Source: Geobacteraceae bacterium | GTDB lineage: Bacteria; Desulfobacterota; Desulfuromonadia; Desulfuromonadales; BM103 | DNA: 64,000 nt | NCBI GenBank assembly: GCA_024641085.1 | Contig: JAHEDT010000009.1 | Span: 1 to 64,000, forward strand | Direction of reading: 5' to 3' | Shown here: one piece after another, positions 1 to 64,000 of the stretch | How positions within the stretch are numbered: the first letter of the stretch is position 1 | How the letters are laid out: every line of letters begins with the position of its first letter | Position numbers and translations under genes: made by a program | Notes under the pieces: generated by a model | What the model saw: only the letters and a program-made list of their open reading frames with translations | The model's database searches: none | What the model was told of the DNA's origin: nothing

Positions 1-92
1 ACTTCGATATCCGGCAGTCCCTGGGATGAAAGGACTCCCTTCCGTTCCTGGTTCCAGCGTAGCGCTGTAGAGTAGCTGTGTGTTTCAGCCAT
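1..92 (-). CDS. OsmC-like protein, N-terminal fragment cut by window edge
   Basis: An ATG at 90-92 on the minus strand, preceded by a good AAGGAG ribosome site, opens a frame that runs off the left edge of the window. The 30 visible residues begin MAETHSYSTALRW and continue through a KGVLSSQGLPDIEV stretch. This resembles the start of OsmC/Ohr-type proteins, which detoxify organic peroxides using paired cysteines. Those cysteines lie outside the window, so the call rests on the N-terminus alone. Confidence 0.55.
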   Translation of the reverse strand, partial: MAETHSYSTALRWNQERKGVLSSQGLPDIE

Positions 93-260
93 GAGATTCT
101 CCTTACATTTTAATTGTTAGTAAGTGACAGGAATCTGTTTGTCGTGGTTTGTGTCAATATTGCCCACATATGCTCTCCACGCATGAGAGACTATTTTAGC
201 TGATTTTCCTTCTATCCACAGTAAAGACCATCTAAGATTCATAACCCGCTCCCCTTATAA

Positions 261-303
261 TTGGGTGGGAGGGCCATTTTCGTATCGTAATGATGGTGAT
301 TTA
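261..303 (+). repeat. Dispersed hairpin repeat, type A, copy 1
   Basis: This copy keeps the right hairpin arm and tail of the type A repeat (AGGGCCATTTT, then a GATGGTGATTTATA tail); the left arm is degraded. It lies in the 93-379 gap, downstream of the minus-strand gene that ends at 380. I see no other feature in that gap. Confidence 0.6.
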
Positions 304-379
304 TAAAAACATAGGATAACCGCACGCTAAGCCAACAACTGCGCCTAAGCCCAAGTTTCCTGTAAACATTCACCTACCC

Positions 380-1711
380 TTATCCCCCCGCCCCAACACT
401 TTCAATACGTGCCTTCAAAACCTCGGACAAGGTCGGTTCCCCGCGATCGTCGTAGCGGTAACGGACCCTGAGACTCGGCTTATCGATGCGAATCAACCTT
501 GTCAGGTTGATGGGAGTGGCCAACAAAACCAGATCGCAGTCCGTTCGAGCGATGGTCGCTTCAAGGTCGGCAATCTGCCCCGTAGAATAACCCATCGCCG
601 GCAATGCCCGTTGCAAATGAGGATAACATTGGTAGGTATCGCGGATGGAACCACAGGCATAAGGGCGTGGATCAACAATCTGCGCCGCACCATGCTCTCT
701 GGCGGCAACCACTCCCGCCCCAAAAGGCATCTCGCCGTGGGTTAGGGTCGGTCCGTCTTCCACCACCAGCACCCGTTTGCCCCGGAGGCTCTTTCCCGGT
801 TCTAGCTCCACTTTCGAGTCGGCAAGCAAAATATCCGCCCCAGGGTTGACCGCCTCGATCTGAAGCCGAACCTGTTCCACCCTCTCCAACCCGGCGCTAC
901 TGACTTTGTTAATGATAGCGATATCAGCCATGCGCAGGTTGGTCTCCCCCGGGTAATAGAGGGTTTCATGGCCCGCGCGGAGGGGATCGAGAAGTGTGAT
1001 ATGGACATCGGGTCGGAAAAAGGGGGTATCGTTGTTTCCACCATCCCAGATAATAATCTCGGCTTCGTCTTCCGCCTCCTTCAGAATGGCGGCATAATCG
1101 AGCCCGGCATAGACAATAATCCCCTCCTCGACCAGCGGTTCGTACTCTTCCCGTTCCTCGATAGTACAGCAATGTAGGTCAAAATCCTCGTAGCGGAAAA
1201 AGCGCTGCACCCGCTGCTTTCGCAAATCCCCATACGGCATTGGATGACGCACGACCACAATCCGTTTCCCTAACCCCTGAAGAAATCGACAGATATGGCG
1301 GGTGGTTGACGACTTACCACAACCGGTTCGCACCGCACAAACTGCCACCACAGGCCGCCGTGAGGCGAGCATCGTGCTCCGCGCCCCGGGCAGATTGAAA
1401 TCGACACCACAGGCCTGCACCAGTGAAGCTCGGTGCATGAGTTCAACGTAGGAGATGTCGCTGTAAGCGAATACCACCTGATCAACCTTCAGACGACGAA
1501 TCAGATCGGGCAGCTGCGACTCGGCAAAAATTGGAATACCCTCGGGATAGAGCTTCCCGGCGAGTTCCGGGGGATAGATACGGCTTTCAATCAAGGGAAT
1601 CTGGGCGGCGGTAAAGGCGACCACCCGAACCTCCCGCGAGTCACGAAACAGGATATTGAAATCATGGAAATCGCGTCCGGCAGCCCCCATGATAAGGACA
1701 TTTTTAACCAC
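380..1711 (-). CDS. Cyclic 2,3-diphosphoglycerate synthetase-like GTPase
   Basis: This 443-residue protein has an N-terminal Rossmann-like segment (MVKNVLIMGAAGRDFHDFN) and a P-loop RTGCGKSS at about 128-135, followed by an IIWDGGNNDTPFF stretch near 218-230. It matches the family annotated as cyclic 2,3-diphosphoglycerate synthetase or related GTPase. In methanogens that enzyme makes an intracellular osmolyte. In bacteria the role of the family is unproven, so only nucleotide binding is safe to assign. The start is GTG at 1711 with an AAAGGGGGT ribosome site. The gene stands alone. Confidence 0.75.
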   Translation of the reverse strand: MVKNVLIMGAAGRDFHDFNILFRDSREVRVVAFTAAQIPLIESRIYPPELAGKLYPEGIPIFAESQLPDLIRRLKVDQVVFAYSDISYVELMHRASLVQACGVDFNLPGARSTMLASRRPVVAVCAVRTGCGKSSTTRHICRFLQGLGKRIVVVRHPMPYGDLRKQRVQRFFRYEDFDLHCCTIEEREEYEPLVEEGIIVYAGLDYAAILKEAEDEAEIIIWDGGNNDTPFFRPDVHITLLDPLRAGHETLYYPGETNLRMADIAIINKVSSAGLERVEQVRLQIEAVNPGADILLADSKVELEPGKSLRGKRVLVVEDGPTLTHGEMPFGAGVVAAREHGAAQIVDPRPYACGSIRDTYQCYPHLQRALPAMGYSTGQIADLEATIARTDCDLVLLATPINLTRLIRIDKPSLRVRYRYDDRGEPTLSEVLKARIESVGAGG

Positions 1712-2070
1712 AACGACCCCCTTTCCCAGGAAAAACTCCTTAAATTGTAATTGAGATCAGCGGGGTGACAAGCTCGGAGCAGGCAGTCGTGCAAGCGGGA
1801 TCACCCAATGAATTACCCCGTCGCAAGCAGCAGGGGATCAAAACCAACTTCGGACTATCTCATCGCAGCAACCTGCGAGGAATTTGACTCACAGAGATTA
1901 AATTAAAGAGAGAAAATCGTCTGACATTTTCCGCAATTTATGAATGACCAATCCAGAGTGGAAGGGCCATTTTTGTGTTTGATAGATGGTGACAAATAAG
2001 AATGGCCCATAGAGAAAACAAGAGTTATTCACCACCTTATTTATGTTGATTTGTGATGTAGGAAAATCTT
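1712..2070. other. Intergenic region holding repeat A copy 2
   Basis: I see no supported coding frame here. The only recognisable element is the type A hairpin repeat at 1942-1992. A second ATGGCCCAT arm about 40 bases further on could pair with the same GGGCCAT. Confidence 0.5.
1942..1992 (+). repeat. Dispersed hairpin repeat, type A, copy 2
   Basis: This copy contains CCAATCCAGAGTGGAAGG, then GGCCATTTTTGTG and the tail GATAGATGGTGA. An additional ATGGCCCAT at 2001-2009 is complementary to the GGGCCAT arm, so an alternative larger stem-loop is possible. Confidence 0.7.
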
Positions 2071-2319
2071 CTAGCCCAACCCCAAAGGTCGGATCAACTT
2101 CATAATTTGGTCTGGTTTAAGCAGTTTTCCTTGGGAAACGAGAACACCGTTAATGACTAAGCCCGGGCTACTCATACAACCGTAATTAGCAAATTCCTTG
2201 ATATCTGTTACCTTTTCAATCTCAACATCTTCTCCCAAGACAACTGCCGCCTCTTTAGCGTTTGCAGCCAGCTCGTTGCACTTGGCACATCCGGTCCCAA
2301 GAATCTGAATTTTTTTCAT
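2071..2319 (-). CDS. Small thioredoxin-like redox protein (MTH895/TM0996 family)
   Basis: This 82-residue protein begins MKKIQILGTGCAKCNEL and carries a CxxC redox motif (CAKC) near residues 11-14, plus a cis-Pro-type SSPGLVINGV loop. That matches the small redox-active disulfide protein family found beside ArsP-type permeases. The start at 2319 is supported by AAAGGAGATCGAC just upstream; a longer frame upstream lacks a ribosome site. It is the last gene of arsR-permease-thioredoxin. A role in reducing a metal(loid) or thiol adduct before export is inference from the operon. Confidence 0.85.
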   Translation of the reverse strand: MKKIQILGTGCAKCNELAANAKEAAVVLGEDVEIEKVTDIKEFANYGCMSSPGLVINGVLVSQGKLLKPDQIMKLIRPLGLG

Positions 2320-2351
2320 CGTCGATCTCCTTTCCGGTTGTTCTTGTACGA

Positions 2352-3674
2352 TCAATCAATGATAGCCCCGTAAATAAGCCCTGAAATTGTCGCCATAATA
2401 ATGACAAGCAAAACAAAGACGACCGTTTTCTTGGTTCCCATCACGGAGCGGATCACCAGCATGTTTGGCAGACTAAGAGCCGGACCGGAAAGGAGCAGGG
2501 CTAATGCAGGCCCTTTGCCCATTCCGGAACCTATCAAACCCTGGAGAATAGGTACTTCAGTCAAGGTTGCAAAATACATAAAAGCTCCCACGACCGAAGC
2601 GAACAGGTTCGCCCAAAGTGAGTTACCACCGACTAGGCCTGCGATCCATTGCGAGGGAATCAATCCCTCATGGCCGGGTCTGCCAAGTAAAGCCCCTGCG
2701 ACCAGAACTCCCCAGAAAAGCAGTGGTAGAATTTTCTTAGCAAAATCCCAACTGGTGTCGAACCACTCCTGAAGTTCATGATTGTTCCACTGTTTGGTTG
2801 TCAAAAGGATAGTCAGACCGATAGTAGCCGCAACGAAAGCCAACACTGGGTGCTCTGGAAATACTATTGAGAGGACCAGGGCCGGAGCAGCAATAATTAC
2901 CATGCACCATGGTTTCACATTAAACCAAAAGACAAGAATGATCGCCAACCCCAGAGAGAAAACACCGGTGATCAACCATTTAGCGGTATAAATGGCCTGC
3001 CACATGCCCGTAGGTTCTGCCGGTCGTCCCCAGTTGGCGAAAACCAGAATGCCAACCATGCTGGCAAAGAAGAGGGCGTTCTGCCACAAGGGGCGGGCGA
3101 CTTCAGGCTCAGGCATGGCAGCCGCCGCTGCGAACTTCTCCATCTCCTCCTTTCTAAAGAAGAGATGCATCAGAAGCCCGATAATGACGGAGAAACTAAC
3201 TGCACCGATTGCTCGGGCGATTCCCATCTCTGTGCCGAGCACGGCGGCGGTCAGAACGATTGCCAGGATGTTGATGGCAGGGCCGGAATAGAGAAAGGCG
3301 CTTGCGGGGCCCAACCCTGCACCCATTCGATAGATCCCTGCAAATAATGGCAGAATGGTGCAGGAGCAGACAGCCAGAATACTACCGGAGATCGAAGCAA
3401 CCCCGTAGGCCAGAACTTTGTTCGCTCTGGGGCCGAGGTATTTCATCACCGCTGCTTGGCTAACAAAAACCCCCACTGCTCCGGCAATAAAGAATGCTGG
3501 AACGAGACAGAGGAGCACATGTTCCTGAGCGTACCATTTGACGAGATAGAGTGATTCCCACAGGGCGTTTTCAACCTTTTGGGATTGCTGTAACCAGTCA
3601 ACTGGCAAGTAGTAGCATGCGACGAAGACGGTCATGATCGTCGCAAGGGGTTTCCATTCGTTTCTCCAACTCAT
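2352..3674 (-). CDS. ArsP/YraQ-type permease
   Basis: This 440-residue integral membrane protein has about ten hydrophobic segments. It carries the family signatures AVCSCTILPLFAGIYRMGAG and SGPAINILAIVLTA in the first half and a similar LSGPALSLPNMLVIRSVMG in the second, giving an internal two-fold pattern. It belongs to the permease family that includes ArsP, an exporter of trivalent organoarsenicals; the CSC cysteines are typical. Lying between an ArsR repressor and a thioredoxin-like protein, it is probably an inducible metal(loid) efflux permease. The substrate cannot be read from the sequence. Confidence 0.8.
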   Translation of the reverse strand: MSWRNEWKPLATIMTVFVACYYLPVDWLQQSQKVENALWESLYLVKWYAQEHVLLCLVPAFFIAGAVGVFVSQAAVMKYLGPRANKVLAYGVASISGSILAVCSCTILPLFAGIYRMGAGLGPASAFLYSGPAINILAIVLTAAVLGTEMGIARAIGAVSFSVIIGLLMHLFFRKEEMEKFAAAAAMPEPEVARPLWQNALFFASMVGILVFANWGRPAEPTGMWQAIYTAKWLITGVFSLGLAIILVFWFNVKPWCMVIIAAPALVLSIVFPEHPVLAFVAATIGLTILLTTKQWNNHELQEWFDTSWDFAKKILPLLFWGVLVAGALLGRPGHEGLIPSQWIAGLVGGNSLWANLFASVVGAFMYFATLTEVPILQGLIGSGMGKGPALALLLSGPALSLPNMLVIRSVMGTKKTVVFVLLVIIMATISGLIYGAIID

Positions 3675-3696
3675 GATCGTCTCTCAACTATTCATC

Positions 3697-3718
3697 TATT
3701 TGGCAAAGTTGCCAAATA
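3697..3718. promoter_or_regulatory. Perfect inverted repeat, likely ArsR operator
   Basis: TATTTGGCAA and TTGCCAAATA form 10-base perfect arms separated by two bases. The site lies between the arsR stop and the permease start. The half-site TTTGGCAA recurs in the arsR promoter at 4084, which points to a regulator-binding site rather than a terminator; there is no T-run. Confidence 0.6.
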
Positions 3719-3733
3719 TCTGTTCAAAAAAAT

Positions 3734-4066
3734 TTACTTGCCAACGGCCTCAAGGAGAGTGGCATGTTCCCGAGCATTCGACTCCAAAACAGATTCTACA
3801 CAACCGAAAAAGTTCAAAATACACGGCACTCGCAAACTGTAAAAAACCTGATTGCCACGCTTGTCATCGAGTACAACTCCAGCCTGTTTAAGAACTGAGA
3901 GATGTTTAGAAACTGTCGAAACATCGGCGCCAATCTGTCCGGTCAGGTCGCAAACACAGCGCTCTCCCCTTTCCAGTTCCTCGATAATGAAAAGCCTGGT
4001 CGGATGGGCCATCGCCTTGAGAACTTTAGCGCGAGCAGTGAGGATTGCTTTGCGATCATTGTACAT
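3734..4066 (-). CDS. arsR: ArsR/SmtB-family transcriptional repressor
   Basis: This 110-residue winged-helix protein contains AMAHPTRLFIIEELERGERCVCDL and STVSKHLSVLKQAGVV, the usual ArsR helix-turn-helix. The CVC pair in the DNA-recognition region is the classical alpha3 metal(loid)-binding motif of ArsR. A third cysteine region follows near the C-terminus (PCILNFFGC). The chosen ATG at 4066 has GGAGGTACTCC upstream; the 14-residue extension to 4108 has no ribosome site. It heads the operon with the permease and thioredoxin. It should repress its own operon until a metal(loid) binds. Confidence 0.9.
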   Translation of the reverse strand: MYNDRKAILTARAKVLKAMAHPTRLFIIEELERGERCVCDLTGQIGADVSTVSKHLSVLKQAGVVLDDKRGNQVFYSLRVPCILNFFGCVESVLESNAREHATLLEAVGK

Positions 4067-4083
4067 GGAGTACCTCCAATATG

Positions 4084-4110
4084 TTTGGCAATATAACCAA
4101 AAAGCCAAAT
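4084..4110. promoter_or_regulatory. arsR promoter region with TTTGGCAA half-sites
   Basis: TTTGGCAA at 4084-4091 faces GCCAAAT at 4104-4110, with an extra CCAAA at 4097-4101. These half-sites match the perfect palindrome at 3697-3718, so this is a probable autoregulatory operator just upstream of the arsR start. Confidence 0.5.
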
Positions 4111-4230
4111 GTATACAAGCAAAATCTTCCTCCCCTATGGCGTCTTATAAATCATCCAATATTGCTTGGCTTGACTGAATCTGGGAAAAAAGCAAAATTC
4201 TTAATGCCCCTGCAATATGAGAAAAGGCAC

Positions 4231-4275
4231 CTCCATAGCTGAAGGGCCATTTTTACGTCTTACAGATGATAATTT
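4231..4275 (+). repeat. Dispersed hairpin repeat, type A, copy 3
   Basis: The right arm and tail are well kept (GAAGGGCCATTTTTACG, TCTTACAGATGATAATTT). The left arm is degenerate. It lies directly downstream of the minus-strand lipoprotein gene that ends at 4306. Confidence 0.6.
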
Positions 4276-4305
4276 CCACGCACCACCGTTAATTTACTCT
4301 GGTCG

Positions 4306-5061
4306 TCATTCCTCTTGGCACTGCTCCAATGACATCTTGGCCTCCACTTCGGAGTACTGGTTTGCCATCGCCATCAGTGCTTCGCTGACAGCCTCCGCAA
4401 AAGCTTCATCCCGAATAGCCTTGTATCGCCATGCCGTCATAGACCATTCACCCGAGTCTCCGGACCCATGCAGTTTCCTGGTCTGACCGTGGGGAAGGAC
4501 CACGTCAGTCGTAAGTATTATGTGAAATTTTTTGATGACCGGACACGCAACACCTGCTGAGATAGAACAGAAAACAGCCCAGTAAACGATTGCTTGGGCT
4601 CCCGCACCTCCCGTTCCCTCTGCCCAGGTTCCAGACAATGGGGGAACGCGAACTGCAATGACTTCCCATATCCCAATCAACGTCAGGCACATCTGTTGTG
4701 CCGTCTTGAACTCAGCAAGAACTTGAATCAACAAGTTCCGAAATTCAAGATTTTCGGTTGCGTCGAGGATCACTTTATCGATGGGGCTGTTTGCCATACA
4801 CTCTAAAGCATTTAAGCCCTCCTGGTCGCTTAATTGGCGGAGACGTTGCACAATGAGGGCGGTGATATGATCCCTCCTCTCAGGAAGATAGTCAAATTGG
4901 GAAGCCTCTAATGGCTCGCCAGGCATCGGAGGCTTCGGCAAACAGCCATAAGAAACAATCTGGAAGCAGAGAATAATTGCTGCAAGGATTTTTAAGTGTG
5001 ATCTATTCTTCCGGAGGCGCGCACGGTCTTGTGCAAGGATTGAGTTATTGAACCTAGCCAT
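4306..5061 (-). CDS. Putative lipoprotein of unknown function
   Basis: This 251-residue protein has a basic N-terminus (RARLRKNRSHLK), a hydrophobic stretch and a lipobox-like IVSYGC at about 36-41, followed by the proline-rich LPKPPMPG. That suggests a lipoprotein with an unusually long leader. A second hydrophobic segment lies near 150-175 (AIVYWAVFCSISAGVACPV). The C-terminal part is helical and acidic. I do not recognise a family. A GGAGGAG ribosome site sits about 11 bases before the ATG, which is rather far. It appears to be monocistronic. Confidence 0.6.
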   Translation of the reverse strand: MARFNNSILAQDRARLRKNRSHLKILAAIILCFQIVSYGCLPKPPMPGEPLEASQFDYLPERRDHITALIVQRLRQLSDQEGLNALECMANSPIDKVILDATENLEFRNLLIQVLAEFKTAQQMCLTLIGIWEVIAVRVPPLSGTWAEGTGGAGAQAIVYWAVFCSISAGVACPVIKKFHIILTTDVVLPHGQTRKLHGSGDSGEWSMTAWRYKAIRDEAFAEAVSEALMAMANQYSEVEAKMSLEQCQEE

Positions 5062-5327
5062 TCAACAGAGTCTCCTCCGCCTCGACAGGCCGCACGTCCT
5101 ATGCCCAGAACCGAACTTGCTGTGGCATTACATAATTCAAATTATTATCACGTCTTTAAATCTTTACAACGTATGGCAAAGCAAAGGCACTGCTGCGCCC
5201 GTCTCATAAATCCTCTTGCATCGTTTGGAGGGTTTAAATAGGGCCGACAACCAAAAGTCTTACGACCTCTTAGTTCTGAGAAATTTACGGCAACATGCTG
5301 CCACTCCTCGCTCGTGGCCAATCGCGC

Positions 5328-6527
5328 CTAATAATCGCTTGTCATAATGAATAGTGGCTGCCGCTGGAAAGAATCATAGTTGGGTCGCAGCCGTACAGCA
5401 TTGTAGTGCTTGGAGACATCCACTACCTTCTTGTGGTCAGTGACAATTTCGATGGGCACGCTGTCGTAACAGCCATTGTGCAGGCAGACCAACCGCCCAA
5501 AGTTTTTTTTGGTTACCAGATCCAGGGCCAGGTTGCCAAACGCCATGGGTACGATGGAGTCGATGGCGTCGGGATCTCCACTACGTACCAGATAACCCAA
5601 ACGCTGACTCAACACATTGACCCGTCGCCCATTGTTGAAGCGCGGCGACAATTCCTTGAGCCCTTGTGCGACCTGATCGCCGATCCCTCCGAGTTTGCGG
5701 TGGCCGAATTGATCGGCCTCCTCCCCCTCGAAGTTCATTTCGCTTTGATGACTGAGGGTCGCACCCTCAGAGATCAGCACAACCGAATAATTGCTCGGAT
5801 GACGGCTGCGGTCGTAGCTGAGAAGTTCGGTCAGCAACCCCATCTCGAACGGATATTCGGGAATTATACAGCGATCGGCGGCACCCGCCATGGTCGGCAG
5901 CAGGGCAGAAAAACCCGCATAGCGGCCGAAGACCTCCAACACCAGAAAACGCTCGTGCGAACCGGCACTGGTGCGCAAGCGGTGGGTCAACTCGATGGTG
6001 CGGGTCACACAAGTCGAAAAACCAATGCAGTAGTCGGTGCCCGGCACATCATTGTCCATAGTTTTCGGGATTGCGACAACATTAACCCCTTCACCATGCA
6101 GACGCCTACCGTAACTGAGGGTATCATCGCCACCAATCGGAATCAGTGAGTCTATCCCCAGCCATTGCAGGTTCTGCAGCACCTCGGCCGTCAGGTCATT
6201 GATCGGCGCCGTGTAGGAGTCCCGTAAATGCAGCGGCACGTTACTGAGCGGAAGATGGCTTGGTCGGGTGCGTGAAGTGTGCAGAAAGGTGCCACCAGTG
6301 CGGCCGGCACGGTTGACGACTTCTCTCGTGAGCGCCTGCACGCAATGGCTGTTGTCGGCCTTATGGTCGCGCACAAGTTCGACCAGGCCGGCCCAACCTC
6401 GGCGCAGTCCGAGTACCCGGTAGCCTTCGCGCAGCGCTCGCACTGTTATTGCGCGAATCGCCGGATTGAGTCCCGGGACATCTCCCCCCCCGGTCAGGAT
6501 GCCGATCGTTCCCTTGGATGTCGCCAT
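5328..6527 (-). CDS. 6-phosphofructokinase, probably pyrophosphate-dependent
   Basis: This 399-residue phosphofructokinase phosphorylates fructose 6-phosphate. It shows the ILTGGGDVPGLN phosphate loop at about 10-21, GGDDT at 132-136 and the catalytic PKTMDND at 154-160. In the family, ATP enzymes carry Gly at both diagnostic positions (GGDG and PGT). Asp and Lys here are the residues associated with pyrophosphate-dependent enzymes, which work reversibly in glycolysis and gluconeogenesis. The ATG at 6527 follows AGGAGTTAAGGCT. A reversible enzyme would suit an acetate or amino-acid user; the donor itself is inferred. Confidence 0.85.
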   Translation of the reverse strand: MATSKGTIGILTGGGDVPGLNPAIRAITVRALREGYRVLGLRRGWAGLVELVRDHKADNSHCVQALTREVVNRAGRTGGTFLHTSRTRPSHLPLSNVPLHLRDSYTAPINDLTAEVLQNLQWLGIDSLIPIGGDDTLSYGRRLHGEGVNVVAIPKTMDNDVPGTDYCIGFSTCVTRTIELTHRLRTSAGSHERFLVLEVFGRYAGFSALLPTMAGAADRCIIPEYPFEMGLLTELLSYDRSRHPSNYSVVLISEGATLSHQSEMNFEGEEADQFGHRKLGGIGDQVAQGLKELSPRFNNGRRVNVLSQRLGYLVRSGDPDAIDSIVPMAFGNLALDLVTKKNFGRLVCLHNGCYDSVPIEIVTDHKKVVDVSKHYNAVRLRPNYDSFQRQPLFIMTSDY

Positions 6528-6654
6528 AGCCTTAACTCCTTAAAAAAAATACAGAGTAAGATGTGGATAGTGGCCTTTACTGTCTAAGGCGTAAGCAGTT
6601 ATTCTGCCTATAGTGAAAACAGTATCAATTATATCCAGCTGGGATGGGAGATCA

Positions 6655-6690
6655 AAGGGCGAGTCCTCTTATTTATCCTCCTATATTGAG
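6655..6690 (+). repeat. Short dispersed repeat, type C, copy 1
   Basis: AAAGGGCGAGTCCTC followed by TTATTTATCCTCCTATATTG recurs with few changes at 13295-13330. No hairpin is evident. It lies in the gap between phosphofructokinase and the DUF1508 protein. Confidence 0.5.
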
Positions 6691-6816
6691 TAGTTGGTGA
6701 CAATGGCGTAGAGATGCGATTTTCCTAAAACCCCTGACTTTTGAGAATCTAAAGAAACGACCCCTGGAGTCAATCCCCAGAGGCCATTTCAGCAAGACAT
6801 GTTTTATCAACCGACC

Positions 6817-7152
6817 TCAACCTGTTACGTCATCAATTTTGGCCTCTGGTGCATTCTTCTTTACGGACGCAATCCCGTTGTCCATGGCAGACTTGGACGA
6901 ATAATACTCACTTCGCCCTATCTCCTGACCATTGGTCGCCTTCAGGATGAAATAAGGCTCGCCTTTAGAATTGGTTCTTTCTTCAAACGCACCTTCACGG
7001 GCACTGTTCTTACGAACAGAATCAATGCCATTTTCTGCACTAGCTTTAGTCTTATAAAGCTCACTGGTTAAAATTACCTGGCCATTGGTTGCTTTCAGGT
7101 TGAACATAAACTGCCCATCCTTGGCTTTTTTCAACTCAAATTTTCCCGCCAT
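6817..7152 (-). CDS. YegP-like protein with two DUF1508 repeats
   Basis: This 111-residue protein is two tandem DUF1508 units. FELKKAKDGQFMFNLKATNG begins the first, and a GEPYFILKATNGQEIGRSEYY unit follows, each ending in an NGI(D/A)SV(R/K)KN element. Such proteins form a small alpha/beta dimer-like fold; their function is unknown. The start at MAGKF is chosen because AAAGGAGTCTAAA precedes it, while the upstream in-frame codons lack a ribosome site. It is monocistronic. Confidence 0.85.
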   Translation of the reverse strand: MAGKFELKKAKDGQFMFNLKATNGQVILTSELYKTKASAENGIDSVRKNSAREGAFEERTNSKGEPYFILKATNGQEIGRSEYYSSKSAMDNGIASVKKNAPEAKIDDVTG

Positions 7153-7375
7153 TTTAGACTCCTTTCGCATCAGTGACTCTAAGCCACCAAGACTGTTGTT
7201 TGTAAGCATATGTGTCAGAGTCAAGTATTCAGGAAATTGATCGATTTGCAACAGAGGGAGCATGAAAAAGCCACCTTGCTCGATACTGGGTGGTCATAAA
7301 TTTCAGGTTAAAGGGCGCCTTAAATGTGTCCATCAATAAGAAGTTGATTTTGGTCTCATTAGTCGTGACAAACAA

Positions 7376-7405
7376 AAACGGCCCCTAGTTGTCCAGGAGC
7401 CGTTT
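7376..7405 (-). terminator. Rho-independent terminator
   Basis: AAACGGCcCCT pairs with AGGaGCCGTTT around a short loop. On the minus strand it ends in a TTTTTG run, so it fits termination of the small gene at 7501-7752. Confidence 0.65.
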
Positions 7406-7500
7406 ACAATGAGACTATGATTCTTTTACTTGCGCCTGGCAGCAATAGTATCTCGGGCACCGATCAGCAATCTGTTGATTATGATTTCTTACTCTTGGCG

Positions 7501-7752
7501 CTAAAGCCAACAGATGGCAGCAGATCGTCTGTCGTGGCCGTTGAAAAAGCGAGAATCCTCACGTCTATTCTTGAACCGAATAGGGTCTATACCAACAGTC
7601 ACCCATCCACTTGATCTCCTGAACTTTATCACCTGATCTTTCTCTAACAATACGTCGAGAACCGAAGGTGTCAGAAGGTGATGGGTGCCATCGCCAGTAA
7701 TGGCTTCGATAGGATTCTGTCCTGGCCTTAAATGGGCTCTCCGCTCCGGCAT
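7501..7752 (-). CDS. GSU3473-family small protein
   Basis: This 83-residue protein contains FRRSSGWVTVGIDPIR. That matches the hallmark of a short conserved family of Geobacter-type bacteria (GSU3473 family), whose members carry KFKRSTGWVTIG-like cores. Function is unknown. Here the N-terminal part (residues 1-30) is basic and proline-containing, and the C-terminal tail after the motif is about 20 residues long. The ATG has AGGAGG upstream. Recognition is from memory of the motif, so it is moderately sure. Confidence 0.65.
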   Translation of the reverse strand: MPERRAHLRPGQNPIEAITGDGTHHLLTPSVLDVLLEKDQVIKFRRSSGWVTVGIDPIRFKNRREDSRFFNGHDRRSAAICWL

Positions 7753-7863
7753 ACACGCCTCCTAGAAAAACACCGAGAAGCCCCCCTCAATGATACTTAT
7801 ATTTAATCATCTCATAATAATTTTCAAGCAATTTGATTGAAGCATTATAACCCTGACAAATAG

Positions 7864-7905
7864 GAATGACCCATGCAGAGCGGGCTGGCCGTTTTTGACT
7901 GTATT
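7864..7905 (+). repeat. Dispersed hairpin repeat, type A, degenerate copy
   Basis: GAATGACCCATGCAGAGC followed by GGCTGGCCGTTTTT keeps the general type A shape, but the arms no longer pair well and the tail has diverged. Confidence 0.4.
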
Positions 7906-7970
7906 GGAAGGCCTCGCAAAAAATTCTATCAAGGCAATAGCGCATATTCTGGGATAAAATTGAGAACGAT

Positions 7971-8789
7971 CTAGAAACCAACTGTCACGTATAAAATTGG
8001 CCCGGGCATTTCAATGTCGTATTTCTCTTTCTTGGAATTGGCCTTGTATGTAATGTTTGCAGTGCGGTAAGCATAACCGGCACCAAGGCCGACATTCCGG
8101 AACGGCCAGTATTCCAGGGTGCCGTTCACAAACAGCAGGTCGCCTTCGTAATCACCATAACTCAAGCTCATCCATCCTCCCCCGTAATTGAAAATCACAT
8201 CGTCCCTGAATGCATAGGCACCACCAACATAAAGATTCGGCAGCGGTGCCGTCAGGTCTTCATCTTCGCTGCGGAAGGTGTCACTGCCGTCACCGACCGA
8301 AATATTGGCGGACACCTCCAGACTGAAGTCGACTACGTGGGCTCCGATCCCTGCGCCAAAGTAGGCCCTCTCCGTTCGGTAGATGTCGTAACCGACGTTC
8401 ACCACATAGAGGTCAAAGCTCAGCTTGGACTTGATTTGCGCACCGACTGTCACGACCAGATCGTTAAACTCGAAGTCCTTGCTAGCTGCGTCGCTGCCAT
8501 TATCGTCATAGTGAAAATAGTCCACAGACAGGCGCCAGCGTTCACCGAGGCGAAGATCGCCGCCCAAAAAGAGAGCTACCTGCTTTTCTTGAAGGTCCAG
8601 ATCATCAAGATCGAGGTTGATCGTAGGTCGATCCTCTCTCGTGGAACTGAAATCGCCGCTCATATCGTAGGCGATCGCCCCAGCGCGCAGGGTCAACCGT
8701 TTATCCCAGTTTTTGGCTGTCACCTCGGCGGCGTGGCCCTGTAGGCAGAAAACCAGGACGATCGGTATCGATAACAAGAAGGTTTTCAT
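7971..8789 (-). CDS. Outer-membrane beta-barrel protein
   Basis: This 272-residue protein starts with a clear signal peptide (MKTFLLSIPIVLVFCLQGHA, cleavage after AHA-like site). Alternating hydrophobic and polar strands follow (WRLSVDYFHYDD, SFDLYVVNVGYDIY, VGLGAGYAYRTANITY), and it ends in ILYVTVGF with a terminal phenylalanine typical of outer-membrane barrels. The predicted strand count suits an OmpA/OmpW-size barrel of 8-12 strands. No specific transport function can be assigned. It is monocistronic, with only a weak ribosome site before the ATG. Confidence 0.75.
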   Translation of the reverse strand: MKTFLLSIPIVLVFCLQGHAAEVTAKNWDKRLTLRAGAIAYDMSGDFSSTREDRPTINLDLDDLDLQEKQVALFLGGDLRLGERWRLSVDYFHYDDNGSDAASKDFEFNDLVVTVGAQIKSKLSFDLYVVNVGYDIYRTERAYFGAGIGAHVVDFSLEVSANISVGDGSDTFRSEDEDLTAPLPNLYVGGAYAFRDDVIFNYGGGWMSLSYGDYEGDLLFVNGTLEYWPFRNVGLGAGYAYRTANITYKANSKKEKYDIEMPGPILYVTVGF

Positions 8790-9343
8790 AGCAGTGAAGA
8801 TCTTAACAAATGGCTCCAGATGAAATGGCGTTATTACTGTAAAGGGCTTATCATTTCAGGAAATGACTGTTCAACCCACAGCCCACGGTCAAACTCAGTA
8901 TCAGTCAGAATCATGAACCGGTCAAGATCACTTCTCTATCGATTTGTATCCGGAATTTCAGTTGCTCTCCAATTTACCCCAGATCAATGGCCAGGTCAAA
9001 ATCCCGTGGCCAGGCTTTGCCGGGAGACTTGGAGTTGATCCCAATTATCAGATCCTCTGAATTTCTATGAGTTTTAGGAAGGCTGGAAAGCGAAGGTGTA
9101 TTGAACCTTGATTTTTCCTGAAAGTCCTATCTCTAATTTTCAGGATTCAAAACAGACCGAGAGAGAACGTATCCTAGAAAGGCTGTAATGTAGTAATGGC
9201 CCATCCAGAGCAGAAGGGCCATTTTTGTGTCTTATTGATGGTGATTTATCAGACAGGGGTTTCCTAAAGGCTAAAGGTTTGAGCTTAGCGGTTACCTGTC
9301 ATGACCGTCCGGTGCAACAAATTGGGCAGAGGGTAGAGCCTAC
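8790..9343. other. Intergenic region with repeat A copy 4
   Basis: I find no supported gene in these 554 bases. The region contains the best-preserved type A hairpin repeat (9194-9250) and otherwise unremarkable AT-rich sequence. Confidence 0.5.
9194..9250 (+). repeat. Dispersed hairpin repeat, type A, best copy
   Basis: ATGGCCC and GGGCCAT form perfect 7-base arms around CATCCAGAGCAGAA, then TTTTTGTGTCTTATTGATGG and TGATTTAT. The stem plus T-run would also work as a rho-independent terminator on the plus strand. The conserved tail beyond the T-run is not needed for termination. Confidence 0.75.
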
Positions 9344-9745
9344 TCAATATGGCTGGTTTTTCCCGAGAACTCGTTCAATCGCCGGCATAACATCTTCTGG
9401 ACCGCGCACGAGGATGATCTTCGATTTCGGTGCGTTTGCATGGATGATATTGAGAATGCGATTGAACCAAAAAGTGGTCTCTTCCGTCGCTGGAAAATTC
9501 ACGGGATCCTGTCCGTTAATGTAGCCGCCGATGACCACGCCATCGTACTCAGTTCGGTTTAACTCCGCAGTCAGCCGTAGGTCCCCAGTTTGGTCGTTTG
9601 TGAGCGCGAAGTTGGTCGCTTGGAACCCGAGCAAACGGAGTTTCTCCTGGACGGTGGCTGCGATCTCTGGATGTTTTCCGAACCCGAGAATGCGCCAACC
9701 CGTGGTGTGTGAGTAAGGAGCGGAAGACATTCCTGAACTGGACAT
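9344..9745 (-). CDS. Conserved hypothetical protein
   Basis: This 133-residue protein has an alternating alpha/beta pattern: GWRILGFGKHPEIAATVQEK, then YDGVVIGGYING and SKIILVRGPEDVM. That suggests a small Rossmann-like or flavodoxin-like fold, possibly sensing or binding a small ligand. I do not recognise the family. The ATG at 9745 is chosen for the GGGAG upstream; a 24-residue extension is open but has no ribosome site. It is monocistronic, flanked on both sides by type A repeats. Confidence 0.6.
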   Translation of the reverse strand: MSSSGMSSAPYSHTTGWRILGFGKHPEIAATVQEKLRLLGFQATNFALTNDQTGDLRLTAELNRTEYDGVVIGGYINGQDPVNFPATEETTFWFNRILNIIHANAPKSKIILVRGPEDVMPAIERVLGKNQPY

Positions 9746-9855
9746 CTTATTTCTCCCTTCCGAGGTAGAAAACATGAGTCTCGTTTCTTGACTCACATAC
9801 CTCGACTTTTCTTTCAAATATACTATGAAAGTTTCTTTTATCCCCTTTAAAATAG

Positions 9856-9908
9856 AAATAGCCCATCCAGAGCGAACGAGCCATTTTTATGTCTTACAGA
9901 TGGTGCAA
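9856..9908 (+). repeat. Dispersed hairpin repeat, type A, copy 5
   Basis: ATAGCCCATCCAGAGCGAAC is followed by GAGCCATTTTTATGTCTTAC and AGATGGTG. A type B copy follows six bases later, giving a tandem A-B arrangement also seen at 12761-12858. Confidence 0.7.
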
Positions 9909-9913
9909 TCTAA

Positions 9914-9961
9914 GAAAAAGCCCCCAGTCTGAAAGCTAGGGGCTTTCGTGTTCTATAGATT
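9914..9961 (+). repeat. Dispersed hairpin repeat, type B, copy 1
   Basis: AAAAAGCCCCCAGTCTGAAA followed by GCTAGGGGCTTTCGTGTTCT and ATAGAT. AAAGCCCC and GGGGCTTT are the stem arms. It can act as a bidirectional terminator and would end the minus-strand gene at 9988. Confidence 0.7.
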
Positions 9962-9987
9962 GTCATTAATGGTAGGCAAAAATTACT

Positions 9988-10269
9988 TTACACAATCAAA
10001 CACTTTCCCGTCAGGATAATTCCCAACCAAGTTCCACGGTCCCGTTTTGGTTTGATTGAATTTTCTGAACGTGAATATTTTTTACAATGCTCCTCTGCCA
10101 TGGCCCTCGCCGTTATTGAGTTCCACGTTCCATAAACCGTTATACGTACTTCATCGCCGACAGAATAATCTTCTGTACAACATAAATTGTATTCATGGTC
10201 AGCACACTGACAATAGAACAATAGAGTAAGAAATTCAAAAAAAAGCCTTTTGTTATCTTGAGCATACAC
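9988..10269 (-). pseudogene. Small exported protein, probable N-terminal frameshift at an A8/T8 tract
   Basis: The open frame (93 codons from a GTG) has a C-terminal part that reads like a small exported protein (YSVGDEVRITVYGTW, ARAMAEEHCKKYSR). Its N-terminus in this frame is not a convincing leader. The neighbouring frame offers an ATG giving MLKITKGFF, a good signal start, up to a run of eight identical bases at 10237-10244. Joining the two frames at this run gives MLKITKGFF followed by EFLTLLFYCQC, a plausible lipoprotein leader. It is therefore either a frameshifted gene, a phase-variable one or a sequencing error. Function unknown. Confidence 0.45.
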
Positions 10270-10713
10270 ACTTCAGAAAAGAATTTTCAATATTTCATGA
10301 AATATAAATATATATTACGCTGAAGACACCATAGATAATAAGTTCTTTCAAACCGGATTAGGACTAGAAAGTACCACTATTTTATTATTTGTCCTATTGC
10401 ATTGTTTTGAAGTATCCAGATTTTCCAGAACGCAAAATTTTTATTGCCCCTCTTATATCTATTTTTTTGTTCATATCAGTTGATGCGGAAAAATCTTACT
10501 ATCCCCGACTTAATATTAAAAAAATACCTTGTCACCGTGGAGGTATTGGGACGGGGTTAAGGCTCCAATTTTACCTGAAGGAGGATACGGAGAATTATAC
10601 CTATCTTCAAAAAATAATAATTTAGTCCTGTGAACGTAAATACGTTTATGCTACACATAGATTACCTATATTTTATAGGCAACTCTTAAAAGGCTATTTC
10701 CCGTAGGCAAGCA
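10270..10713. other. Intergenic region upstream of the GAF-LuxR regulator
   Basis: It is AT-rich and has no supported gene. A 78-codon open frame at 10389 lacks a ribosome site and family resemblance. An inverted repeat at 10665-10679 lies 35 bases before the regulator start. Confidence 0.45.
10665..10679. promoter_or_regulatory. Inverted repeat CCTAT-N5-ATAGG upstream of regulator
   Basis: CCTATATTTTATAGG is a short palindrome just upstream of the LuxR-type gene. A matching CCTATTTTGCATAGG occurs at 11903-11917, downstream of the same gene. A regulator-binding role is inference. Confidence 0.3.
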
Positions 10714-11643
10714 ATGAGAAAAAATCAGTCAAGTTCACCTGGCACTAGCAAGGAGGCAAAATCGCTTCCATCTCGGCTTTTAACGCTGCCGGAAAAGCAG
10801 AGTGATGGATCTCTGATGGAACTTGAAGCTCAGCTTCGAGAGCGCATCAAGGAACTTGACTGTCTCTATCGACTGACTAACCTGATCGAAAAGTACAGCG
10901 GAGCGCTTGATAAAATCTTACAGGAAACTGTCGAGCTTTTGCCTGTTTCCTGGCAGTACCCTGAAATTACTTGTGCACGAATCAGATATCAAAGCCAGGT
11001 TTTTACATCTGTTAATTTTAAAAAGACTCAATGGCGACAGGAATCCCCGATAATCATTTCTGGGAGCGTGGAAGGGATGATTGAGGTCCGCTATCTCAAA
11101 AAAATGCCTGACCTGGATGAGGGCCCGTTTCTGAAAGAGGAGCGTCTACTGATTGATGCTGTCAGTAGTCGGATTGCAAGAGCTGCAGAAAGAATTAACA
11201 CGCAAAAGCAATTGCAGCTAGAGCGTCAAGCCCTTCAGGATGCTAATGCCGCATTTCATGACGCCCTGGTTCAGAGCCAGAAAGAAAAAAAGATGCTTGG
11301 GCTTTCGATACAGTCCAAAGTTGACAAGATCATCTCACCAATATTTTATGCGCTGCAGGCGGCTTCGCTTCCTAGTCAGTTGGAATACTTGGTGTTACTC
11401 AAGAAAAACCTTGATGACATTATTGCTCCCTTTGCCGAAGGTGATAATAAAACTCTGCCGACACTCAGCCCAGTAGAGTTGCAGATCACCAATATGATCA
11501 AGCACGGTTTTTCAACGAAGGAAATCGCAAAGGTTCGGGGAATCTCGCCATCGACGGTGAATCGACACCGGGAGAGTATTCGTCGTAAACTTGGGATAAC
11601 CAATTCCAAAGTGAACCTGGTTTCCTATTTAAGCAGACCCTGA
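10714..11643 (+). CDS. GAF-like sensor with LuxR-type DNA-binding domain
   Basis: This is a 309-residue transcriptional regulator. Residues 35-175 form a sensor region of a recurrent type: ERIKELDCLYRLTNLIEKY, SWQYPEITCARIRY and DEGPFLKEERLLIDAVSSRI, as seen in GAF-like modules next to histidine kinases. A helical linker follows. The C-terminal LuxR/GerE helix-turn-helix at about 250-305 reads LSPVELQITNMIKHGFSTKE, then IAKVRGISPSTVNRHRESI. There is no receiver domain. The signal is unknown. The ribosome site is weak and the gene is monocistronic. Confidence 0.8.
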   Translation: MRKNQSSSPGTSKEAKSLPSRLLTLPEKQSDGSLMELEAQLRERIKELDCLYRLTNLIEKYSGALDKILQETVELLPVSWQYPEITCARIRYQSQVFTSVNFKKTQWRQESPIIISGSVEGMIEVRYLKKMPDLDEGPFLKEERLLIDAVSSRIARAAERINTQKQLQLERQALQDANAAFHDALVQSQKEKKMLGLSIQSKVDKIISPIFYALQAASLPSQLEYLVLLKKNLDDIIAPFAEGDNKTLPTLSPVELQITNMIKHGFSTKEIAKVRGISPSTVNRHRESIRRKLGITNSKVNLVSYLSRP

Positions 11644-12116
11644 GCTTGAAGTGCTATGCAAACGTCTCCATGCCGAGTCCGTTCTCAGGGATCCTCGTCC
11701 ATTGTTCACATCCCATAATTTGAATCTAAAGCGCGATCCTTCCAGTCCCCAGCCTGCCTCCAACTGTTCACAGGAATAACTGCTATGTTCTTGTTGTAAA
11801 GCAAAATACACCATCGTTGCTTTCCCAATACAAGGCATGTTCCTACATAAGATTGATGTTGTTTATCTATATTGTTTACTGCTGTGCTTCTCACATACAA
11901 TGCCTATTTTGCATAGGTATTATATGTGTAAAATAGTTGTATTTACCTTAGCAATAAGTAATCTTAAAATTTTAATAAGATGCAGGGTACGCATTTGAAG
12001 AGATGTGGCCATGTAGCTGATTGAGCAGATTTTCATTACTCCAAGCAACGTAGACAAAACAATCATGGGTGAAGATTTTATTATCACCACATTTGCCAAA
12101 GGAGACTCTAATACAA
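11644..12116. other. Intergenic region with second CCTAT-ATAGG inverted repeat
   Basis: There is no supported gene in about 470 bases. The only structured element is CCTATTTTGCATAGG at 11903-11917, similar to the repeat upstream of the LuxR-type gene. The remainder is AT-rich. Confidence 0.4.
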
Positions 12117-12305
12117 ATGAGCTCGGAAGGGGTTATTAACGTCTGTCAGGCGGTAGCGCACGGTCATTTACGCAAAGTCAAAAACATCAAGACCAATAAA
12201 CAAGGGAATGTAATCAACGCGGAAGGAAATGGTTTTACGGTCCTCATAGAAAATGAGACAGAGGTTTGGGCGTACGAGGACTGCGAAGGGCAATACACAG
12301 ATTAA
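12117..12305 (+). CDS. Small hypothetical protein
   Basis: This 62-residue protein begins MSSEGVINVCQAVAHGHLRK and continues with a beta-rich GNVINAEGNGFTVLIEN segment and an acidic end. AAAGGAG lies upstream of the chosen ATG, though about 13 bases away. An ATG at 12069 would add 16 residues without a better ribosome site. I recognise no family. The compact size and codon pattern make it a plausible small gene. Confidence 0.45.
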   Translation: MSSEGVINVCQAVAHGHLRKVKNIKTNKQGNVINAEGNGFTVLIENETEVWAYEDCEGQYTD

Positions 12306-12514
12306 GAAACTTTTTGTCCTGCATCAATCGCTGTTATTTTTATCCGCGTTTTTTGCATGAGGTTGAACTAGGAACAGCTTGATATCATTAAATTTCAGAA
12401 TGCTGTACCTCTGTCTACAAATGGTGATTTTGTCATCAGATTTAGCACCAAGGCCGAGGCCATTAAATCAAATTTAGTTGAATACTAAGAGTCATTCATG
12501 AAAGAGGTTTCGCT

Positions 12515-12730
12515 ATGCGTTGTCCAATCTACGAAAAATGTAAACTATTCTTGCGTTACAACTACCAAATGACTGACATAAAATATCAGTATCTAGTCAA
12601 AAGATACTGCGATGGTGATCTCCACTCAGAATGTAAACGCATACAGTGGCAGAATGAAAAAACTGGTTCAGCCTCTAACCAGCTGTTACCTAATGGCATT
12701 CTCATTCACAGTGGTATAAAAGTAATTTGA
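12515..12730 (+). CDS. Small cysteine-containing hypothetical protein
   Basis: This 71-residue protein has cysteines at positions 3, 9, 32 and 40 (CPIYEKC, YCDGDLHSEC), followed by LLPNGILIHSG. The pattern CxxxxxC...YC......C resembles small proteins encoded near sensory genes in deltaproteobacteria, possibly binding a metal or iron-sulfur cluster. AAAGAGG precedes the ATG. Function is unknown. Confidence 0.55.
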   Translation: MRCPIYEKCKLFLRYNYQMTDIKYQYLVKRYCDGDLHSECKRIQWQNEKTGSASNQLLPNGILIHSGIKVI

Positions 12731-12760
12731 TTGAACACGCCTTGAACTAATGCAAAGCAA

Positions 12761-12815
12761 GAATGCCCCCCCCAGAGTGGAAGGGCCATTTTCGTGTCTT
12801 GCAGGTAGTGATAAA
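12761..12815 (+). repeat. Dispersed hairpin repeat, type A, copy 6
   Basis: GAATGCCCCCCCCAGAGTGG is followed by AAGGGCCATTTTCGTGTCTT and GCAGGTAGTGAT. It lies between convergent genes and is followed by a degenerate type B copy. Confidence 0.65.
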
Positions 12816-12819
12816 CAGG

Positions 12820-12858
12820 AAAACTTTCGTTCCGAAAGCTGAAGGCTTTCGCATTCAA
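12820..12858 (+). repeat. Dispersed hairpin repeat, type B, degenerate copy
   Basis: AAAACTTTCGTTCCGAAAGC followed by TGAAGGCTTTCGCATTC keeps the type B loop (TCCGAAAGCTGA) and right arm. The left arm is altered. It is downstream of the minus-strand lipoprotein gene. Confidence 0.5.
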
Positions 12859-12898
12859 GTAAATGATTTTATAAAACTAAAAACCCCTGTACCTTAGA

Positions 12899-13150
12899 CT
12901 ATTCTTTCTTTGTGTTGGCCTTAAATTCTTCCTTGTTGATCTCTGTGACTTCCGAATTTTGCAGAGTAACTGAACTCCCAGTATTGGCATCCAATAATTT
13001 TACAGCACCACCTTTTTCCTGTTTGACCTCTTCTGAGTAATATGTCTTTTCGGTCGATGGGTCTGTGACTTTATAGTACCCGCCACCACAAGCCGACAGG
13101 CAGAAAAGAAAAACAAGGACTAACCCTACCTTCAAAAATTTATTATTCAT
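12899..13150 (-). CDS. Small lipoprotein
   Basis: This 83-residue protein has a textbook lipoprotein leader, MNNKFLKVGLVLVFLFCLSAC, with lipobox LSAC and then GGG. A YYKVTDPSTEKTYYSEEV segment and a charged C-terminus follow. It resembles short periplasmic lipoproteins with one small beta domain, of unknown role. GGAAAAG precedes the ATG. It is monocistronic. Confidence 0.75.
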   Translation of the reverse strand: MNNKFLKVGLVLVFLFCLSACGGGYYKVTDPSTEKTYYSEEVKQEKGGAVKLLDANTGSSVTLQNSEVTEINKEEFKANTKKE

Positions 13151-13294
13151 TTACTTTTCCTTTCTAAATTGGGTTGATTGCCTAACTCCCAGGACTGTTA
13201 CAATCGTCTCATATGGTTGCCATTTAAAATTCTCAGATACCCACACAAAAAAGATGTTGCCAATTGTACCCGATCAGAAGTCGAGGAAAAAGTA

Positions 13295-13330
13295 GAAAGG
13301 GTCTTATTTATCCTCCCGCATTGATTGGAG
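13295..13330 (+). repeat. Short dispersed repeat, type C, copy 2
   Basis: GAAAGGGTCTTATTTATCCT followed by CCCGCATTGATTGGAG matches the copy at 6655-6690 over about 25 of 30 positions. Confidence 0.5.
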
Positions 13331-13380
13331 AGTCTTGGTCTATGATTAATGGGGTGTTATTAAAGGTACTGCAATCTAAT

Positions 13381-13416
13381 AAAAAGCCCCCGGTCCGGAG
13401 ATCGAGGGCTTTTAAG
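13381..13416 (+). repeat. Dispersed hairpin repeat, type B, copy 3
   Basis: AAAAAGCCCCCGGTCCGGAG followed by ATCGAGGGCTTTT. The 5' arm AAAAGCCC pairs with GGGCTTTT. It is placed to terminate the minus-strand lipoprotein gene ending at 13559. Confidence 0.7.
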
Positions 13417-13558
13417 TTAAAAAAATGAATTCTTACCCTAAAAAAACTATCCTGATATCCGAAGCAGCATAATAATTTTTTAGCTGGCTATGAGTGGCAA
13501 AGCCCTAATTGATTGGCTTAGCTCAATCATTAGCTCGTTTCGCATCGGAAGATTTTTG

Positions 13559-14095
13559 TTAACGACCTGTTTTTGTGAGTTCTTTAACTGTTTCTTCTGA
13601 AAAAGCTTCATAAAGCCAATCCATCCTTGCCGAATCTTGTCCTCCTCCAAGGCCACCCAGAGCATAAGAGGCAGAGACTTCAAACCTGTCCAACTCTAAA
13701 TCATTTTTGTCTTTTATAACTATATCCCCAGTGATGTGATCATTACCTGCCATAAATCCCCACATAATCGCGGAGAAATTGCTGCGCACCCTGATCTCCT
13801 TAACTTCTACAACTAAAGATGGCAAATCACCCTTTAACTCTTGCTTCATCAGAGAACTTGCCATGAACGCACGTTCAAGATGATTTTTTAATTCATCAGG
13901 ATTAAATTTCAGATTGTCTTTTAAGTCTGCCTTGCCTTCTTCGGTTAAAACTACCTGGAGGTCTCCGACGGGATTATCGACCGAACAATAGAATTTTTCT
14001 TGTGTGCTTTCCTTTGTTCTAGAAACACCAGAGGCGCAACCGACCATTAACATTGCCAGAACCAGTAAGCCAACGAACAATTTTATCTCCCGCAT
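13559..14095 (-). CDS. DUF4410-type lipoprotein
   Basis: This 178-residue protein starts MREIKLFVGLLVLAMLMVGC, a lipoprotein leader with lipobox MVGC. The body has LPSLVVEVKEIRVRSNFSAI and ITGDIVIKDKNDLELDRFEV, the pattern of DUF4410-like periplasmic lipoproteins, with a glycine stretch (ALGGLGGG). The start at 14095 is fixed by AGGAGGTGTAAT; the 14 codons further upstream are not needed. The role is unknown. Confidence 0.75.
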   Translation of the reverse strand: MREIKLFVGLLVLAMLMVGCASGVSRTKESTQEKFYCSVDNPVGDLQVVLTEEGKADLKDNLKFNPDELKNHLERAFMASSLMKQELKGDLPSLVVEVKEIRVRSNFSAIMWGFMAGNDHITGDIVIKDKNDLELDRFEVSASYALGGLGGGQDSARMDWLYEAFSEETVKELTKTGR

Positions 14096-14227
14096 ATTAC
14101 ACCTCCTGTTTCGGACTCGATGAAAGCCATTAATCATTACACTACTACGCTTTGTGGTTAATACAATAAGTCGTTATAGAAAAAGAAACATAATAGGATC
14201 GCAAGTCCAGAATGCCCTGATAAAGCT

Positions 14228-14275
14228 CAAAAGCCCCCGGTCCGGAGTACGAGGGCTTTTGTGCTTTATAGAAGA
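14228..14275 (+). repeat. Dispersed hairpin repeat, type B, copy 4
   Basis: CAAAAGCCCCCGGTCCGGAG followed by TACGAGGGCTTTTGTGCTTT and ATAGAAG. It lies between two divergent genes, where a terminator is not expected. This favours a repeat element over a simple terminator. Confidence 0.7.
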
Positions 14276-14329
14276 TTAATTATCTGGAATTATTCATGTA
14301 ATGTATTTTACTAGAGAGGGAGAAGATTT

Positions 14330-15277
14330 ATGAAAGTTCTGTATGCAGCCCAAGAGGATGCCTGGGGTGGGGTCCTGCACCTGATCCGGGATCAGTTGCC
14401 TGAACATGAGTATGTTATAAATGGCTCATTTGAGATCGACTCACTCAAGGGTTATGACGTGCTCATCCCAACCATGGGGCGGATCAGCGCTCAACTGTTA
14501 GTGACGGCGGATCGTCTGCAGCTGATTCAGCAGTGCGGCGCCGGCCTTGAAGGGGTTGATATTGCAGCAGCAAAAGCTCGGGGAATCCATGTTGCCAACG
14601 TCCCGACCGCGCTCTCCGGTAATGCTGATTCTGTTGCCGAACTGGGAATCTATTTTATGATCGGCCTGTCGCGCAACGTGGCGGCCATGACCCGAAATAT
14701 TGGGCTGGGACTGATGGGAGAGCCAAAAGGGCTGGCGCTGCGGGGCAAAACCGTTGCCATAATCGGTCTGGGCGGGATCGGTCGGGCGCTGGTTCACAGA
14801 TTGAAACCCTTCGGAGTACGTCTTATCGGTCTGAAACAGGAGCAACCCGATGAAACCTGTAGAGAACTTGGAATGTCTTGGGTTGGCCGCCCGAAGCAAT
14901 TACCGGAACTGCTGGCTCAGGCGGATTATGTCGTTCTCGCTTTGCCGGTCGATGTCCGCAGTGAGCAGATGTTCGACCGCTCGACCTTTGCCCTGATGAA
15001 GCCTAGTGCTTATCTTATCAACCTGGCCCGTGGTGGACTAGTTGACCGTGCCGCTCTAGAGCAGGCTCTGAAGACGGGACAGATCGCAGGTGCCGGTCTG
15101 GATGTATTTTGGGAAGAGCCGCCTGATCCGCAGGACCCGATTTTCCGCTACAACGTCATGGCCACACCGCACTCGGCCGGTTGCACCGATGTCTCGATCC
15201 AGGGCATTGCCACCAGTGTCTGCGAGAATATTCAGCGCCTGGGAAAAGGGCTGGAGCCACTCAATCGTGCGGGCTGA
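14330..15277 (+). CDS. D-isomer-specific 2-hydroxyacid dehydrogenase
   Basis: This 315-residue NAD(P)-dependent dehydrogenase reduces 2-oxoacids or oxidises D-2-hydroxyacids. It has the dinucleotide motif VAIIGLGGIGRAL near 144-156. The catalytic triad reads as Arg in NLARGG, Glu in WEEPPDP and His in TPHSAG, in the order and spacing of the D-lactate/phosphoglycerate dehydrogenase superfamily. There is no ACT domain, so it is not a full-length serA. The ATG has GAGAGGGAG upstream. It is monocistronic and the substrate is not predictable. Confidence 0.85.
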   Translation: MKVLYAAQEDAWGGVLHLIRDQLPEHEYVINGSFEIDSLKGYDVLIPTMGRISAQLLVTADRLQLIQQCGAGLEGVDIAAAKARGIHVANVPTALSGNADSVAELGIYFMIGLSRNVAAMTRNIGLGLMGEPKGLALRGKTVAIIGLGGIGRALVHRLKPFGVRLIGLKQEQPDETCRELGMSWVGRPKQLPELLAQADYVVLALPVDVRSEQMFDRSTFALMKPSAYLINLARGGLVDRAALEQALKTGQIAGAGLDVFWEEPPDPQDPIFRYNVMATPHSAGCTDVSIQGIATSVCENIQRLGKGLEPLNRAG

Positions 15278-15402
15278 CCTATTGCCGGTTGAAGAACAAC
15301 TCAAGTTTTCACAAATCTTCTCACATCGCTAGCTCGTGATTTTTTGCGTCTAAAATGGCGTGGCCAGCAAATCCTGATATGTGGGGAGTAATCGGCTCCG
15401 TC

Positions 15403-15431
15403 AAGACCCTAGACTAATGGTCTAGAGTCTT
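15403..15431. terminator. Inverted repeat between convergent genes
   Basis: AAGACcCTAGAC and GTCTAGaGTCTT form a stem between the dehydrogenase (plus strand) and the HAD gene (minus strand). The location suits a bidirectional terminator, but there is no strong T-run. Confidence 0.4.
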
Positions 15432-15437
15432 CGTAAT

Positions 15438-16082
15438 TCATACGCCCAGAAGACTCGGCAAGTGAGCCATGGAATTGAAGGTGATCAGGTTGCAGCGCGC
15501 GTTAACTGGCGTCATTTTTTGGGGCTGATAATGGAATACTGTCATCCCGGCAGCCAGCCCTGCCTGGACTCCCGCCTGGCTATCTTCAATCACAGCACAT
15601 TCCCGAGGAGCCGTTTTGAAACTAGCGGCGGCATGCAGAAACAGGTCCGGATCTGGTTTCCAGGAACCAACCTCGTAGCCGCTGAAAATTCTTCCCTCAA
15701 AAAAGCGACGCAACCCAGTCAGCCCGAGTGTCAGCTCGATTTTCTCCATCGGCCCGCTCGATGCCAGGCAATAGGGGATGGGGAGCTCTTCCAGTATTCT
15801 TTCGACCCCAAGCACAGGGGTGAGCCCCCCAGTGCAAAACTTATCCGCCGAGCGCCTGCGAAATTCTGGGATAAACCAATCCGCGATTGGCCGTTGCAGT
15901 TCCCGCTCAATCTCGCCGACCCATTCTGCGACCTTCCTGCCGTTGAATCGTTCTTGAATCTTATCATTCTTCTGCGGCAAGCCTAGTTCCCCGAGCATTT
16001 CACCGAGTACCGCCGCGGCTAACGGCTCACTGTCGACGATCACGCCGTCACAATCAAAAATGACCAATTTATAGGGGTACAA
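15438..16082 (-). CDS. HAD-superfamily hydrolase (beta-phosphoglucomutase-like)
   Basis: This 214-residue HAD subfamily IA protein has the nucleophile motif FDCDGVIVDSE (Asp10, Asp12), a helical cap, motif II in LASSGP and motif III/IV in KPDPDLFLHAA and IEDSQAGVQAG. Members are sugar-phosphate phosphatases or mutases; the exact substrate is open. The start is a TTG at 16082 with GGAGAGATAGC upstream, which gives the family's usual N-terminus. Confidence 0.8.
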   Translation of the reverse strand: MYPYKLVIFDCDGVIVDSEPLAAAVLGEMLGELGLPQKNDKIQERFNGRKVAEWVGEIERELQRPIADWFIPEFRRRSADKFCTGGLTPVLGVERILEELPIPYCLASSGPMEKIELTLGLTGLRRFFEGRIFSGYEVGSWKPDPDLFLHAAASFKTAPRECAVIEDSQAGVQAGLAAGMTVFHYQPQKMTPVNARCNLITFNSMAHLPSLLGV

Positions 16083-16145
16083 GCTATCTCTCCGCCTAAA
16101 AGGGAGGGCCCGGTCAAGAGCACTTTTTCAATGAAAGAACTGCCC

Positions 16146-17255
16146 TCAGGGGTTGTCGATACGACTCCCATCTGGGTAGATAATCAAACGGTCGCCGGGA
16201 TAAAGCGGGCGATTGATATTGATGCGGTTCCATATCAAGATCGCGGCCAAGGGCACCCGAAATTGTTCCGCGATCGTCGAGAGGTTATCGCCGGGCTGAA
16301 CGATGTAGATCCGCTCCTGCCTCTGCTGGCTCCATTCCTGGTGGATCTTGTCGAAACGCTTTTGAAAATCAAGTGGCGTGTTTTCTGGGACGGCTAACGT
16401 GTAGGTTCCCGCCGCCAGATAGTGACCGCGCAACTCCGGGTTCAAATCCTTGATCCGCTTAAAATCGGTCTGCGCCGCCTCCGCCACCACTGTCAGGCTG
16501 GTCTCCTCATAGCAGGTCAATTCGACATTGGTAAACTTGATAGGCGGATAATAATCCCCGTCCTGTAAATGAAAGCCGTAAAGCTCCGGCTGCGTCAGAA
16601 TAAGTTTGGCCGAAAGCACCCGAAATAGGTACCTCTGGGTTTCCAACGGTAAGTAGAGTCGGTAGAAGTTACTGACACTCTGGGCCAGGATTTCTGCCTG
16701 CAGGCCCTCCTCCCCCATGTTAAATCCCGCTACCGCCAGGCTCCAGGATCCAAATTTTTCGTGAAGTTTGGAGAAATAGGCCACCGCAGCTTTGGTCGAA
16801 GCGATCAGGCTTCTTCGCTGATCAATTTGGTCATTGATGGTCAACCCGTAAAGACGACCAGTCGCTGGCAAAAATTGCCAAAAGCCGATAGCCCCTTTGG
16901 GTGAGCCGACATGCGGCCGCAAGGCGCTCTCAGCAAGTGCGATATATTTCAGGTCATCGGGCAACCCGGCCTCAGACAGCATGGCTTCGATGTCGGGGAA
17001 ATAGCGGGTGGATCGCTTCAGCCATAAAATAGCCTGATCCCGACCCCAGAGAGACAGCAGAAGTTCCTTTTCCATACGCTCGCGCACTTCGGGATCTTCC
17101 AGGGGGACCGCCTCACCACAAAAAGATAACGATTGTTCCAAACGGAGGGTTTCTAACAACTGTGGGACCACGACTTCCTTGTCTAAGGCAAGTGCGGTCC
17201 CGCCCAAAAATAGACCAGTCATCAGCCACACCACGATCCATAAACGAAAAGACAT
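16146..17255 (-). CDS. MltD-like membrane-bound lytic transglycosylase with LysM
   Basis: This 369-residue cell-wall enzyme has a signal peptide (MSFRLWIVVWLMTGLFLGG). The SLT catalytic domain at about 95-220 has its Glu in YIALAESALRPHVGSPKGA and continues with GFWQFLPATGRLYGL and AVAGFNMGEEGLQ. A C-terminal LysM motif reads YIVQPGDNLSTIAEQF with WNRININRPLYPGDRLIIYP. It cleaves peptidoglycan to anhydro-muropeptides in the periplasm. The start at 17255 follows AAGGAGAATC; the longer frame is rejected for lack of a leader and ribosome site. Confidence 0.85.
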   Translation of the reverse strand: MSFRLWIVVWLMTGLFLGGTALALDKEVVVPQLLETLRLEQSLSFCGEAVPLEDPEVRERMEKELLLSLWGRDQAILWLKRSTRYFPDIEAMLSEAGLPDDLKYIALAESALRPHVGSPKGAIGFWQFLPATGRLYGLTINDQIDQRRSLIASTKAAVAYFSKLHEKFGSWSLAVAGFNMGEEGLQAEILAQSVSNFYRLYLPLETQRYLFRVLSAKLILTQPELYGFHLQDGDYYPPIKFTNVELTCYEETSLTVVAEAAQTDFKRIKDLNPELRGHYLAAGTYTLAVPENTPLDFQKRFDKIHQEWSQQRQERIYIVQPGDNLSTIAEQFRVPLAAILIWNRININRPLYPGDRLIIYPDGSRIDNP

Positions 17256-17450
17256 GATTCTCCTTATGCAATCTAGCTCAGAAAGAAAAAAGGGGCTTCT
17301 CATGAGGCCTTTGCGAAGCTTCAATAATGCTCATTATACCCAGTGGAGACTTTAGGTCAAAAGAGTGGGTTTCTTGCTTATGTTCCTCCATGTGTTCGGA
17401 GGACGAGAAATTGGCCAAGCTGCAATTTACTTAGAAACCCTGCAATGTGA

Positions 17451-17495
17451 GAAAAACCCACGGTCCGAAGATTGGGGGCTTTAGTGATTTATAAG
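17451..17495 (+). repeat. Dispersed hairpin repeat, type B, copy 5
   Basis: GAAAAACCCACGGTCCGAAG followed by ATTGGGGGCTTTAGTGATTT and ATAAG. The stem is imperfect but the loop CGGTCCGAAGAT and the GTGATTTATA tail are kept. It ends where the missing 5' half of the adjacent tRNA would begin. Confidence 0.6.
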
Positions 17496-17519
17496 TAATA
17501 GCGTCGTTTGATAGCCCAC

Positions 17520-17569
17520 CTTGTTTCTTAAACAGGAGGGTTCTGGTTCGCGCCCAGCCAGCCCGACCA
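17520..17569 (+). pseudogene. 3' half of a tRNA gene (remnant)
   Basis: An anticodon stem CTTGT/ACAGG with a seven-base loop TTCTTAA is followed by a five-base variable region, a T-arm TCTGG-TTCGCGC-CCAGC, an acceptor 3' strand CAGCCCG, A73 and an encoded CCA. Spacing from anticodon arm to CCA matches a canonical tRNA exactly. No D-arm or 5' acceptor strand (CGGGCTG expected) is present upstream, and the invariant T-loop A58 is C. It is a broken gene or integration scar, not a working tRNA. Confidence 0.4.
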
Positions 17570-17582
17570 TTCATTTCATGAA

Positions 17583-17612
17583 AGCGCCCTTCTCGGGGCG
17601 CTGTCAGTTTTT
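17583..17612 (+). terminator. Rho-independent terminator after the tRNA remnant
   Basis: AGCGCCC and GGGCGCT form a stem with a short loop, followed a few bases later by TTTTT. It lies 14 bases after the CCA of the tRNA remnant, as terminators of tRNA genes often do. Confidence 0.6.
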
Positions 17613-17899
17613 GGGACTCTGGTCCAGGGTCGTGCGCCGGTACTTCTCTGGGGTTTTTTCTTTCCTTTTAAACTCAGGATATCGCATCTCCTGAAAAATG
17701 ACTTGTCAGGTCATCAATAGCTGTTATGGTTACACAATGCTCAAACCTGGTTTACTTCAAAAGAGTACGCCGACAACAGACCTTTTAGTCCACCATTTAA
17801 CAAAGTCACGAGAACGGTGTTAGTCCGCCTGCTTCTTCAACAGTGCAAATTCGTCACATTGTCAATTAAGAAGCTCACGACTTAGAAAGGATGTTGAAC

Positions 17900-18835
17900 A
17901 TGACCAAGCTAGCCGTAGTTCAGAGAACTCCGGCGTTTCTGGACAAAGATAAATGCATTGAGTGTGCCGTTGAATCCATTGCAGAAGCCGCCTCAAGTGG
18001 CGCCAACCTCGTCATATTCACCGAAGCGTTCATCCCCGGTTACCCATCATGGATCTGGCGACTCAGGCCAAGGGGAGACTGGAACCTCTCAGAAGAACTC
18101 TACAAGCGCTTATTGAACAACGCAGTGCATATAGATTCCGGGGATTTGAACCCAATCTATGAAGCGGCCAAGAGGCAGAATGTTACAGTAATTTGCGGCA
18201 TCGAAGAGAGAGACAGCCAGCTCAGCCAGTCCACCCTTTACAACACCGTCATCGTTATCGGCGCAGATGGCAAACTACTCAACAAACATCGAAAACTGAT
18301 GCCCACCAATCCTGAACGGATGGTGTGGGGATTCGGAGATGCCTCGGGGCTGAAAGTTGTCGATACACCGGCAGGTCGTGTCGGTACATTGTTGTGCTGG
18401 GAAAACTACATGCCATTGGCCAGGTACGCCATCTATTCCCAGGGAGTGCAAATCTATATCGCTCCGACCTACGACAGTGGCGACAACTGGATCGGCACCA
18501 TGCAGCACATTGCCAGAGAAGGCCGTTGTTGGGTCGTCGGTTGCGGGAATCTCATGCACACCAAAGACCTCCCGGCTGACCTCCCGGAGAAAACCATGAT
18601 GTTTCCAGACGATGAGTGGGTCAATCCGGGAGATTCTGTGGTCATCGCCCCCGACGGCGAAGTTGCGGCCGGCCCAATGCGTAAAGAGGCGGGGATTCTA
18701 TTTTGTGAGGTTGATCTGCAAAAAGTTGGTCTCGCCAAAAGGACCCTTGATGTCGTCGGACACTATGCGCGGCCAGACATTTTTACCCTGCATGTAAACA
18801 CTCGTCCACAAACGCCCGTACAATTTGACGTCTAG
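17900..18835 (+). CDS. Nitrilase (carbon-nitrogen hydrolase)
   Basis: This 311-residue nitrilase-superfamily enzyme hydrolyses nitriles to acids and ammonia, or related C-N bonds. The catalytic triad is visible as Glu42 (FTEAFIPGYP), Lys132 (HRKLMPT) and Cys166 (LLCWENYMPLARY). The CWENYMP signature is that of true nitrilases rather than amidases or beta-ureidopropionases. The start at the second ATG (17900) is eight bases from AAAGGA. It is followed 45 bases later by a GFA-family gene, probably in one transcript. The natural substrate is unknown. Confidence 0.85.
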   Translation: MTKLAVVQRTPAFLDKDKCIECAVESIAEAASSGANLVIFTEAFIPGYPSWIWRLRPRGDWNLSEELYKRLLNNAVHIDSGDLNPIYEAAKRQNVTVICGIEERDSQLSQSTLYNTVIVIGADGKLLNKHRKLMPTNPERMVWGFGDASGLKVVDTPAGRVGTLLCWENYMPLARYAIYSQGVQIYIAPTYDSGDNWIGTMQHIAREGRCWVVGCGNLMHTKDLPADLPEKTMMFPDDEWVNPGDSVVIAPDGEVAAGPMRKEAGILFCEVDLQKVGLAKRTLDVVGHYARPDIFTLHVNTRPQTPVQFDV

Positions 18836-18880
18836 AATTTTAGCGTCAGCACTTATCACAAGCCAAAGAGGAGAAGACTG

Positions 18881-19336
18881 ATGAGCCTATCTCAGGATTA
18901 TAAAGGAAGCTGTTTTTGCGGAGCAGTTGAGTTCTCTTTACGTGGGGCCCCGGCCGCCATGGCCTATTGTCATTGCAGCTCATGCCGTCATTGGTCTGCG
19001 GGACCTGTTAACGCCTTTACCCTGTGGCAACCGGAGAACTTTAAAATTACCAAGGGAGCCGACTACATTGGCGCATATGACAAAACCGCCGCCACAAAAA
19101 ACGAAGCAGGCATGAGCAATCGTCAATGGTGCAAGACCTGCGGTGGCCATGTGTACATTGATCATCCTTCGATGGGTGTCGTTGATGTGCCTGCCGTGTT
19201 AATAGAGGGGTTTAAGTTTGAACCTGGTTTCCATGTGCACTATCAGGAGACTGTTCACCCGATGAAAGATGGGTTGCCCAAGTTTAAAGATCTTCCTGAG
19301 GGCGCTGGAGGATCTGGACAAGAGCTGGCAGAATAA
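18881..19336 (+). CDS. GFA-family (CENP-V/GFA) zinc protein
   Basis: This 151-residue protein has the GFA zinc-binding cysteines: GSCFCGAVEFSL, then YCHCSSCRHWS and WCKTCGGHVY. The family is named for a glutathione-dependent formaldehyde-activating activity, but many members lack that function, so only the fold and zinc sites are assigned. GAGGAGA precedes the ATG. Cotranscription with the nitrilase suggests a role in handling the same compound or its product. That is inference. Confidence 0.8.
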   Translation: MSLSQDYKGSCFCGAVEFSLRGAPAAMAYCHCSSCRHWSAGPVNAFTLWQPENFKITKGADYIGAYDKTAATKNEAGMSNRQWCKTCGGHVYIDHPSMGVVDVPAVLIEGFKFEPGFHVHYQETVHPMKDGLPKFKDLPEGAGGSGQELAE

Positions 19337-19509
19337 GAGCGCTCAATCTTGACCTGGGAGCAACCTCCCAGGAGGCGCTCTTAGTTTTTATCGCGACTCC
19401 AATCAGGAATGTTTTGGATGCCTCTCAATAGTCTTAATAACATCCTGCATTGTTTGAGTGCCATGAAATAGATCGAAAAAGCTATGTACATAAAAATCCA
19501 GATAAATAG

Positions 19510-19560
19510 TGAAAGACCCCGATCCGAAGACCGAGGGCTTGAGTGTTTTATAGATGATGC
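19510..19560 (+). repeat. Dispersed hairpin repeat, type B, copy 6
   Basis: GAAAGACCCCGATCCGAAGA followed by CCGAGGGCTTGAGTGTTTTA and TAGATGATGC. It is the last copy of the family in this window. Confidence 0.6.
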
Positions 19561-19651
19561 AAGTTGAAACTCACTCAAGCTATATCTCCGCGGCATGGAA
19601 TGTCCGATATTCAAGGGGATCAAAATAGAGCGCGAGCAGAGCATTAAAATC

Positions 19652-19683
19652 AAGGGCGGCAGATTGGATATCTGCCGCCCTTG
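19652..19683 (-). terminator. Strong hairpin terminator of the ligase cluster
   Basis: AAGGGCGGCAGAT and ATCTGCCGCCCTT are perfect 13-base arms around a six-base loop. On the minus strand the stem is followed by GATTTTAAT. It ends the four-gene ligase/peptidase unit. Confidence 0.75.
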
Positions 19684-19717
19684 TCAGTTCATCCCGTGGC
19701 AACCGAGGGTCATGTCG

Positions 19718-20428
19718 TCAGGCCCCTGCCGACAGCGCCGCCCGGAGGCTTGACCCGACCGCCCCCTGCAGGGCTTGCCAGGCTTCAGGCGCACCGAACA
19801 CCAGGGATTGATTGATCTCGAGTTCGATCGCCTGATAGCGATCCCCGGCATACTGCCGGCGGTAGCCCGACTGGTGGCCGTCATGAACGCCGCGATACGG
19901 ATCGTTCATGCGCACCCGCAGATCGGGCCTGGCGCTCTGCAGTGCCCTCTGCAGCAACCTGGCGAAGGTCTTTTCTTCGACTCTATGCGGGTTGTAGAGA
20001 ATGCCGATATCCGTGGTGCGCGGCTTGTCGTCGAGCACCGGGGTGAAGGAGTGGATCCCCAGATGCAGGACGCTCTCCCCTGCCCTGTGGTGTGCAGCAA
20101 TCCAGGCAGAGACGCGCGCCCGGAATGGCCGGTAGTAGGAGTCAAGCAGCCACTCTTTATCGGCCGTGTCGAGTTGACGGCTAAACTCCGACCAGAGAGT
20201 CCGGTTGTGCGGTGACCGGTTGTGATCGACCAGCAGGCGCGTGACCTGCCCTTTAAAGCAGGGGGCATGGAGCTCTCCGGCGAGGTATTCGGCCAGTTCC
20301 AGGGCGCCGGCATCATAACCACGGTGACTTTGCAGGACGACCTCATGCCCCTCGAACAGGCCATGGAATCTCGGCGGAACATGGTTCACCGCATGCTCGC
20401 AGCTGATCAGCAGAACCGGCTCAGGCAC
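19718..20428 (-). CDS. N-formylglutamate amidohydrolase-like enzyme
   Basis: This protein of about 236 residues is related to N-formylglutamate deformylase (HutG type), zinc amidohydrolases that release an acyl group from glutamate. The conserved ISCEHAVNHVP start, HRGYDAGALELA, DHNRS and HLGIHSFTP (metal ligands) and a C-terminal AIELEINQSL are all present. The start is taken as GTG at 20428, overlapping the ligase stop as GTGCCTGA, which implies translational coupling. There is no histidine-degradation gene nearby. In this cluster it more probably trims or recycles a glutamyl product of the two ligases. Confidence 0.8.
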   Translation of the reverse strand: MPEPVLLISCEHAVNHVPPRFHGLFEGHEVVLQSHRGYDAGALELAEYLAGELHAPCFKGQVTRLLVDHNRSPHNRTLWSEFSRQLDTADKEWLLDSYYRPFRARVSAWIAAHHRAGESVLHLGIHSFTPVLDDKPRTTDIGILYNPHRVEEKTFARLLQRALQSARPDLRVRMNDPYRGVHDGHQSGYRRQYAGDRYQAIELEINQSLVFGAPEAWQALQGAVGSSLRAALSAGA

Positions 20429-21650
20429 GGAACAAGACCCCTTCCTGCAGGCAGTCACAGAGTTCCCGGTAGACCGCAGCCAGGCGGTCACGATCCGGGT
20501 CATCGCCGAGCGCGGCAAGCAGGCGTCGGGCAAGCGGGCCCTCGTCGAAAATCACCTGCAGAGCCGACCAGGCCTCGTTCTCCCTTGGAATCAGGCGTTC
20601 CGCCAGGGTCCTCCACAGATCGCCCACCGTCATGCTGGGGTCACTCACACCGAACATGGCCAGGTAACGCGCATCGTCAATCACGCAGCCGCGTCCCTCC
20701 CTGAGCACCGTGGTGAAAACCCCGGCCAGCTGCGATTCGTGCCAGGCCTGCTGAGCTTCCCGCGACGCCCTGGTTTCCGCCACCAGTTCCCCGATCACCG
20801 CCACCACCAGCTGCTGGATCGCCAGGTCGGCAGCCGGGCACTCCTGGACGTCGAGCAGCCGGATTTCGATGGTATTGCGCTCGAAGCGGGCGATAGCGCC
20901 CCGCGAGTTCAGCCACTCCTCCTGGAGAATAGCGGTCGGGTCATGAGGTGCGATATCCCGGTACATCGCCTCGAGAATAACCTCCGTATAGGCCTGCCTG
21001 GTAAACGCCGCTTCCGGGATGACCTGACCGGTAATCGACGGGATCCGCGCCTGGTTGAAGCGGTAAACCTCGAGCCGGTTGTCGAGCAGGCCGGTCACCT
21101 TGCCGCCCACCACCGGGCTGGCCGCAGCGATCGCCGGCAGCAGCGGCAGGACCAGGCGCACTGCGGCATGCAGCCGGCCGAATTCATCGTCATTGGCAAA
21201 TGGCAGGTTCAGATGGGCGCTCTGCAGGTTGCTCCAGCCATGTCCGCGGCAGCCGAATACCTGGTTATAGGCATTGTAGATATCCCGATTGCCGTGGGGC
21301 CAGAGCTTGGTTTCGAGATCGGGGTCCATCCAGGGGTGCATGGCACCGGGCATCAGCATGCCTGCGAACGGCTCGAGCATACGGTTGATTTCCCGCGCCT
21401 GCCGTGAGAACTCCCCGGCCAATCCTTCGAGGGACTGTGCAGGACCGTTGGTCTTCAGCTCTATGACATGCAGAACCAGTTCATTTGACCAGCGCAGTGC
21501 CCCGCGCTTGACCTCGTTGACAGTGCGTCCGGCGACCGCCTTGAGCAGGGCATCGGTAACCGGCAGGACCGCCAGCGTCTTGCGATGAACGATCATGTAC
21601 TCGAGTTCGACCCCGTAACCCTGGAACAGTCCCAGCTTCTTGTGTGTCAC
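20421..21650 (-). CDS. GCS2-type carboxylate-amine ligase
   Basis: This 409-residue protein belongs to the glutamate-cysteine ligase 2 / YbdK fold. GYGVELEYMIV at the N-terminus, ELKTNGP, MHPWMD, WSNLQSAHLNLPF and TIEIRLLD carry the acidic metal- and substrate-binding residues of glutamine-synthetase-like ligases. It joins a carboxylate (often glutamate) to an amine with ATP. It starts with GTG in a GTGA overlap with the RimK gene stop and has GGGAGGGG as ribosome site, so translation is coupled. The partner substrate is unknown. Confidence 0.8.
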   Translation of the reverse strand: MTHKKLGLFQGYGVELEYMIVHRKTLAVLPVTDALLKAVAGRTVNEVKRGALRWSNELVLHVIELKTNGPAQSLEGLAGEFSRQAREINRMLEPFAGMLMPGAMHPWMDPDLETKLWPHGNRDIYNAYNQVFGCRGHGWSNLQSAHLNLPFANDDEFGRLHAAVRLVLPLLPAIAAASPVVGGKVTGLLDNRLEVYRFNQARIPSITGQVIPEAAFTRQAYTEVILEAMYRDIAPHDPTAILQEEWLNSRGAIARFERNTIEIRLLDVQECPAADLAIQQLVVAVIGELVAETRASREAQQAWHESQLAGVFTTVLREGRGCVIDDARYLAMFGVSDPSMTVGDLWRTLAERLIPRENEAWSALQVIFDEGPLARRLLAALGDDPDRDRLAAVYRELCDCLQEGVLFRA

Positions 21651-23119
21651 CAGCCCCTCCCTTTGTGTTGCTCGACACGACGGAACATCACGCGCATGAT
21701 TCGGTCATAGAGTTCATTCTTGAGGACCTGGTCTTCCACACCGGCATCGATGTTCGGGTTGTCATTGACTTCGATAATGTAGACCTGGTTGCCAACCTGC
21801 TTGAGATCGACCCCGTAGAGACCGTCCCCGATCAGGTTGGCCGCCTTGAGGGCCATGCGCAGAACGGGCGTCGGCAGGTGTTCCACGGGCAGGGTATCGA
21901 AACGACCTTCGGTTCTGGCACCGTCTCCGTCACGCTTGAGGATCTGCCAATGCTGCTTGACCATGTAGTAGCGGCACCCGTACAGGGGCTGCCGGTCGAA
22001 GATCCCGACCCGCCAGTCGAAGGACGTTGGCAGGAACTCCTGGGCAATGACCAGGTCCGACTTGGCGAACAGACGGTCGAGCTTTTCTTTGAGCTCCCCC
22101 TGATCGGCGGCTTTGACAACCCCCTGGGAAAACGAGGAATCCGGCTGTTTGAGCACCACCGGGAAACCGAGTTCATCGGCGATCTGACTGCGGTTGCCGC
22201 GATGCACAACCAGGGTACTGGGGGTCGGCACCTTGTGTCGCTCGAGGATCTCGGCAAGGAACACTTTGTTGGTGCATTTGAGGATCGACTCGGGGTCGTC
22301 GATCACCACCAGTCCTTCCGCTTCAGCTCGGCGGGCGAAACGGTAGGTGTGGTGGTTGACGCTGGTCGTCTCGCGAATGAAGAGCGCGTCGAACTCGGCG
22401 AGACGACCGAAGTCATCGCGGGTGATCTGCTCCACGGCGAAACCGTGCTTCTGTGCGGCGCGCTCGAAGCGCTGCAGGGCCTTGGCATCCGAGGGGGCAT
22501 CACCATCGTTGTTGCCGACCAGGATGGCCAGATCGTAGCGCGCCCGGACCCTGGCCTTAGGCGTATGATAGCGCCCGGCAAAGTAGGTACGGGCAGCCTC
22601 GAGCATGAAATCGTGGTGGTCTTCCGGTACATCGCTGACCGCGACCGGGCCAATGCTCTGCAACAGCCACTTGTTCATGCGGATGCTCCAGGTGAACTGA
22701 GCGCGCAGTAAGGGTGCCGGAAAGAGCCCGAACAATTTCTGGCTGAGCCGCTCGTAGCGTTTCGCCAGGTTGCGGCCGAAGTAGATGCTCAGAGTAAACT
22801 CCTTGCTCTGCAGCGGACCGAGGTTCTTCTGGATCAGGGCATCGAGTTCCTCGGAGATGGTCCGCACGATCACCTGGGATTTGAGATCCTGGATCGTCTG
22901 GACCCCGGGAAGCGGCCGGTGACCGCGGGCAGCTGCGAGCAGAGAGACGTAATAACCCAGGCTCTGGTAGCGGTAGGAGCGACAGAGGTTGAAGACCTTC
23001 AGGGCACGCCGAACGGTAAAGCTCGAGTCGGTCAGATACTGGCGCGCGGCGACCACTTCCACATCCGGCAGGGCATGGGACCAATCGACGGGGTCATCGA
23101 CAACGATCAAGGTTGGCAT
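21647..23119 (-). CDS. RimK-like ATP-grasp ligase with N-terminal RLAN-type domain
   Basis: This is a 490-residue two-part protein. Residues 1-190 form the extra N-terminal domain seen in long RimK-like ligases (TLIVVDDPVDW, TISEELDALIQKNL, YFGRNLAKRYERLSQKLFG). Residues 195-480 are an ATP-grasp domain: DALFIRETTSVNHHTYRFAR, DDPESILKCTNKV, FPVVLKQPDSSFSQGV and the Mg-binding GVDLKQVGNQVYIIEVNDNP. RimK enzymes add amino acids, typically glutamate, to a carboxyl group on proteins or small molecules. It overlaps the peptidase gene by 26 bases. The acceptor is unknown. Confidence 0.85.
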   Translation of the reverse strand: MPTLIVVDDPVDWSHALPDVEVVAARQYLTDSSFTVRRALKVFNLCRSYRYQSLGYYVSLLAAARGHRPLPGVQTIQDLKSQVIVRTISEELDALIQKNLGPLQSKEFTLSIYFGRNLAKRYERLSQKLFGLFPAPLLRAQFTWSIRMNKWLLQSIGPVAVSDVPEDHHDFMLEAARTYFAGRYHTPKARVRARYDLAILVGNNDGDAPSDAKALQRFERAAQKHGFAVEQITRDDFGRLAEFDALFIRETTSVNHHTYRFARRAEAEGLVVIDDPESILKCTNKVFLAEILERHKVPTPSTLVVHRGNRSQIADELGFPVVLKQPDSSFSQGVVKAADQGELKEKLDRLFAKSDLVIAQEFLPTSFDWRVGIFDRQPLYGCRYYMVKQHWQILKRDGDGARTEGRFDTLPVEHLPTPVLRMALKAANLIGDGLYGVDLKQVGNQVYIIEVNDNPNIDAGVEDQVLKNELYDRIMRVMFRRVEQHKGRGW

Positions 23120-23837
23120 ATGGTTCCTTTTTGTGCACAGGCGGCTCGATGATGATCAGGTTCCCGTCATAGGTGAGCACCCCGAGCAGGATGGCATTGA
23201 TGACGCGGGCGATCGGGCTGTGATAATTCTGCCCGACACCGAGGAAATTGGTGTGCAGGGGGTCTGCAATCAGGACCTCGCGGGTTTCGCGGTCGTATCC
23301 GCAGAGCACCACGAAATGCCCCGAAGGTTCACCGCGAACATCGTCGTAATCGCAATTCGGGCCGAACTCGCGAGGACTGCGATAGAGGAAGGTCGCGCTC
23401 AGGCCAGTGATGATCGGCAGCTTCCGCTTGAGAAAACGCCGGATCAGTGCTGGAGTCAGGTCGGCCATGCGCAAGCGGCCGCCGAGATTAAAGAATTCGA
23501 GGTAGGCTTCGGTCGTCGTGTGCAGCTTCGGGTCAGCCTTGACGGCCAGTTGCGCCACGAGCCGCTCGCGTATATCTGGCCCCTGCGGCTCCAGCCAGGT
23601 CGGGTCGAAGAGTTGCATCTTGTAGGTGTAAATCGTAACGCGGTATCCCTTGCGCAGGGCATGACAGGCGAGCCAGACACCCAGCGTGCCTCCCCCCTCC
23701 AGCATGGGAACTTCACCGATGACCCGGTCAAGCGGCAAATTCTCTCCATAGTACCCGTAAACAGCCTGCAGGCAGGTCGGGCCGCAGGTGATCTCGTCCG
23801 GCTGCGGCAGGATGTTGAGTGAGAGCCTAGTCTCCAT
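23094..23837 (-). CDS. C39-like papain-fold peptidase
   Basis: This protein of about 247 residues has the cysteine-protease signature PQPDEITCGPTCLQAVYGYY (Cys18), a catalytic His174 in GHFVVLCGYD and Asp192 in IADPL. That is the order of the C39 (bacteriocin-leader) peptidase family. It lacks any membrane or ABC domain, so it is a free-standing cytosolic peptidase or transglutaminase-like enzyme. It is the first gene of the ligase cluster. METRLS is used as the start; an ATG six codons upstream is equally possible because neither has a strong ribosome site. Confidence 0.8.
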   Translation of the reverse strand: METRLSLNILPQPDEITCGPTCLQAVYGYYGENLPLDRVIGEVPMLEGGGTLGVWLACHALRKGYRVTIYTYKMQLFDPTWLEPQGPDIRERLVAQLAVKADPKLHTTTEAYLEFFNLGGRLRMADLTPALIRRFLKRKLPIITGLSATFLYRSPREFGPNCDYDDVRGEPSGHFVVLCGYDRETREVLIADPLHTNFLGVGQNYHSPIARVINAILLGVLTYDGNLIIIEPPVHKKEPYANLDRCR

Positions 23838-24057
23838 TGAAATTACGGGCCACATCCTCGGATAGCCATGATTGGCATGACGGTTTGTGGCCGAAAATCA
23901 TTATAACAAGGATTCAGAAAACACAACCGAAAATCAGGGGTATTCTAGCGGATGTGGAGGGTCGTATGCCGGCCCTGACGAGCGGGGATTGCATCTCCCG
24001 GGTTCCCTGCCATAATGAAGAAAGCTTAACAGGCATGAAATCTTCAGGGAGGCCGCC

Positions 24058-24234
24058 ATGACCATCTACCGCAAATGGTATTGCAACTGCAGAGGCAAAC
24101 CGGTTGAGCTCACGGCAGTGGAGACAGCCGAAGACGAACCTATCGAACCAGCCTGCCAGCGTTGCGGCGCCTCACCCTCATCCGATCCCCGCCACACCAT
24201 TGCCTACCGGGATGAGAACAACTGGGAAGATTGA
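24058..24234 (+). CDS. Small zinc-ribbon-like protein
   Basis: This 58-residue protein begins MTIYRKWYCNCRGKPVELTA and has two cysteine pairs, CNC near residues 9-11 and CQRC at 33-36. That suggests a small metal-binding ribbon. AGGGAGG lies at the right distance upstream of the ATG. It is divergent from the ligase cluster and followed on the opposite strand by a DUF4177 gene. I recognise no named family. The ribosome site and clean reading frame support it as real. Confidence 0.6.
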   Translation: MTIYRKWYCNCRGKPVELTAVETAEDEPIEPACQRCGASPSSDPRHTIAYRDENNWED

Positions 24235-24280
24235 AAACGCCGGGAACCGGATGGCTGGCGACGGGACTTCTTGCCCAAAA

Positions 24281-24463
24281 CTAATGCCCCGGTTCGACTG
24301 CGCGGGTAAAAATTACGAACGCCATGGCTGGCCTTTTGCTGGCTTCGCGGACCACGAACTGGACGTTGTCGAAGTGCCAGCCCTGCACCGTCCAGTTGTT
24401 CAGCACTGCTTCGATCGATTCATCCGTAACGACGGCAAGCTCCACGACCTTGTATTCGATCAT
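24281..24463 (-). CDS. DUF4177-type small protein
   Basis: This 60-residue protein begins MIEYKVVELAVVTDESIEAV and has LNNWTVQGWHFDNVQFVV near its centre. The pattern YKVVE...LN..G.EGW is that of DUF4177 proteins, short alpha/beta domains of unknown function. AAAGGGT precedes the ATG. It is convergent with the small zinc-ribbon gene. Confidence 0.7.
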   Translation of the reverse strand: MIEYKVVELAVVTDESIEAVLNNWTVQGWHFDNVQFVVREASKRPAMAFVIFTRAVEPGH

Positions 24464-24510
24464 CGTCTGACCCTTTCTGTTAAATTACGGACATTTATCC
24501 AAAAACAAAG

Positions 24511-24645
24511 CTTAGCGACCAAGTCACCAAGACACGAAACAGTCACTGGTCTTGTTGTGCAAGCTGAACCCTTGCTTGGCCTGATCAATCGATCTTAACC
24601 CGAAATAAAGCACGATATGGTGTCGTCGTGTCTTGGTGGCAAGCA
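24511..24645. repeat. Small element with CACCAAGACACGA terminal inverted repeats
   Basis: GTCACCAAGACACGA at the left end is matched by TCGTGTCTTGGTGGC at the right end (14 of 15 complementary), about 110 bases apart. The ends resemble the CCACCAAGACACCAAG-type repeats common in many bacterial genomes. There is no coding capacity. Confidence 0.5.
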
Positions 24646-24805
24646 TCACCATTTTATGGGATAGAGAACCGAAAATTAATGGACTTTCCCTCGGCGCCCT
24701 TCGCCCTTCTGCGTATCCTCCTTTTCCAGTTTATAGAACTTATTTATTTATAGCTTGCCTGCAGGAACGAGGTAAAGCGTCTAGCTGGCACATCAAAAAC
24801 CATAT

Positions 24806-24841
24806 TAATAACGTTTTATCTTATAAGATAAAACGTTATTA
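24806..24841. repeat. 36-base perfect palindrome
   Basis: TAATAACGTTTTATCTTA and its exact reverse complement are directly joined with no loop. A T-run is absent on either side, so it is not a standard terminator. It may be a protein-binding site or cruciform-forming sequence. Confidence 0.55.
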
Positions 24842-24947
24842 TATCCTCGCCCCCGACACGATTTTTAATAAAAGTTAATTCTTTCGGGATTTCGTATAGT
24901 TTTACCAAGCACCCCCTTGCAATGGTCGGTTTACCGAAAATTTTAGG

Positions 24948-24975
24948 TTGACATCTTTTTAGAACGACGTATCAT
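24948..24975 (+). promoter_or_regulatory. Sigma-70-like promoter for the acetate permease genes
   Basis: TTGACA at 24948-24953 and TATCAT at 24970-24975 are separated by 16 bases. It lies about 245 bases before the DUF485 start and is the best promoter match in the gap. Confidence 0.5.
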
Positions 24976-25221
24976 GTCGCAGAAATTACCACCACACTAT
25001 GTGGTCATTTTTCCCGAATAAGTACCGTTAACAAAATCTCACGACTTGGCAGAGAAGCCCCCTTGAAATACTGCCTGCCTGTTGTATGCCATAGGAATCC
25101 TTCGGGTTTTTGTATACGGAGTGGTGTGGATGTCTCCGTCATTTATTGGCTTGGCGATTACCAGATCTAGTTTTTTCAGAGACAAGTTAGTCAATCAATC
25201 CTGGAAAAGGAGTCACAACTC

Positions 25222-25485
25222 ATGGGACACGGACCAGCAGTAAAACTTGGCAAGGACAACGCTGCCGCTTACAAAGCGAGAATTGGCATCACGATGTTCA
25301 TCGTCTACACCCTGACCTATTTCGGCTTTGTCGTCATCAACGCTGTCAGCCCTGCTCTGATGGAAAAAGTTTACTTCGGACAGACCCTGGCCGTGCTCTA
25401 TGGCTTCTTCCTGATCATCTTTGCCTTTGTCCTGGCAATTATCTACAACCGCTTCTGCACCGCCGCTGAAGCGCGCATGAACTGA
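25222..25485 (+). CDS. DUF485 membrane protein, partner of ActP
   Basis: This 87-residue protein has two membrane segments (RIGITMFIVYTLTYFGFVVI and TLAVLYGFFLIIFAFVLAII), then YNRFC. DUF485 proteins (YjcH type) are encoded directly before ActP acetate permeases and are thought to assist them. AAAAGGAG precedes the ATG, and the actP start is 20 bases after this stop. Confidence 0.9.
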   Translation: MGHGPAVKLGKDNAAAYKARIGITMFIVYTLTYFGFVVINAVSPALMEKVYFGQTLAVLYGFFLIIFAFVLAIIYNRFCTAAEARMN

Positions 25486-25504
25486 TCGGGGAGGATCAAA
25501 GACC

Positions 25505-27436
25505 ATGATATACACACAATCGCCCCTGGCTATCGGCCTGTTCTGTTTCTTCGTTCTTTTCGTCCTCGGCCTCTCTTTCTACCTGGCCCGCCGGACCACC
25601 TCCGCATCCGGCTACTATGCCGCCGGCGGCAACATCCATTGGTTCACCAACGGCATCGCATTTGCCGGTGACTACCTCTCTGCAGCTTCATTCCTTGGTA
25701 TCTGCGGAATGATCGCCACCGCCGGCTTCGACGGCTGGATGTATTCGATCGGTTACCTGGCCGGCTGGATGGTCGCCCTCTTTCTGGTGGCCGAGCCGAT
25801 GAAGCGGCTCGGCAAGTACACCTTCACCGATGCCCTCGACTCGAAGTTCAATTCCAAGGCGATCCAGCTGATGGCCGCGATCTCGACCCTGGCCGTTTCG
25901 GTCTTCTACCTGATTCCGCAAATGGTCGGTGCCGGCGTGCTGGTCCAGCCGCTGCTCGGCATGCCGCACTGGGTCGGCGTCTGCATTGTCGGCGTGGTCG
26001 TGACGATCATCGTTGCCACCGCGGGCATGGCGTCCACCACCTACGTGCAGTTCTTCAAGGGGGCCCTGCTGCTGATCTGTTCGACCGTCGTCGTCATCAG
26101 TCTCCTGTTCCGCGGCCTGGGCACCGACCCGAACCAGGGCAACACCAAGGAGTATCACAAGTTCCAAACCCTCTCGGCAGTGGTTGCCGACGGCACCCTG
26201 CAGGTGGCGGGTTATGATGTGGTGGCAGGCCTCGACTCGGAATTCGGCAAGGCCGGATTCGTCAAGCTGACCCGTGACGGCCATGAGTCGGTCTGGCTCC
26301 TCAAGGAGAACGGCAGCGGCGGCTACACCCTCGATGAGACCCTGTACGTCACCGACCTCGCGGACGGCACCAAACTGTACAACGGCGCGCCCAAGGAGGA
26401 CGGCAAGTTCTTTGCTGTCGGCCACATCAAGGAGATCACCGTCGACGGCAAGCAGATTGCCCAGACCGGCGCAGTCGGACCGCTCGAGTTCCTCAACCGC
26501 TTCAAGGACAGCACCGTGGTCCTTTGGGGGAAGAAATACATCAAAGCCGGCGACACCACGACCGAGATTTACTACCAGAAACCGACGCCCGGCAGCCGCA
26601 TCCTGCGTCCCGGCCTGAAATTCAAGGTCGATAACGCCAGCGGCATGGACAAGTTCAACTTCATCTCGCTGATGCTGGCACTATTCTGCGGCACAGCCGC
26701 CCTGCCTCACATCCTGATCCGCTACTACACGGTTCCCAGCCAGGCAGCGGCCCGTAAATCGACCATCGTCGGCATCGCCGCCATCGGCTTCTTTTACATC
26801 CTGACCCTCTACCTGGGGCTCGGCGCCATGACCAACGGTGTCATCAACATCACCGACAACAACATGTCGGCGCCGCTGCTGGCCCTCTCCTTCGGTGTGG
26901 TGCTCTTTGCGGTGATTTCGTCATTGGCCTTTGCCACGGTGCTCGGCACCGTTTCCGGTCTGATCGTCGCCTCGGCCGGAGCGGTCGCCCATGATTTGAT
27001 GGACAACTTCCTCGGCATGAACATGACGGACAGGGGCAAGGTTATGGCCGGCAAGGTTTCAGCCATGGTGATAGGGGCCATCGCCATCTACCTGGGGATC
27101 ATCTTCGAGGGGATGAACGTCTCCTTCCTGGTCGGCTGGGCCTTTGCCGTAGCGGCGAGTGCCAACCTGCCGGCCATTCTGATGATTCTGTTCTGGAAGA
27201 AGACCACCGCCCAGGGCGTGGCCGCTTCGATCCTGGTCGGCCTGACCTCCTCGCTCGGCCTGATCCTGGTTTCTCCGGACATGTGGGTCCGTTACGGTCT
27301 GCTGCCGCAGGACGCTCCGGTCGCCTTCAACAGCCCGGCGGCCATCTCCATCCCGGCGAGTTTCCTGGCCCTGGTCCTGGTGTCCCTCGTTACTCAGAAG
27401 AAGGGAGCCATGGTGAAGGAGGGTGTTGAAGCCTGA
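25505..27436 (+). CDS. actP: Cation/acetate symporter ActP with inserted soluble domain
   Basis: This is a 643-residue member of the sodium:solute symporter family. The transport core includes TSASGYYAAGGNIHWFTNG, IAFAGDYLSAASFLGI and HILIRYYTVPS, as in ActP, importing acetate and short carboxylates across the inner membrane. E. coli ActP is about 549 residues. Here about 150-170 extra residues (roughly 206-385) sit between two membrane segments: a hydrophilic, beta-rich domain (DGTLQVAGYDVVAGLD, YVTDLADGTKLYNG, IKEITVDGK). A terminator follows. The insertion is the odd feature; its role is unknown. Confidence 0.88.
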   Translation: MIYTQSPLAIGLFCFFVLFVLGLSFYLARRTTSASGYYAAGGNIHWFTNGIAFAGDYLSAASFLGICGMIATAGFDGWMYSIGYLAGWMVALFLVAEPMKRLGKYTFTDALDSKFNSKAIQLMAAISTLAVSVFYLIPQMVGAGVLVQPLLGMPHWVGVCIVGVVVTIIVATAGMASTTYVQFFKGALLLICSTVVVISLLFRGLGTDPNQGNTKEYHKFQTLSAVVADGTLQVAGYDVVAGLDSEFGKAGFVKLTRDGHESVWLLKENGSGGYTLDETLYVTDLADGTKLYNGAPKEDGKFFAVGHIKEITVDGKQIAQTGAVGPLEFLNRFKDSTVVLWGKKYIKAGDTTTEIYYQKPTPGSRILRPGLKFKVDNASGMDKFNFISLMLALFCGTAALPHILIRYYTVPSQAAARKSTIVGIAAIGFFYILTLYLGLGAMTNGVINITDNNMSAPLLALSFGVVLFAVISSLAFATVLGTVSGLIVASAGAVAHDLMDNFLGMNMTDRGKVMAGKVSAMVIGAIAIYLGIIFEGMNVSFLVGWAFAVAASANLPAILMILFWKKTTAQGVAASILVGLTSSLGLILVSPDMWVRYGLLPQDAPVAFNSPAAISIPASFLALVLVSLVTQKKGAMVKEGVEA

Positions 27437-27469
27437 CCCTTGCACCAAAGGGTTCAACCTGATAGACAA

Positions 27470-27503
27470 AGAGAGGGGCGGCCCCCGGCGGCCCCTCTCT
27501 TTT
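27470..27503 (+). terminator. Rho-independent terminator after actP
   Basis: AGAGAGGGGC and GCCCCTCTCT form a perfect 10-base stem, followed by TTT. It separates actP from the next gene. Confidence 0.75.
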
Positions 27504-27541
27504 CATTTCCTTTTCGAACTCTCGCATCACGGAAGGATGCC

Positions 27542-28141
27542 ATGCGCCGATTTCGCTATACTCTGATTGCCGTCTGCCTGGTGCTGCTGTTTCTCGGCGG
27601 CCACGACCTGCTGCTCTGGTACAACAACCAGGCACCGCGACAAGTGACGATCGACACCCTGGAAAGGGCCGGTGCGCCGCGGGAATGGCTGCAGATTGTC
27701 AACGGTTACCAGGATCTCGACCGGGCGATCTCGACCTCAGGCTCCTTGGAAATGGAGGCCTTACTGATCCCTCTGCTCACGACGCCCGACCAGAAGTTGA
27801 TCAAGGTATTGATCGAAACCCGCAACCCGCACCTTCTGAAACTCTTTCAGGACTACCATTTCTTGACCGATACCCTGACTCAGAAGCAGGATTTTCGCCG
27901 CAAACACGATGCCGAATTCAGCGGTCAAAGAGAGGTGACCGGTATGCTGGTCGCCGGGCTGATCGCTCGCGGCAATCAGCAGAAACTCTTCAAACTGGCC
28001 AAGGAAACAGACCTTGAGATTGCCGACGACGTCATCTTCCTCAGCGAAGGGAAAACACCGGAGAAGTGGCGTGGGCTCTTTTTTACCGTGATCGGCCTGC
28101 TCGGTTTGATCAGGGTTGTCTCCCGCAAACCAGGATCCTGA
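27542..28141 (+). CDS. Membrane-anchored hypothetical protein
   Basis: This 199-residue protein has an N-terminal membrane segment (FRYTLIAVCLVLLFLGGHDL), a periplasmic helical domain (NGYQDLDRAIS, HLLKLFQDYHFLTDT) and a C-terminal hydrophobic stretch (LFFTVIGLLGLIRVV). I do not recognise the family. The ATG at 27542 is chosen because GGAAGGA lies before it; the open frame upstream overlaps the actP terminator and is not coding. It is monocistronic. Confidence 0.65.
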   Translation: MRRFRYTLIAVCLVLLFLGGHDLLLWYNNQAPRQVTIDTLERAGAPREWLQIVNGYQDLDRAISTSGSLEMEALLIPLLTTPDQKLIKVLIETRNPHLLKLFQDYHFLTDTLTQKQDFRRKHDAEFSGQREVTGMLVAGLIARGNQQKLFKLAKETDLEIADDVIFLSEGKTPEKWRGLFFTVIGLLGLIRVVSRKPGS

Positions 28142-28452
28142 TCACCACCTTTGCCAGGTTTCACCGATGCAGACTTTGCCTTGCTCCTGCCCCTTCCCCC
28201 TGGACAGGCCGCTTGGCCATTGGAGAGGTCCCCTCCAGGGACTCTTCGATCAACGGGTGCCGGTCTGTTGCAGGCGTTAGACAGGGCAGGGACGCAGGTC
28301 TCCCTCCTCTCAGGCCCGAGGGCGCTGAAAACCGCTTGCGGTCACAGCTGTCGGCAAGGGTTGTGCTCGGCCGGTGACGGGCGGGAGCCAGGCAGATTGT
28401 GTCGGGGATTTAATGTGAAGCGATTGGACCAGAAGCCGTAAGATAAAAAAAC
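28142..28452. other. Intergenic region without recognised features
   Basis: It is GC-rich, about 310 bases between convergent genes. A 96-codon open frame on the plus strand (28151) has no ribosome site or family resemblance, and I do not support it. Confidence 0.5.
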
Positions 28453-29898
28453 TTATTTTATACCTGAAGCCTCTTCGTGCTGAGACGGGTCATTCGCCAC
28501 TGAAATGCGGTCTTTGCCTGATGTTTTGGCCTGGTACATTGCCTGGTCGGCGAGCCGCACCATTTCGTCATAAGACAGGAGATTATTGTTGGTAAAGGTG
28601 GACACGCCGGTGCTGACGGTGATCGGCCTGCTTTTGAGGCTCTCAAAGCGCAGTTCTCGAATCATCAGAGCCAGTCGCCTGGCCATTTCCAGCGCGCCCT
28701 CAATCGCAGTGTGCGGGAGCAGTACGGCAAATTCCTCGCCACCGTAACGGGCAGGGATGTCACTCTCGCGCACAACCTCCCTGACGACTCGGCCGATATG
28801 CCTGAGCACCTCATCTCCATACATATGGCCGAATTTGTCGTTGATCTGTTTGAAATTGTCGATATCGAAGAAGATCAGTGACAAAGGTTCTTTATGGCGG
28901 ATCGCCCGTGAAAACTCTTCGTCGAGTCGATCATAGAAATGCCTGTGGGTATAGAGCTTGGTCAGGCCGTCGCGAATCGCCATCTCTTCGAGGAACTCCT
29001 GGGCGGTCTTCATGGATTCGAAGAGCGTGGCGTTTTCCAGAGCGTTGGCAGAGATGTTGGCAACCAGGTGGCAGAGCTTGTTGATCCGTTCGGAGTCGTC
29101 ACCCTTCAGGGTTGTGGCGGTACGCAGGAGGAAGGTGCCAATGACACTCTCCTTCTTGATGATCGGAACGACGATAATCGAGTTGAAGCCGAGTTCTGAG
29201 ACAAACGAACGCACCGATTCCATCAGCGGGTCATGCTTCATGTCGTTGATAATCACGGCCCGTCTGGTTTCAAGAACTTTGCTGATTTCCGGATAACGCT
29301 CGACCTTGAGAATAATTTCTCCATCATTCGGCATGTCGCTGCTCGCCTTGACGATCAGATCGCCGCTGCTGCTGATGCTGACGATCGAGCAACGCACGAC
29401 GTCGATGACATCTGCCATTTTCTCGACGATAATCCGCAGAATTTTCATCGGGTTGCGCAAAACGGAGACCGCGTCGGAGAGCTCGAGCAGCATCTGCATA
29501 TCGCGATGCTCCAGATTGCTGTAATAACTTTTGGTCCGCAGATGGGCATCGACCCTGGCCAGGATCTCGGGGGGGTATAGCGGTTTGGTAAGGTAGTCGT
29601 CGGCGCCTGCCTGCAGGCCCCGGATGATCTCCTCTTTCCTGGCTCGGGATGACAGCAGGATCACCGGAATGCTCCTGGTCTGCATGATCTTCTTCAAATC
29701 CTTGCAGACTTCAATACCATTTTTACCAGACAACTCGATATCGAGAATCATCAGGTCCGGCCGAATTTCAATGGCCAGCTTGATGACATCCTCGCTGCCG
29801 GTCGACTCAATGACCAGATAGCGTTCTTTAAGCACATCTTTGAGGATTTCTCGGAAGAACTTATCGTCATCGATGATCAGAATGCTTTTCTTGCTCAT
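28453..29898 (-). CDS. Response regulator with GAF and GGDEF domains (diguanylate cyclase)
   Basis: This protein of about 481 residues has three domains. A receiver comes first, with DDD near residue 11 and the phospho-acceptor Asp in LMILDIELSGKNG. A GAF domain (about 140-300) reads LRIIVEKMADVIDVVRCSIV and FNSIIVVPIIKKESVIG. A C-terminal GGDEF domain has an active-site GGEEF (ARYGGEEFAVLLP) and should make cyclic di-GMP. MSKKSIL is taken as the start because GGA lies six bases upstream; a second ATG two codons earlier is possible. No cognate kinase is adjacent. Confidence 0.88.
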   Translation of the reverse strand: MSKKSILIIDDDKFFREILKDVLKERYLVIESTGSEDVIKLAIEIRPDLMILDIELSGKNGIEVCKDLKKIMQTRSIPVILLSSRARKEEIIRGLQAGADDYLTKPLYPPEILARVDAHLRTKSYYSNLEHRDMQMLLELSDAVSVLRNPMKILRIIVEKMADVIDVVRCSIVSISSSGDLIVKASSDMPNDGEIILKVERYPEISKVLETRRAVIINDMKHDPLMESVRSFVSELGFNSIIVVPIIKKESVIGTFLLRTATTLKGDDSERINKLCHLVANISANALENATLFESMKTAQEFLEEMAIRDGLTKLYTHRHFYDRLDEEFSRAIRHKEPLSLIFFDIDNFKQINDKFGHMYGDEVLRHIGRVVREVVRESDIPARYGGEEFAVLLPHTAIEGALEMARRLALMIRELRFESLKSRPITVSTGVSTFTNNNLLSYDEMVRLADQAMYQAKTSGKDRISVANDPSQHEEASGIK

Positions 29899-30171
29899 GA
29901 TCATTCCAGTGTAAACGGCACAGGTTATTTGAGAAAGATTATCATCTGGAAATTACATATCTCGTAACATATTGTCAAATCCAAGGCTTGGAATCAACTC
30001 ATTATTTTCCATGGGCCAGTTCACTGATAATAATCTCAAAAACAACCACTTCGGCCGCTGGCACACAGGAGAATCAAACGCACCGTTTTCCGAGATTATT
30101 ATCCCATTCTGAGTAAACCCGCGGCAAGCCCCCCCCAAATACCGTAGCAGGCTTATCACCGGACAGGATCA

Positions 30172-31083
30172 CTAACCTGCAGGGTTTTCTCTCAAGTCGA
30201 TAGCGGGGGGCTTGACCAACTGCTGGAGAATCAGGCCGGCCACAATCAGAATCAGGCCGTAAAAGGTTGAAGGCAGGATTTCCTCACCAACCACGAAATG
30301 GATCAGCCCTAATGAGAGAAAGGGCGAGATAAAGATCAGACTGCTGATGCGTGCCGCGCTGGCCGAATATTTCAAGGCCTGCAACCAGAGAAAAAAAGAG
30401 ATCCCCATCTCGAAGCAACCGATATAGGCAGCGCCCAGCAACCCGGTCAGATCGGGGATTTGCAGCTCGGTAAAGATCAGGCAATAGCCAAGGGTCATCG
30501 GCAACGCACAGAGAAAATTCAGAAACAGCCCGGCCAGTGGCGGCCTTTCGTCCCGGGCATTGTAAATCCAGTAAAGCGCCCAAACCACCGTGCCGCCCAG
30601 TGCCAGGACAACACCGAGGGGGTCGGAAAAATGCAGGGCGAACAAATCTCCGTGGGTCGAGACCACCAGAACTCCACTGTAACTCATCAGAATCGCGGCA
30701 ACCTCGTGCAGGCTCAGCCGCTGTTTAAGCAGAGGCACGGCCAGAATCGACAGGGTCACCACCCAGGTGTAGCTGAGCGGCAGAGCCTCCTGGGCCGGCA
30801 GCAAATAAAACGCCTTGAAAATCAGCAGGTAAAATAGAAACGGATTGAGAAACCCGAGGCATACAGACCGCAAAAGCTCCTGGCGGTCCTGCGGTAAGGC
30901 ACGACCAAACTCACCGCGGCAAAGAAGAATACCGCCAAGCAGCAGCACTGAGACCAGGTTGGCGTAGAGCAGCAGGTGGGCCGGGGCCAGGGTCCGCAGG
31001 GAAATCTTGAACGCCGAAGCGACCGTCGACCAGATCAGGACCACACTGCAGGCATAGAGATAGGCCTTGCGCTGGTTGACCAT
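30172..31083 (-). CDS. EamA-family (DMT) transporter
   Basis: This 303-residue inner-membrane protein has ten predicted helices arranged as two EamA repeats (VLIWSTVASAFKISLRTLAP and IGCFEMGISFFLWLQALKY). Drug/metabolite transporters of this kind export amino acids or other metabolites. The start at 31083 is supported by GGAGG that overlaps the end of the upstream EamA gene. It is the last of three transporter genes read on this strand. Substrate unknown. Confidence 0.8.
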   Translation of the reverse strand: MVNQRKAYLYACSVVLIWSTVASAFKISLRTLAPAHLLLYANLVSVLLLGGILLCRGEFGRALPQDRQELLRSVCLGFLNPFLFYLLIFKAFYLLPAQEALPLSYTWVVTLSILAVPLLKQRLSLHEVAAILMSYSGVLVVSTHGDLFALHFSDPLGVVLALGGTVVWALYWIYNARDERPPLAGLFLNFLCALPMTLGYCLIFTELQIPDLTGLLGAAYIGCFEMGISFFLWLQALKYSASAARISSLIFISPFLSLGLIHFVVGEEILPSTFYGLILIVAGLILQQLVKPPAIDLRENPAG

Positions 31084-31087
31084 CCGT

Positions 31088-31990
31088 TCAGCCTCCGAAT
31101 TCCGCCGAGGTGTCCGGGGTGGACCGGCCACCACAGGTCAACACGACCAATCCGGAGAAGATCAAGGCAATGCCGCAGAAGGAGAGTGGGTTCAAACGTT
31201 CCCCCAGCAAAAGGACGCCGAGAAGACCCGCCGTTAAGGGCTCGGCCAGACTCAGCGTCACCGCCGTGGCCACCTGGATACGCTGCAAACCGCGGGTAAA
31301 GAACCAGTAGGCAAGCGCTGCAGTGACCAGACCGAGATGCAAAACCACAGCGATGCTGCGCGGCGCTGCCAGCCAGGCCATTTCCCGGCCGACCAGCAGT
31401 GGGGCCAGCATCAGGGCGCCAAGACAGAAAACCACGGCGATGGCCGCATCCGGCTCGTGCTGCTCCAGGAGACCCTTGATGACCAATGTATAGGCAGCGT
31501 AGGCAACACCTGCGCCGATGGCAAGCAGAACCCCGAGCAGATCGATGACAACCTCGCCGCCGCTGCTGAGGGTCAGGATAGCGCAACCGGCAATGGCCAG
31601 GGCCGTAGCAGCAAACCAGGTCCGGCCGAGCCGCTCATGCCGAAACAGGTAGCCGAGAGCCCCGCCGGCCACCGGCGCACTGCCGATCCCGACAATCGTG
31701 CCGACAGCCACCCCGGTCTTGGCCACCCCGGCAAAGAAACAGACCTGGTAGAGTGCCGTAAAGGCCGCTGCAGCGAGTGTTGATTTCAGGGGCCAGCCGC
31801 ACAGTTGAGTCGTCCCGCTGCGCAGCAGTACCATCACCAGCATGGCACCACCTCCCAGGGCCAGGCGCAAGGTCCCGATAACCAGTGGATCGAAGCCGGC
31901 CGGTGCAAAGGCCTGGCTGGTCCCGGTCGTCCCCCACAATATCGCCGCCGCAAGGACGAACCAGATGCCGGTTCGTGTATTGTTTGCCAA
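31088..31990 (-). CDS. EamA-family (DMT) transporter
   Basis: This 300-residue protein with ten helices has two EamA repeats (FVLAAAILWGTTGTSQAF and VTAALAYWFFTRGLQRIQV). It starts with a TTG codon preceded by GAGGGGGCGAT. It is paralogous in fold to the next gene but not closely similar in sequence. The two EamA proteins may act together or export different metabolites. Confidence 0.8.
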   Translation of the reverse strand: MANNTRTGIWFVLAAAILWGTTGTSQAFAPAGFDPLVIGTLRLALGGGAMLVMVLLRSGTTQLCGWPLKSTLAAAAFTALYQVCFFAGVAKTGVAVGTIVGIGSAPVAGGALGYLFRHERLGRTWFAATALAIAGCAILTLSSGGEVVIDLLGVLLAIGAGVAYAAYTLVIKGLLEQHEPDAAIAVVFCLGALMLAPLLVGREMAWLAAPRSIAVVLHLGLVTAALAYWFFTRGLQRIQVATAVTLSLAEPLTAGLLGVLLLGERLNPLSFCGIALIFSGLVVLTCGGRSTPDTSAEFGG

Positions 31991-32010
31991 ATCGCCCCCT
32001 CAAAACAGGT

Positions 32011-33327
32011 TTACAGAGCAGTTCCAGGCCTGCGGCGCAACACGGCGGCGCAGGGCCGGCACAGGTAGAGCATGGCCATGGTTCGGCCAACCAGGTATGC
32101 GAGCGCCGCCGAGGTGACGCCCGGAAGCGCCGAGTATAGTACAAGCAGAGCCAGAATCGAAAAAATTCCGAAGGCTTCAATAGTGGTCGCCAGTGTCACT
32201 GGTAAAGTGACGCCGGCATCGATCAGCAGCGCCCGCTGGTAACCTATGGCGACGGTCAGGGCCGGAAAGATCGCCATGATCTGCAATGGAGGAATCGCCA
32301 GCTGCACCAGTTCGCCGGTCAGTCCGGACAATGTCGCATACCAGAAGGTGTGCAGCGGCGTAAAGGCAATCAGCGACAGGCCACCCCCCAGGCCAAGGGC
32401 CAGGAACCTGGCGAATCGAGCGATCACGGCACGGTTCTGCTCACCATCTTTCAACGTAGCGATGGCCACTTCCGGGAAGGAGAGGCCGAGGGCGCGAAAA
32501 AGAAAGGTCAGGGCATAGAGGACCGGCATGATCGCCAGCGACTCGATCGCGCGTGGACCGTGACCGAGAAAAAACGTCACCACCGGGTGGATGCTCAAGC
32601 CGATCAGCGGCGTCATGGCGAGCGGCAGGTAGAAACGACCCAGGGCAGAATATGAGGGCATCGCGACATCCACGCCCTGCTCTTTCAGGGATATTGCGAT
32701 GGCCCGACGCGCCAGCCAGCGGGTTGCCAGAGCCTCAGCGGTGACCCCGACACTCAAGGCGCAGGCGCCGAGGCTGGCTCCGGCCAGGCTGCCGAGCGAC
32801 CAGAGCAGGCAGGCGGTCAACGACATGGCCAGGAGCCTGAAAGTGGTCCCCACCGCCACCCGCCCCGGCTGATGATGGGCAATCAGTACGCCCTGGTAGA
32901 AGCGGCGCATGCCGATGGCGGCCGGCCAGGGAAGGAGCAAAGCCAAGGCCTGGTGCACATGGCCGGCGATATCGTCAGTCAAGCCGAGCAGGGTGGTCAT
33001 CAGGGGGGTGAATACCGGCGGGAACAGTATAAGCAGCAGCAACAGGGTCACAGTGCCGCACAAAACCACGGAGAACGCACGCAGGCGCAGGTAGTCCCAA
33101 CGACTGCGCGCCAGGCGCGTCGAAGCGCTCAGCAGCATAATTACCGGACCCTCGGCAATCAGGCCGAAGGCGTAGGTAACCCCGTAGGCGGCCAGGTTGG
33201 TGGCACTCTCCGGCATGCGGGCAATGATTGCAGCCAGCAGGGGCCCTTCAACCGCCATCATCAGCCAGGTCAAGGCCAGCGGCCACCAGAGGCGATACAC
33301 TGATTTGAGAGTTGCCTGACGGGTCAT
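32011..33327 (-). CDS. MATE-like/ANK-like multidrug or metabolite exporter
   Basis: This protein of about 438 residues has 12 hydrophobic segments and the fold pattern of the MATE/flippase superfamily. The N-terminal WWPLALTWLMMAVEGPLLAA region resembles the progressive-ankylosis (ANK) branch found in deltaproteobacteria. The ATG at 33327 is chosen because AAGGTG lies just before it; a GTG two codons upstream is also possible. It heads the three-gene transporter group. Substrate is unknown. Confidence 0.7.
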   Translation of the reverse strand: MTRQATLKSVYRLWWPLALTWLMMAVEGPLLAAIIARMPESATNLAAYGVTYAFGLIAEGPVIMLLSASTRLARSRWDYLRLRAFSVVLCGTVTLLLLLILFPPVFTPLMTTLLGLTDDIAGHVHQALALLLPWPAAIGMRRFYQGVLIAHHQPGRVAVGTTFRLLAMSLTACLLWSLGSLAGASLGACALSVGVTAEALATRWLARRAIAISLKEQGVDVAMPSYSALGRFYLPLAMTPLIGLSIHPVVTFFLGHGPRAIESLAIMPVLYALTFLFRALGLSFPEVAIATLKDGEQNRAVIARFARFLALGLGGGLSLIAFTPLHTFWYATLSGLTGELVQLAIPPLQIMAIFPALTVAIGYQRALLIDAGVTLPVTLATTIEAFGIFSILALLVLYSALPGVTSAALAYLVGRTMAMLYLCRPCAAVLRRRPGTAL

Positions 33328-33397
33328 GCTCACCTTAGTGACTGTTACGGTTCAGGGGCTGGCCCGGTTGCTCACGGGACAGTCCCTTATATACGAA

Positions 33398-33429
33398 AAA
33401 GGGGATGCCAACAAGTGGCACCCCCCTTG
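33398..33429 (-). terminator. Rho-independent terminator of the proline catabolism operon
   Basis: A GGGG-tGCCA arm pairs with TGGCa-CCCC around ACAAG, and on the minus strand the stem ends in TTTTT. It lies 24 bases after the proline dehydrogenase stop and separates that operon from the transporter group. Confidence 0.75.
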
Positions 33430-33452
33430 TGAAACAGCGAACGTTTAATGGG

Positions 33453-34367
33453 TCACACAGATTTAGACTTCATGCCGAGCATCTGTCGCAATGCATGCTG
33501 GGCGATACTCGGATTCTCCTTGAGGCGGCGCTTGGAATAGGGCAGCCACGATTTGCCGAAGGGCACGTAGACGCGCAGACGGTGGCCTGCCTTCACCAGG
33601 ATTTCTCGAAGGCCAGGATCGACGCCGAGCAACATCTGGAATTCGTAATCCTCACGTTTCAAACCATATTTCTTGATCAACTGCAGCGACTCGAAGACCA
33701 GCTTTTCATCATGGGTGGCAATCCCGACATAGGCCCCCTTCTCGAACATCTTGTCCAGGCAGCAGACGAAACTGCGGTTGATAATCGCCATATCCTTGTA
33801 GGCAACCTCGCGCGGCTCGTTGTAGATCCCCTTGCAGAGGCGGAAGTGAAGCAGTCCGTCGCTCAAGCTTTCTATATCGTCAAGGGTGCGCCGCAGGTAC
33901 GCCTGCAGCACCACGCCGACGTGCCCGGGGAATTCCTCGCGCAGACGACGGAAGAATTCGAGGGTGTCGTCGGTACAGGGATGGTCTTCCATGTCGATGC
34001 GCACGAAATTGTTCAGGCTGGCCGCGAGGGTAACTATTTCGCGGATATTGGCGAAAGCGAACTCCTTGTCCAGTTCCAGGCCCAACTGGGTCGGCTTGAG
34101 CGACAGGTTGGCGTCGAGCTTTTCCTTGTCGATCCCCTTGAGGATGTCAAAGCACTGCTCCTTGAAATAGGTGGCCTCATCCCGGGTCTTGATAAACTCG
34201 CCAAGGATGTCGATGGTCGCCATCATCCCCTTGCTGTTCAGGTCGCGGGTGACCGAGACAGCGTGCTTCAGCTCTTCACCGGCGATATAGCCCTTGGCAA
34301 AAATGCCGACGATCGGACCCGGCACGTGCATGATCGTTTTTGATACCAGCAGATTAAACAGAGACAT
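33453..34367 (-). CDS. Proline dehydrogenase (FAD, monofunctional)
   Basis: This 304-residue enzyme oxidises L-proline to delta-1-pyrroline-5-carboxylate with FAD, passing electrons to quinone. The barrel motifs are visible: FVRIDMEDH (substrate strand), LHFRLCKGIYNEP, VGIATHDEK and the C-terminal RVYVPFGKSWLPYSKRRLKE with the Arg pair that binds the proline carboxylate. The ATG at 34367 has GAGGACTCT upstream. It is cotranscribed with P5C dehydrogenase from the sigma-54 promoter at 36168-36184, and it lets proline formed from 3-hydroxyproline enter the same route. Confidence 0.9.
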   Translation of the reverse strand: MSLFNLLVSKTIMHVPGPIVGIFAKGYIAGEELKHAVSVTRDLNSKGMMATIDILGEFIKTRDEATYFKEQCFDILKGIDKEKLDANLSLKPTQLGLELDKEFAFANIREIVTLAASLNNFVRIDMEDHPCTDDTLEFFRRLREEFPGHVGVVLQAYLRRTLDDIESLSDGLLHFRLCKGIYNEPREVAYKDMAIINRSFVCCLDKMFEKGAYVGIATHDEKLVFESLQLIKKYGLKREDYEFQMLLGVDPGLREILVKAGHRLRVYVPFGKSWLPYSKRRLKENPSIAQHALRQMLGMKSKSV

Positions 34368-34426
34368 AGAGTCCTCGGCCATGAAGATGAGTTAGTGCGG
34401 GCAGACTGGCTGCCCGCAGTGCTAGA

Positions 34427-36070
<1,644 letters not shown>

Positions 36071-36167
36071 GACGACGACCTTTCTTCTTTCGAATTTATG
36101 TTGTCAGGCACACGATCCGCGTGTCGCAGAACCGCCCACCTGTGCATATGATTCTGATTATACTAAG

Positions 36168-36184
36168 AGCAAGCAGGATGCCAA
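36168..36184 (-). promoter_or_regulatory. Sigma-54 promoter for P5C dehydrogenase/proline dehydrogenase
   Basis: On the minus strand TTGGCATCCTGCTTGCT has the GG and GC doublets exactly ten bases apart and matches TTGGCAY-N5-TTGCT. Transcription would start near 36156, giving a leader of about 85 bases. Confidence 0.75.
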
Positions 36185-36400
36185 GCCGCGACCCGGCTAG
36201 GTGATAACTTTCAGGAAGCACGCCTTTTACGCCAGGGGCCCGTACCTCGGCCCGGAGCCTTGGCATATAATCATGTAAAATCGTTGGGTTGCAGGAGATA
36301 GAACGGAGCGCCGAAAGTTCGCGACCCAAGGGACAAGGTGATTTTTCCGCGGTTCTGGATCAGGTCAAGCCAGAGGAGCCGGGAGGTCCCGGTGGGTGAT

Positions 36401-36416
36401 TATGCATAATTGCATG
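36401..36416. promoter_or_regulatory. Activator site TATGC-N6-GCATG
   Basis: TATGC ATAATT GCATG: nine of ten arm positions match TATGC-N6-GCATA. It lies about 220 bases upstream of the sigma-54 promoter. Confidence 0.55.
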
Positions 36417-36472
36417 ACTGACAATCATTGACTGACACACAACTATATGTAATTAAATATTATTGCTGAACT

Positions 36473-36488
36473 TATGCGAATATGCATT
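36473..36488. promoter_or_regulatory. Activator site TATGC-N6-GCATT
   Basis: TATGC GAATAT GCATT. It is the second copy in this upstream region, 37 bases from the third copy, so the two could bind cooperatively. Confidence 0.55.
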
Positions 36489-36509
36489 ACATTTTTCAAG
36501 GGAACGATG

Positions 36510-36525
36510 TATGCGAAAAAGCATT
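36510..36525. promoter_or_regulatory. Activator site TATGC-N6-GCATT
   Basis: TATGC GAAAAA GCATT. It is the third copy, about 330 bases upstream of the sigma-54 promoter. Confidence 0.55.
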
Positions 36526-36755
36526 AATAATCGGTTCTATAACCCAAAAAAATGAACCGCCCCGCGGCAAGCCACGGGTTTCCAGAATTCAGTATCCAGT
36601 AAACAGAAGAAACTCGTGGACCCACCTGGTGGCAGGAACTTATTCCGGATTCTGGATTCAGGGTACTGGATTCCCTCAATAAGGCTCGAACCAAGTGCAA
36701 ATCTATGCATGGCCCAGCAAACTGTGGGGAAGCAACCCTCTAGTCGATTAAAATT

Positions 36756-36853
36756 TAACGCTGGGCGAACCGGTCGCAGAGGGAAACCCCGTCCATCTTT
36801 AGTGGGCATCACGACCGCGGCCTTGTTCTCTGTGTCTCCGCGTCTTTGCGTTA
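36756..36853. repeat. TAACGCAAAG-ended small element, copy 1
   Basis: It shares CGGTCGCAGAGGGAAAC-type, CTTTAG, CTTGTTCTC and GTCTCCGCGTCTTTGCGTTA blocks with the copy at 62225-62324. The left end (TAACG) is eroded here. It is about 98 bases long with no coding capacity. Confidence 0.6.
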
Positions 36854-36911
36854 GTCAATGGTTTGAGTTTTTGCGCCCTTGCTTGATTTACAGGTCCGTT
36901 AATATTTGGGC

Positions 36912-37820
36912 CTAACCACCGACGTTTGCATTCAGGCCAAAACGACAGAAGACTTCTCTGGCCAGCGCCACTTCGGCCGCATCCGGCTCACGGAGTTCCG
37001 CCAGGTCGCGCACCTGGCCGAGCTTCACATCCTTCCCCCGGGCCACGTCATGATAGGGAAGGAGGTTGACCGCTTTTTTCGCCCCGGGCAGTGCAGCGAC
37101 AAATGCCGCGGTGGCTTCGAGGTTGGCACTGTCGTCGTTGACACCGCCGATCAGGGGAATACGAACCTGGATGGCCGCCCCGCTTGCCGCCAACGCCTTG
37201 AGGTTATCCAGGATCAGGCGGTTGTCGACCCCCGTATACCTCTGGTGCCGGTCGGGATCCATCAATTTCAGGTCATACAGGAACAGGTCCGTGGACTTCG
37301 CCACCCTGAGCAGCGTCTCGGTTTTGACGAAACCGGAGGTGTCAACGGCACGGTGGATGTTCTTCCGACCACAGGCCTCGAGGAGCTCCGAGAGGAACTC
37401 CGGCTGCTGCATAGGCTCACCGCCGGAGAAGGTCACACCGCCGCCCGACTGGTCGAAAAACGGTCGCTCCTTTTCGATAATACCGAGCAAGTCGTCAACC
37501 GAGCGGAAGCGGCCGGACATCTCGGTCGCCAGGGTCGGGCAGACGTCTGCACATTGGCCGCACAGGGTGCAGAGACTGCCGTCGGTGATGACCCCTTCAG
37601 AGGTCAGGCGACAGGCATGCACGGGGCAGACCCGGCAGCATTCGCCGCAGCCGATACACTTGGCGGCGGTAAAGAGCTTCTGGATTTTGGGCGAGATGCT
37701 CTCCGGGTTGTGGCACCACAGGCAATGCAGCGGACACCCCTTCAGAAAGATGGTGATGCGGATGCCGGGCCCATCGTTGATGGAGTAGCGCTTGATGTCG
37801 AAAACCAGCCCCTGCGACAT
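36912..37820 (-). CDS. Glycyl-radical-enzyme activase (radical SAM) for HypD
   Basis: This 302-residue radical-SAM protein has the CxxxCxxC motif at Cys29, Cys33 and Cys36 (FLKGCPLHCLWCHNPE). Two additional ferredoxin clusters follow at Cys55-65 (CIGCGECCRVC) and Cys83-93 (CTLCGQCADVC), the arrangement of glycyl-radical activases other than the PFL type. It uses S-adenosylmethionine to abstract hydrogen from the glycine of its partner, here Gly791 of HypD. It starts two bases after the hypD stop, so the pair is coupled. The enzyme and product are oxygen-sensitive, implying anaerobic expression. Confidence 0.92.
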   Translation of the reverse strand: MSQGLVFDIKRYSINDGPGIRITIFLKGCPLHCLWCHNPESISPKIQKLFTAAKCIGCGECCRVCPVHACRLTSEGVITDGSLCTLCGQCADVCPTLATEMSGRFRSVDDLLGIIEKERPFFDQSGGGVTFSGGEPMQQPEFLSELLEACGRKNIHRAVDTSGFVKTETLLRVAKSTDLFLYDLKLMDPDRHQRYTGVDNRLILDNLKALAASGAAIQVRIPLIGGVNDDSANLEATAAFVAALPGAKKAVNLLPYHDVARGKDVKLGQVRDLAELREPDAAEVALAREVFCRFGLNANVGG

Positions 37821-37822
37821 TT

Positions 37823-40273
37823 TTAGAAGGACTCGTTCTCGGTACGCTCGATCACTTCCTGCTGCAGGTCGGCATTCATGTCGTTGAAATAGTCGCTGTA
37901 GCCGGCCATGCGCACCAGCAGGTCCTTGTAATCCTCCGGTGTCTCCTGGGCGGCCTTGAGCGTCGCCGTATCGACAATATTGAACTGGATATGGTGCCCG
38001 CCGAGGGTGAAGTAGCTGCGAATCAGCTGGCCGAGCCGGGCGACGTCCTCGTCGCGCTTGAGCAGGCTCGGCAGAAAGCGCTGGTTGAGCAGGGTGCCGC
38101 CGGACATGGTGTGGTCGAGCTTGGTCAGCGTGCGAATCACCGCCGAGGGGCCGTGCGTGTCGGCGCCATGGGAAGGCGACGTGCCGTCTGAGATCGATTT
38201 TCCGGCCAGGCGACCGTTGGGGGTCGCACCCATCACCTTGCCGAAATAAATGTGGCAGGTGGTGGACAGCATGTTGAGATGGAAAGCCTCCCCCTTGACG
38301 TTCGGCTTGCCGTCAATCGCCGCCAGCAGGTCATGGTAGACCTGCAGGGCGATATCATCGGCATAATCGTCATCGTTGCCGAAAAACGGTGTCTTGTTGA
38401 TAATCGTCTGGCGCAGAAAATCCTCCCCTGCGAAATTGCCGGCAATCGCTTTGAGCAGCCGCTCCATGCTGAAGGACCGGTCCTCGAAGACATGCTTCTT
38501 GAGAGCGGCAAGACTGTCCGTGGTCGTGCCGAGACCGGTGCACTGGATGTAGTTGGTGTTGTAGCGCGGCCCGCCGTCGTAGTAGTCCTTGCCTTTGCTG
38601 ATGCAGTCCTCGATGACCACCGACAGGAACGGCGCCGGGGCGTACTTGGCGAACATGCGGTCAATGTAGTTGCTGACCTGCACCTTGGTGTCGACGATAA
38701 AATTGAGCTGGCGGAGGAAAGCACCATACAGCTCGTCGTAGCTTGTGAAGCCCAGCGGGTCGCCGGTCTCGATCCCGGCAAGTTTGCCGGTCAACGGGTC
38801 GATGCCGTTGTTCAGGGTGATCTCGAGGACTTTCGGCACGTTGAGGTAGCCGGTCAGGACAAAGGCCTCCTTGCCGAAAGCGCCGACTTCGATGCAGCCA
38901 CTGCAGCCGCCCTCCCGGGCGTCCTTGATGGACTTGCCCTGGCGCAGCAATTCGACGACGTACACATCCGGGTTGAACACCGACGGATAGCCGTGGCCCT
39001 GGCGGATCACCTTGCAGGCGGCATTGAGGAAACGATCGGGGGTCTTGCTGCTGACATGCACCGAGCTGCCGGGCTGCAGGATATGCAGCTCCTCGATCAC
39101 CTCGAGCATGATGTAGGACACCTCGCTCACGCCATCCTTACCGTCGCCGGTGATCCCGCCGATGTTGATGTTGGTGAAGTCGTTGTAGGTGCCGCTCTCG
39201 CGGGCCGTGATGCCGACCTTGGGGGGCGCAGGGTGGTTGTTGACCTTGACCCAGAAACAGCAGAGCAGTTCCTTGGCCTGGTCCCGGGTCAGGGCGCCGG
39301 CAGCGATATCCGCTGCGTAGAAGGGAGCCAGGTGCTGGTCGAAATGACCCGGGTTCATGGCGTCCCAGCCATTCAGCTCGGTGATGGTGCCGAGATGGAC
39401 GAACCAGTACATCTGGATCGCCTCGTGGAAGCTGCTCGGGGCGTGGGCCGGCACCCGGCGACAGACCTCGGCGATCTTCCGCAGTTCGGCTGAACGCTGC
39501 GGGTTGATCGCGCCAGCCGCCATGGTCTCGGCCAGCTCGGCGTGGCGTTCGGCGAACAGGATCACGGCATCGCAGGAGATGTCCATCGCCTTGAGCTGTT
39601 CGGCCTTGTCGGTCGCTTCCGGGTCATTGAGATAGTCGAGGGCGGCCAGTTCGGCAGCAATCTGGAGCTTGAAATCGAGCATCCCCCTGCGATAAATCTG
39701 GCCGTCCAGAGCCGTGTGCCCCGGGGCGCGCTGCTCCATGAACTCGGTGAACAGGCCGGCCTCGTAAGCAGCCTGCCATTCTCCGGGGACATGGGCGAAG
39801 ATCCGTTCGCGCACCGTCCGCCCCTGCCAGTAGGGGATCACCTCACGGGCATAGGTGGCGATATCCGCCTCGCTGATGGTGTAGCGCTGCTGTTCGCGGG
39901 TGTTGAGGACGTGGAAGTCCTCCACGCTGTGGCAGGTCAGTTCCGGGAAGGTCGGCACCGCCTTGGGGCGGGGGCCGCGCTCGCCGACGATCAGTTCATC
40001 GTCGCCGAGATAGAGGGTCTTCTTCTGACAGTGGTCGAGGAAGTTCAGTGCCCGCAGCACCGGAATCGAGTACTTGCCGTAATTTTCCCGGTAAAATGCG
40101 GTTTCGTGCAGGGCCCGCTCGATCGACAGGCTCGGTTCGACCTCAACGCTCAACTTGCGCAGGCGCTGGACGCGTTCGTTCATTCCCGGCCCGATGGCGT
40201 CAGGCTTTTCAGGATAGAAGTTGCCTTCGGCGGCGGCCTTGCGTTGCGGGACGATTTTCAGATCTCTTTCCAT
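37823..40273 (-). CDS. hypD: trans-4-hydroxy-L-proline dehydratase (glycyl radical enzyme)
   Basis: This 816-residue glycyl radical enzyme dehydrates trans-4-hydroxy-L-proline to P5C. The catalytic Cys460-x-Glu462 is in EGGCSGCIEVGAFGKEAF, and Gly791 in RMAGYSDYF carries the radical. The region around the active site (TGYLNVPKVLEITLNNG) and the C-terminal ERTE-x-SF match the HypD subgroup. Cys460 and Gly791 lie 26 positions later than the C. difficile numbering I recall (Cys434, Gly765), the amount of the N-terminal extension. It is not the hydrogenase-maturation HypD. The ribosome site is weak (AAGGG, about 11 bases away). It has its own sigma-54 promoter. Confidence 0.93.
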   Translation of the reverse strand: MERDLKIVPQRKAAAEGNFYPEKPDAIGPGMNERVQRLRKLSVEVEPSLSIERALHETAFYRENYGKYSIPVLRALNFLDHCQKKTLYLGDDELIVGERGPRPKAVPTFPELTCHSVEDFHVLNTREQQRYTISEADIATYAREVIPYWQGRTVRERIFAHVPGEWQAAYEAGLFTEFMEQRAPGHTALDGQIYRRGMLDFKLQIAAELAALDYLNDPEATDKAEQLKAMDISCDAVILFAERHAELAETMAAGAINPQRSAELRKIAEVCRRVPAHAPSSFHEAIQMYWFVHLGTITELNGWDAMNPGHFDQHLAPFYAADIAAGALTRDQAKELLCCFWVKVNNHPAPPKVGITARESGTYNDFTNINIGGITGDGKDGVSEVSYIMLEVIEELHILQPGSSVHVSSKTPDRFLNAACKVIRQGHGYPSVFNPDVYVVELLRQGKSIKDAREGGCSGCIEVGAFGKEAFVLTGYLNVPKVLEITLNNGIDPLTGKLAGIETGDPLGFTSYDELYGAFLRQLNFIVDTKVQVSNYIDRMFAKYAPAPFLSVVIEDCISKGKDYYDGGPRYNTNYIQCTGLGTTTDSLAALKKHVFEDRSFSMERLLKAIAGNFAGEDFLRQTIINKTPFFGNDDDYADDIALQVYHDLLAAIDGKPNVKGEAFHLNMLSTTCHIYFGKVMGATPNGRLAGKSISDGTSPSHGADTHGPSAVIRTLTKLDHTMSGGTLLNQRFLPSLLKRDEDVARLGQLIRSYFTLGGHHIQFNIVDTATLKAAQETPEDYKDLLVRMAGYSDYFNDMNADLQQEVIERTENESF

Positions 40274-40419
40274 AGCGAGCGGAACCCTTCACTTTGGCCA
40301 GCTTAACCCTGGCGAGCAACCAACATACGCTTGACATTATTTTACCCTGCCTCATCGACGCGGCACAAGGTCCGCGGCGACAGAACCCAGACAACAGACA
40401 GGCACACAAAGAGAATATC

Positions 40420-40436
40420 AGCAAGAAAAGTACCAA
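40420..40436 (-). promoter_or_regulatory. Sigma-54 promoter for hypD
   Basis: On the minus strand TTGGTACTTTTCTTGCT has GG and GC ten bases apart; one base (T for C) departs from TTGGCAC. The start would be near 40408, with a leader of about 135 bases. Confidence 0.65.
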
Positions 40437-40528
40437 GAGCCCGGCCAGATTGGAACGGGGCAAGAGCCTGAAATGGAGACGTTTTTTTTACAAAGCCCCG
40501 TGCACGGGAGGGGAGTGGCGGCACATTT

Positions 40529-40544
40529 TATTCATTAATGAATG
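40529..40544. promoter_or_regulatory. Candidate activator site TATTC-N6-GAATG upstream of hypD
   Basis: TATTC ATTAAT GAATG is palindromic over 14 bases and has the same N6 spacing as the TATGC-N6-GCATA sites, with T/A in place of G/C. It lies about 100 bases upstream of the sigma-54 promoter. Confidence 0.45.
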
Positions 40545-40596
40545 TTTTATTCATTTTAACATAAAACAACTAAAAAACAGGCGACGGACGTTGGCT

Positions 40597-40935
40597 CTAG
40601 CCGAGTTTCGCTCCGTTTGGCACGGCGCGTTCGGGCACGGCCAGGACCACGCTGCGGTCCTCCCGATAGAATCCGGTCAGGAGAAATTCCGAGCGCATGG
40701 GACCGATCTGTTTGGGCGGGAAGTTGACGACACCGACAATCTGCCTGCCGAGCAGGACCTCCTTGTCATAAAGATCGGTGACCTGGGCGCTGGACTTTCT
40801 CACACCGATTTCAGGACCGAAATCCGCCTTGACCCGGTAGGCCGGCACCCGCGCCTCGGGAAAATCCTCGACCTCTACGATCGTACCGACTCGCAACTCC
40901 ACCCTGGTGAAATCTTCCCAAGCGATCTCTTCCAT
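40597..40935 (-). CDS. csaA: CsaA-like tRNA-binding/chaperone protein
   Basis: This 112-residue protein has the CsaA signature: [34 protein letters not shown] and [13 protein letters not shown]. CsaA is a dimeric OB-fold protein that binds tRNA or nascent chains and was described as a secretion chaperone. It starts 15 bases after the sigma-54 activator stop and is the last gene of the long operon. Its connection to hydroxyproline use is unclear and may be incidental. Confidence 0.85.
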
Positions 40936-40950
40936 CTCTCACCTCCCGGG

Positions 40951-42696
40951 TCAGGCATCTTCGCGACCTGTCAAAAGGATACCGTATTTCTGTAGCTTTC
41001 GGGCAACCGTCGGCTGACTCATGTCAAGCGCCGCAGCAATCTCATGCTGCTTACGCCAGCGCCTGCCTGCCTGGAGGAGCACTGCCCGCTCGACACTTTC
41101 CACGATCTGGTGCATCGACATGGTCCCGGGCCAGGGTCCGGCAAGGCCGGACTCGACACCGCCAACCCCCAGGACGACGGCCTCCGGCAGGTCGCTGACG
41201 TCGATCAGATCTGCGTCGCTCATCACGACCAGGCGCTCGCAGACGTTCATAAGCTCTCGTACATTTCCCGGGAACGGGTAACCTGCCAGGTGATCCAAAG
41301 CGGCGCGCGTCAGGCGCCGGGTGCATCCGGAACGCTCGGCAAACTGATCGACATAGGCACGAATCAGTGGCACCAGGCATTCCTTGCGCTCCCGCAAGGC
41401 GGGGACCCGCAACGGAATGACACTGAGGCGATAGAAAAGATCAACGCGAAACAGCCCTTCTTGCACCAGTTGCTCCAGGTCGCGGTTGGTGGCGGCCAGG
41501 ATCCGCACGTCCACCTTGCGGCTCCGGGTGCCCCCCAGGCGCATGACCTGGCTGTCTTCCATGAACCGCAGGAGCTTGACCTGTGAGGCCAGCGGCAGCT
41601 CGGCAACCTCGTCCAGGAAGAGGGTGCCTCCATCAGCCAGTTCGAGGTGCCCCGGCTTGCTGGTGGCCGCCCCGGTAAACGCACCCTTTTCATATCCGAA
41701 CAGCTCGGCCTCAACCAGGGTTTCGGGGATGGCTCCGCAATTGATCTTGATGATCGGCAGGCCGGCGCGCCTGGAATTCTGATGAATCAGTTCGGCGATC
41801 AGCCCCTTTCCTACTCCGGACTCACCGAGAATCAGCACTGTTGAATCAACCTTGCTGAGCTTGAGCGCCTGCCTGAGGGCTCTGACCATGACAGGGCTTC
41901 TGGCAATCACGGGTTGGGCGGAGAGGCGCTCCTGCTGGAGTTCCATGAACTGGTCGCGGAACTGGTCACCGATCGCCTGCTGCTCTTGCAGCTGCCGCTG
42001 CAGGCGGTCCATCTCGGTAATGTCATGTTCGCTGACCACCACGCGGATCAAGGCACCGTCGTCATCGAAAACCGGCGTTGCCGTAGAGATCAGCTTGAGC
42101 CCATAACGATTCTCCTGCAGCAGACTGACGACTTCACGCTTTTTGATCGATTCGAGGGCCGCCGAAGGTAGGATGACATACCCCTCCCGAGCCACATCGA
42201 GGTAGTCCCGACCGATCACTTTTACTGGCGGGACATGATTGATTCTGGCAGAGGCTGGATTCATATGCAGGATACGACCCGTGCCGTCACAGACGAACAA
42301 CCCGTCGGAAGAGGACTCGATGATGGCGTCCAATTCACGAGTCAATTGCTGTACCGGGCCGTTCTCAAGCAGAATGGCCAGGGCCCCGACCACAGTCCCC
42401 TCGCGGAAGCAGGTCCCGGCCCAGGCCATGCAACCGATCGCAGCATCATCCAGCTCGAGCCTCAACGACGGCGAACCGGAGTCAAGCACGTCGTCAAGCA
42501 GGGTCTTAAGCCTTGGCAAGGCGCTGCTCAAGCCGGCAGAACCAGCATCGTCCAGCAAACGCGCCACCAGTCCCCAGGCATACAGCACGGCCCCGCCGGC
42601 ATCGACAACGACACCTCCCGGGCCTGCTGATCCGAGGACGTCAAGCGGCGACAGCCCTGCCCTTGCCATACCGGGCACATCCGACGATCTTTCCAT
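40951..42696 (-). CDS. Sigma-54-dependent activator, PAS-AAA-TyrR-type HTH (activator 1)
   Basis: This 581-residue enhancer-binding protein has an N-terminal sensor region, a PAS domain at about 120-235 (SSDGLFVCDGTGRILHMNPA, VVVSEHDITEMDRLQ) and an AAA+ domain with Walker A GESGVGKG. The sigma-54 contact loop GAFTGA is in YEKGAFTGAATS, and Walker B is LFLDEVAELP. The C-terminal helix-turn-helix reads IAAALDMSQPTVARKLQKY, of TyrR type. No receiver domain is present, so the PAS likely senses a ligand. It is in the operon with the 3-hydroxyproline enzymes and paralogous to the protein at 55218-56945. GGAGGGA precedes the ATG. Confidence 0.9.
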   Translation of the reverse strand: MERSSDVPGMARAGLSPLDVLGSAGPGGVVVDAGGAVLYAWGLVARLLDDAGSAGLSSALPRLKTLLDDVLDSGSPSLRLELDDAAIGCMAWAGTCFREGTVVGALAILLENGPVQQLTRELDAIIESSSDGLFVCDGTGRILHMNPASARINHVPPVKVIGRDYLDVAREGYVILPSAALESIKKREVVSLLQENRYGLKLISTATPVFDDDGALIRVVVSEHDITEMDRLQRQLQEQQAIGDQFRDQFMELQQERLSAQPVIARSPVMVRALRQALKLSKVDSTVLILGESGVGKGLIAELIHQNSRRAGLPIIKINCGAIPETLVEAELFGYEKGAFTGAATSKPGHLELADGGTLFLDEVAELPLASQVKLLRFMEDSQVMRLGGTRSRKVDVRILAATNRDLEQLVQEGLFRVDLFYRLSVIPLRVPALRERKECLVPLIRAYVDQFAERSGCTRRLTRAALDHLAGYPFPGNVRELMNVCERLVVMSDADLIDVSDLPEAVVLGVGGVESGLAGPWPGTMSMHQIVESVERAVLLQAGRRWRKQHEIAAALDMSQPTVARKLQKYGILLTGREDA

Positions 42697-42713
42697 TCTC
42701 CCTCCCCCGGGGA

Positions 42714-43739
42714 TCAGCGCATCACGAAGCCATCCTTCAGCGGGTCATCCGGATCGATCAGGAATTCGTGCCGACCGGTGATGAAGGCACTGCCCGCCAC
42801 TTCCGGAATGATGGCCCGGTGCGGGCCGAACATGGTCTCTGCGGACACGGTGCAGCGAAATGCACTGCCGATAATGCTTTCGATGACGAGGGTCTCGCCG
42901 ACCCCGACTTCACCGCGGGCATGATGAATCGCCAGACGTCCACTGACGCCGGTCCCGGTCGGGCTGCGGTCGACCTCGCCTTCGGCGAAGATGCAGACAT
43001 TGCTCGAATGGGCCCCCTCCCCCCTCGGTTCACCGATAAAGATCGTTCCGTACAAAAAGCTCAAGTCTTCCTCGAAGGGGTGCGGAATCGTACGGCTGTC
43101 CATAACGGCGCGCTTGATCGCCTTCCCCTTGTCGATCAGTGGGTGCAGATTCTCCGGAGACACCGTGAGCCCGACTTCGGCGGCCCTGACGTAGGCATAG
43201 AAACCACCACCGAAGGCCAGATCGTAGCGCACCTCACCAAGGCCGGGGACATCCACAACCTGGTCCAGACTGAGCACGAAGGAAGGGACGTTGAGAAACG
43301 AGACACTCGCCACCCTGCCGTCCCGGACCTGGGCTCGTGAGGTGACCAGCCCGGCCGGCGTATCGATGCGCAAAGTCGTCTGTGGGGCCTGCATGGTCAC
43401 CATGCCGGTCTCCAGGGCCACCGTCGTGACCCCGATAATGCCGTGCCCGCACATGGTGCTGAACCCTTCGTTGTGCATGAAGAGCACGCCGAAATCGGCT
43501 CCCGGCGTGATCGGCGGGGTCACCAGGCAACCGTACATATCGGCATGTCCGCGCGGCTCCAGCATCAGTGCGCTACGCAGGTGATCGTAGTGCTCCTTGA
43601 CGAAGCGGCGCCGGGCCAGGATCGTTGTCCCCGGTAGTTCGGGGAAGCCCGAGGTGATCACCCGGAAGGGCTCGCCGGCGGTGTGGGCATCAATGGTGGT
43701 TATTTTCTGCCAGTGCTGCGGCGCTTGCCAATCTTTCAT
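42714..43739 (-). CDS. trans-3-hydroxy-L-proline dehydratase (proline-racemase fold)
   Basis: This 341-residue protein of the proline racemase superfamily has its first catalytic Cys97 in TMCGHGIIG. The second position is Thr261 in DRSPTGTGVSGR, where racemases and 4-hydroxyproline epimerases have Cys. A Cys/Thr pair is the established marker of trans-3-hydroxy-L-proline dehydratase, which gives delta-1-pyrroline-2-carboxylate. The neighbouring pyrroline-2-carboxylate reductase-like gene agrees. The start at MKDWQAPQ is chosen for family length; a GGAGG lies nine bases upstream. It stands 25 bases after the small AcnX subunit gene. Confidence 0.9.
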   Translation of the reverse strand: MKDWQAPQHWQKITTIDAHTAGEPFRVITSGFPELPGTTILARRRFVKEHYDHLRSALMLEPRGHADMYGCLVTPPITPGADFGVLFMHNEGFSTMCGHGIIGVTTVALETGMVTMQAPQTTLRIDTPAGLVTSRAQVRDGRVASVSFLNVPSFVLSLDQVVDVPGLGEVRYDLAFGGGFYAYVRAAEVGLTVSPENLHPLIDKGKAIKRAVMDSRTIPHPFEEDLSFLYGTIFIGEPRGEGAHSSNVCIFAEGEVDRSPTGTGVSGRLAIHHARGEVGVGETLVIESIIGSAFRCTVSAETMFGPHRAIIPEVAGSAFITGRHEFLIDPDDPLKDGFVMR

Positions 43740-43764
43740 CTCCAGCAACCTCCAGACAAACTCC

Positions 43765-44205
43765 TCACGCTTTATCAACAAAATTTTCAGAGACGACAAC
43801 CCGGCCGAGGGTTGCATTGACCTGCGCGTGCTGCCCCGTCTTCAGGGTATCGAAAAGGGTCTTTTCCATTGTGACGACCGGAATCTCCAGGCCGTAGAAG
43901 TGCTTGCAGACGATCGGACCGGTCGCCAGGATCGGCTCGGTCTCGATATTGATCATGGCCGCCGGAGCCTTGTTGACCCGCGCCAGTTCCAGGATCATGA
44001 GTGAGCCGGTACTTGAGCCCTTGCCGTAAGGAAAAACCAGGATTTTACCGGCGACCGACTGTTTGAACAGTTCATGCCGCGGATCGTTGATCAGCCCGGT
44101 TGCCGGATCGACTCCGCCCCAGAAGCTAATCGACTGAGACGTGGCAATCACCTCGCCCGAGGCAACCCCGGCAACGATGCAGCGGGCGGCTAGTTCTTGC
44201 GCCAT
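43765..44205 (-). CDS. Aconitase X small subunit (swivelling domain)
   Basis: This 146-residue protein is the separate swivelling domain of aconitase X: LAARCIVAGVASGEVIATSQ, then SFWGGVDPATGLINDPRH and GSSTGSLMILELA. With the large subunit it forms a hydro-lyase. In bacteria with hydroxyproline genes this enzyme is cis-3-hydroxy-L-proline dehydratase. The chosen ATG (44205) has GGAGGCGGG upstream and overlaps the large-subunit gene by 16 bases, implying coupled translation. Confidence 0.85.
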   Translation of the reverse strand: MAQELAARCIVAGVASGEVIATSQSISFWGGVDPATGLINDPRHELFKQSVAGKILVFPYGKGSSTGSLMILELARVNKAPAAMINIETEPILATGPIVCKHFYGLEIPVVTMEKTLFDTLKTGQHAQVNATLGRVVVSENFVDKA

Positions 44206-45449
44206 AGTCCCGCCTCCCTGCAGACCCTGCCGTTCACCGCCGTGTCGACACACTCGCGCAGGCTGCCATAGACCACCCTGAGCCCGGTCTGCGAATAGCA
44301 GTAATTGGCAAATTTCGCCGAATTTGACATCGCCGCACGAAAATCCCAGCTCTGCACGGGGTACTGCAGGGGGCAGCCATCGGTAAAAACTTTGACCCCG
44401 GCGGAGTGCGCTAACTCAAGGACGCCATGCTCCTCGACCTCGGCATATACGGCCCGACTGGTGAAGACCCAGCAGGAGATCGACGCATGAACCGGCCGAC
44501 CCTGCAGTAACTCGGTCAGGGCAATAAACTCAGTGGCGGAGAAGTGCGGGCAGCCGAGGGCGACCAGGTCAGGTCGCTCGACCGTGCCGTCCGAGAGACG
44601 CTCCTCGGCGTCGGCAACCATCCGGGGAGTCAGAACCAAAGGGGTTGGGCCCCCCCCGGGGAAGCACACCTCGAGAGAAGGTGCTTCCGGCGTGATGCCG
44701 AGGAGATGGAAGAGGCCGACGGCGCCGGACGAAGCCGCGGAAGCGCTGAAGGCCTTGAGATCATCCATGGTGACCGCTTTCGGTATCCCCTCAAGGGCGC
44801 CGATTCGGCCCGCGGCAATTTCTCCAAAAACATAACCGAGGAGCGGATAGATTGCGCTGTTAGCAAACATCTCCGGGGTAAATCCCTCCAGGGTCACCAG
44901 GATCTCAGCCCTGCGGTTTTCACTCAGGTGCAGACCAAAGCGGGGGACCCGGCCTATGATACCGGCACAGACATCGACGAGATCGGCATAACGGTTGGTG
45001 CGCGCGCCGATCACTGAATTGGCGAAAGCGATGGCGTTGGACTCCCCCCAGGCAATCTGTTCGCCAAACCCTGGAATCATCCCCTGCTGGTAGGGGGCGC
45101 AGGTCCAGGTTGGCGTTGCGCCCATTTTCAGGTAGGCCCGTTCCAGCCGCCGGCTTTTCTCCTCGAGCTCGGCAGGAACCCGCAGTTCGCGACAGCGCCT
45201 TAAATCGACGGCACTCGGGTTGAGCTGAGTCGGAACCGCGAAGCGGCCGCCCAGATCCGCCAGACGCTCAACGAACTCGACCCCGGCGTCGACCATGTAG
45301 AGGGTCATATCGATGTGCACCTGGCTGACCGGCATCATCTCATCGGCAGCGAAGATCTCCCCCATATCACAGAGGATCTGCATGGCGAGCCGCGCCGCTT
45401 CCCCCTCGCTTCCGGAGAGAATGTCCTGGTCATGGTCAGTCAAGCGCAC
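44190..45449 (-). CDS. Aconitase X catalytic (large) subunit
   Basis: This 419-residue protein of the AcnX family has YLKMGATPTWTCAPYQQG, AWGESNAIAFANSVIGARTN and LGCPHFSATEFIAL, where conserved cysteines of the AcnX active site lie. The cis-3-hydroxy-L-proline dehydratase activity of bacterial AcnX gives delta-1-pyrroline-2-carboxylate, the same product as the next dehydratase. Separate large and small subunits make this a type II AcnX. The start is a GTG with GAGGGCGG upstream, 11 bases after the OCD gene stop. An alternative archaeal role (phosphomevalonate dehydratase) is excluded only by context. Confidence 0.85.
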   Translation of the reverse strand: MRLTDHDQDILSGSEGEAARLAMQILCDMGEIFAADEMMPVSQVHIDMTLYMVDAGVEFVERLADLGGRFAVPTQLNPSAVDLRRCRELRVPAELEEKSRRLERAYLKMGATPTWTCAPYQQGMIPGFGEQIAWGESNAIAFANSVIGARTNRYADLVDVCAGIIGRVPRFGLHLSENRRAEILVTLEGFTPEMFANSAIYPLLGYVFGEIAAGRIGALEGIPKAVTMDDLKAFSASAASSGAVGLFHLLGITPEAPSLEVCFPGGGPTPLVLTPRMVADAEERLSDGTVERPDLVALGCPHFSATEFIALTELLQGRPVHASISCWVFTSRAVYAEVEEHGVLELAHSAGVKVFTDGCPLQYPVQSWDFRAAMSNSAKFANYCYSQTGLRVVYGSLRECVDTAVNGRVCREAGLWRKN

Positions 45450-45460
45450 GTTTGCCGCCC

Positions 45461-46423
45461 TCAGGAAAAATCGATCTCAACCCCCAGGCCCTGTTCTACG
45501 GCTGCGGCATAGACCAGCGCGGCCGCCATGGTATCCTGGACCGCAATGCCAACAGATTTGAAGAAGGTGATCTGCTCATCATTCTGCCGACCCGGCCGGT
45601 CGCCGCTAAGAATCTCGCCGATCTCGGCATCGATGGGGGCATTGGGGATGAGGATATCGCCGGCTTCCTCCAGACAGGCTTCGCGCGAGTCGACGACCAC
45701 CAGGGCCCGCCGGACGGCAACTTCATCAATTTCACGCTTGTCCGGAGTAAAGGTGCCGACCCCGGTGATATGGGTTCCCGGCTTAAGGTCATGACCATCG
45801 AACAGCGGCACCGGCGAGGTGGTCGCCGTCACCACGATATCAGCCATCCGCACAGCATCGGTGGGAGATTTGCCGAGGATGACTTCCGGTGCGCCCGGCC
45901 AGGTTGCGACGTCCTCGGCCAGGCGGCTGGCTGCATCGGGCAGCCGGTCGATGAGGTAGACCCGCTCAATTTTCCGCACCGCAAGAACCGCCTGAAGCTG
46001 GGTGCGGGCCTGGACTCCGGCACCGAACAGGGCCACGGTCCCGGCATCCTGGCGGGCCAGGACATCGGCCGCGGCGCCACCGCCGGCACCGGTGCGGATC
46101 GCCGTCAGGCTACCGCCATTCATGAGCGCCAGCGGGAAGCCGGTCTCCGGATCGAGCACCATCACCGTTGCGGAGATCGTCGGCAATCCGAGCTTCTGAT
46201 TCTCACCATAGATGGAGATAATCTTGACGCCCAGATTTCTGCTGTCATGCAGGTAGGCAGGCATCAGCAGGGTCACGCCCTTCTCGGTCTGGACGTGGGT
46301 CCGCAACGGGACCGTTGCCTGGCCGTTGGAGAACTGCATGTAGGCCCGCTTCATCGCGGCAATGGCTTTGGGCATCGGCAGTGCCGCCCGGACTTCGTCA
46401 GCACCCAGCATTCTGATTTTCAT
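45461..46423 (-). CDS. Ornithine cyclodeaminase/mu-crystallin family, probable pyrroline-2-carboxylate reductase
   Basis: This 320-residue protein has FSNGQATVPLRTHVQTEKGV (substrate Arg/Lys region), the Rossmann motif VALFGAGVQARTQL and a substrate Asp in VGTFTPDKREID. OCD-fold enzymes next to 3-hydroxyproline dehydratases reduce delta-1-pyrroline-2-carboxylate to L-proline with NAD(P)H. Both dehydratase genes follow directly, so that role is preferred over ornithine cyclodeaminase. The ATG at 46423 has GGAG five bases before it. Confidence 0.82.
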   Translation of the reverse strand: MKIRMLGADEVRAALPMPKAIAAMKRAYMQFSNGQATVPLRTHVQTEKGVTLLMPAYLHDSRNLGVKIISIYGENQKLGLPTISATVMVLDPETGFPLALMNGGSLTAIRTGAGGGAAADVLARQDAGTVALFGAGVQARTQLQAVLAVRKIERVYLIDRLPDAASRLAEDVATWPGAPEVILGKSPTDAVRMADIVVTATTSPVPLFDGHDLKPGTHITGVGTFTPDKREIDEVAVRRALVVVDSREACLEEAGDILIPNAPIDAEIGEILSGDRPGRQNDEQITFFKSVGIAVQDTMAAALVYAAAVEQGLGVEIDFS

Positions 46424-46461
46424 GATCACTCCTCACAAGCCCAGTCACAGGTTTTCAATGG

Positions 46462-48024
46462 TCATTGGCGCCTCAAGCGACCCTCGATCGCCCGCGATGT
46501 CGCGGTTACCGACAAACCGCCGAGGGCTGTGCAGCGCAACTCGTGGGGCAGGCTCTTGCCGACCTGGTCCATAGCGGCAATCACTTCGTCGAGGGGGATC
46601 AGGGCATCGAAATTAGCCAGCCCCATATTGGCGGAAGAGAGGGCATTGGCTGCCGCCAGCACGTTCTTGCCCAGGCAGGGGGCTTCCACGCGATTGGCGA
46701 CCGGGTCACAAACCATACCGAAGCTGGCCTGCAGGGCCATGGATGCCGCAGAGATTGCCTGCTCGACACCTCCTCCGGCCAGGGTGACCAGGCCGGCCGC
46801 GGCCATGCCGGATGCCGAACCGCACTCGGCTTGACAGCCGCCGACTTCAGCGGAAAATGTGGCATGCTCGGCGATGAAAACGCCGATCATGCCGGCCGCG
46901 AGCAGCGCCCTCACGGCATCATCCTCACCCTTGCCCATAAAATCGGCGGCGGCCAAGCAGGCCCCGGGCAGCACCCCGCAGGACCCGGCGGTCGGTGCAG
47001 CAACCACGACTCCCATGGCACTTTTGCATTCCATGGTCGCCGTCACGGCGAGAATGATTGCATTGAGCATGCCGCCGTCGAGCAGGGCACCCTGCTCCAT
47101 CAATGCCCTGAAGGAGCCCGACTGCCATCCGAGGATCCGGTCATCGTAGTCGGTCCCGGCAACGCCTTTGTCAATGGCGCCGCGCATGACCCGTGCGATC
47201 CCCCGCATCTTCTCGAAGACCTCGGCCTCGGAGATGCCGCCACGGGCGCTTTCGTAGCAAGCGGCCAGGGCCCAGAGAGGCAGCGAAGCGTTCCGGTTAT
47301 AGTCCAGCATCTCCCGGCAGGAGAGAAAGGGCAGTGCCATGCCGGACCGTGACAGAACCGGGACAACCGGGTTGAGAGTCCTGATGGTCAAGCGTTCTGT
47401 CAGCTTCCCGGGCAGATCGAGCCACTCCCGGCAGGCAGGGTCTCCCCCACTGATCTGTACCATGCAGCGGGCGGCATTGCGTTTGATCGCGCTCTGCCCG
47501 GCGGGGCAATGTGCCGCGATTGCGGCCAGGCCCTCTGCGTCATCCACATCGAGAAACAGCAGCGTTTCGCAGCGGTCACCGAGAATCGAGACCGACAGAT
47601 CGTCGATCGCGATGACCTCGATCATACCGCCGCCGGTGGAAATGGCGGTCAGCGTGTGCGTTTCCTTGGCGTTGCGCAGAGTCAGGCGGTAGGTGTTCGG
47701 ATGAAGGTCGCCATAAGCCCCGATGCGCACTTCGGCCACGATGCCGGCAGCACTCAAGGCCTTTGCCGACTGCGGCAGCTCCTCGCAAGTCGCATCCCAG
47801 CCGAGGAGTCCGCCCCAAAGCCCCATGTCGCTGCCGTGCGAAAGATGGGTCGTCGCCAGGGAGCCGGCCGTATCGAACTCGACCAGAACCTGTTCGATAA
47901 TGCCATTCATGAGGTCCCTGGCAAGCAGGCCGATCCTCAGCGCCGCAGCACAGTGCGAACTTGAGGGGCCCCTCATCACGGGACCGACGACGTCGTTGAA
48001 TATACTTGGAGGCAGCCTACTCAT
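46462..48024 (-). CDS. Iron-sulfur L-serine dehydratase-like enzyme, single chain
   Basis: This 520-residue protein resembles iron-sulfur L-serine ammonia-lyases fused into one chain. It begins FNDVVGPVMRGPSSSHCAAA (beta-like domain) and carries the alpha-domain APTAGSCGVLPGACLA and GCQAECGSASGMAAAGLV, with cysteines that hold a [4Fe-4S] cluster. Typical enzymes turn serine into pyruvate and ammonia. In this operon it may act on serine released from peptides or on another beta-hydroxy amino acid. The divergent central region leaves the substrate open. Confidence 0.75.
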   Translation of the reverse strand: MSRLPPSIFNDVVGPVMRGPSSSHCAAALRIGLLARDLMNGIIEQVLVEFDTAGSLATTHLSHGSDMGLWGGLLGWDATCEELPQSAKALSAAGIVAEVRIGAYGDLHPNTYRLTLRNAKETHTLTAISTGGGMIEVIAIDDLSVSILGDRCETLLFLDVDDAEGLAAIAAHCPAGQSAIKRNAARCMVQISGGDPACREWLDLPGKLTERLTIRTLNPVVPVLSRSGMALPFLSCREMLDYNRNASLPLWALAACYESARGGISEAEVFEKMRGIARVMRGAIDKGVAGTDYDDRILGWQSGSFRALMEQGALLDGGMLNAIILAVTATMECKSAMGVVVAAPTAGSCGVLPGACLAAADFMGKGEDDAVRALLAAGMIGVFIAEHATFSAEVGGCQAECGSASGMAAAGLVTLAGGGVEQAISAASMALQASFGMVCDPVANRVEAPCLGKNVLAAANALSSANMGLANFDALIPLDEVIAAMDQVGKSLPHELRCTALGGLSVTATSRAIEGRLRRQ

Positions 48025-48093
48025 GCACTCAGAATCCTCAGTGGAGAGAACGTTAGGTCGGGCCAGGCAGCTATTCCCCGATGTGAGCGAAGA

Positions 48094-49095
48094 TCAGAGG
48101 ATCTGCATCTTCATCCAGGGCGCGGAATTATGAAAATTGGCAACAGCGCTTCCCGGCGGAACCAGCGCGTCACAGGCGGCGTTGAGCTGGTCGTCCAGCT
48201 GCATCTCCATGACGGGGAGAAAGTGCTCCAACTGCTCGAGTGTCCGCGGACCGATCAGAGGCGCGGTGATCCCGGGCTGGTCCTTGACCCACAACACCGC
48301 CAGTTGTGCTGGTGAGATGCCGCGCTCCCTGGCCAGCAGTACGAAGCGGCGGCCGACCTCGATGCCGCGGGCGGTGACGCGCTCGGCGTAGATGCCTCCA
48401 CGCAGGCTGGCGCGAGACTCGGCAGGCATATCCACGGCATCGGCATAACGCCCGGCCAGGATCCCCATGGCCAGGGGAGACCAAGGCAGGATTCCCATCT
48501 GATATTCCCGGCACAAGGGGACCATTTCGTTTTCGATGCGCCGGTCCAGCAGGTTGTAGGGAGGCTGCTCCGAAACGAAACGAACATACCCCTTCAGCTC
48601 GCTCACCATGATCGCCTCCATCGCCTTCCACGCCGGGGTCGTGGAACAACCGACGTAACGCACCTTGCCCTGGCGCACCAGGTCGGTCAGCGCTTGCATC
48701 GTCTCGTCGATGGGCAGTTCGAAGGAGGGGCGGTGCAACTGGTAGAGATCGATATGATCCACCTGCAGACGGCGCAGGGAGTCTTCACAGGCCTTCATCA
48801 GGTGCAGCCGGGAATTGCCGCGATCGTTCGGTCCCGGGCCGACCGGGTAGTGGGCCTTGGTGGCAATCAGCACCTGGTCGCGGCGACCGCTGGCAGCCAG
48901 AGCGCGGCCGATGATGCGCTCGCTCTCGCCCTTGGCGTAGCTGTTGCTCGTGTCGATCAGGTTGATCCCGGCGTCCATGGCCCGCTCGATCATGGCAATC
49001 GATTCGGCCTCCGGGGTGGGATTGGCAAAATTGTCGGAACCGAGGCAAAGAGGGGCAATCCTGACCCCGGTCCGACCGAGTAAGCGGTATTCCAT
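48094..49095 (-). CDS. Aldo/keto reductase
   Basis: This 333-residue (alpha/beta)8-barrel oxidoreductase shows the catalytic tetrad: Asp and Tyr in [15 protein letters not shown], Lys in VLIATKAH and His in LYQLHRP. NADPH-binding residues occur near [12 protein letters not shown]. It resembles general aldo/keto reductases acting on aldehydes and ketones. It lies four bases after the short-chain dehydrogenase gene, so the two reductases are probably cotranslated. The substrate is unknown; a cyclic amino-acid derivative is possible. Confidence 0.82.
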
Positions 49096-49099
49096 AGCT

Positions 49100-49846
49100 C
49101 TACCTCGCCGTGAAGCCGGCGTCCACGTCCACCATGGCCCCGGTCATGTAACTTGCGGCGTCCGATGACAAGAAGAGCACGACCCTGGCGATCTCGACCG
49201 GCTCGGCCAGGCGCCCCATGGGGACTGAATCGGCCAGGGCCTGCATCATTGCGGCAGTCACCGGACCGGAACGCTCGGATTTGATCATCGGCGTATTGAC
49301 TTCGCCGGGGCAGACGGCATTGATACGGATGCCGTCCTTGACGTGGTCCAGGGCCATGGCCCTGGTGATCTGGTGCACGGCGCCCTTCGACGCACAGTAG
49401 GCCGTCACCCCGGTGGCGCCGACCCCGCCCCAGATCGAGCCGAAGTTGACAATAGAGCCTGAGCCCTGCTTCTTCATCACCGCAACCGCGGCGCGGCTCA
49501 TGAAGAACACACCGTTGACGTTGACGTTCATAACCCGCTGCCACTGTTCATCGGAGGTGCCGAGGGCATCGGCCCGGACAATAATGCCCGCGGCATTGAC
49601 CAGCACATCGAGGCGGCCGTAACGTTCCAGGGCCGTGGCAACAGCCTGACGGCAGAAGACAGGGTCGCTGACATCACCGACCAGGGGCGGATCAGCGGCA
49701 ATTTCGGCGGCCACCTGCACGGCCAGCTCAGCATTGCGGTCGACTATCACGACCTGAGCCCCGGCCGAGCAGAATTCCCTGGCCGTAGCAGCCCCCATGC
49801 CCGAGGCAGCCCCGGTCACCAGAGCAACTTTTCCTGAAAAATCCAT
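49100..49846 (-). CDS. Short-chain dehydrogenase/reductase
   Basis: This 248-residue SDR has the cofactor motif [16 protein letters not shown] after beta2 (Asp favouring NAD), NAAGIIV and the catalytic Tyr-x-x-x-Lys in [11 protein letters not shown], with Ser earlier. A role in oxidising or reducing a hydroxyl is certain; the substrate is not. It follows livF by about 40 bases. The operon suggests a hydroxy-amino acid or its keto derivative. Confidence 0.85.
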
Positions 49847-49887
49847 GATCGATACCTTTGGCTGTGAAAAGAATCGGTTGAACAGAC

Positions 49888-50604
49888 TTATTCGCCCAGG
49901 TAGGCGTTGATGATGCGCTCGTCGCTCTTGAGGATCTGGGCGGCATCGTGCATGACAATTGCACCGGTTTCAACGACGTAACCGTAATCAGCGACTTCCA
50001 GGGCCATCTTCGCGTTCTGCTCGACGAGCAGGATGGTAATCCCTTCCTGGTTCAGCTGCTTGACCACCTTCATGATGTTCTTGACCAGAAAAGGCGCCAG
50101 CCCCATTGACGGTTCATCGAGCAGGACCAGTTTCTGGCCGACCATCAGGGCGCGCCCCATGGCCAGCATCTGCTGCTCGCCACCGGACAACATCCCGGAA
50201 TCCCGATGACGTCTTTCACCAAGCACCGGGAAGAGTTCGTAGACGTACTCCATGCGCCGTTTGCGCTCGGCATCGTCCTTGAGTGTAAAAGAGCCGAGCT
50301 CAAGGTTCTCCTGGATCGTCATCCCCTTGAAGATCCTGCGCCCCTCGGGGACATGGATGAGACCCTTCTTGACGATTTCGTGGGGTGACACACCGAAAAT
50401 ACTTTCACCCAGGAACTCGATCTTTCCCCCGGTCGGCTTCAGCAGCCCCGAAATGCATTTCATGGTCGTGCTTTTCCCGGCACCGTTGGCACCGAGCAGG
50501 GTGACGATCTGGCCGGCCTTGACTTCGAGACTTATCCCCCGCAGCGCATGAATGTGACCGTAATGGGCATTCAGGTCGGTAATTTTCAAGATGACTTCAG
50601 ACAT
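49888..50604 (-). CDS. livF: Branched-chain-type amino acid ABC transporter ATPase LivF
   Basis: This 238-residue ABC ATPase has Walker A GANGAGKSTTMK, signature LSGGEQQMLAMGRAL and Walker B LVLLDEPSMG. The short length and IHALRGISLEVKAG start fit LivF. With LivG it powers import of the substrate bound by LivK. It starts two bases after the livG stop. Given the operon the substrate may be hydroxyproline or proline rather than leucine. Confidence 0.92.
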   Translation of the reverse strand: MSEVILKITDLNAHYGHIHALRGISLEVKAGQIVTLLGANGAGKSTTMKCISGLLKPTGGKIEFLGESIFGVSPHEIVKKGLIHVPEGRRIFKGMTIQENLELGSFTLKDDAERKRRMEYVYELFPVLGERRHRDSGMLSGGEQQMLAMGRALMVGQKLVLLDEPSMGLAPFLVKNIMKVVKQLNQEGITILLVEQNAKMALEVADYGYVVETGAIVMHDAAQILKSDERIINAYLGE

Positions 50605-50606
50605 TG

Positions 50607-51374
50607 TCAGTCTTCATCCTTTCCGAGGTAGGCCTCGATGACCTTCGGGTTGCTTTTGACTTCCTCCGGAAGGCCCTGAGCTATGTTCTCACCGTAATCA
50701 ATGACATAGATATACTCGGAGATCTTCATGACCAGCCCCATGTCGTGCTCGATCAGCAGCACGGTGATGCCGAGCTCGTCGCGAATTCTCTTGATGAGCC
50801 TTATGAGCTGCTGTTTCTCGTCAAAATTCAACCCGGCGGCCGGCTCGTCGAGCAGCAGGAACTTGGGCTTGGTGGCCAGCGCCCGTGCCCACTCGACGCG
50901 CCTCTGGTCGCCATAGGCAAGGGTGGAGGCGTTGCGGTTCTTGAACTCCAGGATTCCGACGAAGTCGAGACACTGCTCGCAGTGCTCGGTGATGGCCATC
51001 TCTTCGCGCTGCTGCGCCGGCGATCTCAGGACCGAGCCCACGAATCCGGCGTGAGAGCGACAATGCATCCCCGCCTTGACGTTGTCGATCACCGACATGT
51101 TTTTGAACAGTCGCAGGTTCTGAAAGGTGCGCGCCATTCCAGCCTGGGTGATCCGGTGCGGTTTCTTGCGCAGGATCGGCTTGCCGCAAAAATTAATTTC
51201 TCCGGAGTTGGGCTGGTAAAACCCGGTAATCGAGTTGAAAATCGAGGTCTTGCCGGCACCGTTCGGACCGATCAGGCTCATGATCGAGCCTTCCGCAATG
51301 CTCATGCTCATGTTGTTGATCACCTTGAGACCGCCGAACTTCAACACGATATCCTTAACTTCCAGCAGGGACAT
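50607..51374 (-). CDS. livG: Branched-chain-type amino acid ABC transporter ATPase LivG
   Basis: This 255-residue ABC ATPase has Walker A GPNGAGKTSIFN, a GYGDQRR-type signature (LAYGDQRRVEWARALA) and Walker B FLLLDEPAAGLNFDEK. The ITGFYQPNSGEINFCG segment is typical of LivG. AGGAGATTAGCTA precedes the ATG. Confidence 0.92.
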   Translation of the reverse strand: MSLLEVKDIVLKFGGLKVINNMSMSIAEGSIMSLIGPNGAGKTSIFNSITGFYQPNSGEINFCGKPILRKKPHRITQAGMARTFQNLRLFKNMSVIDNVKAGMHCRSHAGFVGSVLRSPAQQREEMAITEHCEQCLDFVGILEFKNRNASTLAYGDQRRVEWARALATKPKFLLLDEPAAGLNFDEKQQLIRLIKRIRDELGITVLLIEHDMGLVMKISEYIYVIDYGENIAQGLPEEVKSNPKVIEAYLGKDED

Positions 51375-51422
51375 TAGCTAATCTCCTGTCACAAACGTAA
51401 TATTCTGGTCAACGGCGGTTCT

Positions 51423-52346
51423 CTAGCCCAGCCGCTCCGGCCATAGCCCTTGCGGGCGCTTCAGCATGAGGATCAGCATGATGATGGCGAAGGCCAGCAG
51501 GCGCATGTCTCCGACGAAGCGGAAGATCTCCGGAAAAAGAACCAGTACGAAGGCCCCGCAGATGACCCCCGGGATTTTACCCCTCCCGCCGATGATCACA
51601 CCGAGCAGGATCAGGAGCGATTGCGTGAACATGAACGTTTCCGGAGAGATGGCCGTCATTTTGACCGCGAAGAAGCAGCCGGCCACGCCGCCGAACACCG
51701 CACCGATGACATAGGCCGCCAATTTGACTCTGACCCGGTTGATGCCCATCGCTTCCGCAGCGTCCTCGTCTTCGCGCACATACTGCCAGGCCCGGCCCAG
51801 ACGCGAATACTGCAGGCGGTGGCTGATGAAGATGGCCAGAAAGGCGAGGCAGAGGAAGGCATAGTAGAAATGGATGTTGTCTTTCATTTCAATGCCGAAG
51901 AAGAAGGGGCGATCGATGCCGAAGATGCCACCGGAACCACCCGTTATCTTCAGGTTCCTGGCTGAGATCCTGACAATCTCGCCGAAACCGAGGGTCACGA
52001 TCGCCAGGTAATCGCTCCGGAGTCGCAGGGTCGGGCCGCCGATCACCACCCCGGACACCGCCGAGAAGAAGATCGCGCAGGGGATGGTCAGCCAGAAGTT
52101 GACGCCGAAGTGGGAGGTCAAAACCGCCGTAGTGTAGGCCCCGACCGCAAAGAATGCCGCGTAACCGAGGTCGAGCAGGCCGGCATAACCGACGACTATG
52201 TTCAAACCGAGACAGACGACAACGTAGAAGAAGACGTCCGAGAAGGTATTCAATACGTAGTTATTGGCCACCACCGGCAGGGCAAGAGCTATGAATGCCA
52301 GGAACCCGTAGATCTGGGCCAGTTTTTTCTTGTTCCTTTCCAACAC
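51423..52346 (-). CDS. livM: Branched-chain-type ABC transporter permease LivM
   Basis: This 307-residue permease has about ten membrane segments and the LivM loop EDEDAAEAMGINRVRVKLAAYVIGA (an EAA-like motif that contacts the ATPases). It starts with GTG two bases after the livH stop, with GAGAGGATG as ribosome site. Confidence 0.9.
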   Translation of the reverse strand: MLERNKKKLAQIYGFLAFIALALPVVANNYVLNTFSDVFFYVVVCLGLNIVVGYAGLLDLGYAAFFAVGAYTTAVLTSHFGVNFWLTIPCAIFFSAVSGVVIGGPTLRLRSDYLAIVTLGFGEIVRISARNLKITGGSGGIFGIDRPFFFGIEMKDNIHFYYAFLCLAFLAIFISHRLQYSRLGRAWQYVREDEDAAEAMGINRVRVKLAAYVIGAVFGGVAGCFFAVKMTAISPETFMFTQSLLILLGVIIGGRGKIPGVICGAFVLVLFPEIFRFVGDMRLLAFAIIMLILMLKRPQGLWPERLG

Positions 52347-52348
52347 GG

Positions 52349-53263
52349 CTACATCCTCTCGATCTCGGTCTTACCAAGCAGACCGGTTGGCTTGAAAAGA
52401 AGCAGAAGAATCAGGATCCCGAACGCGAACACATCTTTCCACTCGGACCCGATGAAAGGCAGCTGGGTGCCGAAAGATTCCAGGAGGCCCAGGATCAGGC
52501 CGCCAAGAACGGCCCCCGGGATACTGCCGATGCCGCCGATAACCGCCGCGGTAAACGCTTTGAGGCCGATCAGGAAACCCATAAAGAAATGGATGCTGCC
52601 GTAGTAGACGCCGGCCATGACGCCGGCGGCGCAAGCCAGCGCCGAACCGACGAAGAAGGTCAGGGCGATAATGCTGTTGACATTGATCCCCATCAGGCGA
52701 CAGGCGTCCTGGTCAATGGAGATCGCCCGCATGGCCTTGCCCAACATCGTCTTGTTGATGAAAAAGTGCAGCACAGTCATCAGCAGTGCGGTCGAAGAGA
52801 CCAGGATGATCTGGGTGTAGGTGATGAAGACGTGACCGAATTCGAGGCCTTCGTAGCCCAAATCAACCGGGAAAGCCTTGTACTCGCCGCTGGTCATGGA
52901 CATGACGAAGTTGTACAGGACCATGGACACCGCCAGGGCGGTGATCAGGATCGACAGACGTGGCGCACTCAGCATCGGCACATAGGCGATCCTCTGGATG
53001 AAAACACCCAGCAGACCGACCAGGATCATACTGATGATCATGGCGACCAAGATTCCGGCCCATCCGGCACCCAGGAACGGGCTCAGCAGGCCAAGCAGAA
53101 TCAAGCCGACAAACGACCCGACCATATAGATGTCGCCATGGGCAAAATTAAGGAGTTTGATGATCCCGTAGACCATCGAGTAGCCAAGGGCAACCAGGCT
53201 GTAGAACGACCCGAGAATCAAGCCGTTCACAAGTTGCTGAAAGATGATATCCAGTGTCGACAC
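52349..53263 (-). CDS. livH: Branched-chain-type ABC transporter permease LivH
   Basis: This 304-residue permease has FQQLVNGLILGSFYSLVALG at the start and the loop DACRLMGINVNSIIALTFFV. The real start is taken as GTG at 53263 (with AAGGGATAACC upstream), which gives the normal LivH length. The 67 extra codons upstream have no membrane or leader character. Confidence 0.9.
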   Translation of the reverse strand: MSTLDIIFQQLVNGLILGSFYSLVALGYSMVYGIIKLLNFAHGDIYMVGSFVGLILLGLLSPFLGAGWAGILVAMIISMILVGLLGVFIQRIAYVPMLSAPRLSILITALAVSMVLYNFVMSMTSGEYKAFPVDLGYEGLEFGHVFITYTQIILVSSTALLMTVLHFFINKTMLGKAMRAISIDQDACRLMGINVNSIIALTFFVGSALACAAGVMAGVYYGSIHFFMGFLIGLKAFTAAVIGGIGSIPGAVLGGLILGLLESFGTQLPFIGSEWKDVFAFGILILLLLFKPTGLLGKTEIERM

Positions 53264-53498
53264 TACGGTTATCCCTTCTTTTGATGCAACGGATTGAGCA
53301 GCTTTCCGCTGGGGGACCACAACACCCACATCAGCATGATCGAACTGCGGATAGTTCAGGAAATAAACTGTGCAGCTGTGTCTGGGAAGGTAAACAACTG
53401 TTGCTGCGATGTGCATCAGCCCGTCGTACGGATGCAGCGAAAAGCGGGCTTTCGATACCAACACGACGACCGTAGATCGGGCGGCGCATTCGGCAAGC

Positions 53499-53529
53499 CC
53501 CCGCTGCGGCTGCTTGCCGCAGCGGGGGA
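53499..53529. terminator. Strong stem-loop between livK and livH
   Basis: CCCCCGCTGCGG and CCGCAGCGGGGG are 12-base arms around a seven-base loop. There is no T-run, so it probably protects the livK message or reduces read-through. Such attenuators are common after solute-binding protein genes. Confidence 0.6.
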
Positions 53530-53554
53530 ATGGACCGACTGGTCAGTCAGATGG

Positions 53555-54670
53555 TTACTTGTGCAGCTGCCACTTCTGGTCTTTGACATTCAGGACCACG
53601 AAGTTGCTGCGAGCCAGGGTCAGCTTGTCCGTAAATGAAATCGGGCCAGCAATCCCCTGGTAGTCTTTGGTTGCCTTGAGAGCTTTGGCAACCGCGGCCT
53701 TGTCGAAAGAGCCCGCACGCTTGACGGCATCGGCAAACAGCATCATGCCGTCGTAGGAAAGCGTGGAGTAGGGACCCGGGGCGACGTTGTACTTTTTCTT
53801 GAAGTTTTCTGCGAAGCCCTTGGCGGCCGGCAGGTAGTCGACGATCGGGTTGGAGAAACAGTAGACGCCCTCAGCGGCGCGGCCAGCAATTTCGATCAGC
53901 TTGGGCGAGTTGGAGCCGTCGCCGATAGCGATCTTGCCGCGATAGCCTGCCTGGCGGAGCTGCTTGATGAGCAGGGCCCCTTCAGCGTAATAGGCAGTCC
54001 AGAAGATGGCATCGGGGTTCTTGGCCTTGAGGGTCGTTACCAGGGAGGAGAAATCCTGCTCCCCCTTGTTGACCACTTCATAGGCAACGACCTTGTTGCC
54101 TTTCGCTTCCCACTTGGAGCGGGAAATCTTGGCCAGGTCTTCGGAGTAGGCCTCGCCCATGTGAACAATGGCGACGCTCTTCACACCGAGAGACTCGAAC
54201 AGGCCAACGGCCGTATCGGCCTGAGCGTCACCGGTCGAGTTGATCATGAAGCCGATGCCGGGGTTGGCACCGACCAGGGCGGTGGAGTTGGAGGCGGTAA
54301 TCACAAACGGAACCTTGGCTTCGCCGTAAAGAGCCAGAGTCGGAAGGGTCGCGCTCGAGCAGTACCCGCCGACGACGCCCACAACACCTTCGGAAATCAG
54401 TTTGCTGGCAGCAGCAACCGCCTGCTGGGGATCGCAGGCATCGTCACCGGTCGTGGTGACAATCGTCTTGCCAAGCAACCCGCCGGCAGCGTTGATTTCG
54501 TCAGCAGCAAGTTTGATGGCGCTTTCCATGTCCTTGCCGTCAGTGGCGGTTCCGCCGGTGGTAGGAATCATGATCCCCACCTTGACTTCACCAGCGGCGA
54601 GACCCGTACCCGCGGCAAGGACTACCGCGAGAGCAGCCGAGACCATCATCAATAAACTTTTTTTGAACAT
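53555..54670 (-). CDS. livK: Periplasmic substrate-binding protein LivK-like
   Basis: This 371-residue protein has a signal peptide (MFKKSLLMMVSAALAVVLAA). The type I periplasmic-binding fold begins EVKVGIMIPTTGGTATDGKD and has GVVGGYCSSATLP and FVITASNSTA, which bind the amino-acid backbone. It captures the substrate for LivHMGF. GGAG six bases before the ATG fixes the start. Upstream lies a sigma-54 promoter. The ligand is inferred to be a hydroxyproline or proline because the operon degrades these. Confidence 0.9.
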   Translation of the reverse strand: MFKKSLLMMVSAALAVVLAAGTGLAAGEVKVGIMIPTTGGTATDGKDMESAIKLAADEINAAGGLLGKTIVTTTGDDACDPQQAVAAASKLISEGVVGVVGGYCSSATLPTLALYGEAKVPFVITASNSTALVGANPGIGFMINSTGDAQADTAVGLFESLGVKSVAIVHMGEAYSEDLAKISRSKWEAKGNKVVAYEVVNKGEQDFSSLVTTLKAKNPDAIFWTAYYAEGALLIKQLRQAGYRGKIAIGDGSNSPKLIEIAGRAAEGVYCFSNPIVDYLPAAKGFAENFKKKYNVAPGPYSTLSYDGMMLFADAVKRAGSFDKAAVAKALKATKDYQGIAGPISFTDKLTLARSNFVVLNVKDQKWQLHK

Positions 54671-54953
54671 GTGCATCTCCTTTTTCTTCTGTGTCAATCG
54701 GTTAGTAATCTAAAACTACACCACAGGGCAACATCGTCCAAACATTGTTACACGCTACACCATCTTTTCAATACCTACGCTCTAATATTTTTATCGGCGA
54801 GGCCTCGAAGATTCCAGGCAGCACCCCTAAACGTTCGACTGAAACGGTCGCGCCCACCCCCCATATCAGCCCTATATTGGAACCCGGGGTCTTTTCGGGA
54901 AAAGCGCAACTCTCATCCGAGGCGGTGGGATAAAGAAATCTGAGTAAAAGCAT

Positions 54954-54970
54954 AGCAAAAGAAATGCCAA
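54954..54970 (-). promoter_or_regulatory. Sigma-54 promoter for the liv/3-hydroxyproline operon
   Basis: On the minus strand TTGGCATTTCTTTTGCT has GG and GC ten bases apart, close to the sigma-54 consensus. The start would be near 54943, giving a leader of about 270 bases. Confidence 0.8.
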
Positions 54971-55157
54971 ACAGTGTTACAAATAATTGCACCCAGACGT
55001 CATGCCGGCCCTTCGGGAGCCATTCGAGACGGGATTAAGCCTGACATTCTGATAGGTTGAAAAGCTTAGCGACGTTCTCGGCGGACAATCGGGGGCGTCA
55101 TGACCAGGCGACGTCGGCACGTCATGCGAGAAAAAACTGCGGAAAGCGCAACATCCT

Positions 55158-55173
55158 TATGCAAAAACGCATA
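55158..55173. promoter_or_regulatory. Activator site TATGC-N6-GCATA upstream of livK
   Basis: TATGC AAAAAC GCATA is an exact palindrome with an N6 spacer, about 190 bases upstream of the sigma-54 promoter. It matches the site in front of the activator gene at 56995-57010. Confidence 0.6.
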
Positions 55174-55217
55174 GTCCGGTCAATAACCCGCCTCCACCTG
55201 GGCAACCGCCCGGCTGG

Positions 55218-56945
55218 TCACACCAGATCATAACGCTTGAGCTTTCTGGCGATCGTTGACTGGTTCACCCCCAGGGCCTCGGCAATGCTGGCCTGGCTGC
55301 GATAACGCTCCCGCGCGCGACTCAGCAACGTGCGTTCAACCGATTCGAGTGCCTGCTGGAGAGAAATCGTTTCCGGCCAGTCGAGGTCCTCCGGCATTCC
55401 GGCTCTGGTCCGACCGACGACCTGTGACGGCAGGTCTGAGATATCGACGACCTCAGTCTCGGACATGACCACCAGACGCTCACAGATATTCATTAATTCA
55501 CGGACATTGCCGGGATATGAATAGCCGGCCAGAGCATCAAGCGCAGCGCGCGTCAGACGTTTCTGCGTGTTGTTGATCTTTGCGAAATGATCCATGTAGT
55601 GCCTGATCAGCGGCACCAGGCAATCCCTGCGCTCACGCACGGCTGGGACATGGATCGGGATCACGTTCAGACGATAATAGAGGTCGAGCCGAAAGGTTCC
55701 GCGTTCGACCATTTCCTCGAGATCGCGGTGGGTGGCAGCCAAGACGCGCACATCGACTTTGCGCTGCTCGGTGCCACCGAGCCTGGTGATGCGGCCGTCT
55801 TCGAGAAAACGCAGCAGCTTGACCTGGGCCGACAGCGGCAGTTCGGCAATTTCGTCCAGGAACAGCACCCCTTCGTTGGCCAATTCGAACTGCCCCGGCT
55901 TGCCGCCTGTGCTGGCACCGGTGAAGGCCCCTTTCTCGTAACCGAACAGCTCCGCCTCAATCAGCGATTCGGGAATCGCTCCGCAATTGATCTTGATCAG
56001 CGGCCGGTCGGCGCGTCGGGAATTATGATGAATCATATCGGCGATCACCCCCTTGCCGACCCCCGACTCGCCAAGGATCAGCACGGAGGAATCGGCCGAG
56101 GCGACTTTGGTTGCCTGACGGAGCGCCTTGATCATATTGGGGCTTCGAGCGATGATGCGGCGGGACTCCAACTCCAGTTGCTGCATTTCGAGCATCTGGT
56201 GGCGAAACTGATCCTTGATCGCCTCCTGGTTCTCAAGTTCCCTCTGCAGTCGATCTATCTCGGTAATGTCCCGCTCGCTGACGACAACGCGGATAAGCTC
56301 GCCATTCTGATCGAAAACCGGCGTGGCCACAGAAATCAGCTTCCCGCCCTTGGGGAGGGTCTGCAACTGGCTGATGCACTTCTTCTGCAGGCTGGCTTCA
56401 AGGGCGGCGGACCGGTCGATAAAGCCCTCCGCAATCAGGTCTCGCATGTTACGGCCAACCATTTCGGAGGCAGGCCGCTGATGGATCCGTTCAGATGCCG
56501 GATTGACCCTGATCACGTTCGCGTCTGCATCGCAGACGAAGAGGCCGTCCGACGAAGAATCGATGATGGCATGTAATTCAAGGGTCAAGGCCTCGAAATC
56601 GACGACGCGCCGATCTGAGCCTGGCGAGTCCGGCGCCGGCGGCAGCAGGCAGAGGGTCAGTTTGTGACCATCCCCGCCCCTGACCGAACTCAGTAAGGCC
56701 AGGTAGGGAGCCCCTGTGCCACGGGTAATCGTCACGGGTGGTTCCGGCGGCGCACTACGGCGGAAATTCCCCACCGCCTCGGCCAGTTTGGGCAATGTCT
56801 CAGCGAGCATGATCCCCTCGCGAGCATTCAGCTGGTTCTCTGCAGCGGGGTTGGTAAAGACAATACGCCCCTGCTCGTTACAGACAAGCAATGGCACCGA
56901 CAGCGCCTGCAGAAAATCTGGTGCGAGGACCCGTAATTCTTCCAT
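55218..56945 (-). CDS. Sigma-54-dependent activator, PAS-AAA-TyrR-type HTH (activator 2)
   Basis: This is a protein of about 575 residues with an N-terminal PAS-like region (LSVPLLVCNEQGRIVFTNPA), a second PAS at about 125-235 (SSDGLFVCDADANVIRVNPA) and an AAA+ domain with GESGVGKG, GAFTGA and LFLDEIAELP. The TyrR-like helix-turn-helix reads IAEALGVNQSTIARKLKRY. It is a close paralogue of the protein at 40951-42696. The ATG at 56945 has GGAGG five bases upstream; the ATG at 56957 is an alternative. A TATGC-N6-GCATA site 50 bases upstream suggests autoregulation. Confidence 0.9.
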   Translation of the reverse strand: MEELRVLAPDFLQALSVPLLVCNEQGRIVFTNPAAENQLNAREGIMLAETLPKLAEAVGNFRRSAPPEPPVTITRGTGAPYLALLSSVRGGDGHKLTLCLLPPAPDSPGSDRRVVDFEALTLELHAIIDSSSDGLFVCDADANVIRVNPASERIHQRPASEMVGRNMRDLIAEGFIDRSAALEASLQKKCISQLQTLPKGGKLISVATPVFDQNGELIRVVVSERDITEIDRLQRELENQEAIKDQFRHQMLEMQQLELESRRIIARSPNMIKALRQATKVASADSSVLILGESGVGKGVIADMIHHNSRRADRPLIKINCGAIPESLIEAELFGYEKGAFTGASTGGKPGQFELANEGVLFLDEIAELPLSAQVKLLRFLEDGRITRLGGTEQRKVDVRVLAATHRDLEEMVERGTFRLDLYYRLNVIPIHVPAVRERRDCLVPLIRHYMDHFAKINNTQKRLTRAALDALAGYSYPGNVRELMNICERLVVMSETEVVDISDLPSQVVGRTRAGMPEDLDWPETISLQQALESVERTLLSRARERYRSQASIAEALGVNQSTIARKLKRYDLV

Positions 56946-56994
56946 CTGCGCCTCCATAACCCTCTAACTCCCATTCGCCGGCATTCGGGCATTT

Positions 56995-57010
56995 TATGCA
57001 TATGAGCATA
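56995..57010. promoter_or_regulatory. Activator site TATGC-N6-GCATA upstream of activator 2
   Basis: TATGC ATATGA GCATA lies within the longer palindrome TTTTATGC-N6-GCATAAAA (56992-57013), 50 bases before the activator start. A further TATGC half-site follows at 57014. Confidence 0.6.
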
Positions 57011-57113
57011 AAATATGCAATACAGAATTAACCGCTGGCAGAGTTCCAGGCGAAGAGCAAGGGCCCGCCCCTGTTGACCGGGTTAAAGAGCCTCCCGTCT
57101 TCAATCAAAAAAA

Positions 57114-57135
57114 GGGCCGGTCATTTGACCGGCCC
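57114..57135 (-). terminator. Rho-independent terminator of proC
   Basis: GGGCCGGTCA and TGACCGGCCC form a perfect stem with a two-base gap; on the minus strand a run of seven T follows. Confidence 0.85.
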
Positions 57136-57161
57136 TTGGCAATTCACTCTGGTGATCTGTG

Positions 57162-57986
57162 CTATTTTTTCTCCGCACCCAACTCCCGCGAACGCCTGGT
57201 TGCCGCACCGACCGCCTCCATCATCATGGCGCGCAAACCGCGCTCCTCGAGAACGCGGATCGCACTGATCGTCGTTCCGGCCGGGCTACAGACTTTCTCT
57301 CGCAGCAGGGCGGGGTGCTCGCCGGTTTCCTTGACCAGGTGGGCGGCGCCGACCACCGTCTGCACGGCCAGGGCATGGGCAATATCAAGCCGCAGGCCTT
57401 CCTGAACGCCGCCGGCGGTCAGAGCCTCGATGAAAGTGTAGACAAAAGCTGGCCCGGAGCCGGAAAGCCCGGTCACGGCATCCATCTGCCCCTCTTCGAC
57501 CCAGAGTGCGATCCCGACCGTCTCAAAGAGGTGCTGCGCGACCCGTTGATCCTGCTGGCTGACATTTCTGCCGGGACACAGGGCCGCAGCGCCCTGGCCG
57601 GCAAGCGCCGGGGTGTTCGGCATGGCCCGCACCACGCGCGGCTGTCCGCCGAGGCCGGCTTCCAGGGTCGTCGTGGTAATGCCGGCCAGAATCGAGATCA
57701 GCAGCTTGTCATCATTGAAAACTGCAACGATATCCTCCAAAACTCGTTCGAGGATCTGTGGCTTGGTCGCCATGACGATAATGTCACTGGTTGTCACCAG
57801 TTCCGCGTTGTTCGCCTCGCAAATGACGCCATAACGCTCTTCCATCATCTGGCGGCGGGTTTCATTAGGCTCGAAAAAGTGTATGTCGTCAGCAGGAAAG
57901 CCGCCGTTCAGCAACCCCTTGATAAAAGCCTCGGCCATATTACCGCCGCCAATAAAACCGATCTTGCCCACGGTTGTCAAAGGCAC
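57162..57986 (-). CDS. proC: Pyrroline-5-carboxylate reductase
   Basis: This protein of about 274 residues has the Rossmann motif KIGFIGGGNMAEAFIKGLL and the signatures VRAMPNTPALAGQGAAAL and VTGLSGSGPAFVYTFIEAL. It reduces P5C to L-proline with NAD(P)H. A GTG at 57986 is preferred as start because GGAAAGGA lies eight bases upstream; a TTG six codons earlier is also open. Its presence next to hydroxyproline genes means P5C from HypD could also feed proline synthesis. It has its own terminator. Confidence 0.9.
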   Translation of the reverse strand: MPLTTVGKIGFIGGGNMAEAFIKGLLNGGFPADDIHFFEPNETRRQMMEERYGVICEANNAELVTTSDIIVMATKPQILERVLEDIVAVFNDDKLLISILAGITTTTLEAGLGGQPRVVRAMPNTPALAGQGAAALCPGRNVSQQDQRVAQHLFETVGIALWVEEGQMDAVTGLSGSGPAFVYTFIEALTAGGVQEGLRLDIAHALAVQTVVGAAHLVKETGEHPALLREKVCSPAGTTISAIRVLEERGLRAMMMEAVGAATRRSRELGAEKK

Positions 57987-58175
57987 TGTCTTGATCCTTT
58001 CCAAACTTCAAAATGTCTGTCACCGGCGAAAAGCCTCCTGCAGCAGGCTCTGCGGCCAATGGATCGGGTTGATGCAACCAGCCAGTTCGTCAGATGTTTC
58101 TACAATATGCCCTGAACCGTGTCAAACCGAAAACCGGCTTGCCTTTCTGGGGCTTCTGTGCGATTTATCGCCGCT

Positions 58176-59069
58176 ATGGATCGTTCGATACATCTCAAAG
58201 GACTCTTGCTGACCTTCGTAGCAGTACTGGTACTCAGCCCGGACGCGCTACTGGTCCGACTGATCCGTTGCGATGTCTGGACCCTGCTCTTCTGGCGCTG
58301 CCTGCTGACGAGCATCATGCAGACCATTTTCCTCGCCATATTCTATCGCCGGCAATTCTTGCAGAGCTTTCGCAATATCGGCCGCACCGGCCTGCTTTCT
58401 GCGTCCGTGGTCGCCATTGGCGCCCTGTTTTTCGTCAACTCCCTCAAACAGACTGCCGCAGCCAACACCCTGATCATTCTCGCGGCCGCCCCCCTGTTCA
58501 GCAGCCTGCTCAGCTGGTTCTTCCTGCGGGAAAAGATCGCACGACACACCTGGACAGCGATTTTTATCTGCTTCGGGGGAATTCTGCTGATCTTTTCGGG
58601 GAGCTTGAGCAGCGGCCTGCTGCTCGGCGACCTGCTGGCCCTGGGAGCCACCTTCATGTGGGCGAGCAACATCGTCACTTTGAGAAGCGGCAGGGCAATC
58701 AACATGGTCCCCGCCAACCTGCTCGGCAACCTTCTGGTCGTTCCGGCCGCCCTCATGGCCGGCGCTCAGCCCCTGGCCATCTCAGGGCCGGACATGATTT
58801 ACCTCGTATTGCTCGGCGGGATCGTTCTGCCGGTTTCCTTCACCATGATCACCGTGAGTCCGCGTTACCTGCCGGCCCCGGAAGTGAGCCTTATCCTGCT
58901 CATCGAAACAATCGTCGGGCCGGTCTGGGTCTGGCTGGTTATCGGCGAAGTGCCGATGGCCACCACCCTGCTCGCGGGCTTGCTGATCGTCGGCACCCTG
59001 GTGGCACATACCCTGGCATCATTGTGGAACAGCCGTCAGCCGCGCACAGCCCAGCAAATTCCTGGTTGA
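58176..59069 (+). CDS. EamA-family (DMT) transporter
   Basis: This protein of about 297 residues has ten membrane segments in two EamA repeats (LLTFVAVLVLSPDALLVRLI; ASNIVTLRSGRAINMV). It is divergent from proC and ends next to the asnS stop on the other strand. The start at MDRSIHLKG is chosen because the first helix follows directly; the ribosome site is weak. Substrate unknown. Confidence 0.75.
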   Translation: MDRSIHLKGLLLTFVAVLVLSPDALLVRLIRCDVWTLLFWRCLLTSIMQTIFLAIFYRRQFLQSFRNIGRTGLLSASVVAIGALFFVNSLKQTAAANTLIILAAAPLFSSLLSWFFLREKIARHTWTAIFICFGGILLIFSGSLSSGLLLGDLLALGATFMWASNIVTLRSGRAINMVPANLLGNLLVVPAALMAGAQPLAISGPDMIYLVLLGGIVLPVSFTMITVSPRYLPAPEVSLILLIETIVGPVWVWLVIGEVPMATTLLAGLLIVGTLVAHTLASLWNSRQPRTAQQIPG

Positions 59070-60473
<1,404 letters not shown>

Positions 60474-60571
60474 CCGCACCTCTCTACATGTTCTGTTGAA
60501 CTTTTCCTGACACTAGTCTTTAAATGCAACAAATAAACAACGGGGAATGGCTTGTCAAAAAGTCCAGGCCC

Positions 60572-62158
60572 TTAATCATGCTCCCGCGTCTTGGCGAATT
60601 CGATCCCCGGCCACTGCTCCATGACGTAGCCGAGGCGCCATTCACTCGGCGCCAGGTAGCTCAGGTTGCCTTCGGCGTCCAGGGCCAGGTTGGCCTGGCT
60701 CTTTTTCTCGAATTCTGCCAGTTTTTTGGCGTCGCCGCTGCTGACCCAGCGGGCCGTGGCATAATCGACGTTTTCGTAGACCGCATCGACACCATATTCC
60801 GTTTTGAGGCGTTCCATGGTGACGTCAAACTGTAGAACACCTACCGCACCCACAATGTAATCGTTGCTGATCAACGGCCGGAACACCTGGATGGCACCTT
60901 CCTCGGAGAGCTGGATCAGGCCCTTTTCGAGCTGTTTGGCTTTCAGAGGCGACTTCAACCGCACCCGACGGAAATGTTCCGCGGCAAAGCTGGGGATGCC
61001 GGTAAACTTGAGGGGCTCCCTGTCGGTGAAGGTGTCGCCGACCTTGATCGTCCCGTGGTTGTGAAGGCCAATGATATCGCCCGGAAATGCCTCTTCAACG
61101 TTGGCCCGATCCTGGGCCATGAAGATGATCGCCTGGGATAAGTTGACGTCCTTGCCGATACGGTGGTGGCGGACCTTCATGCCACGCTGGAAGCGCCCGG
61201 AACAGATGCGCAGGAAAGCGATCCGGTCGCGATGGGCCGGGTCCATGTTCGCCTGGACCTTGAAGACGAAGCCGGAGAAAGCGTCCTCCGCCGGCTTCAC
61301 CAGGCGGCTCTGAGTTTCTCGTGGGCCCGGCGAGGGTGCCAGGTCCACCAACGCGTCGAGGAGTTCCTCGACTCCGAAGTTGTTGATGGCACTGCCGAAA
61401 AAAACCGGGGTCTGGTTACCTTTGAGGTATTCCGACAAGTCAAATGGATTCGCCGCACCTTCGAGCAGGTCAATGTCCTCGCGCAGATCATCTGCAGCGC
61501 TGCCAAGCAGTTCGTCAAGCTGGCGATCGTTGATATCCCTGATGACCCGGACATCTTCGGTTCGCCGCTCCTCGCCCGGCCTGAACAGACGCAGTTCCTT
61601 GCGATAGAGGTTATAGACCCCCTTGAAGCGCTTGCCCATGCCGACCGGCCAGGACATCGGCGCACATTCGATCTGCAGCTTGTCCTCGATATCGGCAAGC
61701 AGGTCGAGGGGATATTGCCCCTCACGGTCCATCTTGTTAATGAAGGTCAGGACCGGAGTATTGCGCATGCGACAGACGGACATCAACTTTTCCGTTTGCG
61801 CCTCAACCCCCTTGGCACTGTCAATCACCATCAGTGCGCTGTCAACGGCGGTCAGTACCCGGTAGGTATCCTCGGAGAAATCCTGGTGACCCGGTGTATC
61901 CAGGAGATTGATTTCGCACTCCCGATGGGTGAACTTCATCACCGAAGTCGTCACGGAAATGCCGCGCTCCTGCTCTACTTTCATCCAGTCGCTGGTCGCA
62001 TGCCGAGACGCCTTGCGTGCCTTGATTGCCCCGGCCATCTGGATGGCCCCACCGAACAACAGGAGCTTTTCAGTCAGGGTCGTTTTGCCGGCGTCGGGAT
62101 GGCTGATAATGCCAAAGGTCCTACGTTTTTTTATTTCCTCTAGAAAGCGGTTACTCAA
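60572..62158 (-). CDS. prfC: Peptide chain release factor 3
   Basis: This 528-residue GTPase starts with [20 protein letters not shown] (P-loop) and has [14 protein letters not shown] (G3) and [10 protein letters not shown] (G4). RF3 releases RF1/RF2 from the ribosome. The domain-II/III region ends in [15 protein letters not shown] as usual. The start is a TTG with AGAGG five bases upstream. Confidence 0.93.
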
Positions 62159-62224
62159 ACTGGCCTCTTCTCATGTGCTGGGTCGTTACTGATAAAAAAA
62201 CGGTTCTACAGCCTTAAAAAGGTT

Positions 62225-62324
62225 TAACGCAAAGGCGCAAAGGTCGCAGAGGAAACGCCCATCAATCTTTAGGACAATATCGTGACCTCGGGCTTGTTCT
62301 CAGCGTCTCCGCGTCTTTGCGTTA
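62225..62324. repeat. TAACGCAAAG-ended small element, copy 2
   Basis: TAACGCAAAG at the left end is the exact reverse complement of CTTTGCGTTA at the right end, 100 bases apart. The interior matches the copy at 36756-36853 in several blocks. It has MITE-like form without coding capacity. Confidence 0.65.
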
Positions 62325-62377
62325 GGATATATTTTAAGTTTTGTTGCACCTATTATTTGGGTTCTAGGACCGAAAAA

Positions 62378-62395
62378 ACGGGCATAGAGCCCGTT
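62378..62395 (-). terminator. Rho-independent terminator of the histidine kinase gene
   Basis: AACGGGC and GCCCGTT form the stem; on the minus strand a TTTTTT run follows. It is 35 bases after the kinase stop. Confidence 0.75.
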
Positions 62396-62429
62396 GAAGT
62401 CGGATTTTAGCGCATCCGGGGCAGGCGGG

Positions 62430-64000
62430 TCAATCGGGAAAGGAGAACGGCAGGCGCCCCTCCTCTTGTTCAACGGGAGGCATCATCGGCAGGACCACAC
62501 GAACCCGGGTGCCCGAGCCTGGCTGGCTGGTGACCCGGATATCGCCATGGTGTGCCAGCACGATATGCCGCACGATACTCATTCCCAACCCGACACCCTG
62601 GACAGCGGTATCCGAGGAATCGGCACGGTAGAAACGATCAAAGATATGCGCGAGTTGTTCCTGGTTCATGCCAATTCCTTCGTCAAACACGCAGAGTTCA
62701 CAGGTGACATCATGGACCAACAGGCTGATTATCACTGCACCTCCCCCGGGAGAATACTTGACGGCATTGCTGAACACATGGTCGACGACCTGCACAAGGC
62801 GTGACCGGTCCGCACAGATGTGCACCACCCCGTCCGGCAGAGTCAGCTCGAAACGATGCTGGCCGTATTTCTCTCTGAATGCTGCGGTCAGCTCGCGGAG
62901 CAAGTCATCAAGGCTGAATTGCTGATACCTGAGAGTCAGCGGGCGCCCCGATTCGAACCGGCCTACATCTAGCAGGTCATCGATCAGTCCCCCCAGGGCC
63001 ACAGCCTTGTTATGAATCAGCTGAAGGTATTCTTTCTGTTGTGCCGCGTCAAAATTGCCCGCGGTTTCCTTCGCGGTCAGCAGTTCACTGTAACCGATGA
63101 TCGTGGTAAGCGGTGTATTGAGTTCATGGGCGGCCATGCCGAGGAAAGCATTCTTCATGCGCTCAATCTCGCGATCACGGGTCACATCACGAATCAACAG
63201 GATCATGCCCGGGGCTTCGGTCTGCTGAGAAACGAATTGGGAAATGCGCCCCTGGAAGATCCGCGACGGCTGGTTGTCTGCACCGAACAGTTCGAAATCA
63301 AAAGAGTCGGAACCGTGAAGGACGCTAGGCTGCTGACTGACCATTTTCAGGAAATCGACGTCCTGACTGAGTCTGTCGATAGATTGCCCAAGAACCTCAT
63401 CCAGCGGCAGATTCAAGATGCTTTCAGCGGCAGCATTCATGTGGAGGACATGCAATTCGCCATCCGTCACGATGACACCATCCGGAACGGAGCTTAAAAT
63501 TCCGGCGAGTTTTTCACGGTCTATCTTGATCTCCTCAAGGGCCTGGGCCAGGGCTTTTTGCGTTTCGTTGCGCTCGGCAATCTGGCGGGTCATTCCCTGA
63601 TTGGCATCGGACAACTCCCGGGTACGCTCGGCAACGCGCTGTTCAAGCTCTTCATTGGCGACCCGCAGGGCTTCATTCGCTTTATCACGCGCGAGCAGGC
63701 TAATTTGTGCGCGCCAGAGGGCCAGATAGATGGCAAGCAGGAATCCACAAGACATGAGCAGGGTTGTGAGCATGGAATGCAAAGAAAGGCGCTTGACCCT
63801 GGTGACACTTGCGGTGATATCTGAGTAAATCTCGACGGCGCCACCGAAGGCGGCACCGGCCATAAACGGCACATATGTTTCGACAATATCCAACCGAGCA
63901 ACATCGCCTTCAGCCGTTCTACTGTCTTTCATAACGATTTTTGAGTAAACCCGGCCGCTAGCGACAATATTGCGGAAGTATCCTTTATCATTCAGGGAAC
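62430..64000 (-). CDS. Membrane sensor histidine kinase, 5' end beyond window
   Basis: The frame stays open to the right edge, so the true start is outside; an internal ATG at 63932 is not the start. Visible parts are an extracytoplasmic segment, a membrane helix (MLTTLLMSCGFLLAIYLAL), a coiled coil, a PAS domain (VPDGVIVTDGELHVLHMNAA), the H-box GMAAHELNTPLTTIIGYSE and the ATPase motifs FSNAVKYSPGGG, DEGIGM and GVGLGMSIV. It should phosphorylate a response regulator not in this window. It has a terminator downstream. Confidence 0.88.
   Translation of the reverse strand, partial: SLNDKGYFRNIVASGRVYSKIVMKDSRTAEGDVARLDIVETYVPFMAGAAFGGAVEIYSDITASVTRVKRLSLHSMLTTLLMSCGFLLAIYLALWRAQISLLARDKANEALRVANEELEQRVAERTRELSDANQGMTRQIAERNETQKALAQALEEIKIDREKLAGILSSVPDGVIVTDGELHVLHMNAAAESILNLPLDEVLGQSIDRLSQDVDFLKMVSQQPSVLHGSDSFDFELFGADNQPSRIFQGRISQFVSQQTEAPGMILLIRDVTRDREIERMKNAFLGMAAHELNTPLTTIIGYSELLTAKETAGNFDAAQQKEYLQLIHNKAVALGGLIDDLLDVGRFESGRPLTLRYQQFSLDDLLRELTAAFREKYGQHRFELTLPDGVVHICADRSRLVQVVDHVFSNAVKYSPGGGAVIISLLVHDVTCELCVFDEGIGMNQEQLAHIFDRFYRADSSDTAVQGVGLGMSIVRHIVLAHHGDIRVTSQPGSGTRVRVVLPMMPPVEQEEGRLPFSFPD

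Follow-up and report, generated by a model that had tools for sequence, protein, structure and literature searches.

A conserved bacterial cassette of RLAN-RimK and GCS2 ligases with a C39-like cysteine peptidase, a candidate pathway for a small isopeptide

The window analyzed, a stretch of 64,000 nucleotides from a Geobacteraceae bacterium (contig JAHEDT010000009.1 of assembly GCA_024641085.1), carries on its minus strand four overlapping genes, predicted to encode a cysteine peptidase-like protein, two carboxylate-amine ligases and a hydrolase. The features of the locus are the following.

23094..23837, minus strand: C39-like cysteine peptidase-like gene (247 aa; an alternative ATG at 23855 would give 253 aa)
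21647..23119, minus strand: RLAN + RimK-type ATP-grasp carboxylate-amine ligase (490 aa)
22598..23047, minus strand: RLAN domain (PF14401) of the RLAN-RimK ligase (residues 25-174)
21665..22537, minus strand: pre-ATP-grasp and ATP-grasp part of the RLAN-RimK ligase (residues 195-485)
20421..21650, minus strand: GCS2-family (glutamate-cysteine ligase type 2) carboxylate-amine ligase (409 aa, GTG start)
19718..20428, minus strand: FGase (N-formylglutamate amidohydrolase family, PF05013), an accessory hydrolase (236 aa, GTG start)
~19654..19680, minus strand: likely intrinsic terminator, read directly from the sequence after the FGase stop (perfect 11-bp inverted repeat, then a T-rich run)

Overlaps between consecutive genes amount to 26 bp (C39/RLAN-RimK), 4 bp (RLAN-RimK/GCS2, GTGA) and 8 bp (GCS2/FGase). 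No additional same-strand gene is evident immediately upstream of the C39 gene and thus the operon apparently consists of exactly these four genes, the hairpin after the FGase stop being its likely terminator. An Rfam search of the window and five relatives recovered no RNA element. Elsewhere in the window, positions 25505-27436 of the plus strand encode an acetate-symporter-like SSF transporter, whose family match falls in two stretches around an insertion of ~150 residues.

A sequence-only reading of this DNA had described four overlapping genes of these families, a description that was borne out, all four proteins exceeding the curated Pfam cut-offs. The C39-like protein was assigned to Peptidase_C39_2 (1e-9); it lacks an evident signal peptide and has no match to the phytochelatin-synthase family in Pfam (E<=0.001). 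The GCS2 protein (PF04107, 8.4e-28, 98 bits against a cut-off of 21) and the FGase protein (PF05013, 4.7e-27, 96 bits against 28.9) were likewise assigned to their families. The earlier description of the second gene as a RimK-type ATP-grasp ligase also stands, but its "extra" N-terminal part is a defined Pfam family, RLAN, already predicted to act in peptide synthesis: the protein combines RLAN (1.1e-48, 165 bits against 25) with a subsequent RimK-like ATP-grasp domain (4.7e-10, 39.8 bits against 21), the arrangement that defines the RLAN-RimK family. The GCS2 protein falls below all NCBIfam cut-offs for glutamate-cysteine ligase, YbdK and EgtA (48 vs 176 bits for TIGR02050, 37 vs 371 and 27 vs 249), and the RimK half does so for TIGR00768 (75 vs 143 bits), LysX (72 vs 276) and MptN (52 vs 350). 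Since both are below every functional NCBIfam cut-off, neither should bear the name of a characterized enzyme and, given the distance of GCS2 from the glutamate-cysteine ligase/YbdK cut-offs, its substrate need not be glutamate.

All four proteins conserve a set of invariant residues. In the C39-like protein these are Gln12, Cys18, His174 and Asp192 (56/56 homologues), which places a Gln-Cys-His-Asp site on a papain fold (fold Z 18) and agrees with the proposal of Cys18, counted from the start at 23837, as the catalytic cysteine. Its AlphaFold model (pLDDT 92.6) matches C39 peptidase domains and the phytochelatin synthase Alr0975 equally well (Z 18.2); the match to this glutathione-cleaving, primitive phytochelatin synthase is one of modeled fold and does not prove an activity on gamma-glutamyl peptides. 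The invariant residues of GCS2 are Glu57, Glu64, His146, Asn148, Glu262 and Arg264, of which E57, E64, H146, E262 and R264 are presumably equivalent to the ligands of E. coli GshA. Those of FGase are E11, H12, H35, D39, H122, H126, E202 and E204, its nearest solved relative being a hypothetical protein, Atu2144 (2odf). In the RLAN-RimK ligase (model pLDDT 86.1), Arg249, Lys285, Arg370, Asp438, Glu450 and Asn452 are invariant. The C-terminal RimK half of the model matches ArgX, LysX and RimK with Z 25-27, vs Z 21-22 for Ddl and GshB, and by this comparison is closest to glutamate/aminoadipate ligases. In Pseudomonas RimK, the residues aligned with Arg249, Arg370 and Asn452 are Arg64, Arg189 and Asn262, which contact poly-glutamate (PMC10092738).

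The occurrence of the ligase is sporadic close to the window's genome (10/58 relatives and 17/395 genomes of the phylum carry RLAN) and broad beyond it, with at least 590 encoded relatives among the 84,980 species genomes scanned. Named records, mostly metagenome bins and with the phylum as named in the record, cover 15 phyla: Acidobacteriota, Bacteroidota, Balneolota, Hydrogenedentota, Ignavibacteriota, Krumholzibacteriota, Myxococcota, Nitrospirota, Planctomycetota, Pseudomonadota, Spirochaetota, Sumerlaeota, Tectimicrobiota, Thermodesulfobacteriota and Verrucomicrobiota. Among the matches listed are isolates of Blastopirellula marina, Pontibacter, Rufibacter and Thiobacillus thioparus. The order C39-RLAN-GCS2-FGase is kept in 59 of 109 neighbourhoods and that of the first three genes alone in 31 more; the four-gene set is therefore not a local accident, its order repeating well beyond chance, and the lack of a conserved order that would have refuted the earlier reading was not observed. 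Where enough contig is available, C39 precedes RLAN-RimK in 88/95 loci, GCS2 follows in 78/84 and FGase is present in 57/84, rates that describe RLANs of the cassette clade, the query having been built from such loci. These frequencies define a core of C39, RLAN-RimK and GCS2, to which FGase is accessory, so that the joint four-gene system first proposed is retained for three of its members and relaxed for the fourth.

Around the cassette, no extra neighbour gene recurs beyond near-relative synteny, no common substitute was found where FGase is absent, and small ORFs within 1.5 kb, sought as candidate precursor peptides, are shared by close relatives only. Phage records gave no match. Three viral contigs (L133, L134 and L135) carry distant RLAN/RimK-like ATP-grasp ligases that lack the cassette partners and fall outside the cassette clade. 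Several individual loci depart from the common pattern. In one genome (G282, L052:7181-8691) the RLAN-RimK gene is broken by a frameshift/stop, GCS2 and FGase are kept and C39 was not found, either because the cassette is decaying or through an assembly error. A record of Legionella adelaidensis named 'plasmid 27' (L140:2-3232), which resembles a chromosomal fragment, holds RimK-GCS2-FGase beside dapF and fur. At another locus (L100), FGase has a C-terminal extension with a weak HD-domain match, below Pfam cut-offs.

In order to evaluate co-occurrence, 199 evenly sampled Planctomycetota genomes were profiled, taking as strong RLAN matches those with E below 1e-24. Such matches are present in 46/199 genomes. 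Cassette-type GCS2 occurs in 39/46 of these vs 2/153 RLAN-negative genomes (Fisher p ~1e-31), and cassette-type C39 in 35/46 vs 1/153 (Fisher p ~4e-28), p values that are uncorrected for shared ancestry and come from genomes in most of which the genes are also linked. In one genome (G445), RLAN, GCS2 and C39 lie on three separate contigs. Pairwise distances correlate for all cassette gene pairs (r 0.52-0.75), values reached by 0/500 permutations. Cassette-type RLANs group in a single clade of the RLAN tree (SH-aLRT 95), with GNAT-fused RLANs outside; phyla are intermingled, and FGase requires ~26 changes, contig ends accounting for some of them.

The two ligases are also found joined. RLAN, RimK and GCS2 are fused as one protein of 974-1022 aa in four genomes (G627, G598, G573 and G567), representing three forms (two are near-copies, 95%) that share 52-58% identity with one another. 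Their junction consists of a variable linker, across which frame and GC3 are continuous. One locus (L154) has the order C39-[RLAN-RimK-GCS2]-FGase and, in a fifth genome (L159), a contig end carries an RLAN tail fused to GCS2. Fusion and co-occurrence data thus support the action of both ligases on one product, and conserved order, phylogenetic profile, correlated divergence and RLAN-RimK-GCS2 fusions together lend good support to the earlier proposal of a joint two-ligase system.

Some RLAN-RimK copies occur without GCS2 and C39 (genomes of L083, L103 and L104, P. aeruginosa L139 and the Planctomycetota loci L155-L157), indicating that this ligase can act in another setting. The P. aeruginosa copy, on a plasmid record (L139:7902-9491), is located near a gamma-glutamyltransferase, an asparaginase and a glutamate/aspartate ABC transporter, neighbours that possibly hint at glutamate metabolism for the solo ligase. 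Within the phylum of the window's genome, a second type of RLAN has a GNAT acetyltransferase, as fusion partner or as neighbour, in place of C39/GCS2 (L036:7701-9713, L051:7704-9653 and L049:7728-9762), suggesting that GNAT and GCS2 provide alternative first steps.

The cassette is probably a self-contained, horizontally mobile module for the synthesis and partial recycling of a single small non-ribosomal peptide, which would have an isopeptide-type bond and most likely contain glutamate. GshA-type relatives of GCS2 activate the gamma-carboxyl of glutamate. In the order of steps that we infer, GCS2 would activate a carboxylate and join it to an amine (gamma-Glu-X), after which RLAN-RimK would activate a carboxylate of this intermediate and add a second amino acid. 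The RLAN-RimK relatives RimK, LysX/ArgX, MptN and MyfB add Glu to a carboxylate, or Glu or aminoadipate in the case of LysX/ArgX (PMC8141765 and, in part, established knowledge). A cytosolic C39/phytochelatin-synthase-like cysteine enzyme could then trim or transpeptidate the product and FGase, where present, might hydrolyze a terminal amide in recycling or proofreading. More tentatively, the product may be an undescribed small glutamyl (iso)peptide (a compatible solute, a redox/metal-binding peptide or a signal) assembled by two consecutive, sometimes fused ligases and spread horizontally across at least 15 phyla.

RimK relatives modify proteins too, and the cassette could instead serve reversible protein tagging, with RLAN-RimK and GCS2 adding glutamyl or other residues to a protein C-terminus or side chains and C39 and FGase removing them. 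The RimK half is closest by fold to the protein- or carrier-modifying ArgX, LysX and RimK, the target could be encoded elsewhere in the genome, and the pairing of ligase and protease recalls RimK-RimB, which adds and trims poly-Glu on ribosomal protein S6, and RloA-RloC (PMC12239564). However, no gene for a target or carrier recurs near the cassette, GCS2 enzymes with known activity use small amines as substrates, and a distribution that is sporadic within the phylum (17/395) yet extends over at least 15 phyla would require a universal target. The window's own genome encodes no LysW carrier. A free small molecule is favored over a tag because precursor ORF, LysW carrier and recurring nearby target gene are all lacking, and protein tagging is accordingly regarded as rather unlikely.

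Quite improbable is an alternative glutathione or gamma-glutamylcysteine pathway, in which GCS2 would stand for GshA, RLAN-RimK for GshB and C39 for a phytochelatin-synthase-like enzyme. The parts list does resemble GshA, GshB and PCS, and strong GshB matches occur in 0/17 RLAN-positive genomes vs ~48/395 overall in the phylum sample, a difference that is not significant with ~2 expected. The genome of the window encodes a separate glutamate-cysteine ligase of the plant/alphaproteobacterial type (G000:C81, L138:5736-7157) and no GSH-S_ATP (PF02955) glutathione synthetase, so that its synthesis may end with gamma-glutamylcysteine or rely on a different second ligase. The absence of this GshB fits the alternative, but the separate plant-type GshA and the position of the cassette GCS2 far below the GshA/EgtA cut-offs make a plain glutathione role less likely. 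Carriers also include Legionella, Thiobacillus and Nitrosomonas, groups that generally make ordinary glutathione. Unrelated housekeeping functions had been considered from the outset as a competing explanation for the genes; for GCS2, the separate GshA-type enzyme argues against such a role in glutathione synthesis.

Least probable of all is that the cassette modifies a ribosomally made precursor, as in a graspetide-like RiPP, and that C39 is the leader peptidase, since, although ATP-grasp ligases and C39 peptidases are known from RiPP clusters (PMC8939145), the search for a linked precursor failed (small ORFs within 1.5 kb being conserved in close relatives only), transporter and other RiPP genes do not recur, C39 has no ABC-transporter fusion and RLAN-RimK groups with RimK/LysX by fold and sequence.

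Synthesis of a small isopeptide-type peptide thus remains the preferred reading. The conserved order of this module of three to four enzymes in 15 named phyla, and its presence in nearly one quarter of the Planctomycetota genomes sampled, suggest a metabolite or a protein modification that has been overlooked. A literature search found no paper on this gene set or its product.

Several known systems share parts of the cassette. On fold as well as sequence, LysX/ArgX-LysW and MptN/MyfB fall in the ATP-grasp subgroup of the cassette ligase (PMC8141765), whereas the cassette has no LysW carrier in the genome and no cofactor genes nearby. RimK-RimB and RloA-RloC of Pseudomonas likewise pair a RimK-type ligase with a hydrolase, and key substrate residues are conserved; the cassette differs in its papain-fold hydrolase, in place of a retropepsin, its second ligase, its RLAN domain and the lack of a known protein target. 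The glutathione/phytochelatin pathway (GshA-GshB-PCS) also combines a GCS-type ligase, an ATP-grasp ligase and a papain-fold enzyme, matched here through the Alr0975 fold, but GCS2 and the ATP-grasp ligase of the cassette lie outside the GshA/GshB families, the RLAN domain is additional and the genome has its own GshA.

The closest resemblance is to the RLAN-linked systems of 2009. Iyer, Abhiman, Burroughs and Aravind reportedly predicted RLAN-RimK to act in peptide synthesis together with a GNAT-papain partner and, in some cases, GCS2, which is reportedly also given as an RLAN neighbour in the text of Pfam PF14401. What the present analysis documents is a four-gene cassette free of GNAT, how broadly it occurs, the co-occurrence of its genes when unlinked and the fusions of its two ligases, parts of which may already be in the 2009 paper. 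As a single purifiable protein, the natural fusions make the 2009 prediction directly testable. A GNAT-DUF3335 papain-like partner of RLAN systems is mentioned in PMC10318531. The RLAN-RimK ligase, the papain-like peptidase partner and the GCS2 neighbour (78/84 loci here) are common to both, whereas the cassette has no recurring GNAT gene and its C39 is a stand-alone protein without a DUF3335 (PF11814) match. The cassette further differs in having GCS2 as part of its core, FGase as an addition and RLAN-RimK-GCS2 fusions, and the GNAT-fused RLANs branch outside its clade.

Follow-up and report, generated by a model that had tools for sequence, protein, structure and literature searches.

The closest described relative of the two regulators considered here is PrdR (NF041552), the sigma-54 activator of the Clostridiales proline reductase, which is the best NCBIfam match of both activator A (343.4 bits) and activator B (401.1 bits). 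They resemble PrdR in serving amino-acid catabolism and in combining a sigma-54 promoter with upstream sites, but both fall far under its cut-off of 795, and their target genes differ. The DNA-binding end of B resembles those of TyrR/PhhR and Fis (by HTH_50 and by the nearest solved sequences), proteins that have other targets; A scores just short of the HTH_50 cut-off. TyrR boxes, TGTAAA-N6-TTTACA, are unlike the TATNC-N6-GNATA operators described below. The same is true of the PrdR motif, which in the accessible part of its description consists of TGT and ACA around a 10–12-bp spacer (PMC6615313, Nie 2019). In the portion of PMC5343134 available to us, HypR of Sinorhizobium and other Proteobacteria is described as a negative regulator of hydroxyproline and proline use; it is tied to the same substrates as A and B, but belongs to the GntR family, and that portion makes no mention of sigma-54. 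The sigma-54 regulome of Desulfovibrio (PMC4641369) and the RpoN regulon of Geobacter (PMC2725144) concern related lineages rich in sigma-54 activators and upstream motifs, and in the accessible parts of both papers no activator of proline or hydroxyproline genes is described; the strings TATGC and TATTC are absent from the main text of the former. Neither the regulator pair nor its helix–operator code appeared in the available parts of PMC4641369, PMC6615313, PMC2725144, PMC12316311, PMC4784862, PMC11407668 and PMC5343134, and we found no regulator of hypD in this bacterial group in the open-access full-text literature, a body that leaves out most subscription journals and bioRxiv.

A and B are encoded in the window, by which we mean the whole 64-kb stretch of Geobacteraceae DNA that was analysed, among the following genes.

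55218 to 56957, minus strand: activator B, with the same architecture as A and helix NQSTIARKL (Sigma54_activat; placed by the tree)
53555 to 54697, minus strand: first gene of a liv-type transporter operon, the substrate-binding protein (Pfam Peripla_BP_6)
42714 to 43817, minus strand: trans-3-hydroxyproline dehydratase-like gene (Pro_racemase; best NCBIfam match NF045511, 404.8 bits, below its cut-off of 540)
40951 to 42696, minus strand: activator A, PAS, sigma-54 AAA+ and Fis-type HTH regions, helix SQPTVARKL (Sigma54_activat; A clade)
40935 to 40597, minus strand: small tRNA-binding-domain protein, between A and hypD
37823 to 40273, minus strand: hypD, trans-4-hydroxy-L-proline dehydratase, a glycyl radical enzyme (NF043068, 1167.8 bits, cut-off 1100)
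36912 to 37820, minus strand: HypD-activating radical SAM enzyme (best NCBIfam match NF043069, 344 bits, below its cut-off of 425; TIGR02494 above cut-off)
34427 to 36070, minus strand: P5C (glutamate semialdehyde) dehydrogenase (TIGR01236, 781.5 bits, cut-off 613.6)
33453 to 34382, minus strand: proline dehydrogenase (Pfam Pro_dh)

The A/B pair scored 222 and 233 bits with Sigma54_activat (PF00158), and both translations contain the GAFTGA loop; with HTH_50 (PF18024, gathering cut-off 27), B scored 47.7 bits and A 26.9. Read along the minus strand, B is followed by the liv-type transporter, what we take from their translations to be an SDR and an aldo-keto reductase, a serine dehydratase, an ornithine cyclodeaminase-like gene, an aconitase-X pair, the trans-3-hydroxyproline dehydratase-like gene, A, the small gene, hypD, the activase, P5C dehydrogenase and proline dehydrogenase. 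The aconitase-X-type cis-3-hydroxyproline dehydratase appears to be split into two overlapping frames, a small and a large part (43765–45449).

From comparison of sequences, we consider it quite likely that A switches on the hypD operon through a pair of TATTC-type repeats, that B reads TATGC-type repeats, and that the two form a cascade from B through A to hypD. The comparison draws on site conservation, co-occurrence with A, helix–site co-variation and gene order; the parts of this reading that we infer are the binding of the operators, DNA looping, co-transcription, the cascade itself and the PAS ligands.

Consistent with the preliminary description, which had assigned hypD its own sigma-54 promoter with a variant operator, we found both elements between hypD and the small tRNA-binding-domain gene.

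40420 to 40435, minus strand: hypD sigma-54 (−24/−12) promoter, TGGTACTTTTCTTGCT, an exact TGGYAC-N5-TTGCW
40529 to 40544, minus strand: predicted promoter-proximal operator of hypD, CATTC-ATTAAT-GAATA, conserved and of the TATTC-N6-GAATA class
40548 to 40563, minus strand: predicted distal, degraded operator of hypD, TATGT-TAAAAT-GAATA, 19 bp from the proximal one

The promoter, read from 40435 to 40420, is the sole exact TGGYAC-N5-TTGCW match in the 64 kb, and the proximal operator, which reads TATTC-ATTAAT-GAATG on the plus strand and whose start precedes the −24 element by 109 bp, is the sole exact TATTC-N6-GAATR. The region thus has the −24/−12 element and, in its conserved paired repeats, a predicted upstream activator site. 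A second TATTC half-site noted earlier is indeed present, but it forms the left arm of the degraded repeat TATTCATTTTAACATA at 40548–40563 rather than a separate half-site, because paired repeats lie 19 bp apart at hypD and 18–20 bp apart at B genes. A perfect 12-bp palindrome, CCCGTGCACGGG, lies at 40497–40508 between the operator and the promoter.

Counted in the window, the sigma-54 motif with at most one mismatch had 4 matches (3.7 expected) and TATTC-N6-GAATR likewise 4 (5.1 expected), so neither motif is significant from one sequence; it is the comparison with relatives, not the window alone, that lifts the predicted hypD sites above chance. We searched 136 genomes of the order with activator A and ran the hypD model on the same 136, which gave matches in 74 genomes, 44 of them above the cut-off, and took the stretches around A, B and hypD from genomes with strong matches. 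The 500 bp upstream were scanned for TATNC-N6-GNATA, ignoring the fourth base of each arm and allowing one mismatch, with the expectation taken from dinucleotide shuffles. Upstream of hypD, 35 of 47 regions contained a site (7.1 expected), and sites were also found in 46 of 47 P5C dehydrogenase regions (5.4 expected) and in all five regions of the liv substrate-binding protein (0.65 expected); the one P5C dehydrogenase region of the 47 without a site belongs to a second gene copy, in G048, beside a paralogue with a TQAT helix.

The hypD promoter accompanied A. All 25 genomes of the order with A carried it, as against 8 of the 22 without A (Fisher p 9e-7, with the relatedness of the genomes ignored), and promoter and site occurred together in 24/25 and 8/22, respectively; in G086, A and the promoter are present, and no site was found at up to one mismatch. 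Loss of the site upstream of hypD orthologues, which the preliminary description had weighed against its own reading, was looked for; the genomes with A did not show it. Among hypD loci from named records (80 taken, 78 scorable, two being too short upstream), 16 of 25 near loci and 0 of 53 far loci carried the promoter. Malonomonas rubra DSM 5091 and Pelovirga terrestris have both promoter and site, and the M. rubra genome contains operators of both types, TATTC and TATGC; in the same scan no hypD sigma-54 promoter was found in Desulfuromusa kysingii DSM 7343. The geometry also recurred. The two repeats upstream of hypD are exactly 19 bp apart in 21 of 27 cases, and pairs at 18–20 bp occur at B genes of 23 of 26 NQST-type regulators in genomes with A, 23 of 37 in genomes without A, and 6 of 6 of SQPT type. 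The proximal repeat lies 108–113 bp from the −24 element in 24 of 32 hypD promoters, 99–102 bp in five, 95 bp in one and 89 bp in two, and a test for helical phasing of the operator did not reveal any, the phase score being nearly flat across periods of 9.5–11.5 bp.

The second class of site, TATGC-N6-GCATA, was read from the window sequence; TGTTC-N6-GAACA had been tried as the other operator and dropped, its matches being not above chance.

57014 to 57029, minus strand: second, weaker predicted operator upstream of B, with AATTC/TATGC arms, 19 bp from the first
56995 to 57010, minus strand: predicted B-type operator upstream of B, TATGCTCATATGCATA, TATGC-N6-GCATA
55158 to 55173, minus strand: predicted B-type operator upstream of the liv operon, TATGCGTTTTTGCATA, TATGC-N6-GCATA
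54954 to 54969, minus strand: predicted sigma-54 promoter of the liv operon, TGGCATTTCTTTTGCT, a motif match
36510 to 36525, minus strand: predicted B-type operator upstream of P5C dehydrogenase, AATGCTTTTTCGCATA, one mismatch
36473 to 36488, minus strand: predicted B-type operator upstream of P5C dehydrogenase, AATGCATATTCGCATA, one mismatch
36401 to 36416, minus strand: predicted B-type operator upstream of P5C dehydrogenase, CATGCAATTATGCATA, one mismatch
36168 to 36183, minus strand: predicted sigma-54 promoter of P5C dehydrogenase, TGGCATCCTGCTTGCT, a motif match

The difference between the two classes of site follows the recognition helix. The helix is SQPTVARK in A orthologues of nearly all genomes and mostly NQST(I/V)ARK in B orthologues. 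Under an NQST-type B, P5C dehydrogenase promoters carry an ATGC-N6-GCAT site, with ATGC in both arms, in 41 of 41 cases (among them G045 and G057, where NQST was read from a partial B gene), whereas under an SQPT-type B they carry an exact TATTC-N6-GAATA in 5 of 5 (G091, G093, G094, G105 and G130). G089 has a TATTC/TATTC repeat at −42 as well as its ATGC-type site. In G093 and G094, where B has the SQPT helix and a TATTC operator, the helix of A reads SQSS and the arms of the hypD sites are partly TATCC-like. Two more exact TATTC-N6-GAATA repeats with similar flanks occur in G093, near position 1500 of L319 and L324, and are possibly extra targets of its SQPT-type B. An exact TATTC-N6-GAATA was also seen once in each of six searched genomes (L310, L312, L314, L315, L321 and L323), at the start of a large frame beginning MAYS(I/F)ANN, presumably rpoB; given this position the repeat is probably coding, and we dropped it as an operator and regard it as a trap for motif scans.

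We extended the comparison of helices with cognate sites, proposed earlier as a check, to the phylum, where 64 of 395 genomes gave a close match and 20 loci were taken. Phylum loci with N- or D-type helices and a site mostly had (T/G/A/C)ATGC arms, and several N- or D-type loci among the 20 had no site. An SQAT helix in G062 pairs with GATTC-N6-GAATC, and an SHSS helix in G410 has two GGTTC-N6-GAACC repeats nearby. For the TQAT helix the base is A by majority in three of four cases, and clean only in G048 and G052; in these genomes (contigs C20 and C76, respectively) this third paralogue type, with helix TQATIARK, has AATAC-N6-GTATT repeats near it. No site was found for six regulators with helix NQSTITRK in this tabulation. 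In 82 of the 83 callable rows of the wider family, operator position 4 is G where the helix has N or D, and T where it has S. The count takes one site call per regulator and uses 83 of 116 rows; the others lacked a site call, had arms that tied or carried a T-type helix, and row G004, in which hypD starts at a contig edge, was left out.

On a tree built without the HTH, helix type changes only four times, with two independent pairs on well-supported branches, leaving 2–4 independent helix–site contrasts; because the genomes are related and the helix changes so few, a sign test cannot reach significance. SQPT-type B proteins fall in two places, those of G091–G094 and G105 next to the A clade and the one from G130 next to the NQST B clade (support 92 and 89). 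The switch may therefore have arisen more than once or been reversed. The co-variation in these sequences is thus strong, with few independent events. It suggests that the sister activators are distinguished mainly by one helix residue and one site base, and it supports the earlier proposal that the variant operator belongs to the other paralogue: the site follows that paralogue and the helix difference named there, SQPTVARKL against NQSTIARKL. A wider reading, in which paralogues within a genome may be insulated by different helix types, is one that we offer tentatively and, taken as a whole, lean slightly against; it would cover even G093 and G094, in which the helices of A and B differ.

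Among solved sequences, those nearest to the DNA-binding end of B belong to Fis-like proteins and to a TyrR homologue. The alignment places the first residue of the helix on a Fis asparagine that we take to be Asn84. According to the available part of a crystallographic study of Fis–DNA complexes, the ±4 base pair is contacted by Asn84, which clashes with the methyl group of a thymine at that position, although most strong Fis sites show little change in affinity when Asn84 is substituted (PMC4784862). As the register of the 15-bp Fis core against the 16-bp repeat is approximate, the structure is consistent with the code rather than proof of it.

A single activator could give a similar picture if the hypD operator were a degenerate B site, B controlled everything and the T/G difference were drift at a weaker site. 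The hypD sites are less pure than the B sites: in the window's family the distal arm (n = 16) has G in 9, A in 4, T in 2 and C in 1, and the proximal arm has T in 16/16. Mixed TATTC/TATGC arms are also found upstream of B, at the weaker site of the pair, where the distal left arm has T in 15 of 23 cases with A in the genome and in 15 of 23 without. Such asymmetry at hypD, and mixed arms at B genes regardless of A, make the helix–operator code a preference rather than an absolute rule. G014, moreover, has B, and on its contig C50 the hypD promoter and paired operator are kept with no A gene between hypD and the neighbouring operon. Drift at a B site nevertheless seems unlikely. Family f8 reverses the tendency of the arms (T in 26/33 left and 17/33 right), with T in both arms at 13 of 33 hypD sites; an SQPT-type B carries the exact TATTC repeat at every one of its P5C dehydrogenase promoters; and the hypD promoter tracks A rather than B alone, as 14 of the 22 genomes without A lack it and 13 of these 14 have a B-type regulator.

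The eight genomes with the promoter and without A raise another possibility, namely that hypD is controlled by a different activator, of the same helix class and with its gene elsewhere, the adjoining A being incidental. Four of them are incomplete (G053, G054, G058 and G060; 63–84%), and G046 has a TQAT-type paralogue near hypD; the remaining three, G014, G062 and G087, are near-complete and keep both the sigma-54 promoter and the operator of hypD even though no A was found in them, and G062 encodes its SQAT-type paralogue elsewhere. We regard this as very unlikely given that no genome with A lacked the promoter, and that hypD retains promoter and site even where A is distant or on another contig (G089, G088, G093 and G094), which argues that adjacency alone does not make the link between A and hypD. 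Least probable of all is an AND gate in which mixed A:B dimers read one TATGC-type and one TATTC-type arm, as the G/T hybrid arms at 9 of 16 hypD sites in the window's family might suggest, since hybrid arms are equally common at B's promoter with and without A and so need no A, hypD sites of f8 often have T in both arms, and the proximal site of the window has CATTC/TATTC arms and is not a hybrid.

Gene order points to how activation of hypD by A would be connected to B. The 3-hydroxyproline genes of the window are flanked on one side by the B-type liv promoter and on the other by A, which follows the trans-3-hydroxyproline dehydratase-like gene by a 17-bp gap. In most relatives, the block led by B-type sites consists of P5C dehydrogenase, proline dehydrogenase, the liv transporter, in some cases an ORF, and A; 3-hydroxyproline genes were not found in the block of most relatives. 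A follows its upstream gene by a short gap in most of 30 A loci and by about 300 bp in four, that gene being a liv gene, the ORF after the liv genes or, in the window's genus, a 3-hydroxyproline gene. Among 32 regions upstream of A, a TATGC-type site with one mismatch was found only in G074, and no TATTC-type site with fewer than two mismatches was found. The position of A close behind the upstream gene, with nearly no site of its own, fits co-transcription from a B-type promoter and hence a cascade, which its place at the end of the B-led block makes probable. The preliminary description had expected separate control of a trans-4 and a 3-hydroxy branch; since the block order puts A at the end of the B-led genes, the two are probably nested, from B to A to hypD, rather than separate.

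In the cascade that we favour, B would read TATGC-N6-GCATA at its own gene, at the genes of proline and P5C oxidation and at the liv transporter, and would thereby raise uptake, P5C oxidation or the 3-hydroxyproline genes, and A. A would then bind as paired dimers to the two adjacent repeats of the TATTC-N6-GAATA class about 110 bp upstream and reach the hypD sigma-54 promoter by DNA looping. The ligands of the PAS regions would probably be hydroxyproline or proline, or their products.

The kind of promoter found at hypD is well known; it is the co-variation of helix and site that merits specialist attention. If the reading is true, the glycyl radical hydroxyproline pathway in Desulfuromonadales-type bacteria would gain an activator and an operator, and the pair would serve as a natural experiment in the way sigma-54 activators divide their targets after duplication. 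The prediction that it offers comes down to one residue and one base.
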